This document shows positions 1 to 64,000 of a stretch of DNA of 64,000 nt, in pieces. Origin of the DNA: Dehalococcoidia bacterium (GTDB lineage Bacteria > Chloroflexota > Dehalococcoidia > Lucifugimonadales > UBA1123); the NCBI GenBank assembly GCA_009838465.1, contig VXRN01000025.1, forward strand, positions 1 to 64,000, read 5' to 3'. A model generated the notes under the pieces. That model was not told the DNA's origin. It did no database searches and saw only the letters and a program-made list of their open reading frames with translations. Position numbers and translations under genes: made by a program. Each line of letters starts with the position of its first letter. Position 1 is the stretch's first letter.

Positions 1-56
1 CACCCCTGGGTTCCCGCCTTCGCGGGAACGACGAGTAGGTGTGCGGGAATGACGAG
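1..56 (+). repeat. Dispersed repeat R2, copy 1
   Basis: This 56-bp segment is identical, base for base, to 12730-12785. It contains the palindrome TTCCCGCCTTCGCGGGAA and a second GCGGGAATGAC half. A diverged copy lies near 4380-4448 and a fragment near 32195-32212. It is non-coding and lies downstream of the leftward aminotransferase gene. It is probably a REP-like or miniature mobile repeat; any terminator role is inference. Confidence 0.8.
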
Positions 57-125
57 AGCGGCGGTGGTTGTTACAAATTTATCTGGACTCGGCCCTAGGC
101 TGTGTTGACATTGTGTTGTGGATGT

Positions 126-1496
126 CTAGGAATTTCCCAGCGCCCTGCCTACGCTGCCAAACGCTCTGTCCAGCTTGGAGGCCAGTTCGTCCGCCTCGGC
201 GTGGGTGATGCAGAGCGGCGGTCCGATGGTAACCCTTTCGCCGCGACTTTGCAGAATCAGACCCTCGGCCTCGAACGCCTCGTTCAGCCTTTCGCCCACT
301 CGGGCATCCTCTGGGAATCGCGTCCTGGAGTCCCTGTCGGCGACTATCTCCATCCCGATCAACAGCCCTCTTCCGCGGACGTTGCCGATCATCGGGTGCT
401 CTTCGGCCAGGTCCGTCAGGTTTTCGAGCAGGTGAGCGCCGACGTCGCGGGAGTTGTCGGCCATGCCCTCGGACTCCATTATCTCGATGTTCTTCAGCGC
501 GACGGCAGCCGTTACCGGGTGCCCGCCGAACGTGAGCGCCTGCCTGAATATGTTGTCCGCGCCCGCGAACACGTCCGCGACCTCGGTAGTCACCATTGTG
601 TTGGCCATCGGCACGTAGGCTGAGGTTATCCCCTTGGCCATTGCCATGATGTCCGGCGTCACGCCCCAGTGCTCCATGGCGAACATCTTGCCAGTGCGAC
701 CGAAGCCCGTTATCACCTCGTCGGCTATGAGCAGGACGCCGTATCTGTCGCAGATCTGGCGCAGCATGGGCCAGTACTCGTCTCCGGGCACCGCCGCGCC
801 AGCCGATGAGGACACCGGCTCCGCTATCACCGCCGCCACGCTGGACGCGCCATGGAACTTGATAAGGTCCTCGATAGCCTGCGCCGCGCGGACGGCAGCC
901 TCCGAGTCGGTCTCGTCCAGGCCAGAGTTGTAGGCGTCCGGATGGGGAGCATACACCATGCCCGGGAACGCGGGTTCGTAGTCCTCGCGTCCGCCGCTGC
1001 CGCCGAGCCACATCGTCGCGCCCAGCGCGCCGTGGTACGACTCACGCCTGCTGATTATCTTGTAGCGGCCGGACTCTCCACGCCGCTTGTGATAGGCGCG
1101 CGCAATCTTGATCGCTGTCTCGTTCGCCTCCGAGCCGCCGGTCACCGGCCAGGAGCGCTCCAGGTTACCGGGAGCGATCTCCGCCAGCTTCTCGGCCAAT
1201 TCGACGAGCGGCTGGGTGGTCGTCCCCTGCGGGAAGTACACGAGCTTCGACATCTGCTCGCGCATGGCCTCGGCGAGTTCGCGCCTGCCGTAGCCTATGT
1301 TGACGCACATGTAGCCGCCGTTCACGTCTATCCACTCGCGTCCTTCGGCGTCGGTTACGCGTATGCCGCTGCCGCTGCTCATGAGGGCCGGGCCGCCCGT
1401 CTCGGCGGTGGCCGCCCAGCTTTTATTGTGCATCCAGAGGTGATCGAGCGCGGCATTGCGCACGTCGCTGATGGAGTTCGCTGCTGTATCAGGCAT
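126..1496 (-). CDS. Class III (PLP-dependent) aminotransferase, copy A
   Basis: This 456-aa protein spans the normal length of a fold-type I, class III (omega) aminotransferase. Visible motifs are GGSEANE (120-126), SYHG (153-156), AEPV (225-228), ADEV with the cofactor-binding Asp259, GFGRTGK (264-270) and MAKG with the Schiff-base Lys288. Such enzymes move an amino group between an omega-amine or beta-amino acid and pyruvate or 2-oxoglutarate; the substrate cannot be read from the sequence. Its ATG overlaps the end of the upstream paralogue by 8 bp, so the two are translationally coupled. The two proteins are nearly equal in length and closely similar, which indicates tandem duplication. 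Confidence 0.93.
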   Translation of the reverse strand: MPDTAANSISDVRNAALDHLWMHNKSWAATAETGGPALMSSGSGIRVTDAEGREWIDVNGGYMCVNIGYGRRELAEAMREQMSKLVYFPQGTTTQPLVELAEKLAEIAPGNLERSWPVTGGSEANETAIKIARAYHKRRGESGRYKIISRRESYHGALGATMWLGGSGGREDYEPAFPGMVYAPHPDAYNSGLDETDSEAAVRAAQAIEDLIKFHGASSVAAVIAEPVSSSAGAAVPGDEYWPMLRQICDRYGVLLIADEVITGFGRTGKMFAMEHWGVTPDIMAMAKGITSAYVPMANTMVTTEVADVFAGADNIFRQALTFGGHPVTAAVALKNIEIMESEGMADNSRDVGAHLLENLTDLAEEHPMIGNVRGRGLLIGMEIVADRDSRTRFPEDARVGERLNEAFEAEGLILQSRGERVTIGPPLCITHAEADELASKLDRAFGSVGRALGNS

Positions 1497-2862
1497 ATTG
1501 TCCCATCCCCATTTCGCCCTCGAACTCCCATAGGCTCAGGTCCAGGGCGTGTACTATCTCGTCAACTTCCGAAGTGGTTATGCAGAGTGGCGGGCCCATG
1601 TTGATGATCGGGCCGCCTACTCGCAGTAGCAGGCCGTTCTTCTTGAAGCTCTCGTTGAGCCGGTCGGCGACACGGTCCTCGGGGGCGAACGGCTCCTTGG
1701 TGAGGCGGTCCTTCACCAATTCGATAGCGACCAGGAGACCGATGCCCCTTACGTCTCCAATAGATGGATGGTCGCCAATCATCCCCTCGACCTGCTCCTT
1801 GAAGTAGGCGCCGACGGTCGCGGCGTTCTCGACCATGTTCTCTGACTCGATTATCTCGATGTTCTTCAGGGACGCGGCGGCGGACACGGGGTGGCCGCTA
1901 GAGGTCAGCACGTGCCTCAGGTAGTCCTCCTCGCCGGCGAACACTCCGGCGACCTCTTCCGTGGCGATGGTCGCGGCGAGCGGCAGGTAGGAGCTTATGA
2001 TCCCCTTGGCGACAGACATGATGTCGGGGACGACGTCCCAGTGCTCCACCGCGAACATCTTGCCGGTGCGACCGAAGCCGTTGATTACCTCGTCGGCTAT
2101 GAGCAGGACGCCGTAGCGGTCGCAGATGTCGCGGAGCATGGGCCAGTATTCGTCGCCCGGCACAACCGCGCCTAGGGGCATGGCTACCGGCTCGGCGATG
2201 ACCGCCGCGACTGTCTCAGGGCCCTCGAACTTGATGAGCTCCTCGACTGCCTCGGCACAGCGTACCGCGCATTCGGACGGGGTTTCGTCGCTCAGATAGG
2301 GCAGGGGCTGTGGTGCATAGACCATACCAGGATAGGCGGGCTCGAAGTCGTCTCGCTGGGTCGTGGGAGTGCCGCCGAGCCAGACCACACCCGCCGTAGT
2401 GCCGTGATACGACCCCATGCGGCTGATGATCTTGAATCGGCCCTTGTCGCCTCTGCGGCTGTGGTAGGCGCGGGCTATCTTGATGGCCGTCTCGTTGGCC
2501 TCGGAGCCGCCGGACACGGGAAACACGCGCGACAGGGTACCCGGCGTGATCTCTGCCAGCTTCCTGGCGAGCAGCGCGGTAGGCTCGGTTGTGGTGCCGT
2601 TGGGGAAGTAGGCGATGCGGTTCATCTGCTCGTAGGCGGCGTCGGCGATCTCCTGGCGTCCGTAGCCTACGTTCACGGAGTTGTAGCCGCCGTTCACGTC
2701 TATCCAGCTATTGCCGTCGGAGTCAACAATCCTCACGCCGTCGCCTTCGACCGCGATCATGGGATCGCCCTCTTCGGCCATCTGAATCCAGTCCCGGTTG
2801 TGCATCCACAGGTATCGGGTGGAACTTTGTCTCAGGGCTTCAGCGGTAGTTTGCGCGACCAT
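1489..2862 (-). CDS. Class III (PLP-dependent) aminotransferase, copy B
   Basis: The protein is 457 aa from the ATG at 2862. A frame-open extension to 2967 exists, but the ATG at 2862 has an AGGGAG ribosome-binding site and gives a length matching copy A, so it is preferred. Motifs are GGSEANE (118-124), SYHG (151-154), AEPV, ADEV (Asp257) and VAKG (Lys286). It is the first gene of a two-gene leftward operon with copy A. Its 5' flank holds a repeat hairpin (2956-3000) and one copy of the four-copy leader-like element (3094-3309), oriented toward this gene. The specific amine substrate is unknown. Confidence 0.93.
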   Translation of the reverse strand: MVAQTTAEALRQSSTRYLWMHNRDWIQMAEEGDPMIAVEGDGVRIVDSDGNSWIDVNGGYNSVNVGYGRQEIADAAYEQMNRIAYFPNGTTTEPTALLARKLAEITPGTLSRVFPVSGGSEANETAIKIARAYHSRRGDKGRFKIISRMGSYHGTTAGVVWLGGTPTTQRDDFEPAYPGMVYAPQPLPYLSDETPSECAVRCAEAVEELIKFEGPETVAAVIAEPVAMPLGAVVPGDEYWPMLRDICDRYGVLLIADEVINGFGRTGKMFAVEHWDVVPDIMSVAKGIISSYLPLAATIATEEVAGVFAGEEDYLRHVLTSSGHPVSAAASLKNIEIIESENMVENAATVGAYFKEQVEGMIGDHPSIGDVRGIGLLVAIELVKDRLTKEPFAPEDRVADRLNESFKKNGLLLRVGGPIINMGPPLCITTSEVDEIVHALDLSLWEFEGEMGMGQYA

Positions 2863-2955
2863 TATCTCTACTCCCTGTATATGGGTGTCTCCAAGTTCAA
2901 GTGTATCCCCGTGAGGGTGATGTGGCAAGGGTGTATCAGTTTGGTCGGTAGGGGG

Positions 2956-3000
2956 AGTCACCCCCATCCTAACCTTCCCCCATCAAGGGGGAAGGAAATT
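2956..3000. repeat. Palindromic repeat R1, short copy
   Basis: The segment reads CACCCCCATCCTAACC followed by the hairpin CTTCCCCCATCAAGGGGGAAG. The same wording recurs near 10021-10080 and 27799-27830, and inverted at 23085-23120. It is non-coding and lies between the aminotransferase operon and the leader-like element. Confidence 0.75.
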
Positions 3001-3093
3001 TTCTTACCACAGACAGCGCCGACTAAACTGGTACGGCATCATGGAGGAACCGGGGCTTTTTCAAAGTTGGCAGACGAACGCGTGGTGAACAAT

Positions 3094-3309
3094 GCGTCAT
3101 ATATATCAGTTTATAATTGCACTGGAAAGTGCTGGGCGCTAACTGGGAGGGTCACAGGGTTGGGCTGGGACGGTTTTTGCCCAGCGTTGTCCAGAGTTTT
3201 CCCAGCGTTGAAGCTACGAAATGATTATTACGTCGTCTGTCGGTCTGTATCATAAATAACGACTTATATATATGTTCTGAATTCATGCCATAATTGTAGC
3301 ATAGAATGA
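3094..3309 (-). repeat. Leader-like intergenic element, copy E1
   Basis: This 216-bp non-coding segment aligns without gaps to 56485-56700; counted by eye, 182 of 216 positions match. Read on the minus strand it begins ATGCTACAATTATGG (a -10-like box). It then passes through CGTAGCTTCAACGCTGGG and a block of CTGGG then CCCAG repeats, and ends ATTATAAAC...ATATATGAC. A 33-codon frame (3152-3253, minus) with no ribosome-binding site is kept open in both copies. The element points at the aminotransferase gene starting at 2862. The rest of 2863-3426 holds only the short R1 repeat. Confidence 0.8.
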
Positions 3310-3426
3310 AGCAGTCGTGTAGTAAAAGATGAAACCAAGAGCGTGTGTCGTTGCGTGTGAGAATGGGGGCGCATATAATCGCGTTCACCAACGGGACAGC
3401 GGATATGCAGGGGGATAAAGGGCGCT

Positions 3427-4182
<756 letters not shown>

Positions 4183-4186
4183 GGGG

Positions 4187-4450
4187 GGGGGCTGAACTGT
4201 GATTCTTGGGATTGTGGGATGGGCAGGATAGATATTGTCTGAAGCAGGATTTTAGGATGTTCAGGATGGGATGGGTGGTTGAGATATGGTGTTCTGGATA
4301 CCCGCTTTCCGAGACCTGAATATGGTAGTCCGAGTGGGTGGGGAGAGTCCGCGATTCCAAGCTAGCCATGCCCCACCTCCGCCCCTGGGTTCCCTCCTTC
4401 GCGGGAATGACGGTGGTTATGGAAGAGTCTGCCTTGCGGGAATGACGACA
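4187..4450 (+). repeat. Repeat debris between ABC ATPase and permease (R5 plus R2)
   Basis: The first part (about 4187-4290) is a G/T-rich run built on GGGATTGTGGGAT and GTCTGAAGCAGGATTTTAGGA. Weaker versions occur at 52035-52080 and 61355-61395. The second part (4380-4448) is a diverged copy of R2 (CCCTGGGTTCCCTCCTTCGCGGGAATGAC). No credible gene is present. The segment interrupts what would normally be a compact exporter operon. Confidence 0.6.
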
Positions 4451-4468
4451 GGATAGAAAGAGTGGGTC

Positions 4469-5653
4469 GTGCTTAGACCTTTGTACATAGCGTTCTTGGA
4501 CCTGAAGCGGTTTCTGCTGAACCCGGGGGAGCTGGCTTTCAGTATTGCGCTGCCGGTTTTGCTGTTTGCGCTGATGTACGGGGCTTTCGGCGGTGGGGAC
4601 GCGAGTTTTCACGCGACGGCGCACGTGGTGGATCTGGATGGCGGCGAATATGGGCGGGAGCTGATAAGCCGGCTGGACGGGATGGATGAGATCAGCGTCC
4701 GTGAGAGGACGCTGGAGGATGCGAAAGGGGCGCTGGAGCGGTCGGCTATTCTGACTGCGGTGGTGATTCCGGAGGGCTTCTCGGACGCGCTGGAGGCGGG
4801 TGAGCCGACGAACATCGTGTTCAAGCAGCGCGGGTATGGCGGTGAGACGGGGCAGATCGTGGCGGCAATTGTCTCAGGCGTGGCGCTGGAGATGGGTGGG
4901 GAGGCACAGGCGCGGAGGATAGTGCATGAGGATTTGTCGAACCAGGGCGTCGCAGAGGTCGAAATAGACACGGTGTTCGACCGGCGACTGGCGTTGTCTC
5001 GTTTAGACCCCGCAGTGAGCGTCGAGGTGCGCGGACTGGACGAGGCGGAGGGGGCGAATCTGCTGAACAGGCTGATGCCCGGGGTAACGGTGATGTTCCT
5101 GATGTTCGCAGTGACGATGGGGGCGCAGACGCTGGTGGAGGAGCGGCGAATCGGTACGCTGGAGCGACTGATGACGACGAGGCTGGGGATCAATCAGCTG
5201 TTCGCAGGGAAGTTCCTGGCCGGGACGCTGAGGGCGACTTTGCAGGCGGTGATTCTGTTAGCGCTGGGATTTTCGGCTCTGAGGGTGGGAGATGCGTCGG
5301 ACTTCGCGCAGCTGATCGCGTTCTCGATACTGGTGGCTGCGGCGGTGAGCGCGGTTGGGCTGGTTATCGGCGCGGCGGCGCGGACGCGAGACCAGGCGGT
5401 ATGGGCGGCGGTGTTCTTTACGATGTTCATGACGATTTTCGGCGGGACATTCTTCGCGGTGGCGGATGGGCCGCTGGCGGTTATAGCGCGCTTCACTATC
5501 AATCACTACGCTATCGAGGCTATGGAGGCTATTTTGTCGTCCGGTGCGAGCCTGTCGGGGGAGGTCGTTGGGTTGGGCGTGATGATCGGCGTGACGGTGG
5601 TCGGACTGGTCGTCGCGCGAACGCTGTTCAAGGTGTCGGAAGGGGGGCGGTAG
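4469..5653 (+). CDS. ABC-2 type transporter permease, subunit 1
   Basis: This 394-aa membrane protein has the ABC-2 layout. One N-terminal transmembrane helix (about 25-40) is followed by an extracytoplasmic domain to about residue 200, then a cluster of five or so helices from about residue 208 to the C-terminus. The motif LVEERRIGTLERLMTTRL is the typical cytoplasmic coupling segment after the second helix. The start is GTG at 4469. One base separates its stop from the next gene's GTG, so the two permeases are co-translated and probably form a heterodimer with the ATPase at 3427. The substrate is not predictable. Confidence 0.88.
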   Translation: MLRPLYIAFLDLKRFLLNPGELAFSIALPVLLFALMYGAFGGGDASFHATAHVVDLDGGEYGRELISRLDGMDEISVRERTLEDAKGALERSAILTAVVIPEGFSDALEAGEPTNIVFKQRGYGGETGQIVAAIVSGVALEMGGEAQARRIVHEDLSNQGVAEVEIDTVFDRRLALSRLDPAVSVEVRGLDEAEGANLLNRLMPGVTVMFLMFAVTMGAQTLVEERRIGTLERLMTTRLGINQLFAGKFLAGTLRATLQAVILLALGFSALRVGDASDFAQLIAFSILVAAAVSAVGLVIGAAARTRDQAVWAAVFFTMFMTIFGGTFFAVADGPLAVIARFTINHYAIEAMEAILSSGASLSGEVVGLGVMIGVTVVGLVVARTLFKVSEGGR

Positions 5654-5654
5654 G

Positions 5655-6848
5655 GTGAGAGTGGTTCTGCGCCAGGCGATGCTGATATCGGTGAAGGATA
5701 CGCGGATATTCTTCATGGATAAGTTCGCGGTAGGGTTCGCTTTTCTGTTCCCGTTCCTGTTCGTGATCGGGTTTTCGCTCGCGCTCAGGGGGCAGGGGCC
5801 GGAGGATGAACCGCTGCAACTGGTTCTCGCCACGCAGGAGGGCGCGGACAGCATAAGCGCGCAGCTTGTCCAGGGGTTTGCGGTTGAAGGTGGCGCAGGT
5901 GACCTGACTGTAATGGCGTATGAGGAAGCTCTCGCCGCCACGGAAAGCGGAGATCTCACGGGGTTCATAGCGTTTCCGGCGGGGTTCAGCCAGAGTCTGA
6001 TGAGTGGCGTTCCGACGACGCTGGAGGTCGTGGTTGGGGACGGATCGCCGGAGACGCAGGCGGCGCTGCAAGGTTTCGCCCGGTCGGTGGCGACTCAGTT
6101 GTCGCAGGGCACTGTGGCGTTCAGTACGATTGGCCGACTGTCGGGCATGAGTCAGTCTGGTTTCCAGTTTCCGACGGTTGAGCAGGACGATTTTCTACCG
6201 CTGATCGGGTTCGAGGTGGAGCGTGTGGGAGACATAGAGCCGTTCCAGCCGTCGAACTTCACGCTGCCGGCGTACCTGACTATGTTCCTGTTCTTCACTG
6301 CGGCTATGAGCGCGGAGGCGATAGCGCGCGAAAGACAGTCGCACACGCTGGAGCGGCTGGTGTCGAACGGGACGCGGCGGGAGTCGGTTATCGTGGGCAA
6401 GTTCGCGGGGACGGCGTTTCGTGGGATGGCGCAGCTTGGAGTGATGTGGGTGGTTGGGATACTGGCGTTCGGGATAGACCTGGGTGCTTCGCCTGCGGCG
6501 GTTATCATCATCTCTGTGCTGATGGCGCTGGCGTCGGCGACGTTCGGAGTGATGCTTGCGAGTTTCGCTACTAACGTGCAGGCGGCTTCGGCGCTGGGGC
6601 CGCTGACCGCGCTGGTTCTGGCTCCGATAGGCGGGTGCTGGTGGCCGCTGTTCATCACGCCGCAGTGGATGCAGTCGCTGGCGAAGTTTACGCCTCACGG
6701 GTGGGCGAACGGCGGGTTCAACAAGGTGATGCTGTTCGGGGCAGAGTTCGGGGACGTGACGCAGGAGATGGCGGCGCTAGTGGGGTTCGCGGTGGTGTTC
6801 ATGGCGGTCGCGCTGTGGCGGTTCAGGATGTCGTCTTCGGCGAGTTAG
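5655..6848 (+). CDS. ABC-2 type transporter permease, subunit 2
   Basis: This 397-aa paralogue of the preceding permease has an N-terminal helix (about 24-44), an extracytoplasmic domain to about 200, and a C-terminal helical bundle. The coupling segment reads IARERQSHTLERLVSNGTRRESVIVGK. GTG at 5655 is the start. It ends within the last codons of the convergent PIN-domain gene (4-bp tail-to-tail overlap at 6845-6848). With 3427 and 4469 it completes an ATPase plus two-permease exporter. Confidence 0.88.
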   Translation: MRVVLRQAMLISVKDTRIFFMDKFAVGFAFLFPFLFVIGFSLALRGQGPEDEPLQLVLATQEGADSISAQLVQGFAVEGGAGDLTVMAYEEALAATESGDLTGFIAFPAGFSQSLMSGVPTTLEVVVGDGSPETQAALQGFARSVATQLSQGTVAFSTIGRLSGMSQSGFQFPTVEQDDFLPLIGFEVERVGDIEPFQPSNFTLPAYLTMFLFFTAAMSAEAIARERQSHTLERLVSNGTRRESVIVGKFAGTAFRGMAQLGVMWVVGILAFGIDLGASPAAVIIISVLMALASATFGVMLASFATNVQAASALGPLTALVLAPIGGCWWPLFITPQWMQSLAKFTPHGWANGGFNKVMLFGAEFGDVTQEMAALVGFAVVFMAVALWRFRMSSSAS

Positions 6849-7249
6849 GCGACGAGGAACTGGTCAGGGGCAAGGGCACGGTTGGGGAAGTTGCGGAGCA
6901 GTTGTGAGTCGGAGGTTATGAGCGGGGCGTTCAGGTGGTTGGCGAGGGCGACGAATTCGCAGTCGTAGGCGGAGGATGTGGAGTCGGCCACGAGGCGCAT
7001 GACGGCGGTGGAGTCAACAGAGTGTTCGTTGTGGAGCATCATCTGTTCGACGCTTTCCATTGCCTCAAGTGCGTGCTCGTATGTTATTCTTCCAGCCCTC
7101 ATGTTACTTGCCAAAGCACTTCTGAACTCTGACCGCCACAAGAGTGGAGCGTGCCAGTCGGAGTCTTTAACGAGTACTCGTTCAGCGAGAGACGTCTGAT
7201 CGCTTCTGATTTTCAGATAAACGAGTAGATTAGTGTCGGCAACAATCAC
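6845..7249 (-). CDS. PIN-domain ribonuclease toxin (VapC/FitB-like)
   Basis: The 134-aa protein shows all four acidic PIN residues: Asp5 (VADTN), Glu41 (WRSEF), Asp96 (YDCEF) and Asp114 (TSDSQ). PIN toxins of this size are Mg-dependent RNases that block translation when freed from their antitoxin. The ATG overlaps the TGA of the upstream antitoxin gene (4-bp ATGA), the usual arrangement for this class. The catalytic set is intact, so the toxin is probably functional. It overlaps the convergent ABC permease by four bases. Confidence 0.92.
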   Translation of the reverse strand: MIVADTNLLVYLKIRSDQTSLAERVLVKDSDWHAPLLWRSEFRSALASNMRAGRITYEHALEAMESVEQMMLHNEHSVDSTAVMRLVADSTSSAYDCEFVALANHLNAPLITSDSQLLRNFPNRALAPDQFLVA

Positions 7250-7632
7250 AGGCGACCTTCGCGTTTGAATCGGTTGAGTTCTTCTTCATCGCCTATGTAC
7301 ACGTCAGGCATACTCTCTCGTAGCGCACTTGCACGTTCAAGCCATGGGTCATGCTCTTGAATTGCTTCGTCGCTCTCGTAGCCATAGCGGCCCTCTCGCT
7401 TCCCCTTAGTTACATCTTCTTCCGTAACATAAGAATCAGGATAGCGATTCCTTAGCTCTCTAAAATTCCTGATCATTTCGTCAGTTGTGGGTCTTTCAGG
7501 GGAGAAAGACGATTGTATTTTCGACAGCCATATGACCGCTTCTTGCTCTACCGTGTGGCCATTCTCTTTCGCGCTATGTTCTAGTCTCTTCAGCAGATCA
7601 TCGGAAATGTTGTGGATAGTTAGGGTTGCCAT
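7246..7632 (-). CDS. FitA-like ribbon-helix-helix antitoxin
   Basis: The 128-aa protein starts MATLTIHNISDDLLKRLEHSA and continues to about residue 40, the typical ribbon-helix-helix DNA-binding fold of FitA/VapB antitoxins. At 128 aa it is longer than the usual 70-85 aa. The tail (about 45-128) is charged and carries two similar segments, EEDVTKGKREGRYG and EEELNRFKREGRL, probably for toxin binding and neutralisation. An AGGAG site precedes the ATG. It is expected to bind its own promoter as a complex with the PIN toxin encoded immediately downstream. Confidence 0.88.
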   Translation of the reverse strand: MATLTIHNISDDLLKRLEHSAKENGHTVEQEAVIWLSKIQSSFSPERPTTDEMIRNFRELRNRYPDSYVTEEDVTKGKREGRYGYESDEAIQEHDPWLERASALRESMPDVYIGDEEELNRFKREGRL

Positions 7633-7648
7633 GGTACGGCTCCTGGGG

Positions 7649-8527
7649 CTATTGCATCATTTTCTGGGCGGTGACGCCGATTTCGCCGGGGGCGGGTATG
7701 ATGGAGACACCGGCGGCGGCGAGGGCCTTGACCTTCTCGCTGGCGCGGCCCGCGCTTCCGGTGATGATGGCGCCGGCGTGTCCCATGCGCTTACCCGGAG
7801 GGGCGCTCTGTCCGACTATGAGGGCGGCGACAGGCTTGGTGAATTCGTCGCTGCCGATGTACTCGGCGGCTTCCTGCTCGCGGGTGCCACCGATTTCGCC
7901 AATCATGACGACGCCGTCGGTTTCGGGGTCGTCCTGGAACATCTTCAGGATGTCCACGAATGTGGAGCCGTTGACCGGGTCGCCTCCGATGCCAACGCAG
8001 GTGGACTGTCCGATTCCAAGGTCGGTTAGCTGACCGACGGCCTCGTAGGTGAGCGTGCCGCTACGGGATACGACGCCCATGCGTCCAGGCATGTGTATGT
8101 GTCCGGGCATGATGCCCATCTTGAAGTCCTCGCCCGGGGATATGACGCCGGGGCAGTTGGGTCCGATAAGAGTAGCGGACTTGCCCTTGAGATAGCGGAC
8201 GACTCTCACGGTGTCCATGACCGGGATGCCCTCGGTTATGCAGGCAATGACGTCTATGCCGGCATCCACGGACTCGACGATGGCGTCTGCGGCGAAGGGT
8301 GGGGGAACGAAGATGAGCGAGGCATTCGCGTCGGTCTCGGCGACGGCCTGCTCGACGGTGTTGTACACAGGTACGTCGTCGTCAAACACTTGGCCTCCGC
8401 GTCCGGGTGTTACGCCAGCGACGAGGTTGGCGCCGTACTCACGGCAGCGAAGGGCGTGGAAACTGCCCTCGCGCCCGGTGATGCCCTGCACCATGAGTCT
8501 TGTGTCCCTGCCTACCAGTATGCTCAT
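7649..8527 (-). CDS. sucD: Succinyl-CoA ligase, alpha subunit
   Basis: The 292-aa protein has an N-terminal CoA-binding domain (TGREGSFH, 17-24; LIGPNCPG, 120-127) and the ligase-CoA domain with the phosphorylated His250 in the GHAGAI motif (249-254). Together with sucC it interconverts succinyl-CoA and succinate with ATP or GTP formation in the TCA cycle. The beta-subunit gene lies upstream in the same direction, 157 bp away, with an R1 double-hairpin repeat between them. Length and motifs are normal. Confidence 0.97.
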
Positions 8528-8562
8528 TTTGGATGCTCCTGTCGGTTGAATTGAGATTGGGG

Positions 8563-8672
8563 CACCCTCACCCCAACCCTCTCCCTCAAGGGAGAGGGAG
8601 CCTGTTGATGAAAATTCGTAGTTGACTGTACATTTCGCCTACTCCTGTGAGTCCATCGAGGGAGAGGGGATA
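8563..8672. repeat. Palindromic repeat R1, full double-hairpin copy
   Basis: It starts CACCCTCACCCCAACC. The first hairpin is CCCTCTCCCTCAAGGGAGAGGG. A spacer of about 60 bp (TTCGTAGTTGACTGTACATTT) follows, then a second weaker hairpin (GTGAGTCCATCGAGGGAGAGGGG). The same order occurs at 61403-61518 and 62103-62206. Located between sucC and sucD, it could fold in the mRNA and alter subunit ratio; this is inference. Confidence 0.85.
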
Positions 8673-8684
8673 TGAGATGATAGT

Positions 8685-9839
8685 CTATGAGGAACGGATG
8701 GCGGTGGCGGCTTCGCCGAGGTCGTTGACCAGGGTTACGTCGAGGCCGGAGTTCGCCATGATGTCGCGGCCTTCGTCGGCGTTGGTGCCGAGCATTCGCA
8801 CGACCATCGGGCGCATCTTGTCCGGGTCTCGCTCAGAGGCCAGCACGAAGCCGCGCGCGGCGACGTCGCATCGGAGAATGCCGCCGAAGATGTTCACCAG
8901 GACCTTCTTGACGTTGGCGTCTGAGAGCACGATTTCGAGCGACTTGGCGACCTTCTCCTCGTCCGCGCCGCCACCGATGTCGAGGAAGTTGGCTGGAGCG
9001 GCTCCGGCGGCGTGCGTGACGTCCATCGTGGCCATGGCCAGTCCGGCTCCGTTAACTATGCAGCCGATGTCGCCGTCTAGCTTGACGTAGTTGATGTCGA
9101 ACTTACCGGCCTCGACTTCGAGGGGGTCTTCCTGTTCGATGTCGCGGAGTTCGAGAGCGCCGCGCTGCCGGAACATCGCGTCATCGTCTATGTTGATCTT
9201 GGCGTCCATGGCGAGAACGCGACCGTCGGTGGTCACGCCGAGTGGGTTTATTTCGACGAGGGAGCAGTCGTTGTCCTCGAACAGCTTGTGCAGGGAGGAC
9301 ATGAGCCCCGCGACGGGCCGGTTGAGGGAGTCGGGGACTCCGAGGCCGTAGGCGAGCTTGCGCCCCTGGAAAGGCTGAAGTCCGAGGACGGGATCAACGG
9401 CAACCCTGATGATCTTTTCGGGGGTAGTTTCGGCGACCTCTTCGATTTCCATGCCCCCGGCGGCGCTTGCTATGACGACGATGCCCTCGGCTGCGCCGTC
9501 AATGGCCATGCCGACATATAGCTCGGTCTCCACGTCCACTACTTCCTCGACGAGCACGCTGCGAATGGGCGACCCTTCGGGGCCGGTCTGGAATGTTACG
9601 AGGCTGGTTCCTATCAGGGCATCGGCGGCGGCGGCGGCCTCTTCGGGGGAAGCGACAACCTTTATGCCGCCTGCCTTGCCGCGCCCTCCGGCATGGACCT
9701 GCGCCTTGACGACGGCACTGCCGCCCAGTTCAGACGCTATAGCGGCTGCTTCTTCGGGGGTGTGTGCCACCCTGCCTTCGGGTATAGGAATGCCGTATTG
9801 AGAGAAGATATTCTTGGCCTGGTACTCGTGAATCTTCAT
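8685..9839 (-). CDS. sucC: Succinyl-CoA ligase, beta subunit
   Basis: The 384-aa protein is an ATP-grasp enzyme subunit. The N-terminal region carries KAQVHAGGRGKAGGIK (about 45-60), the nucleotide-binding segment LVEINPLG lies near residue 195, and the C-terminal domain contains GAGLAMATMD and NIFGGILRCD (about 315-325), which receive the phosphate from the alpha-subunit histidine. Length is normal for SucC. It is the first gene of the sucC-sucD pair. About 480 bp upstream, mostly repeats, separates it from the divergent permease gene at 10323. Confidence 0.97.
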   Translation of the reverse strand: MKIHEYQAKNIFSQYGIPIPEGRVAHTPEEAAAIASELGGSAVVKAQVHAGGRGKAGGIKVVASPEEAAAAADALIGTSLVTFQTGPEGSPIRSVLVEEVVDVETELYVGMAIDGAAEGIVVIASAAGGMEIEEVAETTPEKIIRVAVDPVLGLQPFQGRKLAYGLGVPDSLNRPVAGLMSSLHKLFEDNDCSLVEINPLGVTTDGRVLAMDAKINIDDDAMFRQRGALELRDIEQEDPLEVEAGKFDINYVKLDGDIGCIVNGAGLAMATMDVTHAAGAAPANFLDIGGGADEEKVAKSLEIVLSDANVKKVLVNIFGGILRCDVAARGFVLASERDPDKMRPMVVRMLGTNADEGRDIMANSGLDVTLVNDLGEAATAIRSS

Positions 9840-9966
9840 GTAGGGGTCTCCGTGTACAAATAGCGGGCAGGACCCTTATTCAGGCCAACCGCCGGGTTCG
9901 TCAAGTGTGCTTGAAGTATATCGGATATGGTGAGACGGGCGAAACGGGGTCTGCCGGAAAAGGGAA

Positions 9967-10122
9967 CACCCTTACCCTCAGGGCTGAGAGGGGTAGGCAT
10001 TGAACTTGGATTAGCGGAGTCACCCCCATCCCCGTATCAAGTACGGGGCAGGCTCTAACCTTCCCCCGTCAAGGGGGAAGGGACTCTTGCCTACCCTTGT
10101 GAGCACCCTCAGGGAGAGGGGT
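9967..10122. repeat. Palindromic repeat R1, composite copy with GTATCAAGTAC cassette
   Basis: Several R1 modules lie in a row: ACCCTCAGGGCTGAGAGGGG (9973-9992), the cassette CCCCGTATCAAGTACGGGG (about 10030-10048), the hairpin CTTCCCCCGTCAAGGGGGAAG (about 10060-10080), and the tail CTACCCTTGTGAGCACCC...GGGAGAGGGG. The same cassette is present in the copies at 27799-27974 and 45991-46056. The rest of the 9840-10322 gap shows no gene or RNA that I can support. Confidence 0.8.
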
Positions 10123-10322
10123 TTTTTCCTCCGACTAGTACCAGTTGAAGGTACATTTGACAAGTATGAGAATCGGGTAAATCTGTAATGCATCCTAGCT
10201 AGGAGGATGCACTGGAAGATGGCAGCACTTACCTGTCATATCATTCTCCGACACAGCTGGACTACAATCCCGCACTGTGGACACAATAGTTGGGCTTTTC
10301 CTGAAGTAATTCCAAGACAAGC

Positions 10323-11579
10323 ATGGCAACAGCGATAATCATATTTATCATCGCCTACGCAATGATTGCCATGGGGCGGATTCCTCATGTGCTGACTGCT
10401 GTACTCGGCGCCATGGCAATGGTGTTCTTCGGCGTTATGCCGGGACACGAGGCGCTGGAGCACATCAATCTTGAGGTGATACTGCTGCTGGCCGGGATGA
10501 TGTCCCTGGCTAACGTCTTCGCCAGGACGGGGGCTTTCGACTGGGCGGCGATCCGGGGAGCCCAGTTGGTGCGGGGAGACGGTTTCCTCACTCTGTGCCT
10601 GATGTCGGTACTTACTGCCGTTTCATCCGCGTTCCTCGATAATGTCACCGTCGTCGTGCTTGCCGTGCCGATTACCATTTCGATATGCCGCGCCCTCGAC
10701 ATCAATCCCGTGCCCTTCTTTCTGGCGCAGGTCTTCGCGTCCAACATCGGCGGCGTCTCGACAGTCGTTGCCGACCCACCCAACATCATAATCGCAGCTG
10801 AGGCAGGCATTGGGTTCGTGGACTTCATGGCGAACGCCGCGCCAGTAAGCCTCATCTGTATGGTCGTCTTAGTCGTAGTGCTGTATCTATGGTTCAGGGA
10901 TCAGGTCACTACGACTGCTGAGAATCGCAGCGCAATCATGAGCCGAGACGCGGCCAGTGCAATCACAGACAAGAGCTTGCTGATAAAGAGCGTCATAGTC
11001 TTCGGATTCACAGTCGTTGGTTTTCTGACACACGAAATGCTGCACGTTGGGCCGGCCTACGTAGCGGTCACCGCCGCCGCGATTCTAATCATGATTGCTC
11101 GAATAGACCCGCACGACGTGCTGCAACAGGTGGAGTGGACGACACTGGCTTTCTTCATCGGATTGTTCATACTTGTCGGCGGCCTGGAGTACACGGGAGT
11201 GACAGGTGAAATCAGAGAGTGGCTCGTGGATGTTTCGGGCGGCAGCGACCGGAATCTGGCCTTCCTGATCATCTGGTTCGGCGGTACATCGTCGGCGATT
11301 ATAGACAACGTTCCGTTCACGGCGACTATGGTGGAGGTGGTGAAGGGATTTTCTGACGAAGGCTCAGGTAACTCTCCGCTGTGGTGGGCGCTGGCCTTGG
11401 GAGCGGACCTGGGCGGCAATGCGACAATCGTCGGAGCCTCCGCGAACGTCATAGTCGTAAACCTCGCTCGCGCGGCAGGATACCCTATAAGTTTCGTGCA
11501 GTTCTTCAGGTACGGAGCGGTCATCAGCACGCTCACCCTGATAGTATCCACCGCGTATATCTGGCTCCGCTACTTCTAG
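10323..11579 (+). CDS. ArsB/NhaD-type (ion transporter superfamily) permease
   Basis: This 418-aa polytopic membrane protein has about 11 hydrophobic segments along its whole length. It resembles the CitMHS/ArsB/NhaD/P-protein group. Conserved features are the two inverted half-repeats, each with a polar break: SAFLDNVTVVVLAVPI with VVADPPNIIIAA in the first half, and SAIIDNVPFTATMVE with GGNATIVGASANVI in the second. Members exchange Na+/H+, extrude arsenite or carry dicarboxylates. No arsR or arsC neighbour is present, so the substrate is open. The ATG at 10323 is 10 bp from a weak purine run. A hairpin follows the stop. Confidence 0.85.
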   Translation: MATAIIIFIIAYAMIAMGRIPHVLTAVLGAMAMVFFGVMPGHEALEHINLEVILLLAGMMSLANVFARTGAFDWAAIRGAQLVRGDGFLTLCLMSVLTAVSSAFLDNVTVVVLAVPITISICRALDINPVPFFLAQVFASNIGGVSTVVADPPNIIIAAEAGIGFVDFMANAAPVSLICMVVLVVVLYLWFRDQVTTTAENRSAIMSRDAASAITDKSLLIKSVIVFGFTVVGFLTHEMLHVGPAYVAVTAAAILIMIARIDPHDVLQQVEWTTLAFFIGLFILVGGLEYTGVTGEIREWLVDVSGGSDRNLAFLIIWFGGTSSAIIDNVPFTATMVEVVKGFSDEGSGNSPLWWALALGADLGGNATIVGASANVIVVNLARAAGYPISFVQFFRYGAVISTLTLIVSTAYIWLRYF

Positions 11580-11581
11580 CG

Positions 11582-11607
11582 CCAGAACCATATTCACATG
11601 GTTTTGG
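11582..11607 (+). terminator. Hairpin after the permease gene
   Basis: Three bases after the stop, CCAGAACCAT pairs with ATGGTTTTGG across a 6-base loop, giving a 10-bp stem with one G-T pair. There is no clear T tract afterwards. The sequence CATATTCACATGGTTTTGGTACTAG that contains it recurs at 12803-12827, on the far side of the GNAT gene, with one mismatch. Confidence 0.5.
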
Positions 11608-11683
11608 TACTAGAGTGAAACGGGTCTATCTGGAAAACCTGTATCATTATGGAGGGCTAATCCGCGATTAGCGAGGTGAGTGA

Positions 11684-12643
11684 ATGAGACTTGAAGCGCC
11701 GCTGGATCCGATGTTGGTCAAGGAACTGTTCAAGTTCTGGGAGCCGATCTTCGGAGGGCCGATAGACGTGACGCCGGAGACGCTGCTGGGGAGCGAGGGA
11801 ACGCAATCCCGCATTACGGTCTTTACCAGGAGGCTGGGAGACAATCTGGCGGGCGCGTGCCTGGTGGCGAGTTCGAGCACGCTGCCCGCATTGGGCGGGC
11901 TGGGCGAAGTCGCAACTAGCCCGGCGGCCAGGCGAACCGGCATCGCTACCGAACTCACGAAACAGGCCAGGGACGATTTCGCGGACAGAGGCGGCCAGGC
12001 GCTCTTTCTTGGCACGGTGAACCACGCCGCGGCGAGAATCTACTTCCGTCTTGGGTGGCGCAAACTGGCGGGGGCGAATCTGATGGTGAATGTGCTGGAC
12101 GGCAGGTCGCCTGAGGAGTTTATGGTGGATTACTTTCGCGGTATCGGGCCGGTTGAGGTCAGAGAGCCCTCTCCGTCAGACAGGGCACCGATGATACCCT
12201 TGCTGGTATCTCCACATGACTGGCAGGCGTTGGATTTCAACACGGGCATGATGTCCACGCGATATGCCGTGCAGGATTCGTGCCTCGGGCTGTATCGGCG
12301 TTACGCGGCTTTGACCGATGGTGGCCGGGGAGTGTGGTTCTGCGCGAGCGACGACAAGGGGCAATTGGCGGGACTCTCTTCGGCTCGAGTGGACGATGAA
12401 GGTGGATGTCAGGTGGATGGCTTCACACGTAGGGATAGCCTGGAATCCTGGAGAGAGCTGGTTCAGAGAGCCGCGGACTGGGGTGCGGACATAAGTGCGT
12501 CCTCGATCTGGGCGACTGTCTCGGTAGAGGATGATGAGAAATTGGCGCTGTTCGAGTCGGTGGGATTCAAGATCGCCGGCGAAGGTGAATCATTCGACCT
12601 GGGTGGCAGAGAGTTAGGTACGCTTCGCATAGAGTTGGCGTAA
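11684..12643 (+). CDS. GNAT-family acetyltransferase domain protein (two-domain)
   Basis: The 319-aa protein has a clear N-terminal GNAT core: GLGEVATSPAARRTGIATELTKQ (about 67-90) is the acetyl-CoA loop (R/Q-x-x-G-x-A form), followed by HAAARIYFRLGW near 112-123. The C-terminal half (about 180-319) looks like a degenerate second GNAT fold, ending KLALFESVGFKIAG. The substrate is unknown. It stands alone, flanked on both sides by the 25-bp CATATTCACATGG...TAG repeat and by R2. The start ATG at 11684 has AGGTGAGTGA upstream. Confidence 0.82.
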   Translation: MRLEAPLDPMLVKELFKFWEPIFGGPIDVTPETLLGSEGTQSRITVFTRRLGDNLAGACLVASSSTLPALGGLGEVATSPAARRTGIATELTKQARDDFADRGGQALFLGTVNHAAARIYFRLGWRKLAGANLMVNVLDGRSPEEFMVDYFRGIGPVEVREPSPSDRAPMIPLLVSPHDWQALDFNTGMMSTRYAVQDSCLGLYRRYAALTDGGRGVWFCASDDKGQLAGLSSARVDDEGGCQVDGFTRRDSLESWRELVQRAADWGADISASSIWATVSVEDDEKLALFESVGFKIAGEGESFDLGGRELGTLRIELA

Positions 12644-12679
12644 GGCGGCGAATGGGGCCTCGCAGACTCAGAGGATTCT

Positions 12680-12828
12680 CCTAGTACCACTTCAATATGT
12701 TTCTGATGTATACAACCGGCCGGGCCCCTCACCCCTGGGTTCCCGCCTTCGCGGGAACGACGAGTAGGTGTGCGGGAATGACGAGTGGTAATCGGAGTAT
12801 GTCATATTCACATGGTTTTGGTATTAGG
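12680..12828. repeat. Intergenic block with imperfect inverted ends carrying R2 copy 2
   Basis: The left end CCTAGTACCACTT (12680-12692) and the complement of the right end, CCTAATACCAAAA (12816-12828), form imperfect inverted ends. Inside is a perfect 56-bp copy of R2 (12730-12785) and the 25-bp repeat 12803-12827. It sits between the convergent GNAT and Rieske genes. The arrangement resembles a non-autonomous inserted element, but no target duplication was identified. Confidence 0.5.
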
Positions 12829-12835
12829 CTGCCCC

Positions 12836-14128
12836 TCAGCTTCCGTCAGAATCTGTGACGACTGGCAGACGGTGCTCGAACTCGGCGTTTCTTCCGCCGA
12901 AATGCTTGGTGACAACAAGCCGACGCCACTGTACCACCTCGGCGTCGGTGCCAGACAGCTTCTCAGGCCAGTCGTAGCGCAGGTTTTCCATTACGCTCAT
13001 GTCTTGCTGGGAGAAGTTGTACTCGGTGAGCCAGCGGTAGTTGGTCCAATACAGAAGCCAGTACCACGCGGACACTATGGAGTTGGACGGCTTTGTGGAA
13101 TGGAAGTACCATACCCGTGTCAGCCAATCTTCGACCGGCACGGTCCAGCGCGTATAGAGTCCGAATAGTCCGCCACCACGCGGCCTCGGTTCTCGCTCCA
13201 AACTGCCGACGGGTACAACTCCGGCGCGGAACATGCCGGGAAGCCGATGTCCCGTGGTCCAGCGTTCGCTCTCGGTCGGTGAGGGCGGGACGCTAGTGGC
13301 CTTGAAGAACGGGTTGAATATCCATGACCAGAACTTGCGCAGCCTGTGCTTGGGCCACTTCCAGCCAAGTTCGGGATAGATGTCCTGCGGAGGGTTATCG
13401 GGCGTTTTGGTCAGGCTCTTGAACCCGTTGCCCGTGAATGCGACTTTGGACCCGGATGCGCCTCGCGGCATAAACGTCGGGTTTCCCAGCATGGCCTGGA
13501 GGTGGTCGCGGTGGAGATAGTTGACATGGGCGTCCATGGAGTTTTCAAGTCCGACTTCCCAATTTGTCTTCCAGTAGATGGTGTCGTTGAAGAAGATGCG
13601 GGTGTCGGGGTCGAAGAATTCTTCCGGCACGTCTTCTTCGATGGGAGCGGGGTTGTCCTCGCCCATCCAGATGAAGACCACGCCCTTGAGTGTACGGGTT
13701 GGATAGACCTTGGCCTCTGTACCGACCTTGCCTTGCACGCCGGAGTCAGGGCCTTCTCCGAGCACCGCGACGTTCTTGCCGTGTTCGTCATAGACCCAGC
13801 CGTGGTATGGACAAGTTACAGTCCCCTGCCAGTGGCAGGTGCCTTCCGAGAACAGCGCGCCCCTGTGAGGGCAAACGTCCTGGATGGCTGCGACTTCGCC
13901 GTTCGTGCCTCGGAAGAGACAGACCACGTCGCCCAGCATCGTCAGTTGGACGGGATTGCGCTTGCCGACCCTCTTGGCGCCGATTGCAGGATACCAGTAG
14001 TTTCGCAGTCCCAGTTTGGGCACCAAGTGGCGTATGTCGCCGGTCAGGCTGGGGATGGGGCCGTCGCCGTTGGACGTGTGGGGGACGGATTCCGCCCTTC
14101 GTGGTGATTGCACGGTTACGTCTGCCAT
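12836..14128 (-). CDS. Rieske [2Fe-2S] ring-hydroxylating oxygenase, alpha subunit type
   Basis: The 430-aa protein begins with a Rieske domain: Cys86-x-His88 and Cys106-x2-His109 (CPHRG...CPYHGW). The catalytic domain has the mononuclear-iron region ENSMDAHVNYLH (195-206), giving Glu195, Asp199, His201 and His206. The spacing is D-x-H-x4-H, one residue shorter between Asp and His than the common D-x2-H-x4-H. Such enzymes insert O2 into aromatic or alicyclic substrates using a separate reductase, which is not visible nearby. AGGAGG precedes the ATG. It is the last gene of a leftward run with an SDR and an extradiol-dioxygenase-like gene, which supports a ring-degradation role. Confidence 0.92.
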   Translation of the reverse strand: MADVTVQSPRRAESVPHTSNGDGPIPSLTGDIRHLVPKLGLRNYWYPAIGAKRVGKRNPVQLTMLGDVVCLFRGTNGEVAAIQDVCPHRGALFSEGTCHWQGTVTCPYHGWVYDEHGKNVAVLGEGPDSGVQGKVGTEAKVYPTRTLKGVVFIWMGEDNPAPIEEDVPEEFFDPDTRIFFNDTIYWKTNWEVGLENSMDAHVNYLHRDHLQAMLGNPTFMPRGASGSKVAFTGNGFKSLTKTPDNPPQDIYPELGWKWPKHRLRKFWSWIFNPFFKATSVPPSPTESERWTTGHRLPGMFRAGVVPVGSLEREPRPRGGGLFGLYTRWTVPVEDWLTRVWYFHSTKPSNSIVSAWYWLLYWTNYRWLTEYNFSQQDMSVMENLRYDWPEKLSGTDAEVVQWRRLVVTKHFGGRNAEFEHRLPVVTDSDGS

Positions 14129-14170
14129 TATGCCTCCTATCTCCGGGTGGGGTCTGCCAGTCGGTTGTGT

Positions 14171-14365
14171 TCAGCGGGACGAAGGATCGTTGTAGGTCGC
14201 CCAGACCATCGTGATGAACCAGGGGAATATCATCCAGCCTCCGAGAAGGTTGTAGCAGATGAGAGCGCGGCGGTTTCTGTGTCCTCTGATCAGGACGATG
14301 ATGGAGGGAAGCGTATATATCGCCGCTGCCATGACTATGATGGTGAGGATGGTCGTTATGTCCAT
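14171..14365 (-). CDS. Superinfection immunity protein family (small membrane protein)
   Basis: The 64-aa protein has two predicted transmembrane helices (about 5-25 and 36-57) separated by the conserved hydrophilic turn RGHRNRRALICYNLLGGW. This pattern (H-x-N, N-x3-GW, then a W-rich second helix with VWATY) matches the superinfection-immunity family named after phage T4 Imm, which is also widespread in bacterial chromosomes with unknown function. It lies 42 bp upstream of the Rieske gene and 21 bp downstream of the SDR gene in the same direction, so it is probably co-transcribed with them. Nothing phage-like surrounds it. Confidence 0.8.
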   Translation of the reverse strand: MDITTILTIIVMAAAIYTLPSIIVLIRGHRNRRALICYNLLGGWMIFPWFITMVWATYNDPSSR

Positions 14366-14386
14366 TGCTCGTTCCTCCGGCTGCGC

Positions 14387-15187
14387 TCAGGGCGTCCATG
14401 CCCAGTAGCGGGCGACCGCTCCGGCGTCCACTCTCAGGTCCATGCCGGTTATCATCTCCGCGTCATCGGAGGCGAGGAAGGCGGCGGCGCGGGCATAATG
14501 CGAGGGCCGTGGCAGCTTTCCCATCGGGACGCCGCGCAGGAAATGCTCTCCCGGCCCGCCAGACCTTCGTCCGCTTTCATCAATCCCCCATTCGCTTGCT
14601 AACTCTCCGGCCTCGCTGGGGTCGGTGGCAGTCGGGGTCAGGCTGTTGACCCGGATGCCGTGCGGCGCAAGTTCCATCGCAACGGAGCGGGTGAAGTTGA
14701 GCAGGCCGCTCTTGCCCGTGCAGTAGCCCACGTTGCCGGGCTGTCCCTGGTGTCCGGCGGTGGAAATAATGTTGATTACGCTGCCCCGTGTTCCCTGTTC
14801 GATCATCAGGTTAGCAACGCGCTTGGTGCAGAGGAATGCGCCGGTGAGTATGACTCCTATCTGGCTGTCCCACTCGTCGAGTGGCATGTCCAGGACACCC
14901 TTCTGGTTGAATATGACCGCGTTGTTGACGAGGATGTCAACGCCCCCGAAAGCGTCTTTGGCCTTCTGGACCATGTCACGCACCTGATCGTCGTCGGTGA
15001 CATCGCAGGTCACGGCTATTGCATCGCCCGAGCGCTCGCGGATGTGTTTCGCGCACTGCTCGGCGTAGTCGGGCCGTATGTCAACGCAGACCAGTTTCGC
15101 GCCCTCATCGGCGAGGCCTGTCGCTATCCCGCCACCTATGTTGGGGCTGGTTCCGGTTACGACGGCTACTCTTCCTGCCAGTTTCAT
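14387..15187 (-). CDS. SDR-family NAD(P)-dependent oxidoreductase
   Basis: From the ATG at 15187 the protein is 266 aa. The nucleotide-binding motif is TGTSPNIGGG (11-20), NNA lies at 88-90, and the catalytic Ser142, Tyr155 and Lys159 (YCTGK) are all present, so it is a classical SDR. A longer frame starts with GTG at 15220, inside a dispersed GGGCAGGCACAAGGCACTGCCCC sequence. The shorter start is preferred because it begins at the usual MKLAGRVAVVTG. It is downstream of the extradiol-dioxygenase-like gene, a fit for a dihydrodiol or alcohol dehydrogenase step, which is inference. Confidence 0.93.
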   Translation of the reverse strand: MKLAGRVAVVTGTSPNIGGGIATGLADEGAKLVCVDIRPDYAEQCAKHIRERSGDAIAVTCDVTDDDQVRDMVQKAKDAFGGVDILVNNAVIFNQKGVLDMPLDEWDSQIGVILTGAFLCTKRVANLMIEQGTRGSVINIISTAGHQGQPGNVGYCTGKSGLLNFTRSVAMELAPHGIRVNSLTPTATDPSEAGELASEWGIDESGRRSGGPGEHFLRGVPMGKLPRPSHYARAAAFLASDDAEMITGMDLRVDAGAVARYWAWTP

Positions 15188-15269
15188 ACTCTCATGTCCA
15201 TTTGATGCCTGGGCAGGCACAAGGCACTGCCCCTACGATTCCGGCACCTGCGAGGTCAAGCTGCTGCGT

Positions 15270-16340
15270 TCAAGCGGACGGAAATATAGCGAAGCACTTG
15301 TTGGAGTTGAAGATGTAGGTCTCCATGTAGTCTATTATGACAGCCTTTCGGTCGTGCATTGCCCCGGCGAGGCATATCCAGTTCTTGAACTCCTGGTCGC
15401 CGGCCTCGGTTATCTCTGCGTTGGTCAGGTTCGCCCACTTGCGATGTTGTCCGACGCGGAGTTCTTCCACGCGCTCTCTATCGGTCTCGACGTCCGGGTA
15501 GAGCCAGTCGTTTTCGGCGCAGAGGAAGGCGTGCGACCATCCCGAGGACGCCATCACCACGAACCGTCCGGGCGTGTCGTCGAGTACCTCGCGGACTTTC
15601 TCTCCAAGCTGGAAACAGGACGCGGGCGTGGGACCGGGAGGACTCTTGAGTTCTCGGAAGTAGGGGTCCTGGGTATCGGGATCGAGATGGCCGGAACCGC
15701 CCTTGCTGCTTATCACGTCCTCGCCGTAGCAGTTTACCTGTATGGGGATGATCGGATAGTCGAAGCCTTTTCTGTCCCAGTCGAGGTAGAGCAGCGCGTT
15801 CAGGAAGGCGTGGGTGAGCATACTGGAACCGTGTTCCTCGGCGAAGTGGCTGTTGGAGTAGGAGAAGCTGATCGGGAAGCCGCGCTCGATCAGCTGAGTG
15901 GCGATGCGCTGTGCGAGAGAGCGGTTGCCTTGGTGGACGAACAGAGTATCGGCCGGTTCCTCCCAGACGTTCCCGGCTCCTCCCGAGAACGGCGCACTCT
16001 CCATCCGGTCGTGAATGAATACGCAGAACGGTGGGACTATGTCCTCTTTGAAGTTCTCATACTGATCGTCGCCGAAGACAATCACCGCGTCCGGGCCAAA
16101 GTCGTCAATTGCCTCGCGCACCTTTCGGAAGTTCGCCACCATCTGCGCCTGATGGCGTTCGGCGAGCGCCCCTTCTTCGGCGAACTCCTTGCGCATCGCG
16201 TCAGGCCAGTTTTCGGGGTTCTTCTTGTCCTCCGAGAGCAGCGGGCTGGTGAGAACGCGCCGCAGGATGTTCGCGTAAGAGCCGGGAGGCCCCATCAAAG
16301 GCGGGTAGTGTGTAACTCCGACTCCCAATACTTCGCCCAT
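15270..16340 (-). CDS. Class III extradiol ring-cleavage dioxygenase family (LigB-like)
   Basis: The 356-aa protein matches the LigB/catalytic-beta superfamily. His11 (VTHYPPL) is the expected N-terminal metal ligand. VIVFGDDQYENF (87-96) and SYSNSHFAEEHGSSMLTHAF (about 160-179) are the later active-site regions, and SSGWSH (265-270) fits the C-terminal one. Typical members use Fe(II) to cleave catecholic rings; some relatives act on non-catechol compounds. It is the first gene of the leftward run with SDR, Imm-like and Rieske genes. GGAGGG precedes the ATG. Confidence 0.85.
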   Translation of the reverse strand: MGEVLGVGVTHYPPLMGPPGSYANILRRVLTSPLLSEDKKNPENWPDAMRKEFAEEGALAERHQAQMVANFRKVREAIDDFGPDAVIVFGDDQYENFKEDIVPPFCVFIHDRMESAPFSGGAGNVWEEPADTLFVHQGNRSLAQRIATQLIERGFPISFSYSNSHFAEEHGSSMLTHAFLNALLYLDWDRKGFDYPIIPIQVNCYGEDVISSKGGSGHLDPDTQDPYFRELKSPPGPTPASCFQLGEKVREVLDDTPGRFVVMASSGWSHAFLCAENDWLYPDVETDRERVEELRVGQHRKWANLTNAEITEAGDQEFKNWICLAGAMHDRKAVIIDYMETYIFNSNKCFAIFPSA

Positions 16341-16381
16341 CGGACCCTCCTTCTTAAATCAAGCGCTGATATGGCTATAGT

Positions 16382-16519
16382 CAAGGTCTTTCGTTTTTGC
16401 CTCGTCTTCGATCTCTCGTTCGCCCTGAGCCTGTCGAAGGGCCGTCCGTTCATGGTTCGACAAGCTCACCACGAACGGACTACTCTAGTCACGCTTAATA
16501 ATGAAATGACCCTGTCGCC
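16382..16519 (-). repeat. Dispersed repeat R3, copy 1
   Basis: Read on the minus strand it carries GGGTCATTTCATTATTAAG, then GGACGGCCCTTCGACAGGCT, and ends with CGAACGAGAGATCGAAGACGA. The same order, inverted, fills 56748-56912, and a shorter copy lies at 43704-43777. Translating it gives the familiar spurious peptide LSLSKGRPFMVRQAHHER, seen in many over-annotated genomes, so I call no gene here. Confidence 0.85.
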
Positions 16520-16530
16520 ATAGTACCATT

Positions 16531-17484
16531 TCAAGACATTCTTGTGACCGACAGGGTATCCGCGAGTTTGTCTATCTCCTCTGGTGGGAAGGCTTTAGGT
16601 CCGACGACGGAGCATTTCAGGGAGGCTGCGGCGACGGCGAATCTGAGCGAACGCTCTAAATCGCTCCCGTTCGACCAGCTATTGATGTAGGCGGCTGAGA
16701 ATGTCGCTCCCGCGCCGCAGGTGTCAACGACGTCCAGGGCCGGGACCTCGACGTGGATGATTGTGCCGTTCCGCATCCCCAGGGCCCCTTGTGAGGCCAG
16801 CGTAACCAGTGCGGAAGAGACGCCGTTTTCAGCGAGCAGTTTCGCCACCTGCTTCCCGTCTCCACCGAATTGGGAGGCGTCCGTGACGGCCTGGCATACG
16901 GTGGCATACGGAGCGAGAGACGCGAGGATGTCGGCGTCCTGGTGCGCGTGCTCGATGTTGAGGAACACCGGAACGTCCAGTCGCCGCGCTTGGCTCATGG
17001 CGCGCTCGATGTGCGGCGCGTCGTACCAGTCCACGTAGAGCATACGCGCGTCGGACAAGGCCGAAAGATCGGCGTCGTCCAGCGTTCTGAGAAGCTCAGG
17101 CCGGCGATTCCAGTAGTAGGTCCTTCCGCCCCTTGAGTCGGAGACGTTGACCTCAAAAGGAGTTTCGATATCCTTTCTCAGCTCGAATCGCCCTTTGACG
17201 CCCATCTTGCGGAGCATTCCGACGGTCTTGCGGCCCGCGTCATCGTCGCCCAGGGCGCTCCCGACCAACTCCGTATCAACTCCCCATCCCGCGAGGAGAC
17301 CGGCCACGATAGCTGCGTCGTCTGAGATGAATTCGGCGCCCTCGGTCCAGACCGCGCCCGAATTCCAGTCCGGCAACTCATCAACAACCAGCACTCTTGC
17401 CGGAGTTATCATGCCAAAGCAGACGACCGGTCCGGCTTTGGGCGTGTGTTGGTCGGATATTGGGACTGCGGTCAGACTGCTCAT
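16531..17484 (-). CDS. PfkB-family carbohydrate kinase-like protein lacking the catalytic Asp
   Basis: The 317-aa protein has the ribokinase/PfkB fold: substrate-side region ALGDDDAGRKT (77-87), NVSDSRGGRTYYW, SALVTLASQGALG (224-236), and the anion-hole segment DTCGAGATFSAAY (254-266). In active family members this last motif is DTxGAGDxF, with the Asp acting as the base. Here residue 260 is Ala (codon GCG), confirmed from the DNA. It may be a non-catalytic sugar-binding protein or use another base. It begins a leftward unit after the small-protein cluster, and the substrate is unknown. Confidence 0.85.
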   Translation of the reverse strand: MSSLTAVPISDQHTPKAGPVVCFGMITPARVLVVDELPDWNSGAVWTEGAEFISDDAAIVAGLLAGWGVDTELVGSALGDDDAGRKTVGMLRKMGVKGRFELRKDIETPFEVNVSDSRGGRTYYWNRRPELLRTLDDADLSALSDARMLYVDWYDAPHIERAMSQARRLDVPVFLNIEHAHQDADILASLAPYATVCQAVTDASQFGGDGKQVAKLLAENGVSSALVTLASQGALGMRNGTIIHVEVPALDVVDTCGAGATFSAAYINSWSNGSDLERSLRFAVAAASLKCSVVGPKAFPPEEIDKLADTLSVTRMS

Positions 17485-17530
17485 GACTTCCAGCTTCCGA
17501 TGGAATTCACATAAAGGGTCATCATACCAC

Positions 17531-17803
17531 CTAGGGTACGTTCTCGATTATGGTCGTCTCACCTACTACCTCGTAGAAGACGCCTCCGAGCGTCAGGAAC
17601 CCGATAGTGAATACCGCCAGTATTACACCGAGCGCCGTGAGCGCGATGCCGACTGCCTGCACAGCCCCGCCAGACTGCTTTCTCATTGCCCATATGCCGA
17701 ATCCGAGCAGCACGAGCGCAGGTACACCCAAGACTAGCATTACCCCGATGAACACTGACCAATCGAATCCAGAGGATATGATTTCTGTCGTCGTGGTTCC
17801 CAT
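17531..17803 (-). CDS. Small two-helix membrane protein
   Basis: This 90-aa protein has two hydrophobic helices (about 16-39 and 49-75) separated by the basic turn RKQSGG. GGAGGAGG lies 8 bases before the ATG, so translation is likely. It resembles the 66-67-residue protein encoded at 18003-18209: both have VPALVLLGFGIWAMRKQ or LPALALVCLGIWILRRE followed by VxAVG. They are probably paralogues. No function is recognised. Confidence 0.7.
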   Translation of the reverse strand: MGTTTTEIISSGFDWSVFIGVMLVLGVPALVLLGFGIWAMRKQSGGAVQAVGIALTALGVILAVFTIGFLTLGGVFYEVVGETTIIENVP

Positions 17804-18002
17804 GTACCGACCTCCTCCTCAGTTGTGTTTAGACGTCTTCACCTGCTTCATGGTTGCTATCCTCATATTGCCGCGTGTGCTGATCTAAAGGGGCGTACCG
17901 CGAACCTACCCACGGCAGGCCACGGAACGCTGATTACTCACTTCGGCTCCCAGAATGTGCGGATGCGATCGTGAAATCCTCTCAGGTTGGTTCAGGACAT
18001 CA

Positions 18003-18209
18003 CTAAAACCCCAACATTCCAATGGGTCCTATCAAGCTCCCAATCAGCGCGCCTGTGGCTGAGAATATCCCAAATCCTATGAGAAGGTATCCGACTGCGC
18101 GAATCACTTCAGAAGTCTCTCGTCTGAGAATCCATATCCCTAAGCACACCAATGCGAGAGCAGGTAGTCCGTGGCTTAGTATAATCAGTACATCACTGCC
18201 CAGTATCAT
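18003..18209 (-). CDS. Small two-helix membrane protein, paralogue
   Basis: From the ATG at 18209 this is 68 aa. That start has AAAGGAG 10 bases upstream and removes a hydrophilic 17-residue extension reaching 18260. Two helices (about 5-25 and 36-60) flank the turn RRETSEV. It is similar in layout to the protein at 17531-17803. Its first codons overlap the 3' end of the small lipoprotein frame at 18193, suggesting coupling. Function unknown. Confidence 0.68.
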   Translation of the reverse strand: MILGSDVLIILSHGLPALALVCLGIWILRRETSEVIRAVGYLLIGFGIFSATGALIGSLIGPIGMLGF

Positions 18210-18384
18210 TGTCCACGATGCTCCTTTTTTCGGCCGGCCCCTCCCAGCCCCTGTGTTCACACACTTCCTCTTCCACTTCTCCTTCTTGCGGAGTCGGTGA
18301 AGCGCAGGAAGAAGCTACAAGGGCTGAGAGGGCCACTATCAGGCAAAAGGCGACGGCTTGATTTAGCGGGTGATTGACGCTCAT
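18193..18384 (-). CDS. Putative small lipoprotein
   Basis: The 63-aa frame from the ATG at 18384 opens with MSVNHPLNQAVAFCL, a hydrophobic stretch, and the lipobox-like VASSC (about residues 23-27), followed by an acidic linker (EGEVEEEV). This is the layout of a small secreted lipoprotein. It overlaps the next gene by 17 bp and has only a weak GGGG ribosome-binding site. It is short, so chance coding cannot be excluded. Confidence 0.45.
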   Translation of the reverse strand: MSVNHPLNQAVAFCLIVALSALVASSCASPTPQEGEVEEEVCEHRGWEGPAEKRSIVDNDTGQ

Positions 18385-18470
18385 CCCCAGACCTTCCACT
18401 CTACGGATAGTTGCAGGGATTGTTTACTTCCCTGCTCTGCGAGGAACAATGGGCAGCCTGATTATATAGA

Positions 18471-18506
18471 GACGCCCTCTGCCAGCGTCGTTTGGCAGAG
18501 GGCGTC
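18471..18506 (-). terminator. Strong 14-bp stem hairpin
   Basis: GACGCCCTCTGCCA (18471-18484) is perfectly complementary to TGGCAGAGGGCGTC (18493-18506) across an 8-base loop. Read leftward it lies 100 bp past the end of the secreted-protein gene at 18606 and is followed by TCTATATAAT. That sequence could serve as a partial T-rich run or as a -10 box for the small lipoprotein gene. Confidence 0.6.
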
Positions 18507-18605
18507 TGAGACGTCCTTTAGGTATAGGACCGTTTATCTGGGTGCAGGCCCTCATGGCCCTCCGCTCGAATGCCGATCCCGCCATTCATCGGCTTATGCA
18601 GGGAC

Positions 18606-19034
18606 CTATTTGCCGGGAACCTCCAGGGTCCAGGAATGTGTGATCTCGCCGGCGCCGTTTATAGTGCGAGTATGTGTCAGGTTACCGTCCGCGTCGAACT
18701 CTTCCACCGTCGTCACCGAGTCATCGCTGGTCGGCTCGGGTTCACCCAGCGCCCAGAATCCCTTCTCTCCCATGTATCCTATGACTTCGTCGTCGTCGTT
18801 ATACACAGGCAGAGGGTAAACATCTGCCTGGTCGTCGGCAGTCTTTATAGTGCCGACGACCGCTCCCGTGCGGTCCATGACCTCTTGGGTGGGCGGCAGG
18901 AGGGACGTATCTATGATCCCGTCCACTCCCACCCAGGGCGGTCGCTCCGGATCTCCCATCACGACCACTGCCCCAAAGACCATGACGAATACTGCGATGA
19001 ACGCGGTCGCTATGATTGTCATTTGCTTCTTCAC
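18606..19034 (-). CDS. Secreted or membrane-anchored protein of unknown function
   Basis: The start is GTG at 19034 with GGAGG 8 bases before it. The 142-aa product has one N-terminal hydrophobic segment (about 5-27) serving as signal peptide or anchor. A soluble domain follows that is rich in Asp, Glu, Thr and Pro, including PLPVYNDDDEVIGYMGEKGFWALGE and a C-terminal part of alternating beta-like character. No cysteines occur after the anchor. No family is recognised. It belongs to the leftward set of small envelope proteins. Confidence 0.65.
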   Translation of the reverse strand: MKKQMTIIATAFIAVFVMVFGAVVVMGDPERPPWVGVDGIIDTSLLPPTQEVMDRTGAVVGTIKTADDQADVYPLPVYNDDDEVIGYMGEKGFWALGEPEPTSDDSVTTVEEFDADGNLTHTRTINGAGEITHSWTLEVPGK

Positions 19035-19078
19035 GTTAGTCCTCCTCGAGTGTTCTCATTTTACAACCGGCCCGTGCG

Positions 19079-19579
19079 TCATGGAAGCGTATGCCCCGTA
19101 ACGCCGGATTCTATCTCGCCTCCCCACCATGTACCGCTGTTCTTGAGGTATCCGTAGGCCCTCGTCTTGTAGACACCGTTGCCGCAATGCGGCGTGCTGC
19201 CGTAATCGTTGCCGACAGTCATCTGCGAAGCAGTAGTCCCGTTGTAGTAGTTCGAGCTGGAGTGGCACACGGGCCAGGACGAACCGTCCTTCTTGAGGAG
19301 CTTCCATTTCACTTTCAGGTGGCCGATAGGACGGTCCCAGGACAGACCACACAAGCCGCGTCTGGATTTCACCTTTGACTCAGCGTATCCTCCTCCGCTT
19401 CCATGGGAGATCTCCGCCCTGTTCCAGGTGCAGTGTTCGTCTTCTTCGCTCGTGATCCCGTGTTCGTACATGAAGTGAGCGTAGGCCGGCACAGCAACCA
19501 GCGCGACTCCCACCGCGAGGAAGGCTCCCAGGACCAGCTTACTGCTGATCAACTTCTTGACGAATAGCATGCTTGTCAT
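19079..19579 (-). CDS. Secreted Cys-containing protein of unknown function
   Basis: From the ATG at 19579, preceded by AAAGGAGG, the product is 166 aa. A Sec signal peptide (basic KK, hydrophobic 13-32, cleavage after AYA) leads to a mature domain rich in Gly, Ser, Tyr and Trp. It has five cysteines (in HCTWN, GLCGLSWD, PVCHSSS, PHCGN and one near them) that could form disulfides. The longer frame to 19663 is not used because it has no ribosome-binding site. No family is recognised. The sequence style resembles small exported bacterial proteins. Confidence 0.68.
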   Translation of the reverse strand: MTSMLFVKKLISSKLVLGAFLAVGVALVAVPAYAHFMYEHGITSEEDEHCTWNRAEISHGSGGGYAESKVKSRRGLCGLSWDRPIGHLKVKWKLLKKDGSSWPVCHSSSNYYNGTTASQMTVGNDYGSTPHCGNGVYKTRAYGYLKNSGTWWGGEIESGVTGHTLP

Positions 19580-19817
19580 CGTATTTCCTCCTTTAGACCC
19601 GTTCAGAGAACGAAACTCAGTATTCAGCAACGGTTTTAGCACCTCCTGTGGCTTGTGATACACAGACCATACAAGGCGCGTGTGACTTTCCTATGTAAAT
19701 CGGGAGGTCTTGTGTAACAACCTTGTGTCACTTTCGAAATTTCGGCCTTCTATGAGTGATATTCGGGACTTTGTAGTAGAATCCAGAACTGAGACGTGAA
19801 CAGTTCGGAGGTCGCCA

Positions 19818-21701
19818 TTGAACGAGCTTGAAAGCCTGAGACGCGAGAACGCGGCTCTGCGCGAGAGACTGGAACTCGCCGAGACCGACAGCCAGCGCAT
19901 GGAGGCGCTGGTCAGAGACTCGCCCGTGGGAATGTTGGTCATAGACGCGGAGACTCGCGCGATTGTACTGGTCAACGACGAAATCGAGCGCATCATCGGC
20001 ATACCCAACACGCTGGGCAGCAGTCTTGACCTCTATCACCAGATCACCCTCTACCGGCGTATGGACGGGCGCGAGTACGCCGTCGAGGAGCGTCCGCTGG
20101 CCAGGCTCCTGAATGGCGGCGAGCCCGCGCGCGCCGAGGAGATCCTGTTCGTCCGCCCGGACGGTGAGACCGTTGTGGTTCTCATCAACACAACGCCCAT
20201 CTACTCCGAAGACGGGCGGATAGAGTCCGTGGTCGCCGTCATCCAGGACATGACGCCCATAGAGGAACTGGAAAGGACGCGAAGCGAGTTTCTGGGCATG
20301 GTTAGCCATGAACTGCGCGCGCCGCTGACCGCCATCAAGGGATCGGCCGCCACTGTGCTGGGCGCGTCCGTCCCCTTCGACGCCGCCGAAAGCCGCCAGT
20401 TCTTCAGGATAATCGAGCGACAGGCCGACCTGATGCGCGACCTCATCGGCAGCCTGCTGGACATGACTCGGATAGAGGCGGGCACGTTCTCAGTCACTCC
20501 CGAACCTGTTGACCTCATATACCTGCTCGACGATGCGAGGAACGCCTTCCTGCGCGGCGGCGGACGCAATCCTGTCGAGATGGAGGTCGCGCTTGATATC
20601 CCACCCGTCTCGGCGGACAGGCAGCGTGTCTTCCAGACGCTGAACAACCTGCTCTCCAACGCATCCAGGCACTCTGACTACTCCTCAACCATCAGGGTCA
20701 GCGCTGAGCCGAACGAGGACGGCCTGTTCGCCACAATCTCCGTCGCTGACGAGGGCATGGGCATAGCCGCCGACCACCTTCCCCACATATTCAGGAAGTT
20801 CTCCGGAGTGGAAGGCGGCGGAGAGCGCGACGACACCGGGCTGGGACTCGCAATCTGCAAGGGCATAGTCGAGGCGCACGGCGGACGCATCTGGGCGCAG
20901 AGCGAGGGCATCGGACACGGCGCGCGGTTCACCTTCACCCTTCCAATGTCCGTAGAGGCCGGGACCCGCGCGTCAGACGACATGTCCGCGCCTCCGATAG
21001 CCGGGTCGGGCGAGCCCGCGCACATCCTGGCGGTGGACGATGATCCGAATATGCTCAGGTACGTTCGGGGCATATTGTCGGACGCCGGATACTCCGTGAG
21101 AGGGACGGGCAATCCCGACAGGGTTTTCGAGCTGATGGAGACGGAGCCGATTCAGCTCATTCTCCTCGACCTGATTCTGGACGGCGCGAGCGGCTTTGAT
21201 CTTGTGAAGCGCATCCGTGAGTTGTCCGACGTTCCGGTAATCTTCGTTTCCGGGCGCGAAGGGGAGGATAACGTCGTCAGGGCGCTCGGCCTGGGAGCGG
21301 ACGACTACATCGTAAAGCCGTTCTCGCCGCCCGAACTGCTGGCCCGGATAGAGGCGTCGCTTCGCAAGCGACAGAGACTCGGACAGAACGGCGATAGAGG
21401 ACCTTACCGGCTGGGCGACCTGGCGATTGACTACGAGCGCCGCGAGGTTACGCTGGCCGACGGTCCCGTGCCTCTGACCGCGACCGAGTACAAACTGCTG
21501 GCCGAACTCTCGCTCAACGCCGGGCGCGTGCTGACCCACGACCAGTTGCTTGAGCGCGTCTGGGGATATGCTCATTCCGGTGAGACGAATACGACGCGCA
21601 ACTTCGTACGAAGACTGCGCCGCAAGCTGGGCGACGACGCCGGAAACCCCAAGTACATCTTCACCGAGACCGGCGTCGGCTACCGCATGGGCGCTCCATA
21701 G
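19818..21701 (+). CDS. Histidine kinase fused to OmpR-type response regulator
   Basis: The start is TTG at 19818 with GGAGG 7 bases before. The 627-aa protein runs: short coiled coil (1-30), PAS (about 30-148), HisKA with His164 in SHELRAP, HATPase_c with N-box NNLLSNASRH (276-285) and GLGLAI (341-346), receiver with Asp407-Asp409, phospho-acceptor Asp451 and Lys500, and a winged-helix OmpR DNA-binding domain (529-624). There is no membrane helix, so the sensor is cytoplasmic. A complete two-component pathway in one chain, ending in a DNA-binding domain, is unusual. Divergently placed from the small secreted-protein genes, which are possible targets. Confidence 0.94.
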   Translation: MNELESLRRENAALRERLELAETDSQRMEALVRDSPVGMLVIDAETRAIVLVNDEIERIIGIPNTLGSSLDLYHQITLYRRMDGREYAVEERPLARLLNGGEPARAEEILFVRPDGETVVVLINTTPIYSEDGRIESVVAVIQDMTPIEELERTRSEFLGMVSHELRAPLTAIKGSAATVLGASVPFDAAESRQFFRIIERQADLMRDLIGSLLDMTRIEAGTFSVTPEPVDLIYLLDDARNAFLRGGGRNPVEMEVALDIPPVSADRQRVFQTLNNLLSNASRHSDYSSTIRVSAEPNEDGLFATISVADEGMGIAADHLPHIFRKFSGVEGGGERDDTGLGLAICKGIVEAHGGRIWAQSEGIGHGARFTFTLPMSVEAGTRASDDMSAPPIAGSGEPAHILAVDDDPNMLRYVRGILSDAGYSVRGTGNPDRVFELMETEPIQLILLDLILDGASGFDLVKRIRELSDVPVIFVSGREGEDNVVRALGLGADDYIVKPFSPPELLARIEASLRKRQRLGQNGDRGPYRLGDLAIDYERREVTLADGPVPLTATEYKLLAELSLNAGRVLTHDQLLERVWGYAHSGETNTTRNFVRRLRRKLGDDAGNPKYIFTETGVGYRMGAP

Positions 21702-21779
21702 TCCTGAGACATGGAACTTTACCCGTATCTCCCTAGGGTCAGTTGTTTCTCATTAGACTACACGTTCACGTCCTGAATC

Positions 21780-22018
21780 CGCTATAATACGAACATGTAA
21801 GCTGTCGTGGAGCGTGTCCGACTATGATTCTAAACCTCGACATACATAAATACTCAGTTATGCAGGCCCAATATCGGAGGGGAGAAAAATTTCCCCCAAA
21901 GCTAACGCAGGTGATTAACAGGCGAATCTCTGGTGTTCTAATCACCTGTTACCCTCCTGTCGGTCACCAGTTAAGCCACCTGTTGCCGCCTGTGGTTTTA
22001 TAAACCAAAGTATATGAC
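21780..22018 (+). repeat. Leader-like intergenic element, copy E2
   Basis: This 239-bp segment starts CGCTATAATACGAACAT and is matched, inverted, at 43401-43617. It contains the perfect dyad CAGGTGATTA (21908-21917) and TAATCACCTG (21939-21948) around a 21-base loop, then further CCTGT/CACC repeats, and ends TTTATAAACC...TATATGAC. A 47-codon frame (21860-22003) lacks a ribosome-binding site. The element points toward argF, which starts 138 bp after its end. The rest of 21702-22156 has no visible gene. Confidence 0.8.
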
Positions 22019-22156
22019 TGGGTGAATCCGTCTCGCAGAACGTGTTCAGCGCCGACCATGATGAAAAGCCCTGTGATTCCAGGAGAAGATTACTGACAAT
22101 AGACCGCCAATAACTGTAAACTATCAGCTACGCATCGAATATCAAGGCAAGGCGGA

Positions 22157-23077
22157 ATGATGAAACTCAACGATTTTCTGTGGCTCGGCGACCTCGCCTC
22201 TGATGAGGTCGCCGAGATAGTAGCTAAGTCCCGCGCTATGAAGGAAGGGGTTACACCCAAGGCTATGGACGGCAAGGTCGCCGCCCTTCTCTTCGAGAAG
22301 CCTTCCCTCCGAACGCGGGTCAGCTTCGAGGTCGGTGTAAAGCAGATGGGCGGCTCCTGCATATACCTGAGCCAGTCGGACGTCGGTCTCGGCACGCGAG
22401 AACCCGCCGAGGACGTCGCTCGAGTTCTCGACCGCCTGGTGGATGTGATCGTCGCTCGAGTCTTCTCACACAGAAACCTGGAGATACTGTCGGAGTATTC
22501 CACCGTGCCCGTCGTCAACGCTCTCTCGGACCTCGCTCACCCCTGCCAGGCTATTGGCGACCTGCTCACGATGAGCGAGCACAAGGGCGACCTGGGCGGC
22601 CTGAACGTGGCGTATGTCGGCGACGGCAACAACATCGCCTCCAGCCTGGCGATAGCCTGTTCGGCGGTAGGAGCGAATTTCGCCATCGCGTCACCGCCAA
22701 AGTACAAGGTGCCAGACATATCCTGGGAGACCGCCGAACGACGGGCTGCGGAGAAAGAGACGAAGTTGAGCTGGACAGAGTCGCCTGAGGCGGCAGTGGA
22801 GGGCGCCGATATAGTCTATACTGACGTGTGGATCAGCATGGGCGACGAGGAAGAAGCGGACGAACGCCGCGAGATATTCGAGAGTTACCGCGTCAGCTCC
22901 GGACTGATGGAGCGCGCGGACAAGGAGGCCGTGTTCATGCACGATATGCCCGCGCATCGCGGAGAGGAGATCGAAGACGATATGCTCGATCATCCGCAAT
23001 CCGTAGTGTTCGACCAGGCTGAGAACCGCCTCCACGCGCAGAAGGCCATCCTCGCCGAACTAATGACCAACGACTGA
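22157..23077 (+). CDS. argF: Ornithine carbamoyltransferase
   Basis: The 306-aa enzyme makes citrulline from ornithine and carbamoyl phosphate in arginine synthesis. The carbamoyl-phosphate site reads FEKPSLRTRVSF (47-57; STRTR is more common), HPCQ lies at 128-131, and DVWISMGDE at 223-231 is the ornithine-binding SMG loop. The usual HCLPAHRG motif is HDMPAHRG here (262-269), so the ornithine-contacting Cys is replaced by Asp. The C-terminal SVVFDQAENRLHAQKAIL is typical of OTC. It follows the E2 element and precedes der with an inverted R1 hairpin between. Confidence 0.93.
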   Translation: MMKLNDFLWLGDLASDEVAEIVAKSRAMKEGVTPKAMDGKVAALLFEKPSLRTRVSFEVGVKQMGGSCIYLSQSDVGLGTREPAEDVARVLDRLVDVIVARVFSHRNLEILSEYSTVPVVNALSDLAHPCQAIGDLLTMSEHKGDLGGLNVAYVGDGNNIASSLAIACSAVGANFAIASPPKYKVPDISWETAERRAAEKETKLSWTESPEAAVEGADIVYTDVWISMGDEEEADERREIFESYRVSSGLMERADKEAVFMHDMPAHRGEEIEDDMLDHPQSVVFDQAENRLHAQKAILAELMTND

Positions 23078-23084
23078 TGAAAAG

Positions 23085-23120
23085 CCCCCGCGACGGGGGA
23101 AGGCTAGGATGGGAGTGAAT
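23085..23120. repeat. Palindromic repeat R1, inverted short copy
   Basis: CCCCCGCGACGGGGGAAGGCTAGGATGGGAGTGA is the inverted form of the CACTCCCATCC...CTTCCCCC module seen at 2956-3000 and 10021-10080. It sits directly after argF and forms a CCCCCGCGACGGGGG hairpin that may act on the argF 3' end. Confidence 0.65.
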
Positions 23121-23151
23121 CCCCTAGAAACTAAGGACTAATGACTAAGAA

Positions 23152-24477
23152 ATGTCCAAGCCCGTAGTAGCCATAGTCGGACGACCCAACGTCGGCAAGT
23201 CCACCCTGTTCAACAGGCTGGTGGGGCGAAGCGTGGCCATCGTCTCCAAGCAATCCGGCACCACCCGCGACAGGGTCACCATGGAGACCACGTGGGCCGA
23301 CCACCCATTCATCCTGGTTGACACCGGCGGGCTGGAATTATTCCCGGACACCGACCTGTGGCGCCAGGTGCGCTTCCAGGTCGAGACTGCTATCGAGGAT
23401 GCCGACGTCATCGTCATGGTCGTGGACGTCACGCAGGGCGTCACCGTTTCCGACGTGGAAGTGGCTGAGGTCCTCAGACCGGGCGATAAGCCCGTCGTCC
23501 TCGCGGTAAACAAGGTTGACACCGACAGCAAGGCGGACGGCGCGCATGAGTTCCACGAACTGGGACTGGGCGAGCCATTTCCCATAAGCGGCTACCACAA
23601 CCTCGGTCTGGACGATATGATGGCCGAGGTCCTGAGCTTCTTCCCGCCCGAACCTGAATTTCCAGAGCCGGAGGCCGACCTGCGTCTGGCCATAGTCGGC
23701 AGGCCGAACGTGGGCAAATCGCAACTGCTCAACGCGCTCACCGGCGAGAACCGCTCCATCGTAAGCGACGTACCGGGCACTACACGGGACACGATTGACA
23801 CGCTCATCAACTACCGCGACATGGACGTCCTGCTCATAGACACCGCGGGCATACGGCGTCGCGGCAAGATTGGCACAGGCATCGAGAAGTACAGCGTCAT
23901 CCGTTCAGTCCGCGCCATAGACAGGGCAGACGTGGTAATCCTGCTGATGGACGCGATGGAACCGGCCACCGCGCAGGATACCCACATAGCGGGTTACATC
24001 CTGGACAGCTACAAGGGCTTCGTGCTGGGCGTCAACAAGTGGGACCTGCTCGAAGGCACGGGTGTAACGAAGGGTGAGATAGAGGCGCTTCTCAGGCAGA
24101 GGTTCAAGTTCGCTACGTATGCCCCCGTCCGGTTCATGTCCGCCCTCGAAGGCAATGGGCTCGAAGACTTGCTCGATACCTCCATTCACGTATTCGGCGA
24201 GTGGACCAAGGACATACCTCGCTACGAATTGCGACGCACTGTAATGGGCGCGATCGCTGAGCATCCGCCATCCGGCGTCAGGGGCCGCAGTTTGAAGATA
24301 TACAGCGTCGCCCAGGACGAGACCGCCCCGCCGCGGTTCACCTTCTTCGTCAACCGCGCCGACTCCGTACACTTCTCCTACGAGAGATACCTCGAAAACA
24401 GGATAAGGCAGGCTTACGACTTCAGCGGCAGTCCTCTCAGGATGAGGTTCCAGGGAAGGAGACGGACACGGACATGA
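23152..24477 (+). CDS. der: Ribosome-associated GTPase Der (EngA)
   Basis: The 441-aa protein has two tandem GTPase domains. The first P-loop is GRPNVGKST (10-18) with DTGG and NKVD. The second is GRPNVGKSQ (about 183-191) with DTAGI and NKWD. A C-terminal KH-like domain (about 355-441) follows. Der acts in 50S subunit assembly. Length and motifs are normal. It overlaps plsY by the ATGA at 24474-24477, and gpsA follows, giving a der-plsY-gpsA operon that joins ribosome assembly with phospholipid synthesis. Confidence 0.97.
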   Translation: MSKPVVAIVGRPNVGKSTLFNRLVGRSVAIVSKQSGTTRDRVTMETTWADHPFILVDTGGLELFPDTDLWRQVRFQVETAIEDADVIVMVVDVTQGVTVSDVEVAEVLRPGDKPVVLAVNKVDTDSKADGAHEFHELGLGEPFPISGYHNLGLDDMMAEVLSFFPPEPEFPEPEADLRLAIVGRPNVGKSQLLNALTGENRSIVSDVPGTTRDTIDTLINYRDMDVLLIDTAGIRRRGKIGTGIEKYSVIRSVRAIDRADVVILLMDAMEPATAQDTHIAGYILDSYKGFVLGVNKWDLLEGTGVTKGEIEALLRQRFKFATYAPVRFMSALEGNGLEDLLDTSIHVFGEWTKDIPRYELRRTVMGAIAEHPPSGVRGRSLKIYSVAQDETAPPRFTFFVNRADSVHFSYERYLENRIRQAYDFSGSPLRMRFQGRRRTRT

Positions 24478-25118
24478 CCGACTACCTGATCCTGGTCCCG
24501 CTCGCCTACCTGCTGGGGTCGGTGCCGTTCGGCCTGGTCGCCGGGAGGCTGGTCGCCAACGTGGACGTCCGCGACTATGGGAGTGGCAAGATAGGCATGA
24601 CCAATGTCCTGAGAACGTCGGGTAAGACGGCCGCGGCCGTCGTCCTGCTCCTGGACATGGGCAAGGGCGTGCTGGCGGTTCTCATCGCGCGCTGGATCTT
24701 CGATTCGCCGGGCGTAGAGGTCGCCGCCGCGCTCGCCGTACTGTTCGGACACAACTGGCCGGTCTTCATCAAATTCCGCGGCGGGCGCGGAACGGCCTCC
24801 GGCTGGGGCGGACTGCTAATCCTGTCGCCAATCGCCGGACTCATCGCAACACTAATAGGGCTCGGGTTGGTGGCTCTGACCCGATACGTGTCACTCGGCT
24901 CGATAATGGCGGCGTCGCTCGGCTCGTTGGCGCTCATTATCCTTGCCGTGTTCGGTACCCAACTCGCCGTACCGAGTCCACCACCGCTCGAATACAGCTG
25001 GTACGGGGTCATTGGCGGCACGCTGATCGTCGTCAGACACTGGGACAACATACGCCGTCTGCTGGACGGGACCGAGCGGAAGATAGGCCAGAGCGTTGAC
25101 ACGGACAGCAGCCACTAG
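24474..25118 (+). CDS. plsY: Acyl-phosphate:glycerol-3-phosphate acyltransferase
   Basis: The 214-aa membrane protein has five to six helices and the three conserved PlsY cytoplasmic motifs. These appear as GSVPFG (16-21), GSGKIGMTNVLR (usually GSGNIGATN; about 37-48), and GHNWPVFIKFRGGRGTASG (usually GHxFPVFLxFKGGKGVAT; about 83-101). It transfers an acyl group from acyl phosphate to sn-glycerol-3-phosphate, the first committed step of phospholipid synthesis. It is translationally coupled to der and 14 bp before gpsA, which supplies its glycerol-3-phosphate. Confidence 0.95.
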   Translation: MTDYLILVPLAYLLGSVPFGLVAGRLVANVDVRDYGSGKIGMTNVLRTSGKTAAAVVLLLDMGKGVLAVLIARWIFDSPGVEVAAALAVLFGHNWPVFIKFRGGRGTASGWGGLLILSPIAGLIATLIGLGLVALTRYVSLGSIMAASLGSLALIILAVFGTQLAVPSPPPLEYSWYGVIGGTLIVVRHWDNIRRLLDGTERKIGQSVDTDSSH

Positions 25119-25132
25119 TCGGGCGTCTTGCA

Positions 25133-26128
25133 ATGTCAGTCGTTACCGTGGTTGGAGCCACAAGCTGGGGAACGACTCTGGGGATCATCATCGCCAGGCA
25201 GGGACACGACGTTCGCCTGCTGGCACGGACGGAAGACGAGGCCGTCTCTCTTGAGTCCCGACGTGAGAATGCGCGTTTCGTCCCGGGCTTTCCCTTTCCC
25301 GACTCCATGCACGCGCGCGCCGACGCCGACGCCTTCTCTGGCGCCGACCTTGCCATACTCGCCGTTCCCTCCCACACGCTTAGGGAGAACATACTCAGGG
25401 TGGGGTCCGACATTGCGCCTGGCTGCATCGTGGTCAGCGCGGTAAAGGGACTCGAGCTCAACACGGGCAGGCGAATGAGCGAGATACTCCGGGAGGAGCT
25501 GCCCAACGGGGCTGACAGAAGCATTTGCGCACTATCGGGTCCGAATCTCGCCAGCGAAATAGTCAGGGGTATGCCTGCTCCGACGGTAATAGCCTCCCCC
25601 AACCAGGAGGCCGCCCTCCAAACGCAGGCGATAATCAACTCGTCCGTCTTCCGCGTCTATACCAATGCGGACATTGTCGGAGTTGAGTTCTGCGGCGCGC
25701 TGAAGAACATCATCGCGCTGGGCGCAGGCATCTGCGACGGCCTGGATCTCGGCGACAACGCCAAGTCCGGCTTCATGACGCGCGGACTCGCGGAGATAGC
25801 GCGACTGGGCATTGCTGCCGGAGCCAGCCCCACTACCTTCGCCGGTCTCGCCGGCATGGGAGACCTTGTTGCGACCTGCTCCAGCGTACTCAGTCGCAAC
25901 CACTATGTGGGCGAGCAGTTGGCTGCGGGTAAATCTCTGTCGGACATACGCAGTAGTATGCAGAACGTCGCCGAAGGTGTGTACACCACCTCAGCCGCTC
26001 TGGAACTCGCGCATCGCCTGGATGTGGAAATGCCCATCACCCGGGTTACCCAGGATGTTCTCACGGGCGTAATCTCCGCTGCCGAAGCCGTGCATCACCT
26101 CATGGGCCGCCACCCCACGTCGGAGTAG
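25133..26128 (+). CDS. gpsA: Glycerol-3-phosphate dehydrogenase [NAD(P)+]
   Basis: The 331-aa protein has an N-terminal Rossmann domain with the nucleotide loop GATSWGTTLG (8-17; GAGSWGTALA is the usual form, so Gly is replaced by Thr). CGALKNIIALGAGICDGL contains the conserved catalytic Lys near residue 190, and GLAGMGDLVATC lies in the C-terminal helical domain. It reduces dihydroxyacetone phosphate to glycerol-3-phosphate for membrane lipids. The gene is last in the der-plsY-gpsA operon. It converges on rsmE with only 18 bp between stops and no clear terminator. Confidence 0.96.
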   Translation: MSVVTVVGATSWGTTLGIIIARQGHDVRLLARTEDEAVSLESRRENARFVPGFPFPDSMHARADADAFSGADLAILAVPSHTLRENILRVGSDIAPGCIVVSAVKGLELNTGRRMSEILREELPNGADRSICALSGPNLASEIVRGMPAPTVIASPNQEAALQTQAIINSSVFRVYTNADIVGVEFCGALKNIIALGAGICDGLDLGDNAKSGFMTRGLAEIARLGIAAGASPTTFAGLAGMGDLVATCSSVLSRNHYVGEQLAAGKSLSDIRSSMQNVAEGVYTTSAALELAHRLDVEMPITRVTQDVLTGVISAAEAVHHLMGRHPTSE

Positions 26129-26146
26129 CTCGAATGCCGAGAGAAA

Positions 26147-26893
26147 TCAGGGAGTCAGTTCACCCCATTCATACATTATAGCGGTGGTCAGCGCGACTGC
26201 CGCCGTCTCCGACCGCAGTATCCGTCTCCCCATTCCGACCGTCCCCACGCCTAGACCCTGAGCAATCTTGACTTCCACCGAATCGAACCCTCCCTCCGGA
26301 CCGACGAAGATAGACACGTTATCTGAAACTGCTGTCTGGTCTCGCCAATGTTCAAGGGTGGACTTGAGCGATTGTTGTGTCTCGCCCTCCCACGCCATCA
26401 GGACCGGCCTCGGCGCGGTTTCAAGCGTGTCTTCCAGCGTTTGTGGATTATCAAGTTCCGGCAACCTGGAACGCCCCGACTGTTCTGCGGCCTCACGGAT
26501 TATGCGCCGCCAGCGTTCCATCCGATTTGCGGAGACGCTCCCCTGACCGTGAAATGTTCTCCGGGTGACTATCGGGACGAAATGGGAGACCCCGAGCTCG
26601 GTACACTTTTGCAGGGCCCACTCAAACCTCTCCGGCCTGATCATGGCCTGGTAAAGTGTCAGTCGGATAGCGGGCTCTCCACACCCTGCGTGCCTGCCCG
26701 TTATGCGGCCTTCGGTTTGAGTGGGCGCGATGGCGGAGAGGGAGACCGTGTATTGCCCTCCGGTGTTGTCCAGTACGATGACCTCATCGCCCGGAGACAT
26801 GCGAAGGACGCGGCTTATCTGTCGGGACAGGTCCTGCGGAAAGGACACGGCATTGCCGCTGATGTGGGACGGGCTGACGAAGAAGCGGTGCAT
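26147..26893 (-). CDS. rsmE: 16S rRNA (uracil1498-N3)-methyltransferase
   Basis: From the ATG at 26893 the product is 248 aa, the usual RsmE length. A longer frame to 27025 runs back into the upstream gene and is rejected. The N-terminal PUA-like domain starts MHRFFVSPSHI. The C-terminal SPOUT domain contains FVGPEGGFDSVEV (about residues 195-207) and MGRRILRSETAAV, the trefoil-knot SAM-binding elements. It methylates U1498 of 16S rRNA. It is 22 bp downstream of an unknown gene and in a leftward run with prmA and dnaJ. Confidence 0.96.
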   Translation of the reverse strand: MHRFFVSPSHISGNAVSFPQDLSRQISRVLRMSPGDEVIVLDNTGGQYTVSLSAIAPTQTEGRITGRHAGCGEPAIRLTLYQAMIRPERFEWALQKCTELGVSHFVPIVTRRTFHGQGSVSANRMERWRRIIREAAEQSGRSRLPELDNPQTLEDTLETAPRPVLMAWEGETQQSLKSTLEHWRDQTAVSDNVSIFVGPEGGFDSVEVKIAQGLGVGTVGMGRRILRSETAAVALTTAIMYEWGELTP

Positions 26894-26915
26894 GGCGCTC
26901 CGGTCCGATCTGCCG

Positions 26916-27749
26916 TCAGGAGCGCCCGGGCGTCCAGATGGGCGATTGCTCAGGCTGCTCGGCCTCGGAGACGGGTTCGGGTTGTTGTCCCGGAATCCAC
27001 AGGCCGGATTGGGTGTCAGCGCCACTGCGTTGCTGGAGTTCGGGAGTCCATATGGCGGAGTCCGGTGTCTCTTCAGGCTGCTCCACTCGAAGGAGTTCGG
27101 CTACTTCTTCGGGAACGTCGCCGCGCGGCAGATAGTAGAAGTTTCCCAGTCCCACGGCCTCTATCAGCCTGCGAATGATGCCCACCTGGTTGTCGTCCGG
27201 TGCAGGTATGTAGAGTGGAATGCCCTGGTACCCGAAGTCTATCGAACCGCTGGGCGGCATCGTACCGGCCGGGTCGAGAATGCGGCTTGCCTCTCTGAAG
27301 TTGCGATGTGGATCGAATCCGAGTCCCTCGGCGTACTCGACCGCCCCCCAGACGACCTCCTGGGCGAGGCTAGGTTCGATGTCGAGAGGGGGCGTCCCGG
27401 AATACAGGCGAGGTATTACTTCGTTGGAGAATGTCTCTCTATTGACGTTGGATGCGTAGGATGCATCTTTGATGCCGGTGCAGAAGTAGTCAACGATGTA
27501 CTCGCCGAACATTATGCTGTCGTTGGGCTGAGTCCGGGCGATCAGAACTCGCGCGACGCCCTGCTCCTGCCATCCCTGTTGCACCCACGCGCCCTCGATG
27601 GGCATCTGGCGCGCCATTCTGAGCAGCCTGCGCGGATTGATGCCCACGGCTGCCTGAGTTTGCTTGCGCGCCAACTTCTGCTTTCTCTTGGTCCGCTTCT
27701 GAAGGGCGCGCTGCTGTTTCTTATTCTGGTTTCTCTGCTTCCTGGGCAA
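26916..27749 (-). CDS. Unknown protein with basic N-terminus and WTP-rich tail
   Basis: The 277-aa product begins with about 35 residues almost entirely Lys, Arg, Gln and Asn. Next comes a globular domain (about 45-200) with GVARVLIARTQPNDSIMFGEYIVDYFCTGIKDA, and then a Pro/Glu/Gln-rich tail in which SAIWTPE, SGLWIPG and SPIWTPG recur. I do not recognise a named function. The FGEYIVDYFCTGIKDA stretch looks like a conserved core found in uncharacterised bacterial proteins. The basic N-terminus suggests RNA or DNA contact. It sits just upstream of rsmE. Confidence 0.75.
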   Translation of the reverse strand: MPRKQRNQNKKQQRALQKRTKRKQKLARKQTQAAVGINPRRLLRMARQMPIEGAWVQQGWQEQGVARVLIARTQPNDSIMFGEYIVDYFCTGIKDASYASNVNRETFSNEVIPRLYSGTPPLDIEPSLAQEVVWGAVEYAEGLGFDPHRNFREASRILDPAGTMPPSGSIDFGYQGIPLYIPAPDDNQVGIIRRLIEAVGLGNFYYLPRGDVPEEVAELLRVEQPEETPDSAIWTPELQQRSGADTQSGLWIPGQQPEPVSEAEQPEQSPIWTPGRS

Positions 27750-27798
27750 TCTCTAAGTCTTCTCATAGATATTAAGTTCAGTTACGTAGGGGGGAGGT

Positions 27799-27974
27799 TC
27801 ACCCCTTCCTAACCTTCCCCCACTGAGGGTTGGGATGGTAGGTAATTTTGCCCTCACCCCCGTATCAAGTACGGGGCAGTCTCTAACCCTCTTCCAGAGG
27901 GAGAGGGGACTTTCTGACTACATTCATGGCTGATTTGCTCATTTACATACCCCTGCAAGCCCAAGGGGAGAGGG
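27799..27974. repeat. Palindromic repeat R1, composite copy
   Basis: Modules in order: ACCCCTTCCTAACCTTCCCCC (27801 on), the cassette CCCCCGTATCAAGTACGGGG (about 27857-27876), the hairpin CCCTCTTCCAGAGGGAGAGGGG, a spacer, and CCCCTGCAAGCCCAAGGGGAGAGGG. It lies between the unknown gene at 26916 and the end of prmA. Nothing else is visible in that gap. Confidence 0.8.
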
Positions 27975-27991
27975 TATTAGAAGGCTCGCCA

Positions 27992-28897
27992 TCAGACCGA
28001 TGCTATCAGCGCGATCCAATCACCGTCAACGAGCCTCTCTTCAATCGTTGCACCCGTCGCTTCGAGCGCCTCGACGGCTCCGGTGAGGTGCTTCTCGATG
28101 ATGCCGGAGGCGATGATCCTGCCGCCCGGGGCAGCGCAGTCTGCGATGTGCGCCGCCATATCTATGACGACTCTCGCCGATATATTGGCGACTACCAGGT
28201 CGAAGGACTGTGGGGGAGCTTTGGGACTTGGCAGAGTTCCGCGAACGACTTCCACGCTGTCCCGAAGTCCGTTCATTCCGACATTGGAGTGTCCGGCCCC
28301 TGCTGCGATTGGGTCTATCTCGAAGCCAACCACCCTCTCTGCGCCCAGCTTGCGGGCTGCTATGGACAGAATCGCGGAACCACACCCCAGGTCTAGAACC
28401 CTTGCTCCCTGGGGCATTATCCGCTCGATAATCTCGATGCACATCCTGGTGGTGGGATGGTGCCCCGTTCCGAATGCCATACCCGGATCGAGGTGGACAA
28501 TAACGTCGTCCGGTTCGGGATCGTGCTTGCGCCAGGTGGGGCAGATCACAACTCGCCTGCCGACGCGCAGCACGTGGAAGAATTCTTTCCAGTTGTCGCG
28601 CCAGTCATCCTCGGAAACGGGGCGCTCACGCAGTTCGGACACGGGGGCGAGATGGGCGACCAAGCGCACGCCGACATCTATCTGGGCCCGGCGTCTGTCA
28701 GTGGTTGGGTCCTTCGGGATATAGGTCTTGACCGTAACGCGATCCGGGACCGGCGGCTCTTCGCCCTCGTCGGGATTGAAACCGCCAGGTTGTTCGACGG
28801 CGACGCCGCCCTCTCCGTAGCGATAGAATATCTCGGAAAGCGGTTCTACGTATTCAGGGGGAGTTTCGATGCTGAGCTCGATCCACTCGGATGGCAT
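27992..28897 (-). CDS. prmA: Ribosomal protein L11 methyltransferase
   Basis: The 301-aa protein has the PrmA layout: an N-terminal substrate-recognition domain (about 1-100, starting WIELSIETPPEYVEPLSEIF) and a C-terminal Rossmann methyltransferase. The latter carries DPGMAFGTGHHPTT (about 137-150), the SAM motif LDLGCGSAILS (about 168-178) and VANISARV (about 238). It trimethylates L11 of the large ribosomal subunit. Its ATG directly follows the dnaJ stop with no spacer, so the two are co-translated. Confidence 0.95.
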   Translation of the reverse strand: MPSEWIELSIETPPEYVEPLSEIFYRYGEGGVAVEQPGGFNPDEGEEPPVPDRVTVKTYIPKDPTTDRRRAQIDVGVRLVAHLAPVSELRERPVSEDDWRDNWKEFFHVLRVGRRVVICPTWRKHDPEPDDVIVHLDPGMAFGTGHHPTTRMCIEIIERIMPQGARVLDLGCGSAILSIAARKLGAERVVGFEIDPIAAGAGHSNVGMNGLRDSVEVVRGTLPSPKAPPQSFDLVVANISARVVIDMAAHIADCAAPGGRIIASGIIEKHLTGAVEALEATGATIEERLVDGDWIALIASV

Positions 28898-30040
28898 TTA
28901 CTCGTTTCCGAATACGTCTTTGAACTTGTCGAAGAGGCCCTTGTTGCCTTCACCCAGATCGTCTTCGCCCATAGAATCGGCCAGTTCCTTGAAGAGGCGT
29001 TTCTGATCCTCACTGAGAGATTTGGGAATTTCGACCCTGGCGGTTATAACCTGGTCGCCTCGCCTTCCGGAGCGGATGAATGGCACGCCCTTACCCCTGA
29101 GCGTGAATGTGTCACCTGGCTGAGTGCCCGCGGGGATGGTGATTTCTTCCTCCCCGTCCAGGGTAGGAACGCTGATTTTGGCTCCCAGGGTAGCCTGGAG
29201 GATGGAAATAGGGAGAGGCAGATGTATGTCGGTGTCATACCGTTCGAAGTATTCGTGATCCCGGACTCGTACAACTACGTAGAGGTCTCCGGGCCTACCT
29301 CCATTCATGCCTGCTTCGCCTTCCTGGTTCAGCCTGATCTGGATGCCGTCATCCACCCCTGCCGGTATCGTGACCGCGAGCTTTCGCTTGCGACGTTCGC
29401 GTCCGGCGCCGCGGCACTGGTTGCATGGGTCATTGATGACGCTGCCCTCGCCTCTGCACACTCCGCACGGGGTTACCTGCACAAACTGTCCGAAGAAGCT
29501 CTGCTGCGAACGTCTCACCTGCCCGGAACCGGCGCAGTTGGAGCACATCGTGGAGCCGGAGCCGGGTTCGCTGCGCGCGCCTTTGCAGCGGCCACAGACG
29601 TCTATCCGCTCGATCTCGATCTCTCTCTCGACACCGAAGACGGCTTCCTCGAACGTCGTCGTGACCGATGTTCGGAGGTCGTTTCCGCGGCGTGGGGCGT
29701 TGGGGCGCGCCCGGGTCTGCTCACCAAAGCCACCTCCGAAGAAGGCGTCGAATATGTCTCCGAATCCACCGGCACCAACGTCGAAACCGTCGAAACCGCG
29801 TCCGCCGTTGCCGCCGACGGCGGAATGTCCGAAGCGGTCATAGGTCGCCCTCTTGCGCGAATCGGAGAGAACCTGGTACGCCTCGTTTACTTCCTTGAAG
29901 CGGTCCTCGGCTCCCTCACTTCTGTTGCGGTCGGGATGGAATTCGAGGGCCAGTTTCCGAAATGCCTTCTTGATGTCTTCCTCGGTGGCGTCACGAGGAA
30001 TGCCCAGGACATCGTAATAATCACGCTTGCTGGTGGTCAT
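28898..30040 (-). CDS. dnaJ: Chaperone DnaJ (Hsp40, type I)
   Basis: The 380-aa protein has a J domain with HPD (35-37), a Gly/Phe-rich linker (about 72-115) and a cysteine-rich zinc domain with four CxxC pairs (CGRC, CSNC, CGVC, CNQC; about 148-210). The C-terminal substrate-binding domains follow, with IPAGVDDG and IPAGTQPGDTFTLRGKGVP. It delivers substrates to DnaK and stimulates its ATPase. No dnaK or grpE lies within the window. The large frame on the opposite strand is a codon-bias shadow. Confidence 0.97.
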   Translation of the reverse strand: MTTSKRDYYDVLGIPRDATEEDIKKAFRKLALEFHPDRNRSEGAEDRFKEVNEAYQVLSDSRKRATYDRFGHSAVGGNGGRGFDGFDVGAGGFGDIFDAFFGGGFGEQTRARPNAPRRGNDLRTSVTTTFEEAVFGVEREIEIERIDVCGRCKGARSEPGSGSTMCSNCAGSGQVRRSQQSFFGQFVQVTPCGVCRGEGSVINDPCNQCRGAGRERRKRKLAVTIPAGVDDGIQIRLNQEGEAGMNGGRPGDLYVVVRVRDHEYFERYDTDIHLPLPISILQATLGAKISVPTLDGEEEITIPAGTQPGDTFTLRGKGVPFIRSGRRGDQVITARVEIPKSLSEDQKRLFKELADSMGEDDLGEGNKGLFDKFKDVFGNE

Positions 30041-30290
30041 CTATCGACTCGGCTCGAACTTTCAGTTCATCTTGGATCGCAGAGAATGGCGAGGGGAGAC
30101 GAAGATCTAAACAGAGCCGCCTCACATTCATCGCACAACCAACGGACATTATATTATCAACGCAGAACGGCTACAAGTAAAACGTTTGTGTTTAGGGGTG
30201 ATTTGGGGGACTCGCTGGGTAGGTTGACACTCATCTGGCCCATAGATAGCATGGCCCCGAACTTGATCTGACCGACGCACCTCGTGAGGT

Positions 30291-31097
30291 ATGGCCCATA
30301 TGACGACTGCAACCCATGAACGGAAACCGAGGTTAGATGGCAAGGTGGCGATTGTGACCGGCGCGGGTTCGCGTGGGGATATTGTTGGGAATGGGCAGGC
30401 GACGGCAATACTGTTCGCTTATGAAGGGGCCGAGGTGCTCCTTGTAGATACCGACGAAGACCGCGTCAAGGGCACAATGGACGCAATCGAATCTCATGGG
30501 GGGACGGCGTCGGTGTTCATCGGCGACGTGACCAGCGCCGAAAGCTGCCGTGACATAGTGCGGGCGGCGTTGGACCGGTACGGAAGACTCGACATACTGC
30601 ACAACAACGTCGGAATAGGTGGAGCCGGCAACGTGGTGGAGGTTGCGGAAGAGGTATGGGACCAGGTGATGGAGGTCAACGTCAAGTCAATGATGCTTAC
30701 GGGGAAGTACGCGGTACCCGCAATGGCGGCCACAGGAGGGGGTTCCATCATCAACATCTCTTCGATATCGGCTATTCGCCCAAGGGGACTGACGGCTTAC
30801 ACAGTATCTAAGGGTGGAGTCATGGCGCTCACACAAGGTATGGCGATAGACCATGCCGCGCAGGGAATACGCGTCAACTGCATTCTGCCCGGGCCCGTTT
30901 ATTCATCAATGGTCGCGCCGGGAATGTCTAAAGAGCGCAGGGACACGCGCCGCAGTTCGTCGCCTCTGGGAGTCGAGGGAACGCCCTGGGACATCGGTTG
31001 GGCCGCCGTTTATCTGGCGAGCGACGAGGCGAAGTGGGTCACGGGCGTGGCGTTCCCGGTTGACGGCGGCGTGACGCTAGTCAGTCCGCCCCGCTGA
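30291..31097 (+). CDS. SDR-family oxidoreductase
   Basis: The 268-aa protein is a classical SDR. The cofactor motif is TGAGSRGDIVGNGQA (about 23-37), with a few extra residues compared with the common TGxxxGIG. NNVG is at about 104-107, INISSISA provides the Ser, and YTVSK provides Tyr and Lys. The C-terminal PVDGGVT is typical. A second in-frame Met (residue 4) also lies near the start. It is the first of three rightward genes (SDR, amidohydrolase, SDR) that may act on one substrate. Confidence 0.92.
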   Translation: MAHMTTATHERKPRLDGKVAIVTGAGSRGDIVGNGQATAILFAYEGAEVLLVDTDEDRVKGTMDAIESHGGTASVFIGDVTSAESCRDIVRAALDRYGRLDILHNNVGIGGAGNVVEVAEEVWDQVMEVNVKSMMLTGKYAVPAMAATGGGSIINISSISAIRPRGLTAYTVSKGGVMALTQGMAIDHAAQGIRVNCILPGPVYSSMVAPGMSKERRDTRRSSSPLGVEGTPWDIGWAAVYLASDEAKWVTGVAFPVDGGVTLVSPPR

Positions 31098-31164
31098 ACG
31101 CTCCGAAGACGGCTCGGCTTTCCCTCAGCATCACATTCTTAGGCTTATGGATCACACCTGAAAC

Positions 31165-32142
31165 ATGGATGGTAGTTCTATGCGCACGATAGACATACAC
31201 GCTCATATTTCGCCCGAAGCCTTCGTGACCGCTATGGAGGCCGGAGAGGACTGGCACGGTATCACAAACGAAGCTGTGCCCAGGCACCGGCACAATCCTC
31301 GTACGACATGGTCGCCCGCTGAGCGTCTTGCCGACATGGACTCGCTTGGCGTTGATGTGCAGGTGCTTTCGACCAACGCCGTGTTCTACAACTACGATAA
31401 GGATGCCGAAGCGACGACGGCGATGGCGCGCGATTGCAACGACTACGTGTCGCAACTCACCAAGGACCATCCTGGCCGTTTCGCCGGACTGGCTACGCTG
31501 CCATTGCAGGACATTCCTGCGGCAGTCGCCGAGCTCGAGCGCAGCATCATCCAACTCGGATTGAAGGGCGCGATGATTGGCGACCACGTGAACGGGCGCA
31601 CGTTCGACGAGCCGGAGTTTTTGCCCTTCTGGAAGGCGGCCGAGCAGCTTGGCGCTTTCATCCTGATTCACCAGGACGGTCCGACAATCGTAAGCCCGCG
31701 CTCCGGCAAGTACCACCTGCCGAACACGATAGGCAATCTGGCCGACCGTGCGGTGACTTTTGCGTCGTTCGTCTATGGCGGAGTCATGGACGCCTGCCCG
31801 GATCTGAGAATCTGCTTATCGCACGGAGGAGGTTACACCTGCTTCGGCATCGGCAGGATGGATCGTGGGTGGCGGGTTCGACCGGAGGCACGGGAGTATA
31901 TCAGTCAGCCTCCGAGCGCATATCTGAATCGCTTCTACTATGACACGATAACCCACAGCGAACAGGCGCTCCGCTATGTCATAGATTTGGTGGGCGTGGA
32001 CCGCGTGGTGTTCGGCACGGACTGGCCCTATGATATGTGCGAGGACTGGCCCGTGTCGTGGATACTCGGCCTCGAAAGTCTCACACAGGAGGAGAAAGAG
32101 AGGATATTGTGGAGGAATCTGGAGGGACTGCTGGGGATATAA
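31165..32142 (+). CDS. Amidohydrolase family protein (ACMSD-like)
   Basis: The 325-aa TIM-barrel protein has the metal motif HAH (11-13 from the ATG at 31165) near the N-terminus. LIHQDGP (about 172-178) gives the next His, LSHGGGYTCFGIGRMDRGW (about 217-235) the third, and FGTDWPYDM (about 282-290) the metal-binding Asp. This pattern is that of the aminocarboxymuconate-semialdehyde decarboxylase/gamma-resorcylate decarboxylase group, which decarboxylates or hydrolyses aromatic-derived acids. An alternative ATG at 31180 would remove five residues. Located between two SDR genes. Confidence 0.9.
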   Translation: MDGSSMRTIDIHAHISPEAFVTAMEAGEDWHGITNEAVPRHRHNPRTTWSPAERLADMDSLGVDVQVLSTNAVFYNYDKDAEATTAMARDCNDYVSQLTKDHPGRFAGLATLPLQDIPAAVAELERSIIQLGLKGAMIGDHVNGRTFDEPEFLPFWKAAEQLGAFILIHQDGPTIVSPRSGKYHLPNTIGNLADRAVTFASFVYGGVMDACPDLRICLSHGGGYTCFGIGRMDRGWRVRPEAREYISQPPSAYLNRFYYDTITHSEQALRYVIDLVGVDRVVFGTDWPYDMCEDWPVSWILGLESLTQEEKERILWRNLEGLLGI

Positions 32143-32224
32143 TCGTCCGTCATTGAACAGTTTAGGACTTACGGCGTTGGGGAGGTGTGGATTGCCGCTT
32201 TCGCGGGAATGACTGAATCATCGT

Positions 32225-32327
32225 TCACCCTCACCCTAGCCCTCTCTCAGAGGGAGAGGGGATCTGTTTTGGCGATCATGGCTGGCTAAGATTTTGCCTA
32301 CCCTCGTGAGCCCAGAGGGATGGGGAT
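32225..32327. repeat. Palindromic repeat R1, double-hairpin copy
   Basis: CACCCTCACCCTAGCC leads into the hairpin CCCTCTCTCAGAGGGAGAGGGG. A spacer with GGCTGGCTAAGATTTTGCCTA follows, then CCCTCGTGAGCCCAGAGGGATGGGG. It follows a fragment of R2 (CGCTTTCGCGGGAATGACTG, near 32193-32212). No gene is seen in 32143-32377. Confidence 0.8.
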
Positions 32328-32377
32328 TTTCAACATACAAATGACGATAGATACATCATGAAGGGAACGAAACCAAA

Positions 32378-33166
32378 ATGGCTGACAGACTTGCCGACCA
32401 GGTAGCGATAGTAACCGGAGGAAACAGCGGAATCGGCGAAGGCACGGCCCGACTCTTTGCCAAAGAGGGGGCGAAGGTGGCCCTGCTGGCCCGTCGAGAG
32501 GAAGAGGGATATGCTGTTGAACAGTCCATAAGGGACGGCGGTGGTGAGGCGTTGTTCGTGCGATGCGACGTTTCGGACCGTGAACAGGTGGACGCGGCGG
32601 TGCAGAGAGTGATGGACGAATATGGCCGGATAGACGTGCTGTTCAACAACGCCGGTGGTGGGGACAGGGGCAATTTCCCCAATGAGGAAGACGATGGCTG
32701 GAACAGGGTGATCTCAGTGAACCTGACCGGGACTTTCTATATGTGCAGGGCGGTTTGGCCTCACATGATCGCAGGTGGCGGCGGCAAGATCGTGAATATG
32801 TCCTCGGTGGCCGCGGTCAGGGGTTTCAGTAAGAAGATGTACGACCTGGTGGGTAGGTACCCGTCGGCTTCCTACTACGCGGCGAAGGCCGGGGTGGACG
32901 CCTTCACCCGCTACGCGGCCAGTATGGGCGGCCAGCACAACATCCGCGTGAACTGTGTCCGTCCGGGCCAGATCATCACGCCTTTAACCGACGTCGGGGG
33001 CGGACACCACAGCCTGGAGGCGATGTTCGATTTCATACAGATACTGGACGGCGCGGGCTACCCTGAAGACGTAGCGAACTTAGTCCTGTTCCTGGTGTCA
33101 GAGGAGTCAAGGTTCATAACAGGCGAGATAGTCAACGTGGACGGAGGAATGCCCGGTAAGCTCTAA
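32378..33166 (+). CDS. SDR-family oxidoreductase
   Basis: The 262-aa classical SDR has TGGNSGIGEGTA (about 14-25), NNAGG (about 90-94), VNMSSVAA for the catalytic Ser, and YYAAK for Tyr and Lys, plus the C-terminal NVDGGMPG. An insertion (GFSKKMYDLVGRYPSAS, about 151-167) separates the Ser from the YxxxK motif. The protein converges on the STAS gene with 10 bp between the stops. It shares a possible operon with the amidohydrolase upstream, though a repeat-filled 235-bp gap separates them. Confidence 0.92.
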   Translation: MADRLADQVAIVTGGNSGIGEGTARLFAKEGAKVALLARREEEGYAVEQSIRDGGGEALFVRCDVSDREQVDAAVQRVMDEYGRIDVLFNNAGGGDRGNFPNEEDDGWNRVISVNLTGTFYMCRAVWPHMIAGGGGKIVNMSSVAAVRGFSKKMYDLVGRYPSASYYAAKAGVDAFTRYAASMGGQHNIRVNCVRPGQIITPLTDVGGGHHSLEAMFDFIQILDGAGYPEDVANLVLFLVSEESRFITGEIVNVDGGMPGKL

Positions 33167-33176
33167 AATAGATGAT

Positions 33177-33527
33177 TCAGGAGGCGCGGCGCTGGATGGC
33201 GACCAGTGCGGAATCGAGGTCTGGATGAATTGGGATGACTTTGTCGAAGCCGATTATCTGGAAAACTTCCAATATGTACGGCTTCAGGCTGCATATATGG
33301 AGTCTGCGATTAGCCATTGCCAGCCGCCTTGAGAGTATTAGAAAGGCGCGGAGGCCCGCCGTGCTCAGGTAGGTCACGTCTGAGGTGTCAATTATCACAT
33401 CATGCCCGCTTCTTGCGATGACTTGCAGAACGTCGTTGTGAAAGCCGTCTGCGGTAAGTACATTGATGCGCCCCCGGGCTCGTAGCAGAAGGGCGGGGCC
33501 GTCGGTCTCAGCTACACTGATTTTCAT
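33177..33527 (-). CDS. STAS-domain anti-sigma factor antagonist-like protein
   Basis: The 116-aa protein is a single STAS domain. The motif IIDTSDVTYLSTAGLRAFL (45-63) carries the conserved phosphorylatable Ser55 of SpoIIAA/RsbV-type antagonists. Such proteins bind an anti-sigma kinase and free a stress or developmental sigma factor when unphosphorylated. No RsbW-like kinase or sigma gene is within the window, so its partner is unknown. It is transcribed leftward and alone. Confidence 0.9.
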   Translation of the reverse strand: MKISVAETDGPALLLRARGRINVLTADGFHNDVLQVIARSGHDVIIDTSDVTYLSTAGLRAFLILSRRLAMANRRLHICSLKPYILEVFQIIGFDKVIPIHPDLDSALVAIQRRAS

Positions 33528-33584
33528 GATGCGGGTTCCTTTATATATTTCGTGGTCATGATTTTTTCGATAAGTTTCAAGTGT

Positions 33585-34418
33585 CTAGTTCTTCACACCC
33601 ACGGCTCGGATGCCGGGTAGGGAGAAGTAGGCGTCGGGATGGGCGGCCCATTCGCGCATTCCGGCGCGGACGGCGTCCAGCTCGGCCTCGGTGATTATTC
33701 CCAGTTCTACGGACTCGCGAAACAAAGGGATGTTGTCCATCCAGGTGATGAACCGCTCGGCGGTCGGGACGGTAGCGTCGCCGAAGGAGTTGGACACCTG
33801 GTTGCGGACTTCGATAACGTCGAAGCCTGCCTCCCGCATATAGGCTCCCAGATAGCGGCCTCGATTCAATGAGCCACCGATGCGGTTGAAGCCGCCCTCG
33901 AACAACTCGAAGAACTTGCTGAACCCCTCGCTTTCGGGGACGATGAACGGGAATGTCCAGTCGGTCTTGACGACTGCGGCCAGTCCACCTTGCTTGACTA
34001 CCCGGCGGAGCTCTCTCAGCGCACGAACGGGGTCTGAGAGGTGCTCCGTCACCGAGTGCGAGAAAACGACGTCGAACTCGCCGTCTTCAAAGGGCAGGTC
34101 GTAGATGTCCCCCACCCTGAACTCGACGTTCTGGACTCCCTCCTCCGCTGCCAGACGAGTGGCCTGCTCGACCATCGCAGGCTCGATGTCCACGCCCAGA
34201 ACACGGCCAGACGCGACAGCCTCGGCCAGGCCGAAGGTTATCGCGCCCGGACCGCAGCCGCAGTCAAGGATGCTCATGCCGGGCTTGAGGTGAGGCAGGA
34301 TGAAGCCTGCCTCTGCTTCGATGTCGCGGCCAGTGTAGCTGTCCTGCACGTCAGAGGAGTCGTAACCGTAGAACGACCTGCCGTTGATCTCCGGGCGTCC
34401 GGTGACGTCTTCAGTCAT
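33585..34418 (-). CDS. Class I SAM-dependent methyltransferase
   Basis: The 277-aa protein has a Rossmann methyltransferase domain: motif I ILDCGCGPGAITFGLA (50-65), motif II acidic GVDIEPAM, and FSHSVTEHLSDPVRALRELRRVVKQGG (about 113-139), the pattern of Methyltransf_11/25 enzymes. A C-terminal extension (about 160-277) probably shapes the acceptor site. The substrate is not identifiable. It is downstream of the two-subunit TPP enzyme in the same direction with 31 bp between. Confidence 0.88.
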   Translation of the reverse strand: MTEDVTGRPEINGRSFYGYDSSDVQDSYTGRDIEAEAGFILPHLKPGMSILDCGCGPGAITFGLAEAVASGRVLGVDIEPAMVEQATRLAAEEGVQNVEFRVGDIYDLPFEDGEFDVVFSHSVTEHLSDPVRALRELRRVVKQGGLAAVVKTDWTFPFIVPESEGFSKFFELFEGGFNRIGGSLNRGRYLGAYMREAGFDVIEVRNQVSNSFGDATVPTAERFITWMDNIPLFRESVELGIITEAELDAVRAGMREWAAHPDAYFSLPGIRAVGVKN

Positions 34419-34449
34419 GTGGGGGAACTCGTCCTTCCTGCTTGGGTGA

Positions 34450-35034
34450 TTACTCTATGCCGAGCTCTTCGCGCAGTTCATTGATCGTCTGCGCCCGGCT
34501 GCGGGTTGGTCGTCGTTCGCGCAGTCCGATAGGAAGGTTCTGGACATCGGGCTCTATCTTGATTGCGACGAAGACGGGCCCTTCCTGCTGCATAATCTCC
34601 CCGACGCTGGTGCTGAACTCTTCCAGGTCGTCGAAGTTGTAAGCGGCGACGTATCCCGCTCCCTTTGCCATCATGGCATAGTCAATTTCCTGGGAGTTCG
34701 GTACGGGCTGTCCGCCGGTGGTAGCGTAGCACTCGTTGTCGAGCAGGAAATGATAGAAATTGGCGGGTTTCTTTCCGGCAATCGAGGCGATGGCGCCGAG
34801 GTTCATAAGCAGGGAACCCTCGGCGTCGAACAGGACGACTTTCTCGTCCGGGAGTCCGAGCGCGAGTCCGAAGGCGGCTGAGGTAGTCTGTCCCATCGCG
34901 CCGCCCAGAGAAATGTCGCGCTTCTCGTTGGTCGTGACGTCCATCCAGTGCCGTCCGGCGGTCCCGGTGGCGCTGACTATCGCGTCGCCGCGATGTTCTT
35001 GAAATGCCTTGAATACATCTACTGGATCAAGCAA
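34450..35034 (-). CDS. TPP-dependent decarboxylase, beta-type subunit (ComE-like)
   Basis: The 194-aa protein corresponds to the C-terminal, TPP-binding third of a pyruvate-decarboxylase-type enzyme. GGAMGQTTSAAFGLALG (about 44-60) and DAEGSLLMNLG...LDNECYATTGGQ (about 73-116) form the TPP pyrophosphate/Mg site (in place of GDGS...NN). The nearest known layout is sulfopyruvate or phosphonopyruvate decarboxylase, with separate alpha and beta subunits. It lies 62 bp downstream of the alpha subunit gene at 35097. The substrate is inferred to be a 2-oxo acid. Confidence 0.85.
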   Translation of the reverse strand: MLDPVDVFKAFQEHRGDAIVSATGTAGRHWMDVTTNEKRDISLGGAMGQTTSAAFGLALGLPDEKVVLFDAEGSLLMNLGAIASIAGKKPANFYHFLLDNECYATTGGQPVPNSQEIDYAMMAKGAGYVAAYNFDDLEEFSTSVGEIMQQEGPVFVAIKIEPDVQNLPIGLRERRPTRSRAQTINELREELGIE

Positions 35035-35096
35035 TCGAAATAACCTCCGTTGAAGTTGGTCTATGTGTAGTGTTCTGCCGACGGGTGTTTGCGGCT

Positions 35097-35615
35097 CTAC
35101 CTGTTGAAGCCGTGGTACTCGTCGCCAACCAGGATTGCGACGGGCTTGTTCGTGGCCCTGGCTTCCTCGAAGGCGACTGAGATGCGGTCGCCGTCCTCGT
35201 TCTGTTCGACCAGGTAGTATTCGATGCCGAATGCTGTCAGGAAGGGCTCGGTGTACTTGGCTACGGAGTCAGTTATGACTCCACGCCGGTTCCATCCTCT
35301 ATATCCGATGACCATAACGAGCGGGAATCCCGCGTCAATAGCCATTCCTCGAATCGAGTCTCCGGCTTCGAGCATACCGGTGTTCTGGACCAGCACGACC
35401 GGCACCTTTCCGGCGATGTTGAGTCCCAGGGCGGTACCCCAGGCTTCTCCTTCGCGTGAGACGGGAACGACATCCAGCCAATCCTGAGTCTCCATCAGTT
35501 CGTAAAGGTAATTCGTCTCGCTGTCCGGTATAGTTACGACGTGAGTCACGCCGTTCTTCTTGAACTCCTCGACCATCGTCTCGGGTCTGAGGATAGCTGC
35601 TTGCTGATGTACCAT
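35097..35615 (-). CDS. TPP-dependent decarboxylase, alpha-type subunit (ComD-like)
   Basis: The 172-aa protein matches the N-terminal PYR domain of TPP enzymes. It includes MVEEFKKNGVTHVVTIPDSETNYLYE (about 14-39), the catalytic-Glu segment VPVSREGEAWGTALGLNIAG (about 50-69), VVLVQNTGMLEAGD, and VMVIGYRGW. Separate PYR and PP subunits characterise sulfopyruvate decarboxylase (ComDE) and some phosphonopyruvate decarboxylases. With 34450 it should form a hetero-oligomeric 2-oxoacid decarboxylase. No coenzyme M or phosphonate genes are nearby, so the substrate is unproven. Confidence 0.86.
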   Translation of the reverse strand: MVHQQAAILRPETMVEEFKKNGVTHVVTIPDSETNYLYELMETQDWLDVVPVSREGEAWGTALGLNIAGKVPVVLVQNTGMLEAGDSIRGMAIDAGFPLVMVIGYRGWNRRGVITDSVAKYTEPFLTAFGIEYYLVEQNEDGDRISVAFEEARATNKPVAILVGDEYHGFNR

Positions 35616-35764
35616 CCGTGTTCCTCCATAAATGATGATGGATTGTGGATAAGCCCAAATATCCTTGGGCAGATGTTATCATATTAACAAGGACTTTTTT
35701 CATCTTTGAACTAATGTCGCAGTATTCTATACTGGATGAAAGAGCCCCCCAAGGAGCGGCTACG

Positions 35765-36418
35765 ATGGACTATACCATAGAAGGCAACCCTGACTATGGA
35801 CACTTGGTAGTCAGTTTAGAGTCGGGTGAGACTTTCATCGCGGAAGGTGGGTCTATGGCGTGGATGTCTCACGGCACTCAAATCAACGCCAGGCTACTGG
35901 GCGGGTTTACGCGGGCCCTGGTGAGGAAGGTAGTTGGAGGGGAGTCGCTGTTTGTCGGGGAGTTCAGCCATCCCGAGGGAGGCCAAGTCTCATTTTCTCC
36001 TGCCGTGCCCGGGACCGTCCATCATCGTCGGGTGAATAATGACAAGCTCATTCTGACCGGCGGTTCGTTCATGGCGTGTACGGATGGCGTGAGGCTCGGC
36101 ACGCAGTTCGGGGGACTCAGATCCATGTTCTCGGGCGAGGGGCTGTTCTTCATCGAATGCAGCGGAATGGGAGATCTGTTCTTTAACTCGTATGGGGCCA
36201 TGATAGAGAAGGATGTTGCTGGCGACCTGACAGTGGACACGGGGCACGTTGTCGCATGGGAGCCCACGCTTAGTTATACGATAAGGGGAATGGGCGGGCT
36301 GAAGAGTACGCTTCTTTCCGGCGAGGGTCTGGCGATGAGTTTCTCAGGAGTGGGGAAGATTTATCTCCAGTCGAGAACGATGCCGGCGCTAGCAGGCTGG
36401 CTTACTCCATTCGGCTGA
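35765..36418 (+). CDS. AIM24/TIGR00266-family protein, copy 1
   Basis: From the ATG at 35765 (AAGGAG 9 bases before) the product is 217 aa. A frame extension to 35645 lacks a ribosome-binding site. It has the all-beta tandem-repeat fold of the AIM24 family: YTIEGNPDYGHLVVSLESGETFIAEGGSMAWMSHG at the N-terminus, ESLFVGEFSHPEGGQVSFSPAVPG in the middle, and VDTGHVVAWEPTLSYTI near the C-terminus. The family function is unclear. This is the first of three tandem paralogues that end by 37824. Confidence 0.9.
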   Translation: MDYTIEGNPDYGHLVVSLESGETFIAEGGSMAWMSHGTQINARLLGGFTRALVRKVVGGESLFVGEFSHPEGGQVSFSPAVPGTVHHRRVNNDKLILTGGSFMACTDGVRLGTQFGGLRSMFSGEGLFFIECSGMGDLFFNSYGAMIEKDVAGDLTVDTGHVVAWEPTLSYTIRGMGGLKSTLLSGEGLAMSFSGVGKIYLQSRTMPALAGWLTPFG

Positions 36419-36450
36419 CTGTCGTATTTGTAGATTGAGAGCGGAGACCG

Positions 36451-37140
36451 ATGCCTAAATACACAGTGTCCGAGGAAGGTTCGTACAGGTCCGTGATGGT
36501 TGAACTAGACCATGGGGAGTGGTTCACGTCAGAGGCCGGGGCGATGTTTCGCGCGTCGGACAACATCGAGATAGACGTTACGACAAGGAGTCGGAGCGGT
36601 GGAGGACTCATGAGCGGAGTCCGGCGGATGATGTCAGGGGAGAGTTTCTTCCTGTCAACTTACAGGATGCGGGGCGGAGGTCCCGGAGAGGTCGGTCTCG
36701 CGCCGATGCTGGCGGGAGATGTAGTCGTCATCGAGTGTACGGGGATAGGTGGCTGGCTTTGTGCAGGCGGAAGCTATCTGGGCTCTTCGGATGGTCTTAG
36801 CATTGATACAGAGTTCCAGGGATTCAGGGGTATGCTGTCCGGGGAATCTCTGTTCTTCCTGGATATAGAGGGCAAGGGCCAACTGCTGGTCAGCGCATTC
36901 GGGAGTGTGAAAGAGGTTGAAGTGAACGGCGCGCTAACCGTGGACACCGGTCACGTCGTGGCGTTCGAAGACACTCTGGAGTACACCGTCGGCAAGGCCG
37001 GGGGAAGTTGGCTCCAGTCGTTCCTGTCGAGCGAAGGGGTTGTCATGCACTTCTCCGGCCAGGGCAAGGCTTACCTCCAAAGCCATAATCCGGACCAGTT
37101 CGGTCAGACATTGGGCGGACTCATGCCTCCCAGGAGTTAG
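36451..37140 (+). CDS. AIM24/TIGR00266-family protein, copy 2
   Basis: The 229-aa protein is a paralogue of its neighbours: VSEEGSYRSVMVELDHGEWFTSEAGAMFRASDNIEID, SGESFFLSTYRM, FQGFRGMLSGESLFFLDIEGKGQLLVSAFG and VDTGHVVAFEDTLEYTV are the family landmarks. It lies 32 bp after copy 1 and 3 bp before copy 3, so all three are in one operon. It is the most diverged of the three at its N-terminus. The role is unknown; family members are often annotated as tryptophan RNA-binding attenuator-like, which is only a fold relation. Confidence 0.9.
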   Translation: MPKYTVSEEGSYRSVMVELDHGEWFTSEAGAMFRASDNIEIDVTTRSRSGGGLMSGVRRMMSGESFFLSTYRMRGGGPGEVGLAPMLAGDVVVIECTGIGGWLCAGGSYLGSSDGLSIDTEFQGFRGMLSGESLFFLDIEGKGQLLVSAFGSVKEVEVNGALTVDTGHVVAFEDTLEYTVGKAGGSWLQSFLSSEGVVMHFSGQGKAYLQSHNPDQFGQTLGGLMPPRS

Positions 37141-37143
37141 ATC

Positions 37144-37824
37144 ATGGAGTACACGATTCAGTCGCAGCCAAGCTATAGTCTGTTGGAAGCTACACTCGGC
37201 AGTGGGGAGACTATAGTGGCGGAGTCAGGGGCGATGACGTGGATGAACGGCGACATTCGAATGACGACCTCCACGCGGGGCGGTGTTATGAGTGGCCTGG
37301 GCAGGTCGGTACTGGGAGGGGAGAGCTTTTTCCAGAATACGTTCGAAGCCGGGGCGGGCGGCGGAATGGTCGGCCTTGCGCCCGGTTCGCCCGGAGACAT
37401 AGTCGCTCACGAGATGACTGTGGGCCATGAACTATTTCTGGAAAGGAGCGCGTACCTGGCCTCTGACGAGAACGTGAAGATTAACTCCGACTTCCAGGGT
37501 CTGAGAGGGCTGTTCAACGAAGGCCTGTTCATTCTCCGCGCGTCCGGCAGCGGAACTCTCTTCTTCAACTCTTATGGTGACGTGGAAGAGGTCGAGGTGG
37601 ACGGTTCATATCGCGTTGACAACGGCCACGCCGTTGCCTGGGAACCCACATTGGACTACCAGATAACCCGGGGCGGACGCGGGATACGATCGTTTCTGTT
37701 CTCCGACCAGTTGATTCTGCGGTTCACCGGTCATGGCAAACTGTGGGTACAGTCCCGAAACCCGCGGTCGCTGGCGAGCTGGGTCTTCCCGTTCAGGCCG
37801 CAATCCAGTAGCGGCGGCAACTGA
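37144..37824 (+). CDS. AIM24/TIGR00266-family protein, copy 3
   Basis: The 226-aa protein begins MEYTIQSQPSYSLLEATLGSGETIVAESGAMTWMNGDIRM. It continues with the family pattern VLGGESFFQNTFEAGAGGGMVGLAPGSPGD, FQGLRGLFNEGLFILRASGSGTLFFNSYG and VDNGHAVAWEPTLDYQI. The start is three bases past the copy 2 stop. Together the three copies suggest a hetero-oligomeric assembly, since family proteins form trimeric or larger beta structures; that is inference. An R1 repeat follows. Confidence 0.9.
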   Translation: MEYTIQSQPSYSLLEATLGSGETIVAESGAMTWMNGDIRMTTSTRGGVMSGLGRSVLGGESFFQNTFEAGAGGGMVGLAPGSPGDIVAHEMTVGHELFLERSAYLASDENVKINSDFQGLRGLFNEGLFILRASGSGTLFFNSYGDVEEVEVDGSYRVDNGHAVAWEPTLDYQITRGGRGIRSFLFSDQLILRFTGHGKLWVQSRNPRSLASWVFPFRPQSSSGGN

Positions 37825-37827
37825 AGA

Positions 37828-37968
37828 CGCCCCTGTAAGAGGGGGTAGGTATTGAAAATGGCCGTGCGGGGTTGTGGATTTACCCTCACCCCAGCCCTCT
37901 CCCATCAGGGAGAGGGGGTTTAAGGGACACTTTGCTGCCCCTGTGAGCGCCTACCAGGGGAGAAGGGG
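37828..37968. repeat. Palindromic repeat R1, double-hairpin copy
   Basis: A short module CGCCCCTGTAAGAGGGGG (about 37830-37847) is followed by TACCCTCACCCCAGCC, the hairpin CCCTCTCCCATCAGGGAGAGGG, and CCCCTGTGAGCGCCTACCAGGGGAG. It separates the convergent AIM24 operon and FMN oxidase gene, where it may end transcription from both sides. Confidence 0.8.
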
Positions 37969-37971
37969 TTC

Positions 37972-39072
37972 TTACACTCTGGTCCTGAAGTCGGAGTTGA
38001 GCGACACGAGCCCACGGTGAATGTCATCCACGGTGCGACATCCGCAGTAGGCCATTGCTCTGTCGAACTCGGTACGCATAATGTCAAGCATCTGGCGCAC
38101 GCCAGCTTCGCCGCCGTTCGCCAGACCCCAGAACAGAGGCCGTCCCACGAAGACGCCCCTGGCTCCGAGGGCAATTGCCTTGAGGGCATCCATCCCGCGT
38201 CGCACGCCCGAGTCGAGATAGACTTCCAGATTGTCGCCAACCGCGTCGGAGATTTCGGGCAGTGTCTCGATGCTGGAGCGGGTGCAATCAAGCTGTCGTC
38301 CGCCATGATTAGATACGACAATGGCGTCAGCGCCGTATTCGGCGCACATTACCGCGTCCTCGAGCGTTCTGATGCCCTTGATGACGAGCGGGAGGCCGGT
38401 CAGATTTCTGAGCCACTCCAGTCGTTCCCAGGTGAGGCCGGTGAATTCGGGCGGCTCCCAGTCCATCATGTCGGGGATTCCGACACTTCGCCGCATGATC
38501 AGATCGCTGCGGTCAACGGGTCGTAGCAAACTGCCCCAGTAGAGGCCGGGCGTGGGCATGTGGGCGTTCCTGACGTCTCGCTCCTTCGGGCTCGGCGAGG
38601 GAGTGTCAATCGTGAGGCAGATGGCCTTATATCCAGCAGCCTTGGCCCTGGTGACGAGCAGTTCGGTAACTTCGTCATCGAAATGGTAGAGCTGGAACCA
38701 TAGTGGTCCGGTCGCCACATCGGCGACTTCTTCTATGCTATAGCCCGACCCGGTGGGGAGGGTGTAGAGCGTACCCATTGATCCGGCTGCTGCTGCTGTG
38801 GCGCGTTCGCCGTCCGGGTGTACGTCACGCTGGCTTCCGGCAGGGGCTACCATCACCGGAAAATCAATCTTCTCACCGAGCACTTCGATGGAGGAGTCTC
38901 TGTTTCCCACATCCACGAGGAAGCGGGGATTGACCGTGATCTCGTCGAAGGCTTCGCGGTTTCGTCGGACTGTTATTTCATCTGAGGCTCCGGCATCCAC
39001 GAATGTCCACTTGTGGTGGGGCATGACTTGCTCTGCCATGGCTTCAAGGTCGAATAGTGATACCGGATTCAT
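37972..39072 (-). CDS. FMN-dependent alpha-hydroxyacid oxidase/dehydrogenase
   Basis: The 366-aa TIM-barrel flavoprotein matches the lactate/glycolate oxidase and L-lactate dehydrogenase (LldD) family. VMVAPAGSQRDVHPDGE (about 74-90) begins the FMN site, LVIKGIRTLEDA contains the FMN-contacting Lys (about 229), and VSNHGGRQLD (about 253-262) has the catalytic His256 and the substrate-binding Arg. It oxidises a 2-hydroxy acid to the 2-oxo acid; the exact acid is not determined. GGAGG lies 11 bases before the ATG. Confidence 0.93.
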   Translation of the reverse strand: MNPVSLFDLEAMAEQVMPHHKWTFVDAGASDEITVRRNREAFDEITVNPRFLVDVGNRDSSIEVLGEKIDFPVMVAPAGSQRDVHPDGERATAAAAGSMGTLYTLPTGSGYSIEEVADVATGPLWFQLYHFDDEVTELLVTRAKAAGYKAICLTIDTPSPSPKERDVRNAHMPTPGLYWGSLLRPVDRSDLIMRRSVGIPDMMDWEPPEFTGLTWERLEWLRNLTGLPLVIKGIRTLEDAVMCAEYGADAIVVSNHGGRQLDCTRSSIETLPEISDAVGDNLEVYLDSGVRRGMDALKAIALGARGVFVGRPLFWGLANGGEAGVRQMLDIMRTEFDRAMAYCGCRTVDDIHRGLVSLNSDFRTRV

Positions 39073-39237
39073 CGTGGGTGTGACCTCCTGAAAATTATCC
39101 GCAGGCTATAATGAACAGTTTTTCAGTAAAATGCAAGTAGATTGAGAGCGAATTCTAAAATCAAACGCCCCCGGTTTTGTGTATCCGGGGGCGCGTTGAC
39201 CTTTATATGTTATGCCGCGTTTACATGGAGGACTCGA

Positions 39238-40368
39238 CTATACAGAAAGCGCTCCGACTTTCTCGTATTCGCCTTTCACGATTGGTCTTGCATCTACTTC
39301 GAGCCAGTCTTCCAGGATTTCGGTATAAACGCTTCGGAAGTCAAGGTTGAAGGCGAGGTCGCCTTCTACGAGCTTGTCGGGATCGAGGGACGGGTATTCG
39401 CTGTAATTCCCGCCGTTCACGCCGTCGCCGATCATGAAGGCTACGCCGCCCGATCCGTGGTCGGTGCCGTTGCCGTTATCCTTGACGCGCCTTCCAAATT
39501 CGGAGAAGACGAATATCAGTACGTCCTCGCTGGCATCGTGCTCCTTGAGGTCAGTGTAGAGATCGTAAATACCTCCTGCCACGTGGTTCCAGAGCGTCTT
39601 GTGGAGAGCGACTTCGTTGGTATGGGTGTCGAAGCTACCGTGCTGGGTGTAGCAGATTCTGGTGCCGATGTCGGCGGTTATTACCTGGGCCGTGTCCCTG
39701 GCGCGCTGGGCGAAGGAGTTGGATGCGTACTCGACGTTGGAGGAGTACATGTCTGGCACGCCGCTCAGGATCTCGGAGCCTTTCAGGGCGTCAAGGCCGG
39801 TCTGGCTGAGGAAGTCCATAACGGGGCCGCTTCCGATGGCATGGGTGTACATGCTGCGGAAGGCTTCCAGAGCTTCGGAACGCTGGTCTCCACCGTTCAT
39901 GTGGTTGAGAAGGCCGTAGGTGCTGAGGTCGGATACCGACGCTACGGGGGCATTATTTGCTACGAGCGCCCTGGGCAGGGCGGCGCTAAAGTTGACGGCG
40001 GCGACTACGTTGTCCCCGTCGGGGTGCATTTCGCGCACGGCCTGGCCGAGCCAGCCTTCGTCGCCGACCTTCGTGGGTTCGGCGGTGTGCCAGATGTCCA
40101 TGGAGCGGAAGTGCGACCTGTTGGGCACGGGGTAGCCGACGCCGTGGATAATCGCGACCTTGCCGTCATCGTAGAGTTCCTTGATCGGCCCCATGGCGGG
40201 GTTGAACCCGTACTGGTCGTCTAAGGGAATGACGTCTTCCTGTTCGATTCGCACGTTGGGCCGGTTGTCAATGTATTCGGGGTTGGTGTAAGGAACGACG
40301 CAGTTCAGGTAGTCGTTGCCCCCGGAAAGCTGTACCACGACCAGTTTTCTGTTCTTTACTTCACCCAT
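39238..40368 (-). CDS. DUF1501 domain-containing protein
   Basis: From the ATG at 40368 (AAGGAGG 10 bases before) the product is 376 aa; an upstream ATG at 40404 is not favoured. The sequence LVVVQLSGGNDYLNCVVPY (about 8-26), HGVGYPVPNRSHFRSMDIW (about 86-104) and FVFSEFGRRVKDNGNGTDHGSGGVAFMIG (about 295-323) is typical of DUF1501, a sulfatase/alkaline-phosphatase-like fold usually encoded beside DUF1800. A TATAAT box on the minus strand at 40413-40418 could give it its own promoter. Here HEPN-like and NHL genes stand between it and DUF1800. Confidence 0.92.
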   Translation of the reverse strand: MGEVKNRKLVVVQLSGGNDYLNCVVPYTNPEYIDNRPNVRIEQEDVIPLDDQYGFNPAMGPIKELYDDGKVAIIHGVGYPVPNRSHFRSMDIWHTAEPTKVGDEGWLGQAVREMHPDGDNVVAAVNFSAALPRALVANNAPVASVSDLSTYGLLNHMNGGDQRSEALEAFRSMYTHAIGSGPVMDFLSQTGLDALKGSEILSGVPDMYSSNVEYASNSFAQRARDTAQVITADIGTRICYTQHGSFDTHTNEVALHKTLWNHVAGGIYDLYTDLKEHDASEDVLIFVFSEFGRRVKDNGNGTDHGSGGVAFMIGDGVNGGNYSEYPSLDPDKLVEGDLAFNLDFRSVYTEILEDWLEVDARPIVKGEYEKVGALSV

Positions 40369-40421
40369 AACGGCCTTGCCTCCTTGGTCAGCATTATCAT
40401 CCATAGCGGTTCATTATACCG

Positions 40422-40784
40422 CTACGCATTCAATTCGTTCTCAAGCCGATCAATTAGTTCCCTGCAATGTTCTATACCATCTCTGACTAACTCATCCTCG
40501 AGCCAGTCCTCGTAGAAGTTGGAATGCAGACTGTTGGCGCTATTGAACAGAATTTTAATTCTATCAGGATCCCTAGAGTCGTTCGCCAACCGAATGACGA
40601 TGCGAGACAAGTCCCTGTGTGACCTGTTCCGCCAACTCCGCCGTTTGGCGATAGATTTCAGATAGTGGGCCACCGCCCCCCATGCCTTCTCAGACGCCTG
40701 GGGCATATCGCCCAATTGAAATTGCTCTTCGGCGTGTCGAAGAAATCGGTTGCTAATTTCTACATGTTCTGTCGCTAAGGTCAT
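40422..40784 (-). CDS. HEPN-like (PaREP1-type) small protein
   Basis: The 120-aa all-helical protein contains ISNRFLRHAEEQFQLGDMPQASEKAWGAVAHYLKSIA (10-46), the pattern of the PaREP1/HEPN group. It is followed by RRSWRNRSH, in which Arg49-x6-His56 could form the Rx4-6H motif of HEPN RNases. No nucleotidyltransferase partner is adjacent. Its ATG overlaps the NHL gene's stop (ATGA at 40781-40784), so it is part of the DUF1800-NHL-HEPN-DUF1501 operon. Role unknown: it may be a helper or a toxin-like RNase. Confidence 0.72.
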   Translation of the reverse strand: MTLATEHVEISNRFLRHAEEQFQLGDMPQASEKAWGAVAHYLKSIAKRRSWRNRSHRDLSRIVIRLANDSRDPDRIKILFNSANSLHSNFYEDWLEDELVRDGIEHCRELIDRLENELNA

Positions 40785-41806
40785 TCGACCGCCTTTTTGT
40801 ACACCTGGAAGCGGTGGCGGCTGGTCTCGAGTACATAGACGCGTTCCTGATCGTCGAGCGCGACCCGGACCGGGTCCCAGAAGTAGGGCTCGATTCTGGC
40901 CGACACCTCGTTCTGGTCGTCCGTGTCCACTTCGAAAACGGGGACGAACTTGGAGCGAGCCTCCAGTTCGTCGGCGTTGGCGTTCAGGTATTCGACCGCC
41001 CAGGAACCGAGTATGGCGTCGCCGCGCAGAGACTGGATGAAGTTGCCTTCCGAGTCCAGAGCCTGGACGCGCTGGTTTCCCCAGTCGGCGACGTACATAT
41101 TGCCGTCGGAGTCAATCGCCAGACCAGACGGACGGTTGAACTGTCCCTCCCCGTCGCCTGATTCGCCGAACTTAGCGACGAACTCGCCATCCTGCGTGAA
41201 CTTCTGGATGCGGTCGTTGCGCCAGTCGGCTATGTACAGGAATCCCTCATTGTCCTGGCTGATGCCCCAGGGGAGGTCGAACTCGCCGTCTCCGCTGCCA
41301 GGGCCGCCCCACTTGTCGAGGAACTGCCCGTCCTTCGTGAACTTCTGGATTCTGTTGTTGCGGTGGTCAACCAGCAGGAGGTTGTCGTCGGCGTCGAACA
41401 GGAGACCGGATATGCCATCGAATTCGCCGTCCGCCGTGCCCTGCGTTCCCCACGTCCTGGTCACGTTTCCGTCGCGGTCATAGATTGTGATTCGCTGGAG
41501 GAAATCGTCAGCGAGATAGAGGTTGTCTTCGCTGTCGAGGGCTAGCGCGGAGGGCCAGATCATATTGCCTGCCTGACTGCCATACGCGCCAAGCTGTCCG
41601 AAGAATTCGGCCTCTATCGTGGCCATCTGAATGCCCACGATGTCTAGGGCGGTGGTGTTGCTGCGGCTGGCGACGAAGATGCGTCCGTCGGAGCGGATCA
41701 CGAAGTCGGTCGGCAGATGGAAGCCGCGTCCGCCCTGGTCGGCGACGAATCCGACTGTGGTGACGGGCTTCAGGGTGAAGCTCTTTGTTCGTGTTAGTGT
41801 AACCAT
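40781..41806 (-). CDS. NHL-repeat beta-propeller protein
   Basis: The 341-aa protein carries five to six NHL repeats from about residue 65 to 245. Examples are LYLADDFLQRITIYDRDGNVTRTWGTQG, LLLVDHRNNRIQKFTKDGQFLDKWGGPG and MYVADWGNQRVQALDSEGNFI. Each repeat has the D-x-x-N-x-R-(I/V)-Q core. There is no signal peptide, which is unusual as many bacterial NHL proteins are exported. It probably offers a binding surface for protein or ligand. It is translationally coupled to the HEPN-like gene and 25 bp after DUF1800. Confidence 0.9.
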   Translation of the reverse strand: MVTLTRTKSFTLKPVTTVGFVADQGGRGFHLPTDFVIRSDGRIFVASRSNTTALDIVGIQMATIEAEFFGQLGAYGSQAGNMIWPSALALDSEDNLYLADDFLQRITIYDRDGNVTRTWGTQGTADGEFDGISGLLFDADDNLLLVDHRNNRIQKFTKDGQFLDKWGGPGSGDGEFDLPWGISQDNEGFLYIADWRNDRIQKFTQDGEFVAKFGESGDGEGQFNRPSGLAIDSDGNMYVADWGNQRVQALDSEGNFIQSLRGDAILGSWAVEYLNANADELEARSKFVPVFEVDTDDQNEVSARIEPYFWDPVRVALDDQERVYVLETSRHRFQVYKKAVE

Positions 41807-41831
41807 GTTGCAGTCCTCGGTATCTGGTGCG

Positions 41832-43277
41832 TTACGCCAACTGGTACTCCTGTGTGGTTACTACCAGCTGGATGAGGGTTACGATGTGTTGCTCGGATTG
41901 GGGATCAGAGAAGTCGAAGTCTCCCCACTTGGAGGCGTATTCCACCAAGCCGTCGCGGGTGCTGTCCAGCACGGGCAGGGGGCCGAGTATGTCCAGAACG
42001 GCGTCAACGACGCGCTCGGCGGGCATGGGCTGTCCGCCTGACATATCCTGGATGCGCTCGATTATGGCGCGGATTCCGCTCTTGTCGGGGCTGTTGAGTA
42101 CGAGGCTGGCGAAGTTGACTCTCTGGACGTAAGAGCCGGTGTTTATCCACTCGCTGCCGCCCTGCCAGCCCTCCACGCTCGTCGGGTTGAGCAGGCCCTG
42201 TCCCATTGCGGCGCACGCTCCGGCGGCGGCGTATGTGTCCGTCGAGGGCAGGGAAATCGGACCGGCAATTCTGAGGGTTCCAACGACCATTTCGGCCGGG
42301 CTCTTGATGCGGGCGAAGCGAGAGGCTTCGGCCTTGAAGAAGTCTGAGTTGAACATCGCACGCAACACTGCGGCTATGTCGTAGTCCGAATCGAGGTATG
42401 CCTGAGCCATAATCTCTATGGCCTCGGGGTCCCTGGGCTCGAAGTGCGGCCACTGAGGAACGGGGAGTTCGTCGGCGACGAAGAAGTGATAGAGGTGGCG
42501 CGCTATGAATCGCGCGGTGGCAGGCTGCTTGCAGATGATGTCAACGACGTCCTCGCCGTTGAAGTCGCCGACCTCGCCGAGGAATTGCTTGTCTTCGTGG
42601 TCGTGGTCATCGTCGTCGTACTCAAACTGCCATGCGATGTAGCCATAGGGTCGGGCGGTGTTGTTACGCATCTTGATGGACATATAGTCGGGGTTGACGA
42701 CGCGCCAGCCGGTGAATGCGCGAGAGCACTCTTTGATGTCATCCTCGGTGTAGTTGCCGACTCCCATGGAGAATAGTTCGAGTATCTCGCGGCCGTAGTT
42801 CTCGTTTATGGACTCCTTGTGGTTGTCCTGATTGTCGAGCCACATGAGCATCGCGGGGTCTCTGGACAATTGGACCAGAAGATCTCTGAAACTGCCCATT
42901 CCGTATTCGCGGAACATGTCAACCTGATTGGTAACCATACGCGCCTGTATGAGCTTGTTGGAGCCGGTGGCGAAGACGCGGTGCCAGAACAGGCACATCT
43001 TCTCGGGCAGCACGGCGTCGGTGTTGACCATTCTGTAAACCCATTGGGCGCCGGCGGCCTGGCCGTTGCGAAGGTCCGACTGGTCCACGTGGTATCGGCG
43101 GATCAGATCGGTGGGTAGTTCGTTGGGCGCGGGTCGCGTGCTCAGGAGCTCTTCGACGGCTTCCTCGTAGCTCATGTCCAAGTAGTGGTCGAGCTCTTTG
43201 GCGGTGGCCCCGAATCCGGCCCGCCTGAGCAGATGCGCCATAAGCGCAACGTCTTGCTTACTTTGAACGGTCGTCAT
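41832..43277 (-). CDS. DUF1800 domain-containing protein
   Basis: From the ATG at 43277 (AAGGAG 7 bases before) the product is 481 aa. It matches DUF1800: HLLRRAGFGATAKELDHYLDM near the N-terminus, KMCLFWHRVFATGSNKL (about 95-112), NENYGREILELFSMGVGNYTEDDIKECSRAFTGW (about 161-194), and FIARHLYHFFVADE (about 253-266). The family is always found with DUF1501 and its biochemical role is unknown. The leader-like element E3 lies 123 bp upstream in the same sense. It heads a leftward operon of four genes. Confidence 0.93.
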   Translation of the reverse strand: MTTVQSKQDVALMAHLLRRAGFGATAKELDHYLDMSYEEAVEELLSTRPAPNELPTDLIRRYHVDQSDLRNGQAAGAQWVYRMVNTDAVLPEKMCLFWHRVFATGSNKLIQARMVTNQVDMFREYGMGSFRDLLVQLSRDPAMLMWLDNQDNHKESINENYGREILELFSMGVGNYTEDDIKECSRAFTGWRVVNPDYMSIKMRNNTARPYGYIAWQFEYDDDDHDHEDKQFLGEVGDFNGEDVVDIICKQPATARFIARHLYHFFVADELPVPQWPHFEPRDPEAIEIMAQAYLDSDYDIAAVLRAMFNSDFFKAEASRFARIKSPAEMVVGTLRIAGPISLPSTDTYAAAGACAAMGQGLLNPTSVEGWQGGSEWINTGSYVQRVNFASLVLNSPDKSGIRAIIERIQDMSGGQPMPAERVVDAVLDILGPLPVLDSTRDGLVEYASKWGDFDFSDPQSEQHIVTLIQLVVTTQEYQLA

Positions 43278-43400
43278 TCGCAATCTCCTTAGCTCAATCT
43301 GGTGTCGTTGGGGAGTATATCAGTTTTCAGTTGTCAGTATTCAGTTTTCTTGATTTGGAGATGTTGGGTACTGGGTTAAATCGGGGTCGAAAATCGGCGG

Positions 43401-43617
43401 GTCATATATTTTCATTTATAAACCGACAGGCGGGAACTGGTGGGCAGCAGGTGATTAGATCACCTGTTACTGACCTGTTAATCACCTGCGTTAGCTACGG
43501 GGAAACTTTTTCGCCCTTCCGATATTGGGCCAGCATAACTGAGCATTTATGTATGTCTTGGTTCAGAATCATCGTCGGACACGCTCCATAGTTAGTTTGT
43601 ATGTTCGTATTATAGCG
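43401..43617 (-). repeat. Leader-like intergenic element, copy E3
   Basis: On the minus strand this 217-bp segment begins CGCTATAATACGAACAT and closely follows E2 for about 140 bases. It has the perfect dyad CAGGTGATTA (43448-43457) and TAATCACCTG (43479-43488) with a 21-base loop of different sequence from E2, and ends GGTTTATAAATG...ATATATGAC. The small frame of E2 stops after 13 codons here. It points at DUF1800, 123 bp away. The rest of 43284-43842 holds only an R3 copy. Confidence 0.8.
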
Positions 43618-43703
43618 TATGCAGCGCACGAAAAGGCAGTCCTGTGAGAAGCTAATACCATTTCATTCTGATTAGGACATGAGCCTCAGAGGCAGGCAAG
43701 ATA

Positions 43704-43777
43704 GTCCTTCGACAGGCTCAGGACGAACGAGAGATCGAAGACGAGGCGAAAACGAAAGACCCTGCCGTGGGAACACG
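43704..43777 (+). repeat. Dispersed repeat R3, copy 2 (short)
   Basis: GTCCTTCGACAGGCTCAGGA is followed by CGAACGAGAGATCGAAGACG and AGGCGAAAACGAAAGACCCTG. It matches the core of R3 copies at 16382-16519 and 56748-56912. It lies upstream of the importer promoter. Confidence 0.8.
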
Positions 43778-43842
43778 ACGACGTTACTCCGAATTGGCAT
43801 TAAGGAGGAAATTGGAAAGCCCCTGCTTTTGGAATTTGCATA

Positions 43843-43871
43843 TTGACACATTTTGACAATAGCTTTATTAT
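43843..43871 (+). promoter_or_regulatory. Near-consensus sigma-70 promoter of the importer operon
   Basis: TTGACA (43843-43848) is a perfect -35 box and TATTAT (43866-43871) a good -10 box, separated by exactly 17 bases. It lies about 160 bases before the start codon at 44033, leaving a leader of about 155 nt. A frame opening at 43853 would begin inside the promoter, which is further reason to use the downstream start. Confidence 0.78.
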
Positions 43872-44032
43872 CCGCCATACCCATAGTCGGTATTTGGAGA
43901 GGTAATATCGATTCCATTCTCAGTTCACAGATTGTTGATCTGATTTCCCGAAAGGGACTGCATCTACTTGTACGGATGACCTGTCTAAGAAGTGAGTCCG
44001 ACCTCGGACGCTCTCATGTAAAGGGGATGAAC

Positions 44033-45886
44033 ATGAAACCTTTCACCTATGACGGCGCGAAGTTGTTTATGATCATCGGAGTCTTGGCAATTGCGCTGAT
44101 GCTCGTGCTGGCGTGCGCCAGCGAGGATGAACCGGAACCCGCCGCTCCGTCTCAGCCCGCGCCGGCCGCTCCTGCTCCCGCGACGGCGGTTCCAGCTCCC
44201 GCTCAGCCCGCGACCACGATGCAGGAGACTACGAAGTCCGACATGGACAGCGGCCTGACGGATGAGACGCTTACGCTGCTTGTAGCGAACGTTGGCGCGA
44301 CGGGTGGCTGGGACCCAACTCGCTCCGGCGGCGCGGAGTTCATGAAGGTAACCCGCTACTATAACTGCACCTTGGTTGGCGGCGGTGGTGGCGGCACCCT
44401 CAAGCGCGGAGTGGCCGACAGTTGGTCCGTCAGCTCCGACGGCAAGACGATTGATTTCGTTATAGCGGATGGCATAAAGGCGCACGACGGCAGCGACATT
44501 GACATAGAGGACGCCTGGTGGCGCTTTGAGTTCGCGTTCGGTGAAGAGGCGCTCAAGCGTCCGGGTGTTGATCCTACCTCAATAGGCTTGGCGCAGGTCA
44601 CCGAAGCTATACAGAAGATTGACGGCAACACCCTGCGGATGGTGTTCACCAATCCCAGGCCTGACACCCCGTTCCTGAATTCGGAGAACTCCCAGGGCGA
44701 GGACGGCCAGATATTCAACGCCGACCACTGGAAGGAAGTGACCGGATACAACGCCGCTGGCGGCGACATATCCCAGACCGACGACCAAGCGTACCAGAAC
44801 AACCCGGACAGCTGCGGCTCGATGAAGTTCGTTGACCAGATACCGGGCCAGAAGTTCGAGTTGGAGCGGTTCGACGACTACTTCTACCAGCCCGCCAACG
44901 GATACGACGAAGACCGGAGGCCCAAGTTCGCCAAGTACATAACCGAGGTCGTGCCGGAAGCAGCCACCCGCATCGCCGGACTGCAGGCGGGTCAGGCGGA
45001 CATGATCGAGGCCAACGTGTTCCTGCTGGAGGACATCGAGGCGGCGGGCGGCCAGGTGGTGTATCAGCCTGAGGCGGCCTACTCCTGGATCGTCTTCGTG
45101 GACTGCTGGGACCCCGAGCTTTGGTGCTATGACAAGCGCGTCCGACAGGCTCTCGAATACGCGATAGACAAAGAGGCGATCATTGACAGCCTGTATAACC
45201 GCGACATGGCTATACCACAGGGCTGGCAGCACGTTACGCCCAGCACCATCGGATACAGAGACGGCGTAGCCGACCCGCGTCCTCACGACGTGGAGAAGGC
45301 GAAACAGCTTCTGGAAGAGGCCGGCGTGGATATTCCACCGTTCGACATCTGGACATGGGAAGCGGGCGACCTGCCTCTCCAGCCGCAGTTAGCGGAGGTG
45401 TTCAGCACCACCTGGAACAACGAACTGGGACTGGAGACGAAAGTGAGGACCGGCGACGCGACGTCAGTTAGGCAGCAGTGGAACGAGCGCAAGCTGCCCG
45501 GCAGCGTTCTCGTTCGCACCAACGAGACTCGCTGGAACGGACTGAGCATCACGCGCGGAATGTACACCTACGCGGCGGGCGCGAAGGCGTGGAGGACCTG
45601 CGATCCCGAGTGGACGTCCGACGCTCATCCGAATGGCGACCCGGTATGCCAGCGCTTGAGCGACCTCGTCACCGAGAAGCTCGTAAACGAGGTTACGGTT
45701 GACGCATGGGAGACCAACTTCCCAGTGGTGTACAGCGAACTGCGTGAGGAGAATCACGCTTTCAGCCCGTTCTTCGTGAACCTGCCCTGGGGCATGGGAC
45801 CGCGCATCAAGCCTGGAAGCTGGAAGCCCTGGCCGGTCGTAACATATAACACAGCCATGTGGACCATCGAGTTCAACGAGAACTAG
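44033..45886 (+). CDS. ABC importer substrate-binding lipoprotein (family 5)
   Basis: From the ATG at 44033 (AAAGGGG 6 bases before) the product is 617 aa. The lipoprotein signal has MKPFTYDG, a hydrophobic helix (12-30) and lipobox LVLAC. A Pro/Ala-rich linker follows, then an SBP_bac_5 domain: LKRGVADSWSVSSDGKTIDFVI, YTEV-like VPEAATRIAGLQAGQADMIE, and RVRQALEYAIDKEAIIDSLY. It should bind a peptide, opine or nickel-type ligand for the permease and ATPase subunits encoded at 46140-49951. It is longer than the common 500-550 aa. Confidence 0.93.
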   Translation: MKPFTYDGAKLFMIIGVLAIALMLVLACASEDEPEPAAPSQPAPAAPAPATAVPAPAQPATTMQETTKSDMDSGLTDETLTLLVANVGATGGWDPTRSGGAEFMKVTRYYNCTLVGGGGGGTLKRGVADSWSVSSDGKTIDFVIADGIKAHDGSDIDIEDAWWRFEFAFGEEALKRPGVDPTSIGLAQVTEAIQKIDGNTLRMVFTNPRPDTPFLNSENSQGEDGQIFNADHWKEVTGYNAAGGDISQTDDQAYQNNPDSCGSMKFVDQIPGQKFELERFDDYFYQPANGYDEDRRPKFAKYITEVVPEAATRIAGLQAGQADMIEANVFLLEDIEAAGGQVVYQPEAAYSWIVFVDCWDPELWCYDKRVRQALEYAIDKEAIIDSLYNRDMAIPQGWQHVTPSTIGYRDGVADPRPHDVEKAKQLLEEAGVDIPPFDIWTWEAGDLPLQPQLAEVFSTTWNNELGLETKVRTGDATSVRQQWNERKLPGSVLVRTNETRWNGLSITRGMYTYAAGAKAWRTCDPEWTSDAHPNGDPVCQRLSDLVTEKLVNEVTVDAWETNFPVVYSELREENHAFSPFFVNLPWGMGPRIKPGSWKPWPVVTYNTAMWTIEFNEN

Positions 45887-45904
45887 ACGAGGCATTCCTC
45901 ATAA

Positions 45905-45937
45905 GACCCCCGCTCTCCGGCATCGGGGAGCGGGGTC
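45905..45937 (+). terminator. GC-rich hairpin after the binding-protein gene
   Basis: GACCCC pairs with GGGGTC and GCTC/CC with GG/GAGC across a short loop (stem of about 12 bp with two bulges), 18 bp after the stop at 45886. No T run follows. In importer operons such hairpins often protect the binding-protein mRNA and reduce read-through to the permease genes; that role here is inference. Confidence 0.65.
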
Positions 45938-45990
45938 AGTCGTCAGCCCCAGGATTCCAAGGGATACGGGGGTGACTGCGAGAGTCTGAT

Positions 45991-46056
45991 CCCCCTCACC
46001 CCCGTATCTGAATACGGGGCAGGTTCTAGCCCTCTCTCATCAAGGGAGAGGGGATA
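45991..46056. repeat. Palindromic repeat R1 with GTATCTGAATAC cassette
   Basis: CCCCTCACCCCCGTATCTGAATACGGGG is followed by CAGGTTCTAGCC and the hairpin CCCTCTCTCATCAAGGGAGAGGGG. The cassette resembles GTATCAAGTAC at about 10030 and 27860. It lies in the gap between binding protein and permease, which otherwise contains only the hairpin at 45905-45937. Confidence 0.75.
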
Positions 46057-46139
46057 TATTGATGGCAAAACACGCTTTCCCGCCAAAGGGTGGGGAGACC
46101 TTTGTAATCGTCCCTTAAAGCGGTCGGAGGACTGCCCAA

Positions 46140-47069
46140 ATGACACGATACATAGCAAGAAAGGTCCTGGAGGCGCTGGTCACGCTTATTGGCCTGAGTC
46201 TCGTCGTGTTCTCAGCGGTCCACATGACCGGCGACCCGGCGAGGATGCTGCTGCCGGTGAGGATTGACGCCTCGGAAGAGGTGTACGAGGAACTCAAGGA
46301 GCAGCTTGGCCTCAACAGGCCGTTCATGGTGCAGTACCTGGACTTCATGAGGGGCCTGATAACGAAGGGGGACTTCGGCAGATCGGTGCGAAGCCAGAAA
46401 GAGGCGAGGCACCTGCTGATGGAGCGAGTTCCAGCCACCATCCAGCTTGCCGCCGCCGGACTGTTCTTATCGTTCGTAATCGGAGTGCCTGCGGGGATAT
46501 TGTCGGCGGTCAAACGGGATACGCTAGCGGACAAGATAGGCAAGGCGATTGCCATATTCGGCCTCGCCGCGCCGCAGTTCTGGGTGGCTATCATGGTGGT
46601 CATCCTGTTCGGGGCATATCTACAGTGGCTGCCCGTTTACGGATCGGGCGGGCCCGATCACTTCATTCTTCCCGCGTGTGTGCTCGCGCTGGGGCCGCTT
46701 GCCGCGATGATGCGGCTCGGACGCTCGAGCATGTTGGACATACTGGACAGCGAGTTCGTGAAGTTCGCGCGGGTGAAGGGAATGCGCGAGCGTATCGTGA
46801 TCTGGAAACACGCGGCCAGGAACGCGGTCATTCCACTCATGACGTTTGGCGGTCTGACGCTGGCGGCTTTGCTCAACGGCTCGATAGTGGTTGAGCAGGT
46901 GTTCGCGTGGCCCGGCCTCGGCAGAATGATGATCGAGGGGGTCATTCAGCGAGATATGCCGCTTGTGCAGGCGACGGTGCTGGTCTCCGGTTTCTTCTAC
47001 GTGGTGACCGCGCTGATAGTGGACATAATGTATGGCTTCGCGGACCCTAGGATCAGGGATACGAACTAG
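46140..47069 (+). CDS. ABC importer permease (DppB type)
   Basis: The 309-aa inner-membrane protein has six predicted helices. The N-terminus MTRYIARKVLEALVTLIGLSLVVFSAVHM matches the DppB/OppB signature, and the EAA loop appears as EFVKFARVKGMRERIVIWKHAARNAVIPL (about 203-231). The C-terminal GRMMIEGVIQRDMPLVQATVLV is typical. It pairs with the DppC-like permease 22 bp downstream to form the transmembrane channel of the peptide/nickel/opine importer. Confidence 0.94.
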   Translation: MTRYIARKVLEALVTLIGLSLVVFSAVHMTGDPARMLLPVRIDASEEVYEELKEQLGLNRPFMVQYLDFMRGLITKGDFGRSVRSQKEARHLLMERVPATIQLAAAGLFLSFVIGVPAGILSAVKRDTLADKIGKAIAIFGLAAPQFWVAIMVVILFGAYLQWLPVYGSGGPDHFILPACVLALGPLAAMMRLGRSSMLDILDSEFVKFARVKGMRERIVIWKHAARNAVIPLMTFGGLTLAALLNGSIVVEQVFAWPGLGRMMIEGVIQRDMPLVQATVLVSGFFYVVTALIVDIMYGFADPRIRDTN

Positions 47070-47090
47070 AGCGTTTGGGGCAGATTCATC

Positions 47091-47969
47091 ATGTCAACGT
47101 TCACACAGGAAAACGCCCTGGCGGAAGAGTCCGTCGGATTCATGGACCGTCTCAGGGAGCTCAGGCTTCCCTGGATACCTGTGATCGTCATAACCGTACT
47201 GGTGATTCTCGCGGCATTCGCACCATTGCTCTCGCCGCATGATCCGAGGGACCAGAATCTGCGGGATGCCAGAACGCCGCCATTCCAGACCTGGGACTAC
47301 CCACTCGGCACTGACTTCGTGGGCAAGGACATCCTCAGCCGACTGATATATGGCGCGCGCACCTCCGCTTTCATCAGTATGTTCGCGCTGGGCGCGGGCG
47401 TCGTCGTAGGAACGGTGCTGGGGCTAATCTCAGGCTACGCAGGCAGGTGGGTGGACACTATCATCATGCGTATAGCAGACGCGACGATGGGCTTTCCGTC
47501 CATTCTGCTGGCGATGATAATCGTGGCTATTCTTGGCACGGGACTCATGCCCATCGTGGTCGCGGTTGCGGTGTCCACATGGCCGCGAATCGCGCGGATG
47601 ATAAGGGGGGAAGTGCTTTCGGTCAAAGACGCCGACTTCGTGATACTTGCCAGGATCGCGGGTGTTTCCCCGGCTGTCATCATCTGGAGGCACGTGTTCC
47701 CGAACGTGCTGAATACGCTGATGGTGATAACGAGCCTGTCTGTAGCGGGCGTGATCCTCACGGAAGCGTCACTGAGCTTCCTGGGACTGGGCCTGCCGCC
47801 GGGCGACCCGGCATGGGGCATCATGGTCTCTGAGGGCAGGCAGAGCCTGTTGCGTATGTGGTGGATCTCGCTGTTCCCAGGGGTGGTCATCACAGTAGTG
47901 GTCATGGCGTTCAACTTCTTCGGGGACTGGCTGCGGGATACGCTCGATCCGAAGCTGCGGAGGGTTTAG
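47091..47969 (+). CDS. ABC importer permease (DppC type)
   Basis: The 292-aa protein has a cytoplasmic N-terminal stretch, a first helix (about 30-46) and the OppC N-terminal motif PLLSPHDPRDQNL. After PLGTDFVGKDILSRLIYGARTS it shows five further helices with the EAA segment DADFVILARIAGVSPAVIIWRHVFPNVLNTLM (about 179-210). The C-terminal GDWLRDTLDPKLRRV is typical of DppC. The next gene follows after 4 bp. Confidence 0.94.
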   Translation: MSTFTQENALAEESVGFMDRLRELRLPWIPVIVITVLVILAAFAPLLSPHDPRDQNLRDARTPPFQTWDYPLGTDFVGKDILSRLIYGARTSAFISMFALGAGVVVGTVLGLISGYAGRWVDTIIMRIADATMGFPSILLAMIIVAILGTGLMPIVVAVAVSTWPRIARMIRGEVLSVKDADFVILARIAGVSPAVIIWRHVFPNVLNTLMVITSLSVAGVILTEASLSFLGLGLPPGDPAWGIMVSEGRQSLLRMWWISLFPGVVITVVVMAFNFFGDWLRDTLDPKLRRV

Positions 47970-47973
47970 CGCA

Positions 47974-48972
47974 TTGAATAACGGCAACAATGATGCGGTT
48001 CTGCAAGTAGAGGATCTTCGGACGCACTTCTTTACGCGCACGGGCGTGGTGAAGGCTGTGGATGGCGTTTCTTTCGACCTGAAAGCTGGGGAAACGCTTG
48101 GGATCGTGGGCGAGTCCGGGTCGGGCAAGAGCATGACGGCTTTGTCCATCATGCGGCTGGTGCCGGAGCCTGGCGGTCGCATCGTGAGCGGGCGTATCAT
48201 GTTCGACGGTCAGGACCTGGTGGAGTTGAACGGCAGCGACATGTCGGATATACGCGGCCGGGACATCTGCATGATCTTACAGGACCCGATGACCTCGCTT
48301 AATCCGGTGCTGTCGGTGGGCGATCAGCTTACGGAGACGTTCCGCCCGGACGCGGCCGGGCCAAGTCGAGCAGTATGGGACCGCGCCGTTCAGCTACTCC
48401 AGATGGTAAGGATACCCGCGGCGGAGATACGGATGCGGGCGTTCCCGCACCAGATGAGCGGCGGTATGAGACAGCGGGTTGTGGGCGCTATTGCAATTTC
48501 GCGCTCTCCGAAGGTGCTGATAGCGGACGAGCCTACGACGTCGCTCGACGCTACGATCCAGCTCCAGTACCTGCGTCTGCTGAAGGACATTCAGGCGGAG
48601 ACGGGCGCGGCGATCATTTTCATCACGCACGACTTTGGGATCGTGGCGAGGATGTGCGACCGGGTGGCGGTAATGTACGCGGGTAAGATAGTGGAGATAG
48701 CGGACGTGGAGGACCTGTTCTACAAGCCTCAGCATCCGTACACACAGGCGCTGCTGGGATCGGTTCCCGACCTTGAAGAGGACGTGGAGTGGCTCACCTC
48801 CATACAGGGACAGCCTCCCAACCTGGACAATATGCCCGTCGGATGCAGCTTCGAGCCTCGCTGTATGTACGCATTCGATAAGTGCCAGACCGAGTACCCG
48901 CCCGAATATATCGTCGGAAACAAGCACATAGCGCGATGCTGGAGACTCGATGACGACCACGACACAGCCTAA
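47974..48972 (+). CDS. ABC importer ATP-binding protein (DppD type)
   Basis: The start is TTG at 47974, 12 bases after GGAGGG. The 332-aa subunit has Walker A GESGSGKS (about 45-52), QDPMTSLNP (Q-loop), signature LSGG-equivalent QMSGGMRQR (about 158-166), Walker B VLIADEPTTSLD (about 179-190) and ITHDFG. The C-terminal oligopeptide-transporter domain holds the Cys-rich PVGCSFEPRCMYAFDKCQTEYP (about 289-310). It hydrolyses ATP together with the DppF-type subunit, whose start overlaps by 23 bp. Confidence 0.95.
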   Translation: MNNGNNDAVLQVEDLRTHFFTRTGVVKAVDGVSFDLKAGETLGIVGESGSGKSMTALSIMRLVPEPGGRIVSGRIMFDGQDLVELNGSDMSDIRGRDICMILQDPMTSLNPVLSVGDQLTETFRPDAAGPSRAVWDRAVQLLQMVRIPAAEIRMRAFPHQMSGGMRQRVVGAIAISRSPKVLIADEPTTSLDATIQLQYLRLLKDIQAETGAAIIFITHDFGIVARMCDRVAVMYAGKIVEIADVEDLFYKPQHPYTQALLGSVPDLEEDVEWLTSIQGQPPNLDNMPVGCSFEPRCMYAFDKCQTEYPPEYIVGNKHIARCWRLDDDHDTA

Positions 48973-49951
48973 CGCGGTAAACGGCGCTGAACCCCTGATA
49001 GCGGCCCAGGATGTGAAGAAGCACTTCCGGGTCACCAGCGGATTTGTGTTTCGCAAGACCGTCGGGCAGGTCAGGGCCGTGGACGGAGTATCGTTCAGCA
49101 TACCTGAGGGGCAGACTTACAGCCTGGTCGGGGAATCGGGCTGTGGCAAGACGACGACGGCCAAGCTGGTGCTTCTGGTGGAGCAGCTTACGTCGGGTCG
49201 GCTCACCTTCCAGGGGCAGGATATAAACGAGTTTACGCCTGAGCAGCTAAACGAATACCGGGAGTCGGTGCAGGCGGTGTTCCAGGATCCGTGGAGTTCG
49301 CTGAATCCCCGGCTGAGGGTGGAGTCGATCATCGCGGAGCCGATTACGGCACACCGCAGTCCGACGAAGGGGGAACTGAGGGAGCAGATACTCTCGCTGC
49401 TGGAGGAGGTGGGGCTTCATCCCAGTCACGCGCACCGCTACCCGCACGAGTTCAGTGGCGGCCAGAGACAGCGCATCGCTATTGCCAGGGCGCTGGCGCT
49501 GCGTCCGAAGTTGATAGTGCTGGATGAGCCGGTGTCGGCGCTGGATGTGTCCATACGAGCACAGATAATGAACCTGCTGAAACAACTCCAGATTGACCAT
49601 AATCTGAGCTATCTTCTCATAGCGCACCAGCTCGCCACGGTGCGGTACATGAGCCACAGGGTAGGAGTGATGTACCTGGGCAAGATGGTGGAGGAAGCCG
49701 AATCTTCCGAATTGTTCAACAATCCGCATCATCCGTACACGCGGGCGCTCATATCGGCGTCTCTGTCCTCTCGCCCCGGCGTTGACAGGGAGGAGATAGT
49801 GCTAAGCGGCGAGGTGCCGTCGCCTATCAACCCGCCGCCGGGATGCACGTTCCACCCTCGTTGTCCCTCGGTATTCGAGCCGTGCTCCGATGACATCCCT
49901 GAGATGCAGGAAGTGGCGCCCGGGCATTTGGTCTCGTGCCATCTGTACTAA
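48950..49951 (+). CDS. ABC importer ATP-binding protein (DppF type)
   Basis: The 333-aa ATPase has Walker A GESGCGKTT (about 62-70), QAVFQDPWSSLNPRL (Q-loop), signature FSGGQRQRIAIARAL (about 166-180), Walker B LIVLDEPVSALD and the switch His in LLIAHQLA. The C-terminal oligopeptide domain has GCTFHPRCPSVFEPC. It is the fifth component of the binding protein, two permeases and two ATPases, so a full importer is encoded. It overlaps the previous gene by 23 bp. Confidence 0.95.
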   Translation: MTTTTQPNAVNGAEPLIAAQDVKKHFRVTSGFVFRKTVGQVRAVDGVSFSIPEGQTYSLVGESGCGKTTTAKLVLLVEQLTSGRLTFQGQDINEFTPEQLNEYRESVQAVFQDPWSSLNPRLRVESIIAEPITAHRSPTKGELREQILSLLEEVGLHPSHAHRYPHEFSGGQRQRIAIARALALRPKLIVLDEPVSALDVSIRAQIMNLLKQLQIDHNLSYLLIAHQLATVRYMSHRVGVMYLGKMVEEAESSELFNNPHHPYTRALISASLSSRPGVDREEIVLSGEVPSPINPPPGCTFHPRCPSVFEPCSDDIPEMQEVAPGHLVSCHLY

Positions 49952-49952
49952 C

Positions 49953-52031
49953 TTGGCGCGCGTCCCTCTCTGGCCTGTGCTGTGCCTCCTGGCTATCCTG
50001 CTGACCGGCTGCTCTGACCGTTCTCAGCCGGAAGACATTCCCGACGGAATTTCGCCTTTCGTCAACATTGCGCCAGACGCGCTTGGGAAGCAGGCGTTCA
50101 CCATCAACCGCTATCCTGGCGTCGCTATCTTCGACTATGACCGCGATGGGGATATGGATTTCTACGTTACGCAGGAGGAGGGCGGACCGAATTTCCTGTT
50201 CAGGAACGAGGGAGACTCGGATTTCAGCGAGGTGTCAGAGGAGTCAGGCGCGGCGGCGGTCATTAGCAACAGTACGGGTGTAGCGGCTTGCGATTTCGAC
50301 AATGACGGGTACCAAGACCTGTACGTAGGCGCTCATGGGCGCAAGGGGGACGGGCTGGACTACCGGTCGGCTGACGAGAGCGACGGTCTTAGGGAGGCTA
50401 TCTCGGACCGACTGTTCCTGAACAAGGGCGACGGGACGTTCGAGGATGTAACTCTGTCGGCGTTCGGCGACTCGGTGAACCTGAGGTCGGCGATGAGTGT
50501 GGCGTGCGCGGATGTTGACGGGGACGGCTGGCTGGATATTTACGTGGCCAACAGGGCGGACTTCGACTTCGTGCGGTTCACTGTTCCGCAGCACCACGGA
50601 CATTACAACGTGCTGTATCGGAACAATGGCAATCTTACGTTCAGTGACGTAAGTGAAGAAGCGGGAGTGCGTGGCGGGCAGATAACGATGCGCGCACCGG
50701 ACGGCCTGCCTATCGAGTTCTACGACCCGGAGACGGGCGAATTTTACGAAGGCTACGACTCACGTCTCAGCGACCGGTTTGGGAACAGGGTGGGCGATCC
50801 GACAGGGCAGTCGTGGGCGGTGCTGTTCTTCGACCATGACGACGGCGGCGACCCCGACCTGTGGGTGGCGCACGACGGGGATCACCTGGAGGTCTATCGG
50901 AACGATACGGTGGGGAACGACATCTCGTTTACACCCATCGCGTCGGAGATGGGTGTTGACGTTACTGGGCAATGGATGGGGTTCGCGCTGGGGGACTATG
51001 ACTCGGACGAGGACCTTGATGTGTTCGTAACGAATATCGGGTATCACCCGCTCATGCGGCGTCCGGTGCCATTTCCTGGGGCGGACTGCGCCTATACGCA
51101 CCAGTTCGAGTGGGGAACGTGTCTCCATTTCCTGCTGCGGAACGATGGAGCGGTGGAGGCTTCGGACGGGGGGATATTGCCGCAGTTTGCGGAGGTAACG
51201 GCTGAGACGCGGGTGAAGGCGAGCGGGGTAATGCCTCCACAGTCGCTCGACCCGGCCAACATTTACCCGGGTTGGGAGCCTCCGAGTGGGCTGGCGGCCT
51301 ACGATTTCGGGTTTGGGACGGCGTTCTTCGACTACGAGAATGACGGAGACCAGGACCTATACTGGCTTGGCTCGCTCGTATCGCGTGGAGAGGGTCCGGG
51401 AGGACTGCTGTATCCGGGCGCGGGTCGCATGATGCGTGGGGACGGCGCGGGTTGGTTCGAGGACATCACGGTGGAGTCGAGGCTGCTGGATATCCAGGAC
51501 GTGGACTACTCGGTTCTCGACACAAGTTCGCCGGAGTTTGACGCACGAGCACAGCGGATTGGGTCAGAGTTTCACGAGAATGGGAAGGGGTTGGCGAAGG
51601 GAGATCTGAACGGGGACGGCTTCGTGGATCTGATTGCTACGAACAGCAGTGGGGATCTGCGAGTGGACGGCGGCGTGAGATTCGTCAAGGGGCCGTTGTT
51701 CGTGTGGATGAATGGCGGCAAGGAAGGCAACTGGCTGACGATTCGGCTGAAGGGCGGGATGGCGATTCGTGGAACAGGAAGTAATGCGGATGGGATTGGG
51801 GCGAGGGTCTATATGACTGCGGAGACAGTGAAGGACTCAGTATCTACGCAAGTTCAAGAAGCCCTTGGCAGTTCCACTTACCTGTCTATGAATAGTCTTG
51901 ACCTGACTTTCGGGTTGGGAGAGGCAGACAGGGCTGAGGAGATCGTGATTCGATGGCCGAGCGGGGTGGTGCAGGCACTGGAGGATGTGAGAAGCAATCG
52001 CGTGATTACGATTGAAGAGCCTGAGAAGTGA
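49953..52031 (+). CDS. FG-GAP/VCBS repeat lipoprotein with ASPIC-UnbV domain (CRTAC1-like)
   Basis: The TTG at 49953, one base after the dppF-type stop, gives a clean lipoprotein signal (RVPLWPVLCLLAILLTGC). An ATG at 49890 would add 21 residues inside dppF and spoil it. The mature part has Ca-binding FG-GAP repeats: DYDRDGDMDF, DFDNDGYQDLY, DVDGDGWLDIY, DHDDGGDPDLW, DYDSDEDLDVF, DYENDGDQDLY and DLNGDGFVDL. It ends in an ASPIC/UnbV domain (NWLTIRLKGG...NADGIGARVYMTA, then ITI). It is probably an extracellular adhesion or carbohydrate-binding protein, tightly joined to the importer operon. Confidence 0.88.
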   Translation: MARVPLWPVLCLLAILLTGCSDRSQPEDIPDGISPFVNIAPDALGKQAFTINRYPGVAIFDYDRDGDMDFYVTQEEGGPNFLFRNEGDSDFSEVSEESGAAAVISNSTGVAACDFDNDGYQDLYVGAHGRKGDGLDYRSADESDGLREAISDRLFLNKGDGTFEDVTLSAFGDSVNLRSAMSVACADVDGDGWLDIYVANRADFDFVRFTVPQHHGHYNVLYRNNGNLTFSDVSEEAGVRGGQITMRAPDGLPIEFYDPETGEFYEGYDSRLSDRFGNRVGDPTGQSWAVLFFDHDDGGDPDLWVAHDGDHLEVYRNDTVGNDISFTPIASEMGVDVTGQWMGFALGDYDSDEDLDVFVTNIGYHPLMRRPVPFPGADCAYTHQFEWGTCLHFLLRNDGAVEASDGGILPQFAEVTAETRVKASGVMPPQSLDPANIYPGWEPPSGLAAYDFGFGTAFFDYENDGDQDLYWLGSLVSRGEGPGGLLYPGAGRMMRGDGAGWFEDITVESRLLDIQDVDYSVLDTSSPEFDARAQRIGSEFHENGKGLAKGDLNGDGFVDLIATNSSGDLRVDGGVRFVKGPLFVWMNGGKEGNWLTIRLKGGMAIRGTGSNADGIGARVYMTAETVKDSVSTQVQEALGSSTYLSMNSLDLTFGLGEADRAEEIVIRWPSGVVQALEDVRSNRVITIEEPEK

Positions 52032-52089
52032 GCGTCAGAACTGTGATTTGTTTGATTGTTGTGATTTACAGGATTGGACGCTTGACAAT

Positions 52090-53703
52090 CTAGGGTCTGG
52101 CCTTTCGGCGAGGTCTGAATCCCAGCAAATACAACGCTAGTATCGTAGCTAGAGTGCCGACTGTGACGCCGACTATCGCGGCCCAGACTATCGCGCTTCC
52201 AAAGATTGGTAGTTGTGTGGACGGAAGTGAGCTTTCCACGGATTCGGGCATGATCTGGAGGGTCTTGAGGAATTCGACGACAGATGCTCGATCTGCGGAT
52301 GATAGGGCGGCGAAGGCGTCGCGGCTGGTTTGGGCCTCTCCGCCGTGCGCGAGTATGGCCTCGGAAATCAGGGTGGCGCGGCCATGATGCAGGTAGGGTG
52401 GCTCGTTGGCGAAGCCCCAGAGCTTGCGGGTGAGCCACTGGTCGGTGGGCACCATCTCCTCTTCGCGGGTCTCGTTGTTCAGGATGTCGCCCATGCTGTG
52501 GCGCTTGAGGTCGGTGAAGACCGGCACCATGATTGTGTCGTCGGGGCCACTTCGCAGTCCGGTCGTTTCGCCGCCGTCGGGTAGAGGGACTGAGTACGCA
52601 TTGGCGACCTCGAATACCTGGAGTTTGCCCGCAGGATTGAAGGGGTTGGGCTCGGTGAAGACCTGATTGTTCAGAGGCAGTTCGGGGATGTGGCAGATGG
52701 AACATTCCAGTGCGGAGAATAGCGCCTCGCCTCTCTGAGCGGCGGCGCGCGCTTCGGGATGGTCGGGCATTACGCGGCCTGGTGGAGGCAGCATGGCCTG
52801 GAATATGACGAGCGCGCTTATGTCGCCCCTGGTTAGCTCGTCGGCCATGCCGTCGGCGTCGTGGTCAACAGCGTCCCCGAACCGCTCGGATGCCTGCATA
52901 CCGAAGTGCTGGTTCATGGCCTTGACCGCGAACTCTCGCAGGGAGACGATGGTTCCCTTCTGCATGAACGGCCTTATCACGAGGTCGGGGTCAACCCCCT
53001 CGACTCGGCTTGTGTCCAGAGAGCCGTCGGTCGAGGCAGTGATGGTTCCGAATTCGACGCCCTTGGCGGTGAGAGGCAGGGATACGGGGGCGCCGGAATC
53101 CCGCGCCTGCTTTCTGGCCTCGTCGCGTATGGCGTGCATGTCCTCGGTCATCTCACGTGCGAGAAGCTCGATGTAGCCGGAGCCGAACAGTCCGAGTGAA
53201 GTTCTCTCGTTGCCGACGGTTCTCAGCGTGTGCGCCTGGAAGTCGTCGCCTTCGCCCCCGTCGAAGTTCACGAAGTGGAAGCCGTCCGCGAGCACGAACA
53301 CGTTGGTGGCGTTGTCGCCGCCTCCGCCGAGACGCGGGACGCCGTGGCAGCTGGAGCAGGCGTTGGCATCGGGGCCGGAGATGCGGTTGAAGTTGTCAGG
53401 GAAGGTCCGGGCCGGACGGAAGTTGTCGGGAGATACATCGGTGGTTTCGGGTCTTCCCGCGCCGTCCAGCGTGTTGAAGGACGTGGTGAACAGGCGTTCT
53501 CCACGCTCGACTATCTGATCGAGTGTCAGGCTGCCGCTCTCTATGTCGTCCTGGCTGGTGTGGCCATCCAGGGTGGCGGTGTCGCCGATTCGAGGCGCTG
53601 ACGAGGGTTCGGCGGTCGTGTTATGGCAGGCCGCGAGCGTCGCCCAGGCGAGGATGGCCAGGATGAAGGCGAGGCTCTTTCTGGTCGCGCTCAACGGGTT
53701 CAT
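52090..53703 (-). CDS. Di-haem oxidoreductase (DUF1111/thiol oxidoreductase family)
   Basis: The 537-aa protein has an N-terminal signal or lipoprotein-like sequence (LAFILAILAWATLAAC, 11-26), a first haem motif CSSCH (116-120) with GPDANACSSCHGVPRLGGGGD around it, and a second CSICH (about 334-338). It also has RSGPDDTIMVPVFTDLKRHSMGD and a C-terminal anchor helix (about 505-530) followed by RRKARP. The di-haem family is related to cytochrome c peroxidases but its substrate is often unknown. It acts outside the cytoplasmic membrane. It converges on the FG-GAP gene. Confidence 0.9.
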   Translation of the reverse strand: MNPLSATRKSLAFILAILAWATLAACHNTTAEPSSAPRIGDTATLDGHTSQDDIESGSLTLDQIVERGERLFTTSFNTLDGAGRPETTDVSPDNFRPARTFPDNFNRISGPDANACSSCHGVPRLGGGGDNATNVFVLADGFHFVNFDGGEGDDFQAHTLRTVGNERTSLGLFGSGYIELLAREMTEDMHAIRDEARKQARDSGAPVSLPLTAKGVEFGTITASTDGSLDTSRVEGVDPDLVIRPFMQKGTIVSLREFAVKAMNQHFGMQASERFGDAVDHDADGMADELTRGDISALVIFQAMLPPPGRVMPDHPEARAAAQRGEALFSALECSICHIPELPLNNQVFTEPNPFNPAGKLQVFEVANAYSVPLPDGGETTGLRSGPDDTIMVPVFTDLKRHSMGDILNNETREEEMVPTDQWLTRKLWGFANEPPYLHHGRATLISEAILAHGGEAQTSRDAFAALSSADRASVVEFLKTLQIMPESVESSLPSTQLPIFGSAIVWAAIVGVTVGTLATILALYLLGFRPRRKARP

Positions 53704-53751
53704 CGTCGATTCTCAACGGCTATCTTATCCAGTCAGCGTCGGATAGGATCC

Positions 53752-54045
53752 CTACCTCCATGAGATGTCACGCCGAGACCTGCGTCTTTGGTACGACTTC
53801 AGAGTTCTCCACAACGAGGAGATGATGAGCACCGCTAGCAGCCCGGCGCAGGCCCCGATAGGAACGAACAGAACGCTCAGTCCGAGCACGAACTGGAACA
53901 CTGCCGGATCGAACGTCTGAACCGGCGGGCCGTCCCTGATTTCCGAGACATACCTGAGGTGGTCAAGACGATCTATGTAAACGTAGATGAACGTCGCCAG
54001 TCCGCCGAGGATGGCGGCGGATGTGTACCAAATCTTCACATTCAA
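53752..54045 (-). CDS. Small membrane protein of unknown function
   Basis: The start is TTG at 54045, overlapping the MFS gene's TGA, with GGAGG 10 bases before. The 97-aa product has two helices (about 7-25 and 50-80) with a polar loop containing DRLDHLRYVSEIRDGPP and a basic tail (KSYQRRRSRRDISWR). The topology suggests both ends in the cytoplasm. It is translationally coupled to the MFS transporter, so may assist it. No family is recognised. Confidence 0.62.
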   Translation of the reverse strand: MNVKIWYTSAAILGGLATFIYVYIDRLDHLRYVSEIRDGPPVQTFDPAVFQFVLGLSVLFVPIGACAGLLAVLIISSLWRTLKSYQRRRSRRDISWR

Positions 54046-55310
54046 TATCTAACGCCTCCACTATCGAGCGCTGTTTCGTTTCGATGCGGCCTGCGGGAAA
54101 TCGTGTACAGCAACGCCGCTATCGCAAAGGCGGCGGCGAATGCGCCCAAGGCGGGAACGTAGGAATCCGTCCTGTCGAACATCCAACCCGCGTACAACGG
54201 AGCGAAAAGTGAACCCACCGCATCGAATGCACGCATGATACCAGTTATCGCGCCGTAGTTGCGTCTTCCGAAGTAATTGCCTATGGCTATCCACTGGAGC
54301 ACGACCGCGCCTTCGTAAACCGCGAGAAGTACCACGAAGGGGTAGAGGCTGCTGACGCTGTCGGAGAATATGAGCAGGGCGCATCCGGCCACGCCTGCGA
54401 ACATCCCCATGGCTATCAGCGGCTGGAAGCTGAGGCGGTGTCCGGCCATACCGAGCGAGAATCGGAAGGGTATGGACAGCAGGAAGAAGATCGCGACCAG
54501 CCCGGCGGCGAACTCCTCCTCGGCGCCCTGCCAGACCATTATTGGGATGATGTGAATGGACAGGCCGGTCTCGGCGGAGATGCGGAGGGTGGAGGCGGCG
54601 AGAAGAATCCAGAAGACACCCTTCCTGAGCGCCTCGGACAGAGAGAAGTCGTAGGATGCGTCGGAGCCTGACGGAGTATCAGGCGCGGTTGGGGTGAATT
54701 GCTCGATCTCATCCACCTGGTCGGGCGGACTGCGGACGAGACGCGAGCAGAGCAGTCCAGAGGCCAGCACGAATATGGCGGAGTATATCAGCGTGGAACG
54801 CCAGCCTTTGGTGGCTACGCCCAGGCCGAGCGGGTAGAGGAATATCGCGCCTCCGGCGGCTATGCCGGTGAGCAGTATGGTCATGGCGATGGCTTTTCTT
54901 CGGACGAACCAGCCGTTGGCGGCGGCCATGAGCGTGGGGCCGAATCCGAATTGGGAAGGCACGGATACCAGCAGCACGTAGGCCAGAAGGAAGAGTATGT
55001 AGTTGTCTATGAGGGTTATGGTCACGAGACCGACGGAGGCGACTATCGTTCCGATGACGATGAGCGGCCTGGGGCCTAAGCGGTCCACTAGCCAGCCGTA
55101 CAGTGGCGCGGCGAGGCTGGACTGGGCGCGGGAGAGTGTGAAGATTAGCGACGTGTTTGCGCTGGACAGGTTCAGATCGCGCCTGATGGGATTGAAGAAC
55201 ACAGCCGCGCCGTGATAGAGAATTCCGCCGGACATGACGCCCAGCAGGGTGACGCCGAACAGTACCCACCAACCGGAGTATAAGTTTCGCAACCTGTCCA
55301 GGATGCGCAT
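54042..55310 (-). CDS. MFS transporter
   Basis: The 422-aa protein has 12 predicted helices. The loop between helices 2 and 3 reads GWLVDRLGPRPLIVIG (about 73-88), the MFS motif A (GxxxDRxGRR). The symmetric motif GWMFDRTDSYVPALG occurs in the second half, and a cytoplasmic linker (about 205-230, rich in Thr, Pro, Ser) joins the two bundles. The subgroup resembles monocarboxylate/oxalate-formate antiporters. The substrate is unknown. The ATG is 14 bp after the oxidoreductase gene at 55325, so they may share a transcript. Confidence 0.9.
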   Translation of the reverse strand: MRILDRLRNLYSGWWVLFGVTLLGVMSGGILYHGAAVFFNPIRRDLNLSSANTSLIFTLSRAQSSLAAPLYGWLVDRLGPRPLIVIGTIVASVGLVTITLIDNYILFLLAYVLLVSVPSQFGFGPTLMAAANGWFVRRKAIAMTILLTGIAAGGAIFLYPLGLGVATKGWRSTLIYSAIFVLASGLLCSRLVRSPPDQVDEIEQFTPTAPDTPSGSDASYDFSLSEALRKGVFWILLAASTLRISAETGLSIHIIPIMVWQGAEEEFAAGLVAIFFLLSIPFRFSLGMAGHRLSFQPLIAMGMFAGVAGCALLIFSDSVSSLYPFVVLLAVYEGAVVLQWIAIGNYFGRRNYGAITGIMRAFDAVGSLFAPLYAGWMFDRTDSYVPALGAFAAAFAIAALLYTISRRPHRNETALDSGGVRY

Positions 55311-55324
55311 TTGGTTATCGGCAG

Positions 55325-56437
55325 TCAGTTTTCAGTGATCAGGCGGCGGGCGGTGACCAGTTCTGAGAGGAGGCCATCGTACTCCGCGCGATCAACCGGA
55401 ATGTCCACTCGCTTGTTCCTGCAACCCGATAAAGTCACGGCTGCCACGATTTCCTGTGATCTCAGCCCATCCTCGCCCGTGACGGCGGGATCGCGGTCCT
55501 CGATTATTGCCTTGGCGAAATCGTCTATGGCAGGGGCGTGGGTGCCGCTTATCGGCTCGAATGCGAAGGTCTCGGCTGTGGAGCCCGGGCTGTCGTAGGT
55601 GGGGGACTTGTCGTGCTGGATGAAGTCGTCCACGCTGGTCTGAAGTCGGTGGAGGGTTACGCTCCAGTCGTCCATGATTATTGCGCCGTCGTTGCCCCAG
55701 AGTTCGAGACGCTGGTTGTTCGGAGCCTGGGACGTGGTGCAATGGAGGGTCCCGTGTCCGCCGCCTTCGTAGGTCATGGCAGCGGTGGCGAAGTCCTCGA
55801 CCTCTATGTCGTGTCTGCGGGTGGACACGAGGCCCATGACCGAGGTTGGCAGTCCACCGACCCACTGCATCAGGTCAATGGCGTGTATGCCCTGGTTGAG
55901 GAGCGCGCCTCCGCCCTCGGCCTGCCACTTGCCGCGCCAGTCGAGACGGTCGTAGTAGTCCTGGCTGCGTATCATGGCGGAGGCCATGGAGACGCGGTAT
56001 ATCTCTCCTATCGCGCCCTGTTCGACCAACTCGCGCATCTTGAGCGCCTCGGGACGGAAGCGGTTGTTGAACAGGACTCCGAGTTTGACGCCGGCGTCGC
56101 GGCACACCCGTATCATTCCGTCGGCCTCGGAGAGTGTGACGGACATGGGCTTTTCGACGAGGATGTGCTTACCAGCACGGGCGGCGATCTCAGTAATCTC
56201 GGCGTGGGAGCGATGTGGGGTGGCAATTACGATGGCGTCCACGTCGGGGTCGGACAGCGCGTCTTCGAGCGTTGGAAAGGCGGTGACGCCCAGTTCGTCC
56301 GCCTGCTGTCGGAGCGGGGGCTGGGTTCGGGCGTGGATTCCGACGAGGCGGCAGGAGTCAAGCTGGGCGATGGCGTCTATGTGTACCCGGCCTATGACGC
56401 CGGTGGAACCTATGATGGCGAGCCCTACTTTGTTCAT
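55325..56437 (-). CDS. Gfo/Idh/MocA-family oxidoreductase
   Basis: From the ATG at 56437 the product is 370 aa; a longer frame to 56491 adds 18 unlikely residues. The N-terminal Rossmann domain has LAIIGSTGVIGRVHIDAI (about 4-21), then VIATPHRSHAEI and the EKP motif HILVEKPMSVTL (about 92-103). The C-terminal beta-sheet domain starts with NNRFRPEALKMREL. It oxidises or reduces a sugar or cyclitol with NAD(P). The leader-like element E4 lies 47 bp upstream in the same sense. It is followed by the MFS gene. Confidence 0.92.
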   Translation of the reverse strand: MNKVGLAIIGSTGVIGRVHIDAIAQLDSCRLVGIHARTQPPLRQQADELGVTAFPTLEDALSDPDVDAIVIATPHRSHAEITEIAARAGKHILVEKPMSVTLSEADGMIRVCRDAGVKLGVLFNNRFRPEALKMRELVEQGAIGEIYRVSMASAMIRSQDYYDRLDWRGKWQAEGGGALLNQGIHAIDLMQWVGGLPTSVMGLVSTRRHDIEVEDFATAAMTYEGGGHGTLHCTTSQAPNNQRLELWGNDGAIIMDDWSVTLHRLQTSVDDFIQHDKSPTYDSPGSTAETFAFEPISGTHAPAIDDFAKAIIEDRDPAVTGEDGLRSQEIVAAVTLSGCRNKRVDIPVDRAEYDGLLSELVTARRLITEN

Positions 56438-56484
56438 TTTTTTCTCACATGTTGCACAGGGCATTTGCAAATTGGTCAGACGAT

Positions 56485-56700
56485 GCGACATATATCATAG
56501 TTTATATTTACACCGGAAAGCACTGGGCGTTAACTGGGAGAGTCACAGGGTTGGGCTGGGACAGTTTTCATCCAGCGTTGCCCAGAGTTTTCCCAGCGTT
56601 GAAGCTACGAAATTGTTCTCTCGCCGTCTGTCGGCCCGCTTCATAAATAAACGTTTATGCTTATGTTCTGAATCCATGCCATAATTGTAGCATAGAATGA
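56485..56700 (-). repeat. Leader-like intergenic element, copy E4
   Basis: This 216-bp segment is the partner of 3094-3309, aligned without gaps. On the minus strand it has ATGCTACAATTATGG, CGTAGCTTCAACGCTGGG, the CTGGG/CCCAG block, and ends ATATAAACTATGATATATG. The 33-codon frame (56543-56644, minus) is kept. It points at the oxidoreductase starting at 56437. Together with an R3 copy it fills the 56438-57000 gap. Confidence 0.8.
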
Positions 56701-56747
56701 GGTATCAGACGAAACCGTGAAAGACTTTGCAAGAGTCCTGCCCCGAG

Positions 56748-56912
56748 CGACAGGGTCATTTCATTATTAAGTGTCACTAGAGTAGTCCGTTCGTGGTGAC
56801 CCTTCGACAAGCTCCCTTCGACGGGCTCAGGACGAACCATGAATGGACGGCCCTTCGACAGGCTCAGGGCGAACGAGAGGTCGAAGACGAAAAGGTCCTG
56901 CCCCAAGCGACG
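56748..56912 (+). repeat. Dispersed repeat R3, copy 3 (long)
   Basis: GGGTCATTTCATTATTAAG starts the copy. CCCTTCGACAAGCTCCCTTC and GGACGGCCCTTCGACAGGCT follow, then CGAACGAGAGGTCGAAGACG. It is inverted relative to 16382-16519 and has an internal duplication of the CTTCGAC module that the other copies lack. Confidence 0.85.
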
Positions 56913-57000
56913 AGCTTGTTGATTTGCTGCGTGGCTTAGAATTAACATAGCCCCATTGCATATCTCGAAACCAGTTCAGATAGACGGAAGCAGGTGAACT

Positions 57001-58689
57001 ATGGTCAAGATGAGCGGGGGTGAGGCGCTTGCGAAGTCGCTGGTGAATGAAGGCGTGGAAGTCGTATTCGGGATACCTGGAGTACAGATATACGGGATTG
57101 TCGCGGGGATACGGGACGAACCGGGTCTGCGCATGATCACGACCCGGCATGAACAGGCGACGACGTACATGGCGGACGGCTATGCCCGCGCGTCGGGAAG
57201 GCCCGGGGTGGCGCTGGTGGTCCCGGGTGTGGGTGTTTACAACGCGGCATCAGGCCTGGCCGGCGCATATTCGCGCTCCATACCGGTTCTTCTAATTGCG
57301 GGCCAGATTCCACGGGGGATGATAGGCAAGAATCTCGGAGCCGTTCACGAGGTTGCGAACCAGGCGGATGTTGTGGGACCGGTGACCAAGTGGCGGCGCC
57401 AGGTGTCCAGGCCCAGAGAAGCCCCGGACGCCGTGTTCGAGGCGTTCAGGCAGATGCGTACGGGGCGCCCGCGTCCCGTGCTAATAGAGATGCCGCCCGA
57501 GGCGGGAGTGGAGCGGGAGGAAGTGCAGTTACGCAATCCCGCGCGGACTGTGAGAATCGTGCCGAGCAGGGATATTCTTCAGGAGGCCGCCGGCGTTATC
57601 GCCCATGCTCAAATGCCGCTGATTTTCGCGGGCGGCGGAGTGGCGCGATCAGACGCGGAGGATGCGCTGGTCGAGCTGGCCGAAGCGACGAACATACCCG
57701 TGATTACGTCCAGCGGCGGGAAGGGGACTATCCCTGACAGTCATCCGCTGTCTTACGGCTCATGTTTCAGTCCGCGGGGTGAGAGACAGGAGATGAACGA
57801 GCTATTCGACGTGATGCAGTCGGCGGACGTGATCATAGGAATCGGCACACGTTTTTCTCTGGGCAATCCGGCAGGTGAGTCCTCTACCTTAGTGAATATC
57901 AACATTGACGACACCGAACTCACGAGAATTCAGTCCAACACTATCCCCTTGCATGGCGACGCCAGGGCGACCATAGAGGCGCTTCTTCCGATGCTAATCG
58001 AGGCGGGAGCGGAAGAGCGCGAGTCGCCCGCGGAGGCGGTCGCCGCAGCCCGGCGACTGATTGCCTACTTCGGAATCAGGGAAGAGGAGCCGCAGTACCC
58101 GATACTGGAGGCGATCCAGAAAGGCATTCCGGAGGATGGCTTCGTGGTATGGGATGTCTCGCAGTTGGGATTCTATGCCCGAACCCACCATCAGGCGAAT
58201 CATCCCAAGACGTACATAGACCCGGGGTATTCGTTCAACCTGGGCTATTCTTTTCCTACGGCGCTGGGTGTGAAGGTAGCGCGGCCCGAACGCTCCGTGG
58301 TATGCGTGGCGGGAGACGGCGGGTTCATGTTCAACTCGTCCGAACTATCAACGGCGGTGCGATACGGCATAAATGTGGTAACCGTCATTCTCAGAAACGA
58401 TTCCTACGGCAACGTGGAGTCCGACCTGAATGGCACGTTTGGCGGGACTTACGAGACCGACTTGCACAACCCTGATTTCGTCCGATTCGCGGAGTCGTTC
58501 GGCGCGGTCGGAATGAGGACGGAAGACCCCTTGGAGTTGGAGACGCTGATTCCGCGCGCGCTGGAACTGGACGCGCCAGTGGTTATTGACGCGCAGTTCG
58601 GGGAGATGCCCACTCCTCCCGCTCATCAGTACGCTTTCGTGTATCATCTACCTTGGACGCAGCCTCAGGAAGGGCTGATACAGTCCTGA
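57001..58689 (+). CDS. TPP-dependent enzyme (acetolactate synthase-like)
   Basis: The 562-aa protein has the three-domain layout of the acetolactate synthase/benzoylformate decarboxylase family. The PYR domain has the catalytic Glu49 in TTRHEQATTYMADGYARASG. The central domain includes LIFAGGGVARSDAEDALVELA, and the PP domain carries the TPP/Mg motif GDGGFMFNSSELSTAVRYGINVVTVILRNDSYG (about 440-472). No regulatory subunit gene follows, so acetolactate synthesis for valine is not established. It converges on DUF1330 with 24 bp between. Confidence 0.93.
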   Translation: MVKMSGGEALAKSLVNEGVEVVFGIPGVQIYGIVAGIRDEPGLRMITTRHEQATTYMADGYARASGRPGVALVVPGVGVYNAASGLAGAYSRSIPVLLIAGQIPRGMIGKNLGAVHEVANQADVVGPVTKWRRQVSRPREAPDAVFEAFRQMRTGRPRPVLIEMPPEAGVEREEVQLRNPARTVRIVPSRDILQEAAGVIAHAQMPLIFAGGGVARSDAEDALVELAEATNIPVITSSGGKGTIPDSHPLSYGSCFSPRGERQEMNELFDVMQSADVIIGIGTRFSLGNPAGESSTLVNINIDDTELTRIQSNTIPLHGDARATIEALLPMLIEAGAEERESPAEAVAAARRLIAYFGIREEEPQYPILEAIQKGIPEDGFVVWDVSQLGFYARTHHQANHPKTYIDPGYSFNLGYSFPTALGVKVARPERSVVCVAGDGGFMFNSSELSTAVRYGINVVTVILRNDSYGNVESDLNGTFGGTYETDLHNPDFVRFAESFGAVGMRTEDPLELETLIPRALELDAPVVIDAQFGEMPTPPAHQYAFVYHLPWTQPQEGLIQS

Positions 58690-58713
58690 GACGCTCCTCT
58701 GGTCTCGGATCCC

Positions 58714-59001
58714 TTAAAGGCCCTCGACGACTATTACGTGGCTGTTGGTGGAGCGGATACGCATATCCTTGGGGTGGGCGTATTCGTCGGAGTCGTGCCA
58801 GGCCTTGGCCTGCTCCAAGCTGGGGAACTCGATGATGACGGTTCGATTGGGGTCGCGGTCGCCTTCGAGAAGTTCCGCGCGGCCTCCGCGAGCGATGTAC
58901 TTTCCGCCGTAGGCGTTCACAGTCGGCATTACCAGTTCGCGGTACTCAGCGAAGAGTTCGGGGTCGGTGACTTCCACGTTGGCTATTACGTAGGCTGGCA
59001 T
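58714..59001 (-). CDS. DUF1330 domain-containing protein
   Basis: The 95-aa protein is a single ferredoxin-like dimeric alpha/beta-barrel domain of DUF1330. YVIANVEVTDPELFAEYRELVMPTVNAYGGKYIARGG (about 4-40) and VIIEFPSLEQAKAWHDSDEY (about 55-74) are the family landmarks. These proteins resemble monooxygenase-like barrels but lack a known activity. A clear TTGGGA-like region but no strong site precedes the ATG. It lies 22 bp downstream of the HAD gene, in the same direction. Confidence 0.92.
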   Translation of the reverse strand: MPAYVIANVEVTDPELFAEYRELVMPTVNAYGGKYIARGGRAELLEGDRDPNRTVIIEFPSLEQAKAWHDSDEYAHPKDMRIRSTNSHVIVVEGL

Positions 59002-59023
59002 TTGGGACTCCTTTGGGTATGTG

Positions 59024-59395
59024 TTAGTCCGATGGGATGAACCAGTCCTTTGTGGCGGCTTCGTGGGGCCAGAGGAATTGGAAGCCGCAGCGGAGGGCCA
59101 TCTGGCGGTCTAGGTCTTCGCGGTCGCCGATGTGCCAGTATTCTTCGGCGTCGAACTTGGTTTTCATGTATTCGAGACGAAGTTCTTCCATGGGGCTTCC
59201 CTTGACGCAGATGAAGTCCGCCTGGATGTCGTGTTCGTCCCATATTCTGCGCTGCGAGCTCGCGATTCGGTCGGAGCAGCTGCCGATGATGATACCCTTG
59301 GACTTGGCGATGCGCACCATTTCCATGGTGAGTTCGCCGGGCGGGTCGCCGACTTCGAGGGTGCCGTCTATGTCGAAGCTAATGAGTATTGACAA
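59024..59395 (-). CDS. HAD-family hydrolase-like protein
   Basis: The 123-aa protein begins ILISFDIDGTLEVGD (3-17), the HAD motif I with nucleophile and acid Asp (D8, D10). IIIGSCSDR (about 36-44) gives motif II (Ser/Thr), and EYWHIGDREDLDRQMALRCGFQFLW (about 86-110) gives motif IV with GDxxxD. It is short for HAD, so has at most a minimal cap. It likely acts on a small phosphorylated substrate; identity unknown. It is the middle gene of a leftward trio. Confidence 0.85.
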   Translation of the reverse strand: MSILISFDIDGTLEVGDPPGELTMEMVRIAKSKGIIIGSCSDRIASSQRRIWDEHDIQADFICVKGSPMEELRLEYMKTKFDAEEYWHIGDREDLDRQMALRCGFQFLWPHEAATKDWFIPSD

Positions 59396-59410
59396 GTGTG
59401 TTCCTCTCCA

Positions 59411-59887
59411 TTAATCCTTAGAGTCTGGGTTGCCATTGAGGTTGAGTTTGCGTTCGGCATCTTTGCGCGCTTCGTCGTCGAGTACGCTAAGAACTTTCTC
59501 AACGCCCTCGGCGACGCCCTCCACTCGACCCTCTTCACGACCCTCTTCATGGGCTTCGGCGCGGGCTTCATCTAGCCTTTTTGCTTCATGTCTCTCTAAG
59601 CGACTCTTCAGCCATTCTGCGGTAACCAAGATGTTCCTCCATATATCAACCAGAGCTATGGCGATGACTGCCGAGATTAGAATGTCGTCGGATATCTCGG
59701 AGCGGATGAATCTCGCCTGTTCGACCAGGCTCATGGCAGACAGGCGAGACCGCTCGTCTAATACTACCATAGCGGCTTCCAGCACCAACTGGCCGATGAA
59801 CAGCCAGAAGGTCAAGGGCCACCATGGCGCTTGTACGCTCAGAAACGAATCTCGGGTGAGGCGGGTTCTCTCTTCCGTTCTTGCCAT
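59411..59887 (-). CDS. Membrane protein with charged coiled-coil tail
   Basis: From the ATG at 59887 the product is 158 aa (an alternative ATG at 59905 adds six residues). Two hydrophobic segments (about 24-42 and 70-90) are followed by a long charged helix: RLERHEAKRLDEARAEAHEEGREEGRVEGVAEGVEKVL. The repeated EGxxEGxxEG pattern is seen in many small uncharacterised proteins. I do not recognise a function. It may be a membrane anchor for a coiled-coil scaffold. It is next upstream of the HAD gene. Confidence 0.62.
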   Translation of the reverse strand: MARTEERTRLTRDSFLSVQAPWWPLTFWLFIGQLVLEAAMVVLDERSRLSAMSLVEQARFIRSEISDDILISAVIAIALVDIWRNILVTAEWLKSRLERHEAKRLDEARAEAHEEGREEGRVEGVAEGVEKVLSVLDDEARKDAERKLNLNGNPDSKD

Positions 59888-59925
59888 GCTAGTGTGATCC
59901 AACATCTTTGGATTGACGGCTTACT

Positions 59926-59963
59926 TACCCTCACCCTAACCCTCTCCCAAGGGGAGAGGGGAT
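59926..59963. repeat. Palindromic repeat R1, single-hairpin copy
   Basis: TACCCTCACCCTAACC followed by the hairpin CCCTCTCCCAAGGGGAGAGGGG. The second half seen in other copies is missing. It lies between the coiled-coil protein gene and the thiolase gene. Confidence 0.8.
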
Positions 59964-60006
59964 AATTCGGAATCTGAATATTCATCACAACTAAGTTGTC
60001 GGACTG

Positions 60007-61341
60007 CTAGTCGGGGGTGGCGCTCCAGACGGTGAAGTTGCCGCCGAGGGGCATGGGGCCGCCGGAGACGGCTACCTCGGGCTTGACGCCGGTTACCTGG
60101 CGGGCGCCGGCGCGTCCCTGCAATTGCTGGATGGAGTCGGTGTGCATCCAGAAGCGGCTGCGTCCGCTGCCGATGTTGCCGCCGCTGGGCTGGATGGGGT
60201 TGGGGCCCTCGATGCTGATGTCGGTCTGGTAGAAGTCGAGCGCGTCTCCGAAGCCCATGCCGCGGTAGCCGAGGCCCTCGACGTGGAACTGGTGGAACTG
60301 GGCGAAGCCGTCGTACATATTCTCGAATGAGAGGTCGGCGGCGGTGATGCCGGCAGACTCGTAGATCTTCCTGCCTGTGCTGCCGGTCTCAGCCTCGACC
60401 TCTTCCAGCGTCGGGGTGATGCTTCTGGCCGTTCCCCTGCTGGATGCGTGTCCGAGGATATAGACGGGCTTTTGCTTCATGTCCTGGGCGCGCTCGGCGG
60501 TTGTGAAGAGGTAGGCGGCGGAGCACATGATGGGTATGTCGTTGTCGAAGAGGTTGGCGGGCTTGGCTATCCAGCGGGAGGAGAGGTAGTCTTCAGGGGG
60601 GAGTTCCTCGGGGCGGTGCTGGTACCAGTAGCCTTCGGGGAACATGAGGCCGTTGCGACGCGAGTTCTGCATGAAGGGGGCCATCATGTCGTGGTTCTTG
60701 CCGTACTTGTGGCAGTACTGGGCGAACTGGAGGGCGGTGCCGTAGCATCCGGGCGGGCCCCAGAGGGAGCGTCCGGGTCCTATGGCGACGGTGCCGGAGA
60801 CGGGGTCGGCGGCGCTGAGTCCGCCGTGGTTGTATCGTCCTATGAGGTTGTGCCAGCCTTTGACGACCAGACAGGTTTCGGCGAGGCCATCGCCTATAGC
60901 CTGGGCGGCGGTTACTATGGCGGCGGACATACAGCCGGGCGCGTGCATCTTAAACTTGACGTTGGTGAGTTCGGGCATGTTCAACTCAAGCCAGTCGGCG
61001 CTTAGCTGACCGAGGCCGTCGAGCGGGTCGTCGGTCTGGTTGAAGGCGTTCACGACGTCCATGGGCAGGGGTTCGCCTTCCGGCCAGTGCGCCCCGGTGG
61101 TGGTGACCGGGACTATGACAAGCCCGTCAACCTGGTCAGGGGAGACGCCGGCGTCGTCCATGGCCTGGCGCATGGAGAGGATGCTGCCCGCGCCGACGGT
61201 GGTCTCGGGCTTGCCGTCCCAGCGGCGTGAGGTGGGCGAGTGTCCGACGCCCACGGCGGCTACTTTTCCTCGGTGTTCCCAGACTCCGAGGCCCTCTACG
61301 GATCTGTACATGGACTCCGGCGCGTCTATCGTTGTTGTCAT
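60007..61341 (-). CDS. Thiolase-family protein (SCP-x/lipid-transfer type)
   Basis: The 444-aa protein follows the thiolase fold of the SCP-x group. KVAAVGVGHSPTSRR (27-40), HAPGCMSAAIVTAAQAIGDG with the nucleophilic-Cys position at Cys137, a central domain with SRWIAKPANLFDNDIP, and the C-terminal GGPMPLGGNFTVW are visible. Such enzymes act on CoA esters, often in steroid or branched side-chain degradation, and often need the DUF35 partner. That partner lies at 61520, about 180 bp upstream in the same direction. The exact reaction is unknown. Confidence 0.9.
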   Translation of the reverse strand: MTTTIDAPESMYRSVEGLGVWEHRGKVAAVGVGHSPTSRRWDGKPETTVGAGSILSMRQAMDDAGVSPDQVDGLVIVPVTTTGAHWPEGEPLPMDVVNAFNQTDDPLDGLGQLSADWLELNMPELTNVKFKMHAPGCMSAAIVTAAQAIGDGLAETCLVVKGWHNLIGRYNHGGLSAADPVSGTVAIGPGRSLWGPPGCYGTALQFAQYCHKYGKNHDMMAPFMQNSRRNGLMFPEGYWYQHRPEELPPEDYLSSRWIAKPANLFDNDIPIMCSAAYLFTTAERAQDMKQKPVYILGHASSRGTARSITPTLEEVEAETGSTGRKIYESAGITAADLSFENMYDGFAQFHQFHVEGLGYRGMGFGDALDFYQTDISIEGPNPIQPSGGNIGSGRSRFWMHTDSIQQLQGRAGARQVTGVKPEVAVSGGPMPLGGNFTVWSATPD

Positions 61342-61402
61342 GGGTCGCTCCTATTGTCTGAGTCAGGATTTGTGGGATTAGAGGATTTTCAGGCGTAGGT
61401 GT

Positions 61403-61518
61403 TCACCCTCACCCTAGCCCTCTCCCTGAGGGAGAGGGGATCTATTGACTGGAGTTCGTAGCTGATTGGACATTTACCTACCCTTGCGAGCCCATCAAGG
61501 GCTGAGAGGGGATCTATT
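61403..61518. repeat. Palindromic repeat R1, full double-hairpin copy
   Basis: CACCCTCACCCTAGCC, hairpin CCCTCTCCCTGAGGGAGAGGGG, spacer CTATTGACTGGAGTTCGTAG and CTGATTGGACATTTACCTACC, then CTTGCGAGCCCATCAAGGG and CTGAGAGGGG. It is the clearest full-length copy. It lies between the DUF35 and thiolase genes. A weak R5 copy (61355-61395) precedes it. Confidence 0.88.
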
Positions 61519-61519
61519 G

Positions 61520-61933
61520 TCAGGTTACGACGCGCCACTCTGGGACGACCTGTCCGTTGGCGGTGGGCTCGAATATGACTTCTACCGCCGCGCCGATGGG
61601 GACTTCGTCAACCGGGGTGCCGGGCAGGTGGGAGTACATCTGGATGCTCGGGTCGTCGTCGAGGGTGATGACAGCGAGGTTGAAAGGTTGATCCTCGTGG
61701 AGGCTGGCGATGGGAGTGTCGTACACGACGCAGTAGTTGTATATCTTGCCGCGCCCGCTCATCTCCTTCCATTCAAGAGCGTCGCCGTGCCCGCACCCTG
61801 GGCAGTCGGGCTGGGGAGGGTGCTGAAGGTAGTCGTCGCAGTCGGTACAGCTCTGGATGACGAGCCGTCCCTTGTTAGCGGCTTCCCAGAAGGGTCTTGT
61901 GAGGTCGTCGGGTATTACGCCTTGCTTTACCAT
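61520..61933 (-). CDS. Zn-ribbon/OB-fold protein (DUF35 family)
   Basis: The 137-aa protein has an N-terminal rubredoxin-like zinc ribbon, Cys29-x2-Cys32-x11-Cys44-x2-Cys47 (SCTDCDDYLQHPPQPDCPGC), and a C-terminal OB-fold (about 55-137) with SGRGKIYNYCVVYDTP and AVITLDDDPSIQMYSHL. DUF35 proteins pair with thiolases or hydratases and bind acyl-CoA, so this is the partner of the thiolase at 60007. The ATG is followed downstream by an R1 hairpin region. Activity of the pair is inference from the family. Confidence 0.92.
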   Translation of the reverse strand: MVKQGVIPDDLTRPFWEAANKGRLVIQSCTDCDDYLQHPPQPDCPGCGHGDALEWKEMSGRGKIYNYCVVYDTPIASLHEDQPFNLAVITLDDDPSIQMYSHLPGTPVDEVPIGAAVEVIFEPTANGQVVPEWRVVT

Positions 61934-62102
61934 GTGTCATCTCCTAATCATGGATGGGCCGCGCCGGTTCATGGCGGCCCGTGTGGATTATGGGAGATGA
62001 TAATACAGAGGGTTTCAGTTATCAATTAACAGTTGGCAATTGGAAGCATCACCAAAATGGTTCGTTACCCTCACCAAAGGGAGTTGATAGGGGTGGGTAT
62101 TT

Positions 62103-62206
62103 GCCCTCACCCAGCCCTCTCCCAGAGGGAGAGGGAATCTATTGACCGGAATTAATAGCTGGCTGCATGTTTACCTACCCTTGTGAGCCCAAAGGGAGGG
62201 GGACTG
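62103..62206. repeat. Palindromic repeat R1, full double-hairpin copy
   Basis: GCCCTCACCCAGCC leads to the hairpin CCCTCTCCCAGAGGGAGAGGG, spacer CTATTGACCGGAATTAATAG, and CTACCCTTGTGAGCCCAAAGGG. A fragment of another copy occurs at 62066-62096 (ACCCTCACCAAAGGGAG). The remaining part of 61934-62429 has only the promoter candidate for purA. Confidence 0.85.
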
Positions 62207-62303
62207 TTGCGCTACCGATTCTGACGGTCGTCTTATAGACGCGCACCAGAAATTTGATGCTTCCCGTCCGAAAAATCGGCTGTCTGTTCGCTCAGCCATT
62301 TGA

Positions 62304-62309
62304 TATAAT
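62304..62309 (+). promoter_or_regulatory. Candidate -10 box upstream of purA
   Basis: TATAAT in the context TTTGATATAATGACAG lies 121 bases before the purA start. The region 17 bases upstream (TGTCTG at 62281) is a poor -35 box. It is the only consensus -10 in the gap, and its rightward direction fits purA. Confidence 0.4.
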
Positions 62310-62429
62310 GACAGATGTGTGTGGTCGTGCGTGTGGTGTCCCCTTTCACCAATTCCGTTGGCAATGGGACTTGGCACGCGCCAAAATATATCGGACAGTT
62401 TCGAGTAACAGATAATACAGGGGTTAGGG

Positions 62430-63731
62430 ATGCCTGCTTACGCGGTCTTGGGAGCCCAATGGGGCGATGAAGGCAAAGGCAAGATAGTAGATTATCTTGC
62501 AAGAGACGCGCAGGTGGTTGCGCGATTCGCCGGCGGAAACAACGCCGGTCATACGGTCGTCACCGACGACGGCAAGTTCAGTTTCCACCTCATACCCTGC
62601 GGCGTATTCTGGCCGCAGGCGCTCAATGTGATCGGCAACGGGGTTGTGGTGGATCCGGACGTGCTTCTCCAGGAAATAGACGACCTGAAAGAGAAGGGGA
62701 TTGACGTATCCGACCGAATCGTAGTGAGCGAGCGCGCCCACCTGATAATGCCTTACCACGTCATGATTGACGAACTTTCTGAGCAGGCGCGTGGATCATC
62801 CAAAATCGGTACGACCGGAAAGGGCATCGGCCCCGCCTACGCGGACAAGGCAGCAAGAACCGGCATCCGGGCAGCCGACCTGCTGGACATCGAGGCCCTC
62901 ATTCCGAGACTGGAAGGAATCCTGGAGTACACCAACGCAGTAATCACGAAGATATACGGCGGAGAGGCTCTGGAATTTGACGAGGTCTTCGACAAGTGCC
63001 GTGGCTGGAGCGAGCGCATGGCGAAGTACATCGGCCCGGCCGAGAAGATCGTCAACCAGGCGCTGGCAGCGGGCGAGAATGTGTTGCTTGAAGGCGCGCA
63101 AGGCGTCCTGCTCGACCTGGACCACGGCACATACCCATTCGTGACGTCGTCCAATCCGACGATTGGCGGCGCATCAGTCGGGGCGGGAGTAAGCCCTACT
63201 CACATTGAGGGCATCACTGGCGTTTTCAAGGCATATACGACGCGAGTCGGATCGGGGCCGCTGCCGTCCGAGTTGACCGACCAGACCGGAGAGACCATCC
63301 GCGAACTGGCCCAGGAGTTCGGCACAACGACCGGAAGGCCACGCAGAGTTGGCTGGTTCGACGCCGTGGCCGCGAAGTACAGCGCTTTGATCAACGGTTA
63401 CACCTCTGCGGTCCTGACGAGGCTCGACGTGCTCGACGGATTCGAGACTGTGAAGATTTGCACCCACTACGTCACCGAGGACGGAGAGGTCACAGACGAC
63501 TTCCCGGGTGGCGTAGCAGCTCTCGGCAAGGTGCGCCCCGTGTTCGAGGAGATGACCGGCTGGGACAGGCCGACGGCCAGCGTCCGCCACTACGAAGACC
63601 TGCCGCAGGCCGCCAGGAACTACGTCGAGCGGCTGGAGGAGCTGATCGGCTGCCCGGTGGACGTGATCTCCACAGGCCCCCACCGCGAAGAGACGGTGAG
63701 CGTCAGAGCCATGATGCGGGTGGTGGCGTAG
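62430..63731 (+). CDS. purA: Adenylosuccinate synthetase
   Basis: The 433-aa enzyme makes adenylosuccinate from IMP, aspartate and GTP, the first step from IMP to AMP. The N-terminal GAQWGDEGKGKIVD (8-21) has the catalytic Asp13 and the P-loop, GGNNAGHTVV (35-44) includes His41, and KGIGPAYADKAARTGIRAADL (about 130-150) forms the IMP site. GTTTGRPRRVGWFDAVAAKY (about 299-318) is the aspartate/GTP region. Length and motifs are normal. The ATG follows GGGG. It converges on the DUF402 gene at 63746. Confidence 0.97.
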   Translation: MPAYAVLGAQWGDEGKGKIVDYLARDAQVVARFAGGNNAGHTVVTDDGKFSFHLIPCGVFWPQALNVIGNGVVVDPDVLLQEIDDLKEKGIDVSDRIVVSERAHLIMPYHVMIDELSEQARGSSKIGTTGKGIGPAYADKAARTGIRAADLLDIEALIPRLEGILEYTNAVITKIYGGEALEFDEVFDKCRGWSERMAKYIGPAEKIVNQALAAGENVLLEGAQGVLLDLDHGTYPFVTSSNPTIGGASVGAGVSPTHIEGITGVFKAYTTRVGSGPLPSELTDQTGETIRELAQEFGTTTGRPRRVGWFDAVAAKYSALINGYTSAVLTRLDVLDGFETVKICTHYVTEDGEVTDDFPGGVAALGKVRPVFEEMTGWDRPTASVRHYEDLPQAARNYVERLEELIGCPVDVISTGPHREETVSVRAMMRVVA

Positions 63732-63745
63732 TATCGGCGTCGATG

Positions 63746-64000
63746 CTAAGAATCCATGATATGCCAGTCGTCGGGCACTTCGGGAACAGGCCACTCTGTA
63801 TCCGGTCGCCAGTCCTTCCACGCACCGGAAAACGGAGACTCCCTGTTTTCGATTGCTCGCACCGTTCTGTCGGCCTCGGTGCGGATTGACGAAATCTGTG
63901 ATTCAGTGAAAAATCCCCTGCCAATCAATTCCTCGAATTCGTCCGCATCCTTCCACGACCAGGCCATATTCGGTTCAACTGCGATGTCCAGAGCGTAGTC
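63746..64000 (-). CDS. DUF402 domain-containing protein (5' end cut by window edge)
   Basis: The frame is open to the last base, so the start lies beyond 64000; 84 residues of the C-terminus are seen. The sequence YALDIAVEPNMAWSWKDADEFEELIGRGFFTES matches DUF402 (FomD/Ntdp-like beta-barrel phosphohydrolases), with the acidic DADEFEEL stretch that binds metal in the family. The C-terminal tail is Trp/Pro-rich. An internal ATG at 63967 would give only 73 residues and drop the conserved DIAVEP part, so the gene is taken as longer. Convergent with purA. Confidence 0.78.
   Translation of the reverse strand, partial: DYALDIAVEPNMAWSWKDADEFEELIGRGFFTESQISSIRTEADRTVRAIENRESPFSGAWKDWRPDTEWPVPEVPDDWHIMDS

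Follow-up and report, generated by a model that had tools for sequence, protein, structure and literature searches.

We identified a dispersed family of miniature transposons (MITEs) in a Dehalococcoidia (Chloroflexota) genome, whose conserved core contains a promoter-like box, a dyad and a helically phased array of short motifs, and whose copies are placed, with a strong strand bias, ahead of genes. Four copies occur in the 64,000-nucleotide stretch of DNA analysed here (hereafter the window). More likely than not, the family represents a mobile promoter/operator cassette that travels on an ISAs1-type MITE and has been kept, facing in the sense direction, in front of many genes, nusA, tig, leuS, tyrS and argF among them.

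A few cultured pathogens are known to harbour promoter-bearing MITEs. The present family is strand-biased, belongs to an uncultured lineage, is found in two related species and precedes many genes, some of them housekeeping genes; shorter MITEs that share its ends but show no such bias provide a natural control. Bacterial rewiring by mobile promoters becomes testable here from sequence, with the specific prediction that a single DNA-binding protein recognises CWGG at every turn of the helix.

Copies of the element and their transposon anatomy

The four copies in the window had originally been described as two pairs. Copies 1 and 2 (3094–3309 and 56485–56700) align over 216/216 columns at 84%, or approximately 182/216 as first counted, and the relationship of copies 3 and 4 is likewise borne out (21780–22018 versus 43436–43617, 84% over 181 columns); the remaining part of copy 4, 43401–43435, contains the 3' end common to the copies. 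The sequence anchors named in the original prediction are common to both pairs and the array agrees column for column, supporting two branches (A and B) of one superfamily. The downstream genes were also confirmed as Aminotran_3, OTCace (argF), DUF1800 and GFO/IDH/MocA oxidoreductase. The proposed extent of 216–239 bp is real as a core; the full element is longer. Features of the window copies are as follows.

56457..56740, minus strand: complete branch A element, TIR to TIR, 284 bp (right terminal inverted repeat, TIR, 56457-56474; left TIR 56723-56740)
56485..56700, minus strand: branch A core, copy 2, upstream of the GFO/IDH/MocA oxidoreductase gene; 84% to copy 1 over 216 columns
3094..3309, minus strand: branch A core, copy 1, upstream of the aminotransferase class III gene; left TIR decayed
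3051..3068, plus strand: degenerate right-end terminal inverted repeat of copy 1, CGGGGCTTTTTCAAAGTT, 3 mismatches
3317..3322, minus strand: possible -35 of copy 1, CTACAC, 18 bp upstream of the -10
3293..3298, minus strand: -10-like box of copy 1, TACAAT, nearly invariant in branch A
3251..3268, minus strand: dyad of copy 1, YATAA-N8-TTATR; ATAA/TTAT halves kept in 20/20 branch A copies
3121..3212, minus strand: helically phased CTGG/CCAG array of copy 1, three units one way, then five inverted (>>> then <<<<<)
3097..3114, minus strand: 3' AT-rich box of copy 1, TATAAAC-N-TATATGAC, conserved in both branches
21780..22018, plus strand: branch B core, copy 3, upstream of argF
21758..21763, plus strand: possible -35 of copy 3, CTACAC, conserved in branch B
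21783..21788, plus strand: -10-like box of copy 3, TATAAT
21845..21862, plus strand: dyad of copy 3, CATAA-N8-TTATG; CATAA/TTAT near-invariant in 36 branch B copies
21908..21993, plus strand: helically phased CWGG/CCWG array of copy 3, spacings 11, 11, 15, 11, 11, 12, 10
22054..22073, plus strand: degenerate right terminal repeat of copy 3 (..GATGAAAAGCCCTG), compared with intact copies
43401..43617, minus strand: branch B core, copy 4, upstream of the DUF1800 gene; lacks two array units and has decayed terminal repeats at either end
43609..43614, minus strand: -10-like box of copy 4, TATAAT, as read in the sequence

Two of the window copies are adjoined by REP-like repeats CCTTCGACAGGCTCAGGACGAACG (43700-43740 and 56790-56880), and the sister species has a tandem cluster (G006:C2:613900-615140) whose units of approximately 28-33 bp match this REP-like sequence.

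Together with other copies, the four window copies form a family dispersed through the 3.55 Mb source genome (G000), where about 63 matches were found (32 in branch A and 31 in branch B) with E-values of 1e-49 to 1e-109 that are far above chance; one sister species, G006, has about 40 copies. The source genome is a MAG-like assembly of 75 contigs, the window being contig 33, with 6.4% contamination, and the G000 and G006 copies are partly dependent, as the counts include seven orthologous pairs. Within the GTDB family, only these two genomes were carriers, and a model of the array, searched with strict filters against 392 other genomes of the class, gave no match.

Alignment beyond the core revealed a frame common to both branches, which consists of CAGGGYCTTTKCAAAGTC, the core and GACTTTGMAAAGRCCCTG. 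With up to 2 mismatches, CAGGGYCTTTKCAAAGTC had 39 matches in the source genome versus 0 in reversed-pattern controls; it is present at both ends of intact copies, and within the window three TIR-like sites occur outside the cores versus 0.1 expected. Among the 31 copies with both ends placed, length was 283-446 bp (median 321, mostly 283-350), an intact branch A element being 284 bp. Nine of these 31 copies were flanked by 9-bp target duplications that were at least 7/9 identical, compared with 0-1 in other registers, and most copies are too decayed for a visible duplication. Examples are CTGAGACGA/CTGAGACGA (L017), GTGATAGCT/GTGATAGCT (L226) and GTGAACGAC (L010). A search of the core for transposase sequence found none, and the core is conserved as a module of its own. 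The element, a short multicopy sequence with terminal inverted repeats, a fixed 9-bp duplication and no transposase gene, is thus a MITE.

The vehicle is most likely of the ISAs1 type because of the CAGGGYCTTTKCAAAGTC ends, the 9-bp target duplications and the relatives of the element. CAGGG ends and duplications of 8-10 bp are ISAs1 features: intact ISAs1 elements in other members of the order likewise begin with CAGGG, and the published ISArsp11 has CAGGGCTGATGCAAAGTCG ends and a 10-bp duplication (PMC6305408). In a related member of the order (G028), remnants of an ISAs1 transposase (NF033564) are bounded by nearly the same TIR, at one end in L178 and at both ends in L180 (399 bp). No full-length autonomous ISAs1 with this TIR was detected in G000 or G006; traces consisted of a short NF033564 fragment in the former and partial matches without the TIR in the latter. 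PF01609 transposases of G000 were considered as autonomous partners and rejected, since none was flanked by the TIR.

Other elements, of 121-154 bp, carry the same ends. These short MITEs (L062:1501-1623, L138, L141, L142 and others) hold a TCATTCCCGCGAAGGCGGGAATCCAG hairpin between the terminal repeats, so that one TIR set moves several unrelated cargos. In G006, L225-L229 form a sub-family of 319-321 bp with clean 9-bp duplications, mostly sense-oriented and only distantly similar to the core, which is probably the youngest branch. A likeness to integron attC sites, an idea formed by eye, was dropped once the TIRs and 9-bp duplications were found.

Promoter-like box, dyad and phased array

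From left to right, the core contains a CTACAC block, TAYAAT, the dyad YATAA-N8-TTATR, the array and an AT-rich end (TATAAA..TATATGA). As -10-like box, branch A has TACAAT and branch B has TATAAT. Genome G007, in 1.6 Mb of which nhmmer found no copy with the models of both branches, served as a native reference. Upstream of its genes, TAYAAT occurred 151 times in sense versus 76 times in antisense orientation (p=7e-7, 1.6 Mb), and this enrichment in copy-free DNA makes both -10 variants of the element native-like. TAYAAT is the native -10 hexamer of the genus, and the earlier claim that the element bears a promoter gains support from this match, promoter activity itself being predicted. The CTACAC block is also present in branch B and in a long form of branch A; CTACAC was not enriched upstream of native genes in G007. 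The right-end TATAAA and TATATGA were tried as alternative -10 boxes and rejected, as neither was sense-enriched upstream of native G007 genes.

The array is composed of three CWGG units followed by three to five inverted CCWG units in nearly all of the 56 aligned cores. Neighbouring units are 10-12 bp apart, and 15-16 bp separate the two blocks in both branches. In branch B, vector strength reached 0.97-0.98 near a period of 11, and most length changes and indels were whole 11-bp units. Such phasing and whole-unit indels are as expected of a protein bound to one face of the DNA. Many copies keep the core motifs although their TIRs have decayed to chance level.

Orientation, placement and competing explanations

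Genes were called with our own codon-usage caller trained on the window, rather than with a published one. With the element read 5' to 3', neighbouring genes in G000 were ++ in 15 cases, -- in 3, -+ in 27, +- in 1 and ?+ in 6; the corresponding numbers in G006 were 11, 2, 21, 0 and 6. Overall, 86/92 copies were aimed at a downstream gene start (48/52 in G000 and 38/40 in G006). In same-strand contexts, sense copies outnumbered antisense copies 26 to 5 (p=2e-4, G000 and G006 together). Sites between convergent genes held 1/80 copies versus 9-11 expected from G007 intergenic DNA, and versus 6/17 for the 121-154 bp MITEs with the same TIRs (Fisher p=8e-5). The distance to the start codon clusters at approximately 110-220 bp. 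That every copy points toward a gene had been claimed from the window, where 3 of the 4 copies sit between divergent genes; either orientation fits such sites, so these four are uninformative, and it is the genome-wide set that establishes the orientation bias. Many copies exist and their orientation is not random, which argues against an ordinary dispersed repeat, and this genome-wide bias favours another of the original proposals, a mobile element selected for its placement.

As in mobile promoters, sense-oriented copies lie upstream of unrelated genes. The downstream genes are mixed and include argF, leuS, tyrS, nusA, tig, DAHP synthase, selD, ubiE/menG, a sulfatase, several DUF1800 genes and, at L004, an elongation factor G-like (fusA-like) gene. 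No common function was obvious among them when 20 of the proteins were scanned and the rest inspected by eye. The idea of a functional regulon was rejected on the same material, in which only DUF1800 genes recur. DUF1800/DUF1501 genes were the commonest downstream family seen (L012, L024, L038, L041, L043, L193 and L222).

Comparison of the two carrier species revealed species-specific presence at two loci and different elements at others. The orthologous regions upstream of argF and of the oxidoreductase gene in G006 are without the element and, in the case of argF, the gene-proximal sequence is conserved to near the insertion point. In the stretch read from G007, the orthologous intergenic regions also lack the element. 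The insertion of copy 4 ahead of the DUF1800 gene is also present in G006 (L193). Sulfatase orthologues have a branch A copy in G000 (L008) versus a branch B copy in G006 (L197), at different insertion points and in the same orientation, and nusA orthologues have a branch B copy (L037) versus a member of the 319-bp sub-family (L229), again in the same orientation. At three pairs (L053/L204, L038/L193 and L049/L199), the insertion is apparently common to both species and the array has changed; in L049/L199 and L053/L204, the 5' part and array differ and the flanks match. These few examples read as if an element were retained at a gene while the element itself turns over.

Under the cassette model, the element would be a non-autonomous MITE that a transposase of the ISAs1 family has spread through the genome. 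Its ends would enclose a one-way control region, with a sigma-70-type promoter at the left (TAYAAT, perhaps with CTACAC as -35), YATAA-N8-TTATR acting as a dyad operator, and 7-8 CWGG half-sites arrayed along one helix face, three one way and four or five inverted, an array probably bound by an oligomerising DNA-binding protein. Copies would be retained almost exclusively at sites from which they read into a gene, whose transcription they may now provide or modulate. Counting against this reading, a promoter at the left box would transcribe the array, which is unusual for an activator array. A broader possibility, which we raise tentatively, is a genus-specific network in which one promoter and a phased operator array for a single oligomeric regulator have been spread by the MITE to dozens of genes (nusA, tig, leuS, tyrS and fusA-like among them), with sub-families replacing one another at the same genes.

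The main rival to the cassette model is purging. The element could be an ordinary selfish MITE whose genic, convergent and antisense insertions were harmful, via its promoter or hairpins, and whose survivors are useless to the host. The MITE anatomy, the decayed ends and the restriction to two species of one genus are all consistent with this, and an outward promoter would itself render antisense insertions harmful. However, short MITEs with the same ends tolerate convergent sites (6 of 17), start-codon distances cluster, and core motifs outlast TIR decay in many copies. The short-MITE control argues against purging at convergent sites, although not fully at antisense ones, and we regard a purely selfish element as rather unlikely.

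The original prediction also offered a structured leader RNA. In favour of a riboswitch-like or RNA-thermometer 5' leader, spread by transposition and acting after transcription start at the left box, the inverted CWGG units can pair, folding of individual copies gave z values of -1.2 to -3.6, and in branch A one pair of a TATAAA/TTTATA stem does co-vary, in 4 copies. However, different copies choose different pairings, RNAalifold gave no consensus for 36 branch B copies, and pairs changed on both sides in branch A were not above slid controls. Rfam yielded no family over the window at gathering scores; at E up to 5 there was none for branch A and, beside branch B, one chance match to mir-14 (E=4). 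Moreover, losing 11-bp units leaves the phasing on the DNA intact, whereas a nested stem in RNA would be disrupted. Such a leader is therefore improbable. A free-standing small RNA gene, also suggested at first, is unlikely as well, since alignments inspected by eye had no conserved terminator-like 3' end and the copies are placed with respect to the gene that follows.

Two candidate leader peptides were rejected: a 25-codon branch B frame from a near-invariant ATG (MILNLDIHKY..), open in nearly all copies, and a 44-codon branch A frame, open in most copies, whose third positions in the array are frozen. These frames had no codon-position or synonymous bias (synonymous fraction 0.275 versus 0.253 for shuffled columns, sd 0.051).

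Finally, the array could be a nucleoprotein, recombination or DNA-architecture site (excisionase- or IHF-like) that aids transposition, the gene-start bias arising because insertion is targeted to promoter-proximal sites. The entire 283-350 bp unit does move, and RdfS exemplifies winged-helix excisionases that work on DNA in oligomeric form (PMC11963761). However, near-promoter targeting alone gives no sense bias (26 versus 5) and the bias is absent from the short MITEs that share the TIRs, so this explanation is very improbable.

Comparison with known mobile promoters and operators

As functional precedents, Correia elements and BrickBuilt are the closest known systems. Correia elements (NEMIS) of Neisseria are small TIR-bearing MITEs with many intergenic copies, mostly immediately upstream of genes, that have sigma-70-like promoters and, in some cases, an IHF site (PMC10969869). 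Both they and the present element are small, gene-upstream MITEs with TIRs and promoter-type boxes, and we liken the two by function only. Their ends and internal sequence presumably differ from those described here, and we know of no phased CWGG array in Correia elements.

BrickBuilt of Porphyromonas gingivalis is MITE-like and strictly intergenic, has promoter activity in lacZ fusions and has been discussed as a putative mobile promoter; its trapped internal short repeat grows and shrinks by whole units (PMC4596501). The present element is similarly MITE-like, with internal units gained or lost whole and predicted promoter activity. It differs in that BrickBuilt has 23-nt direct repeats, bidirectional promoters and an unrelated host, whereas the blocks here are inverted half-sites at 11 bp. 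Putative mobile promoters in general (Matus-Garcia et al. 2012), as summarised in PMC4596501, are similar upstream regions ahead of unrelated genes in one genome; relative to that summary, the present case has a named vehicle (an ISAs1-type MITE), two diverged branches and a defined internal architecture.

ISAs1 insertion sequences and their deletion derivatives resemble the present element in the CAGGG ends, as in ISArsp11, and in short target duplications (10 bp in ISArsp11 and 9 bp here); the present element differs in having a conserved core in which no transposase sequence was detected. With regard to the array, BldC-type operators are a precedent: their short repeats, which vary in number, are occupied by an oligomer that assembles cooperatively, head to tail (PMC5859096). 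Here, in contrast, there are two facing blocks and a CWGG motif, and the bound protein is putative. What is new in the present family is the phased array, together with a same-TIR control without the bias.
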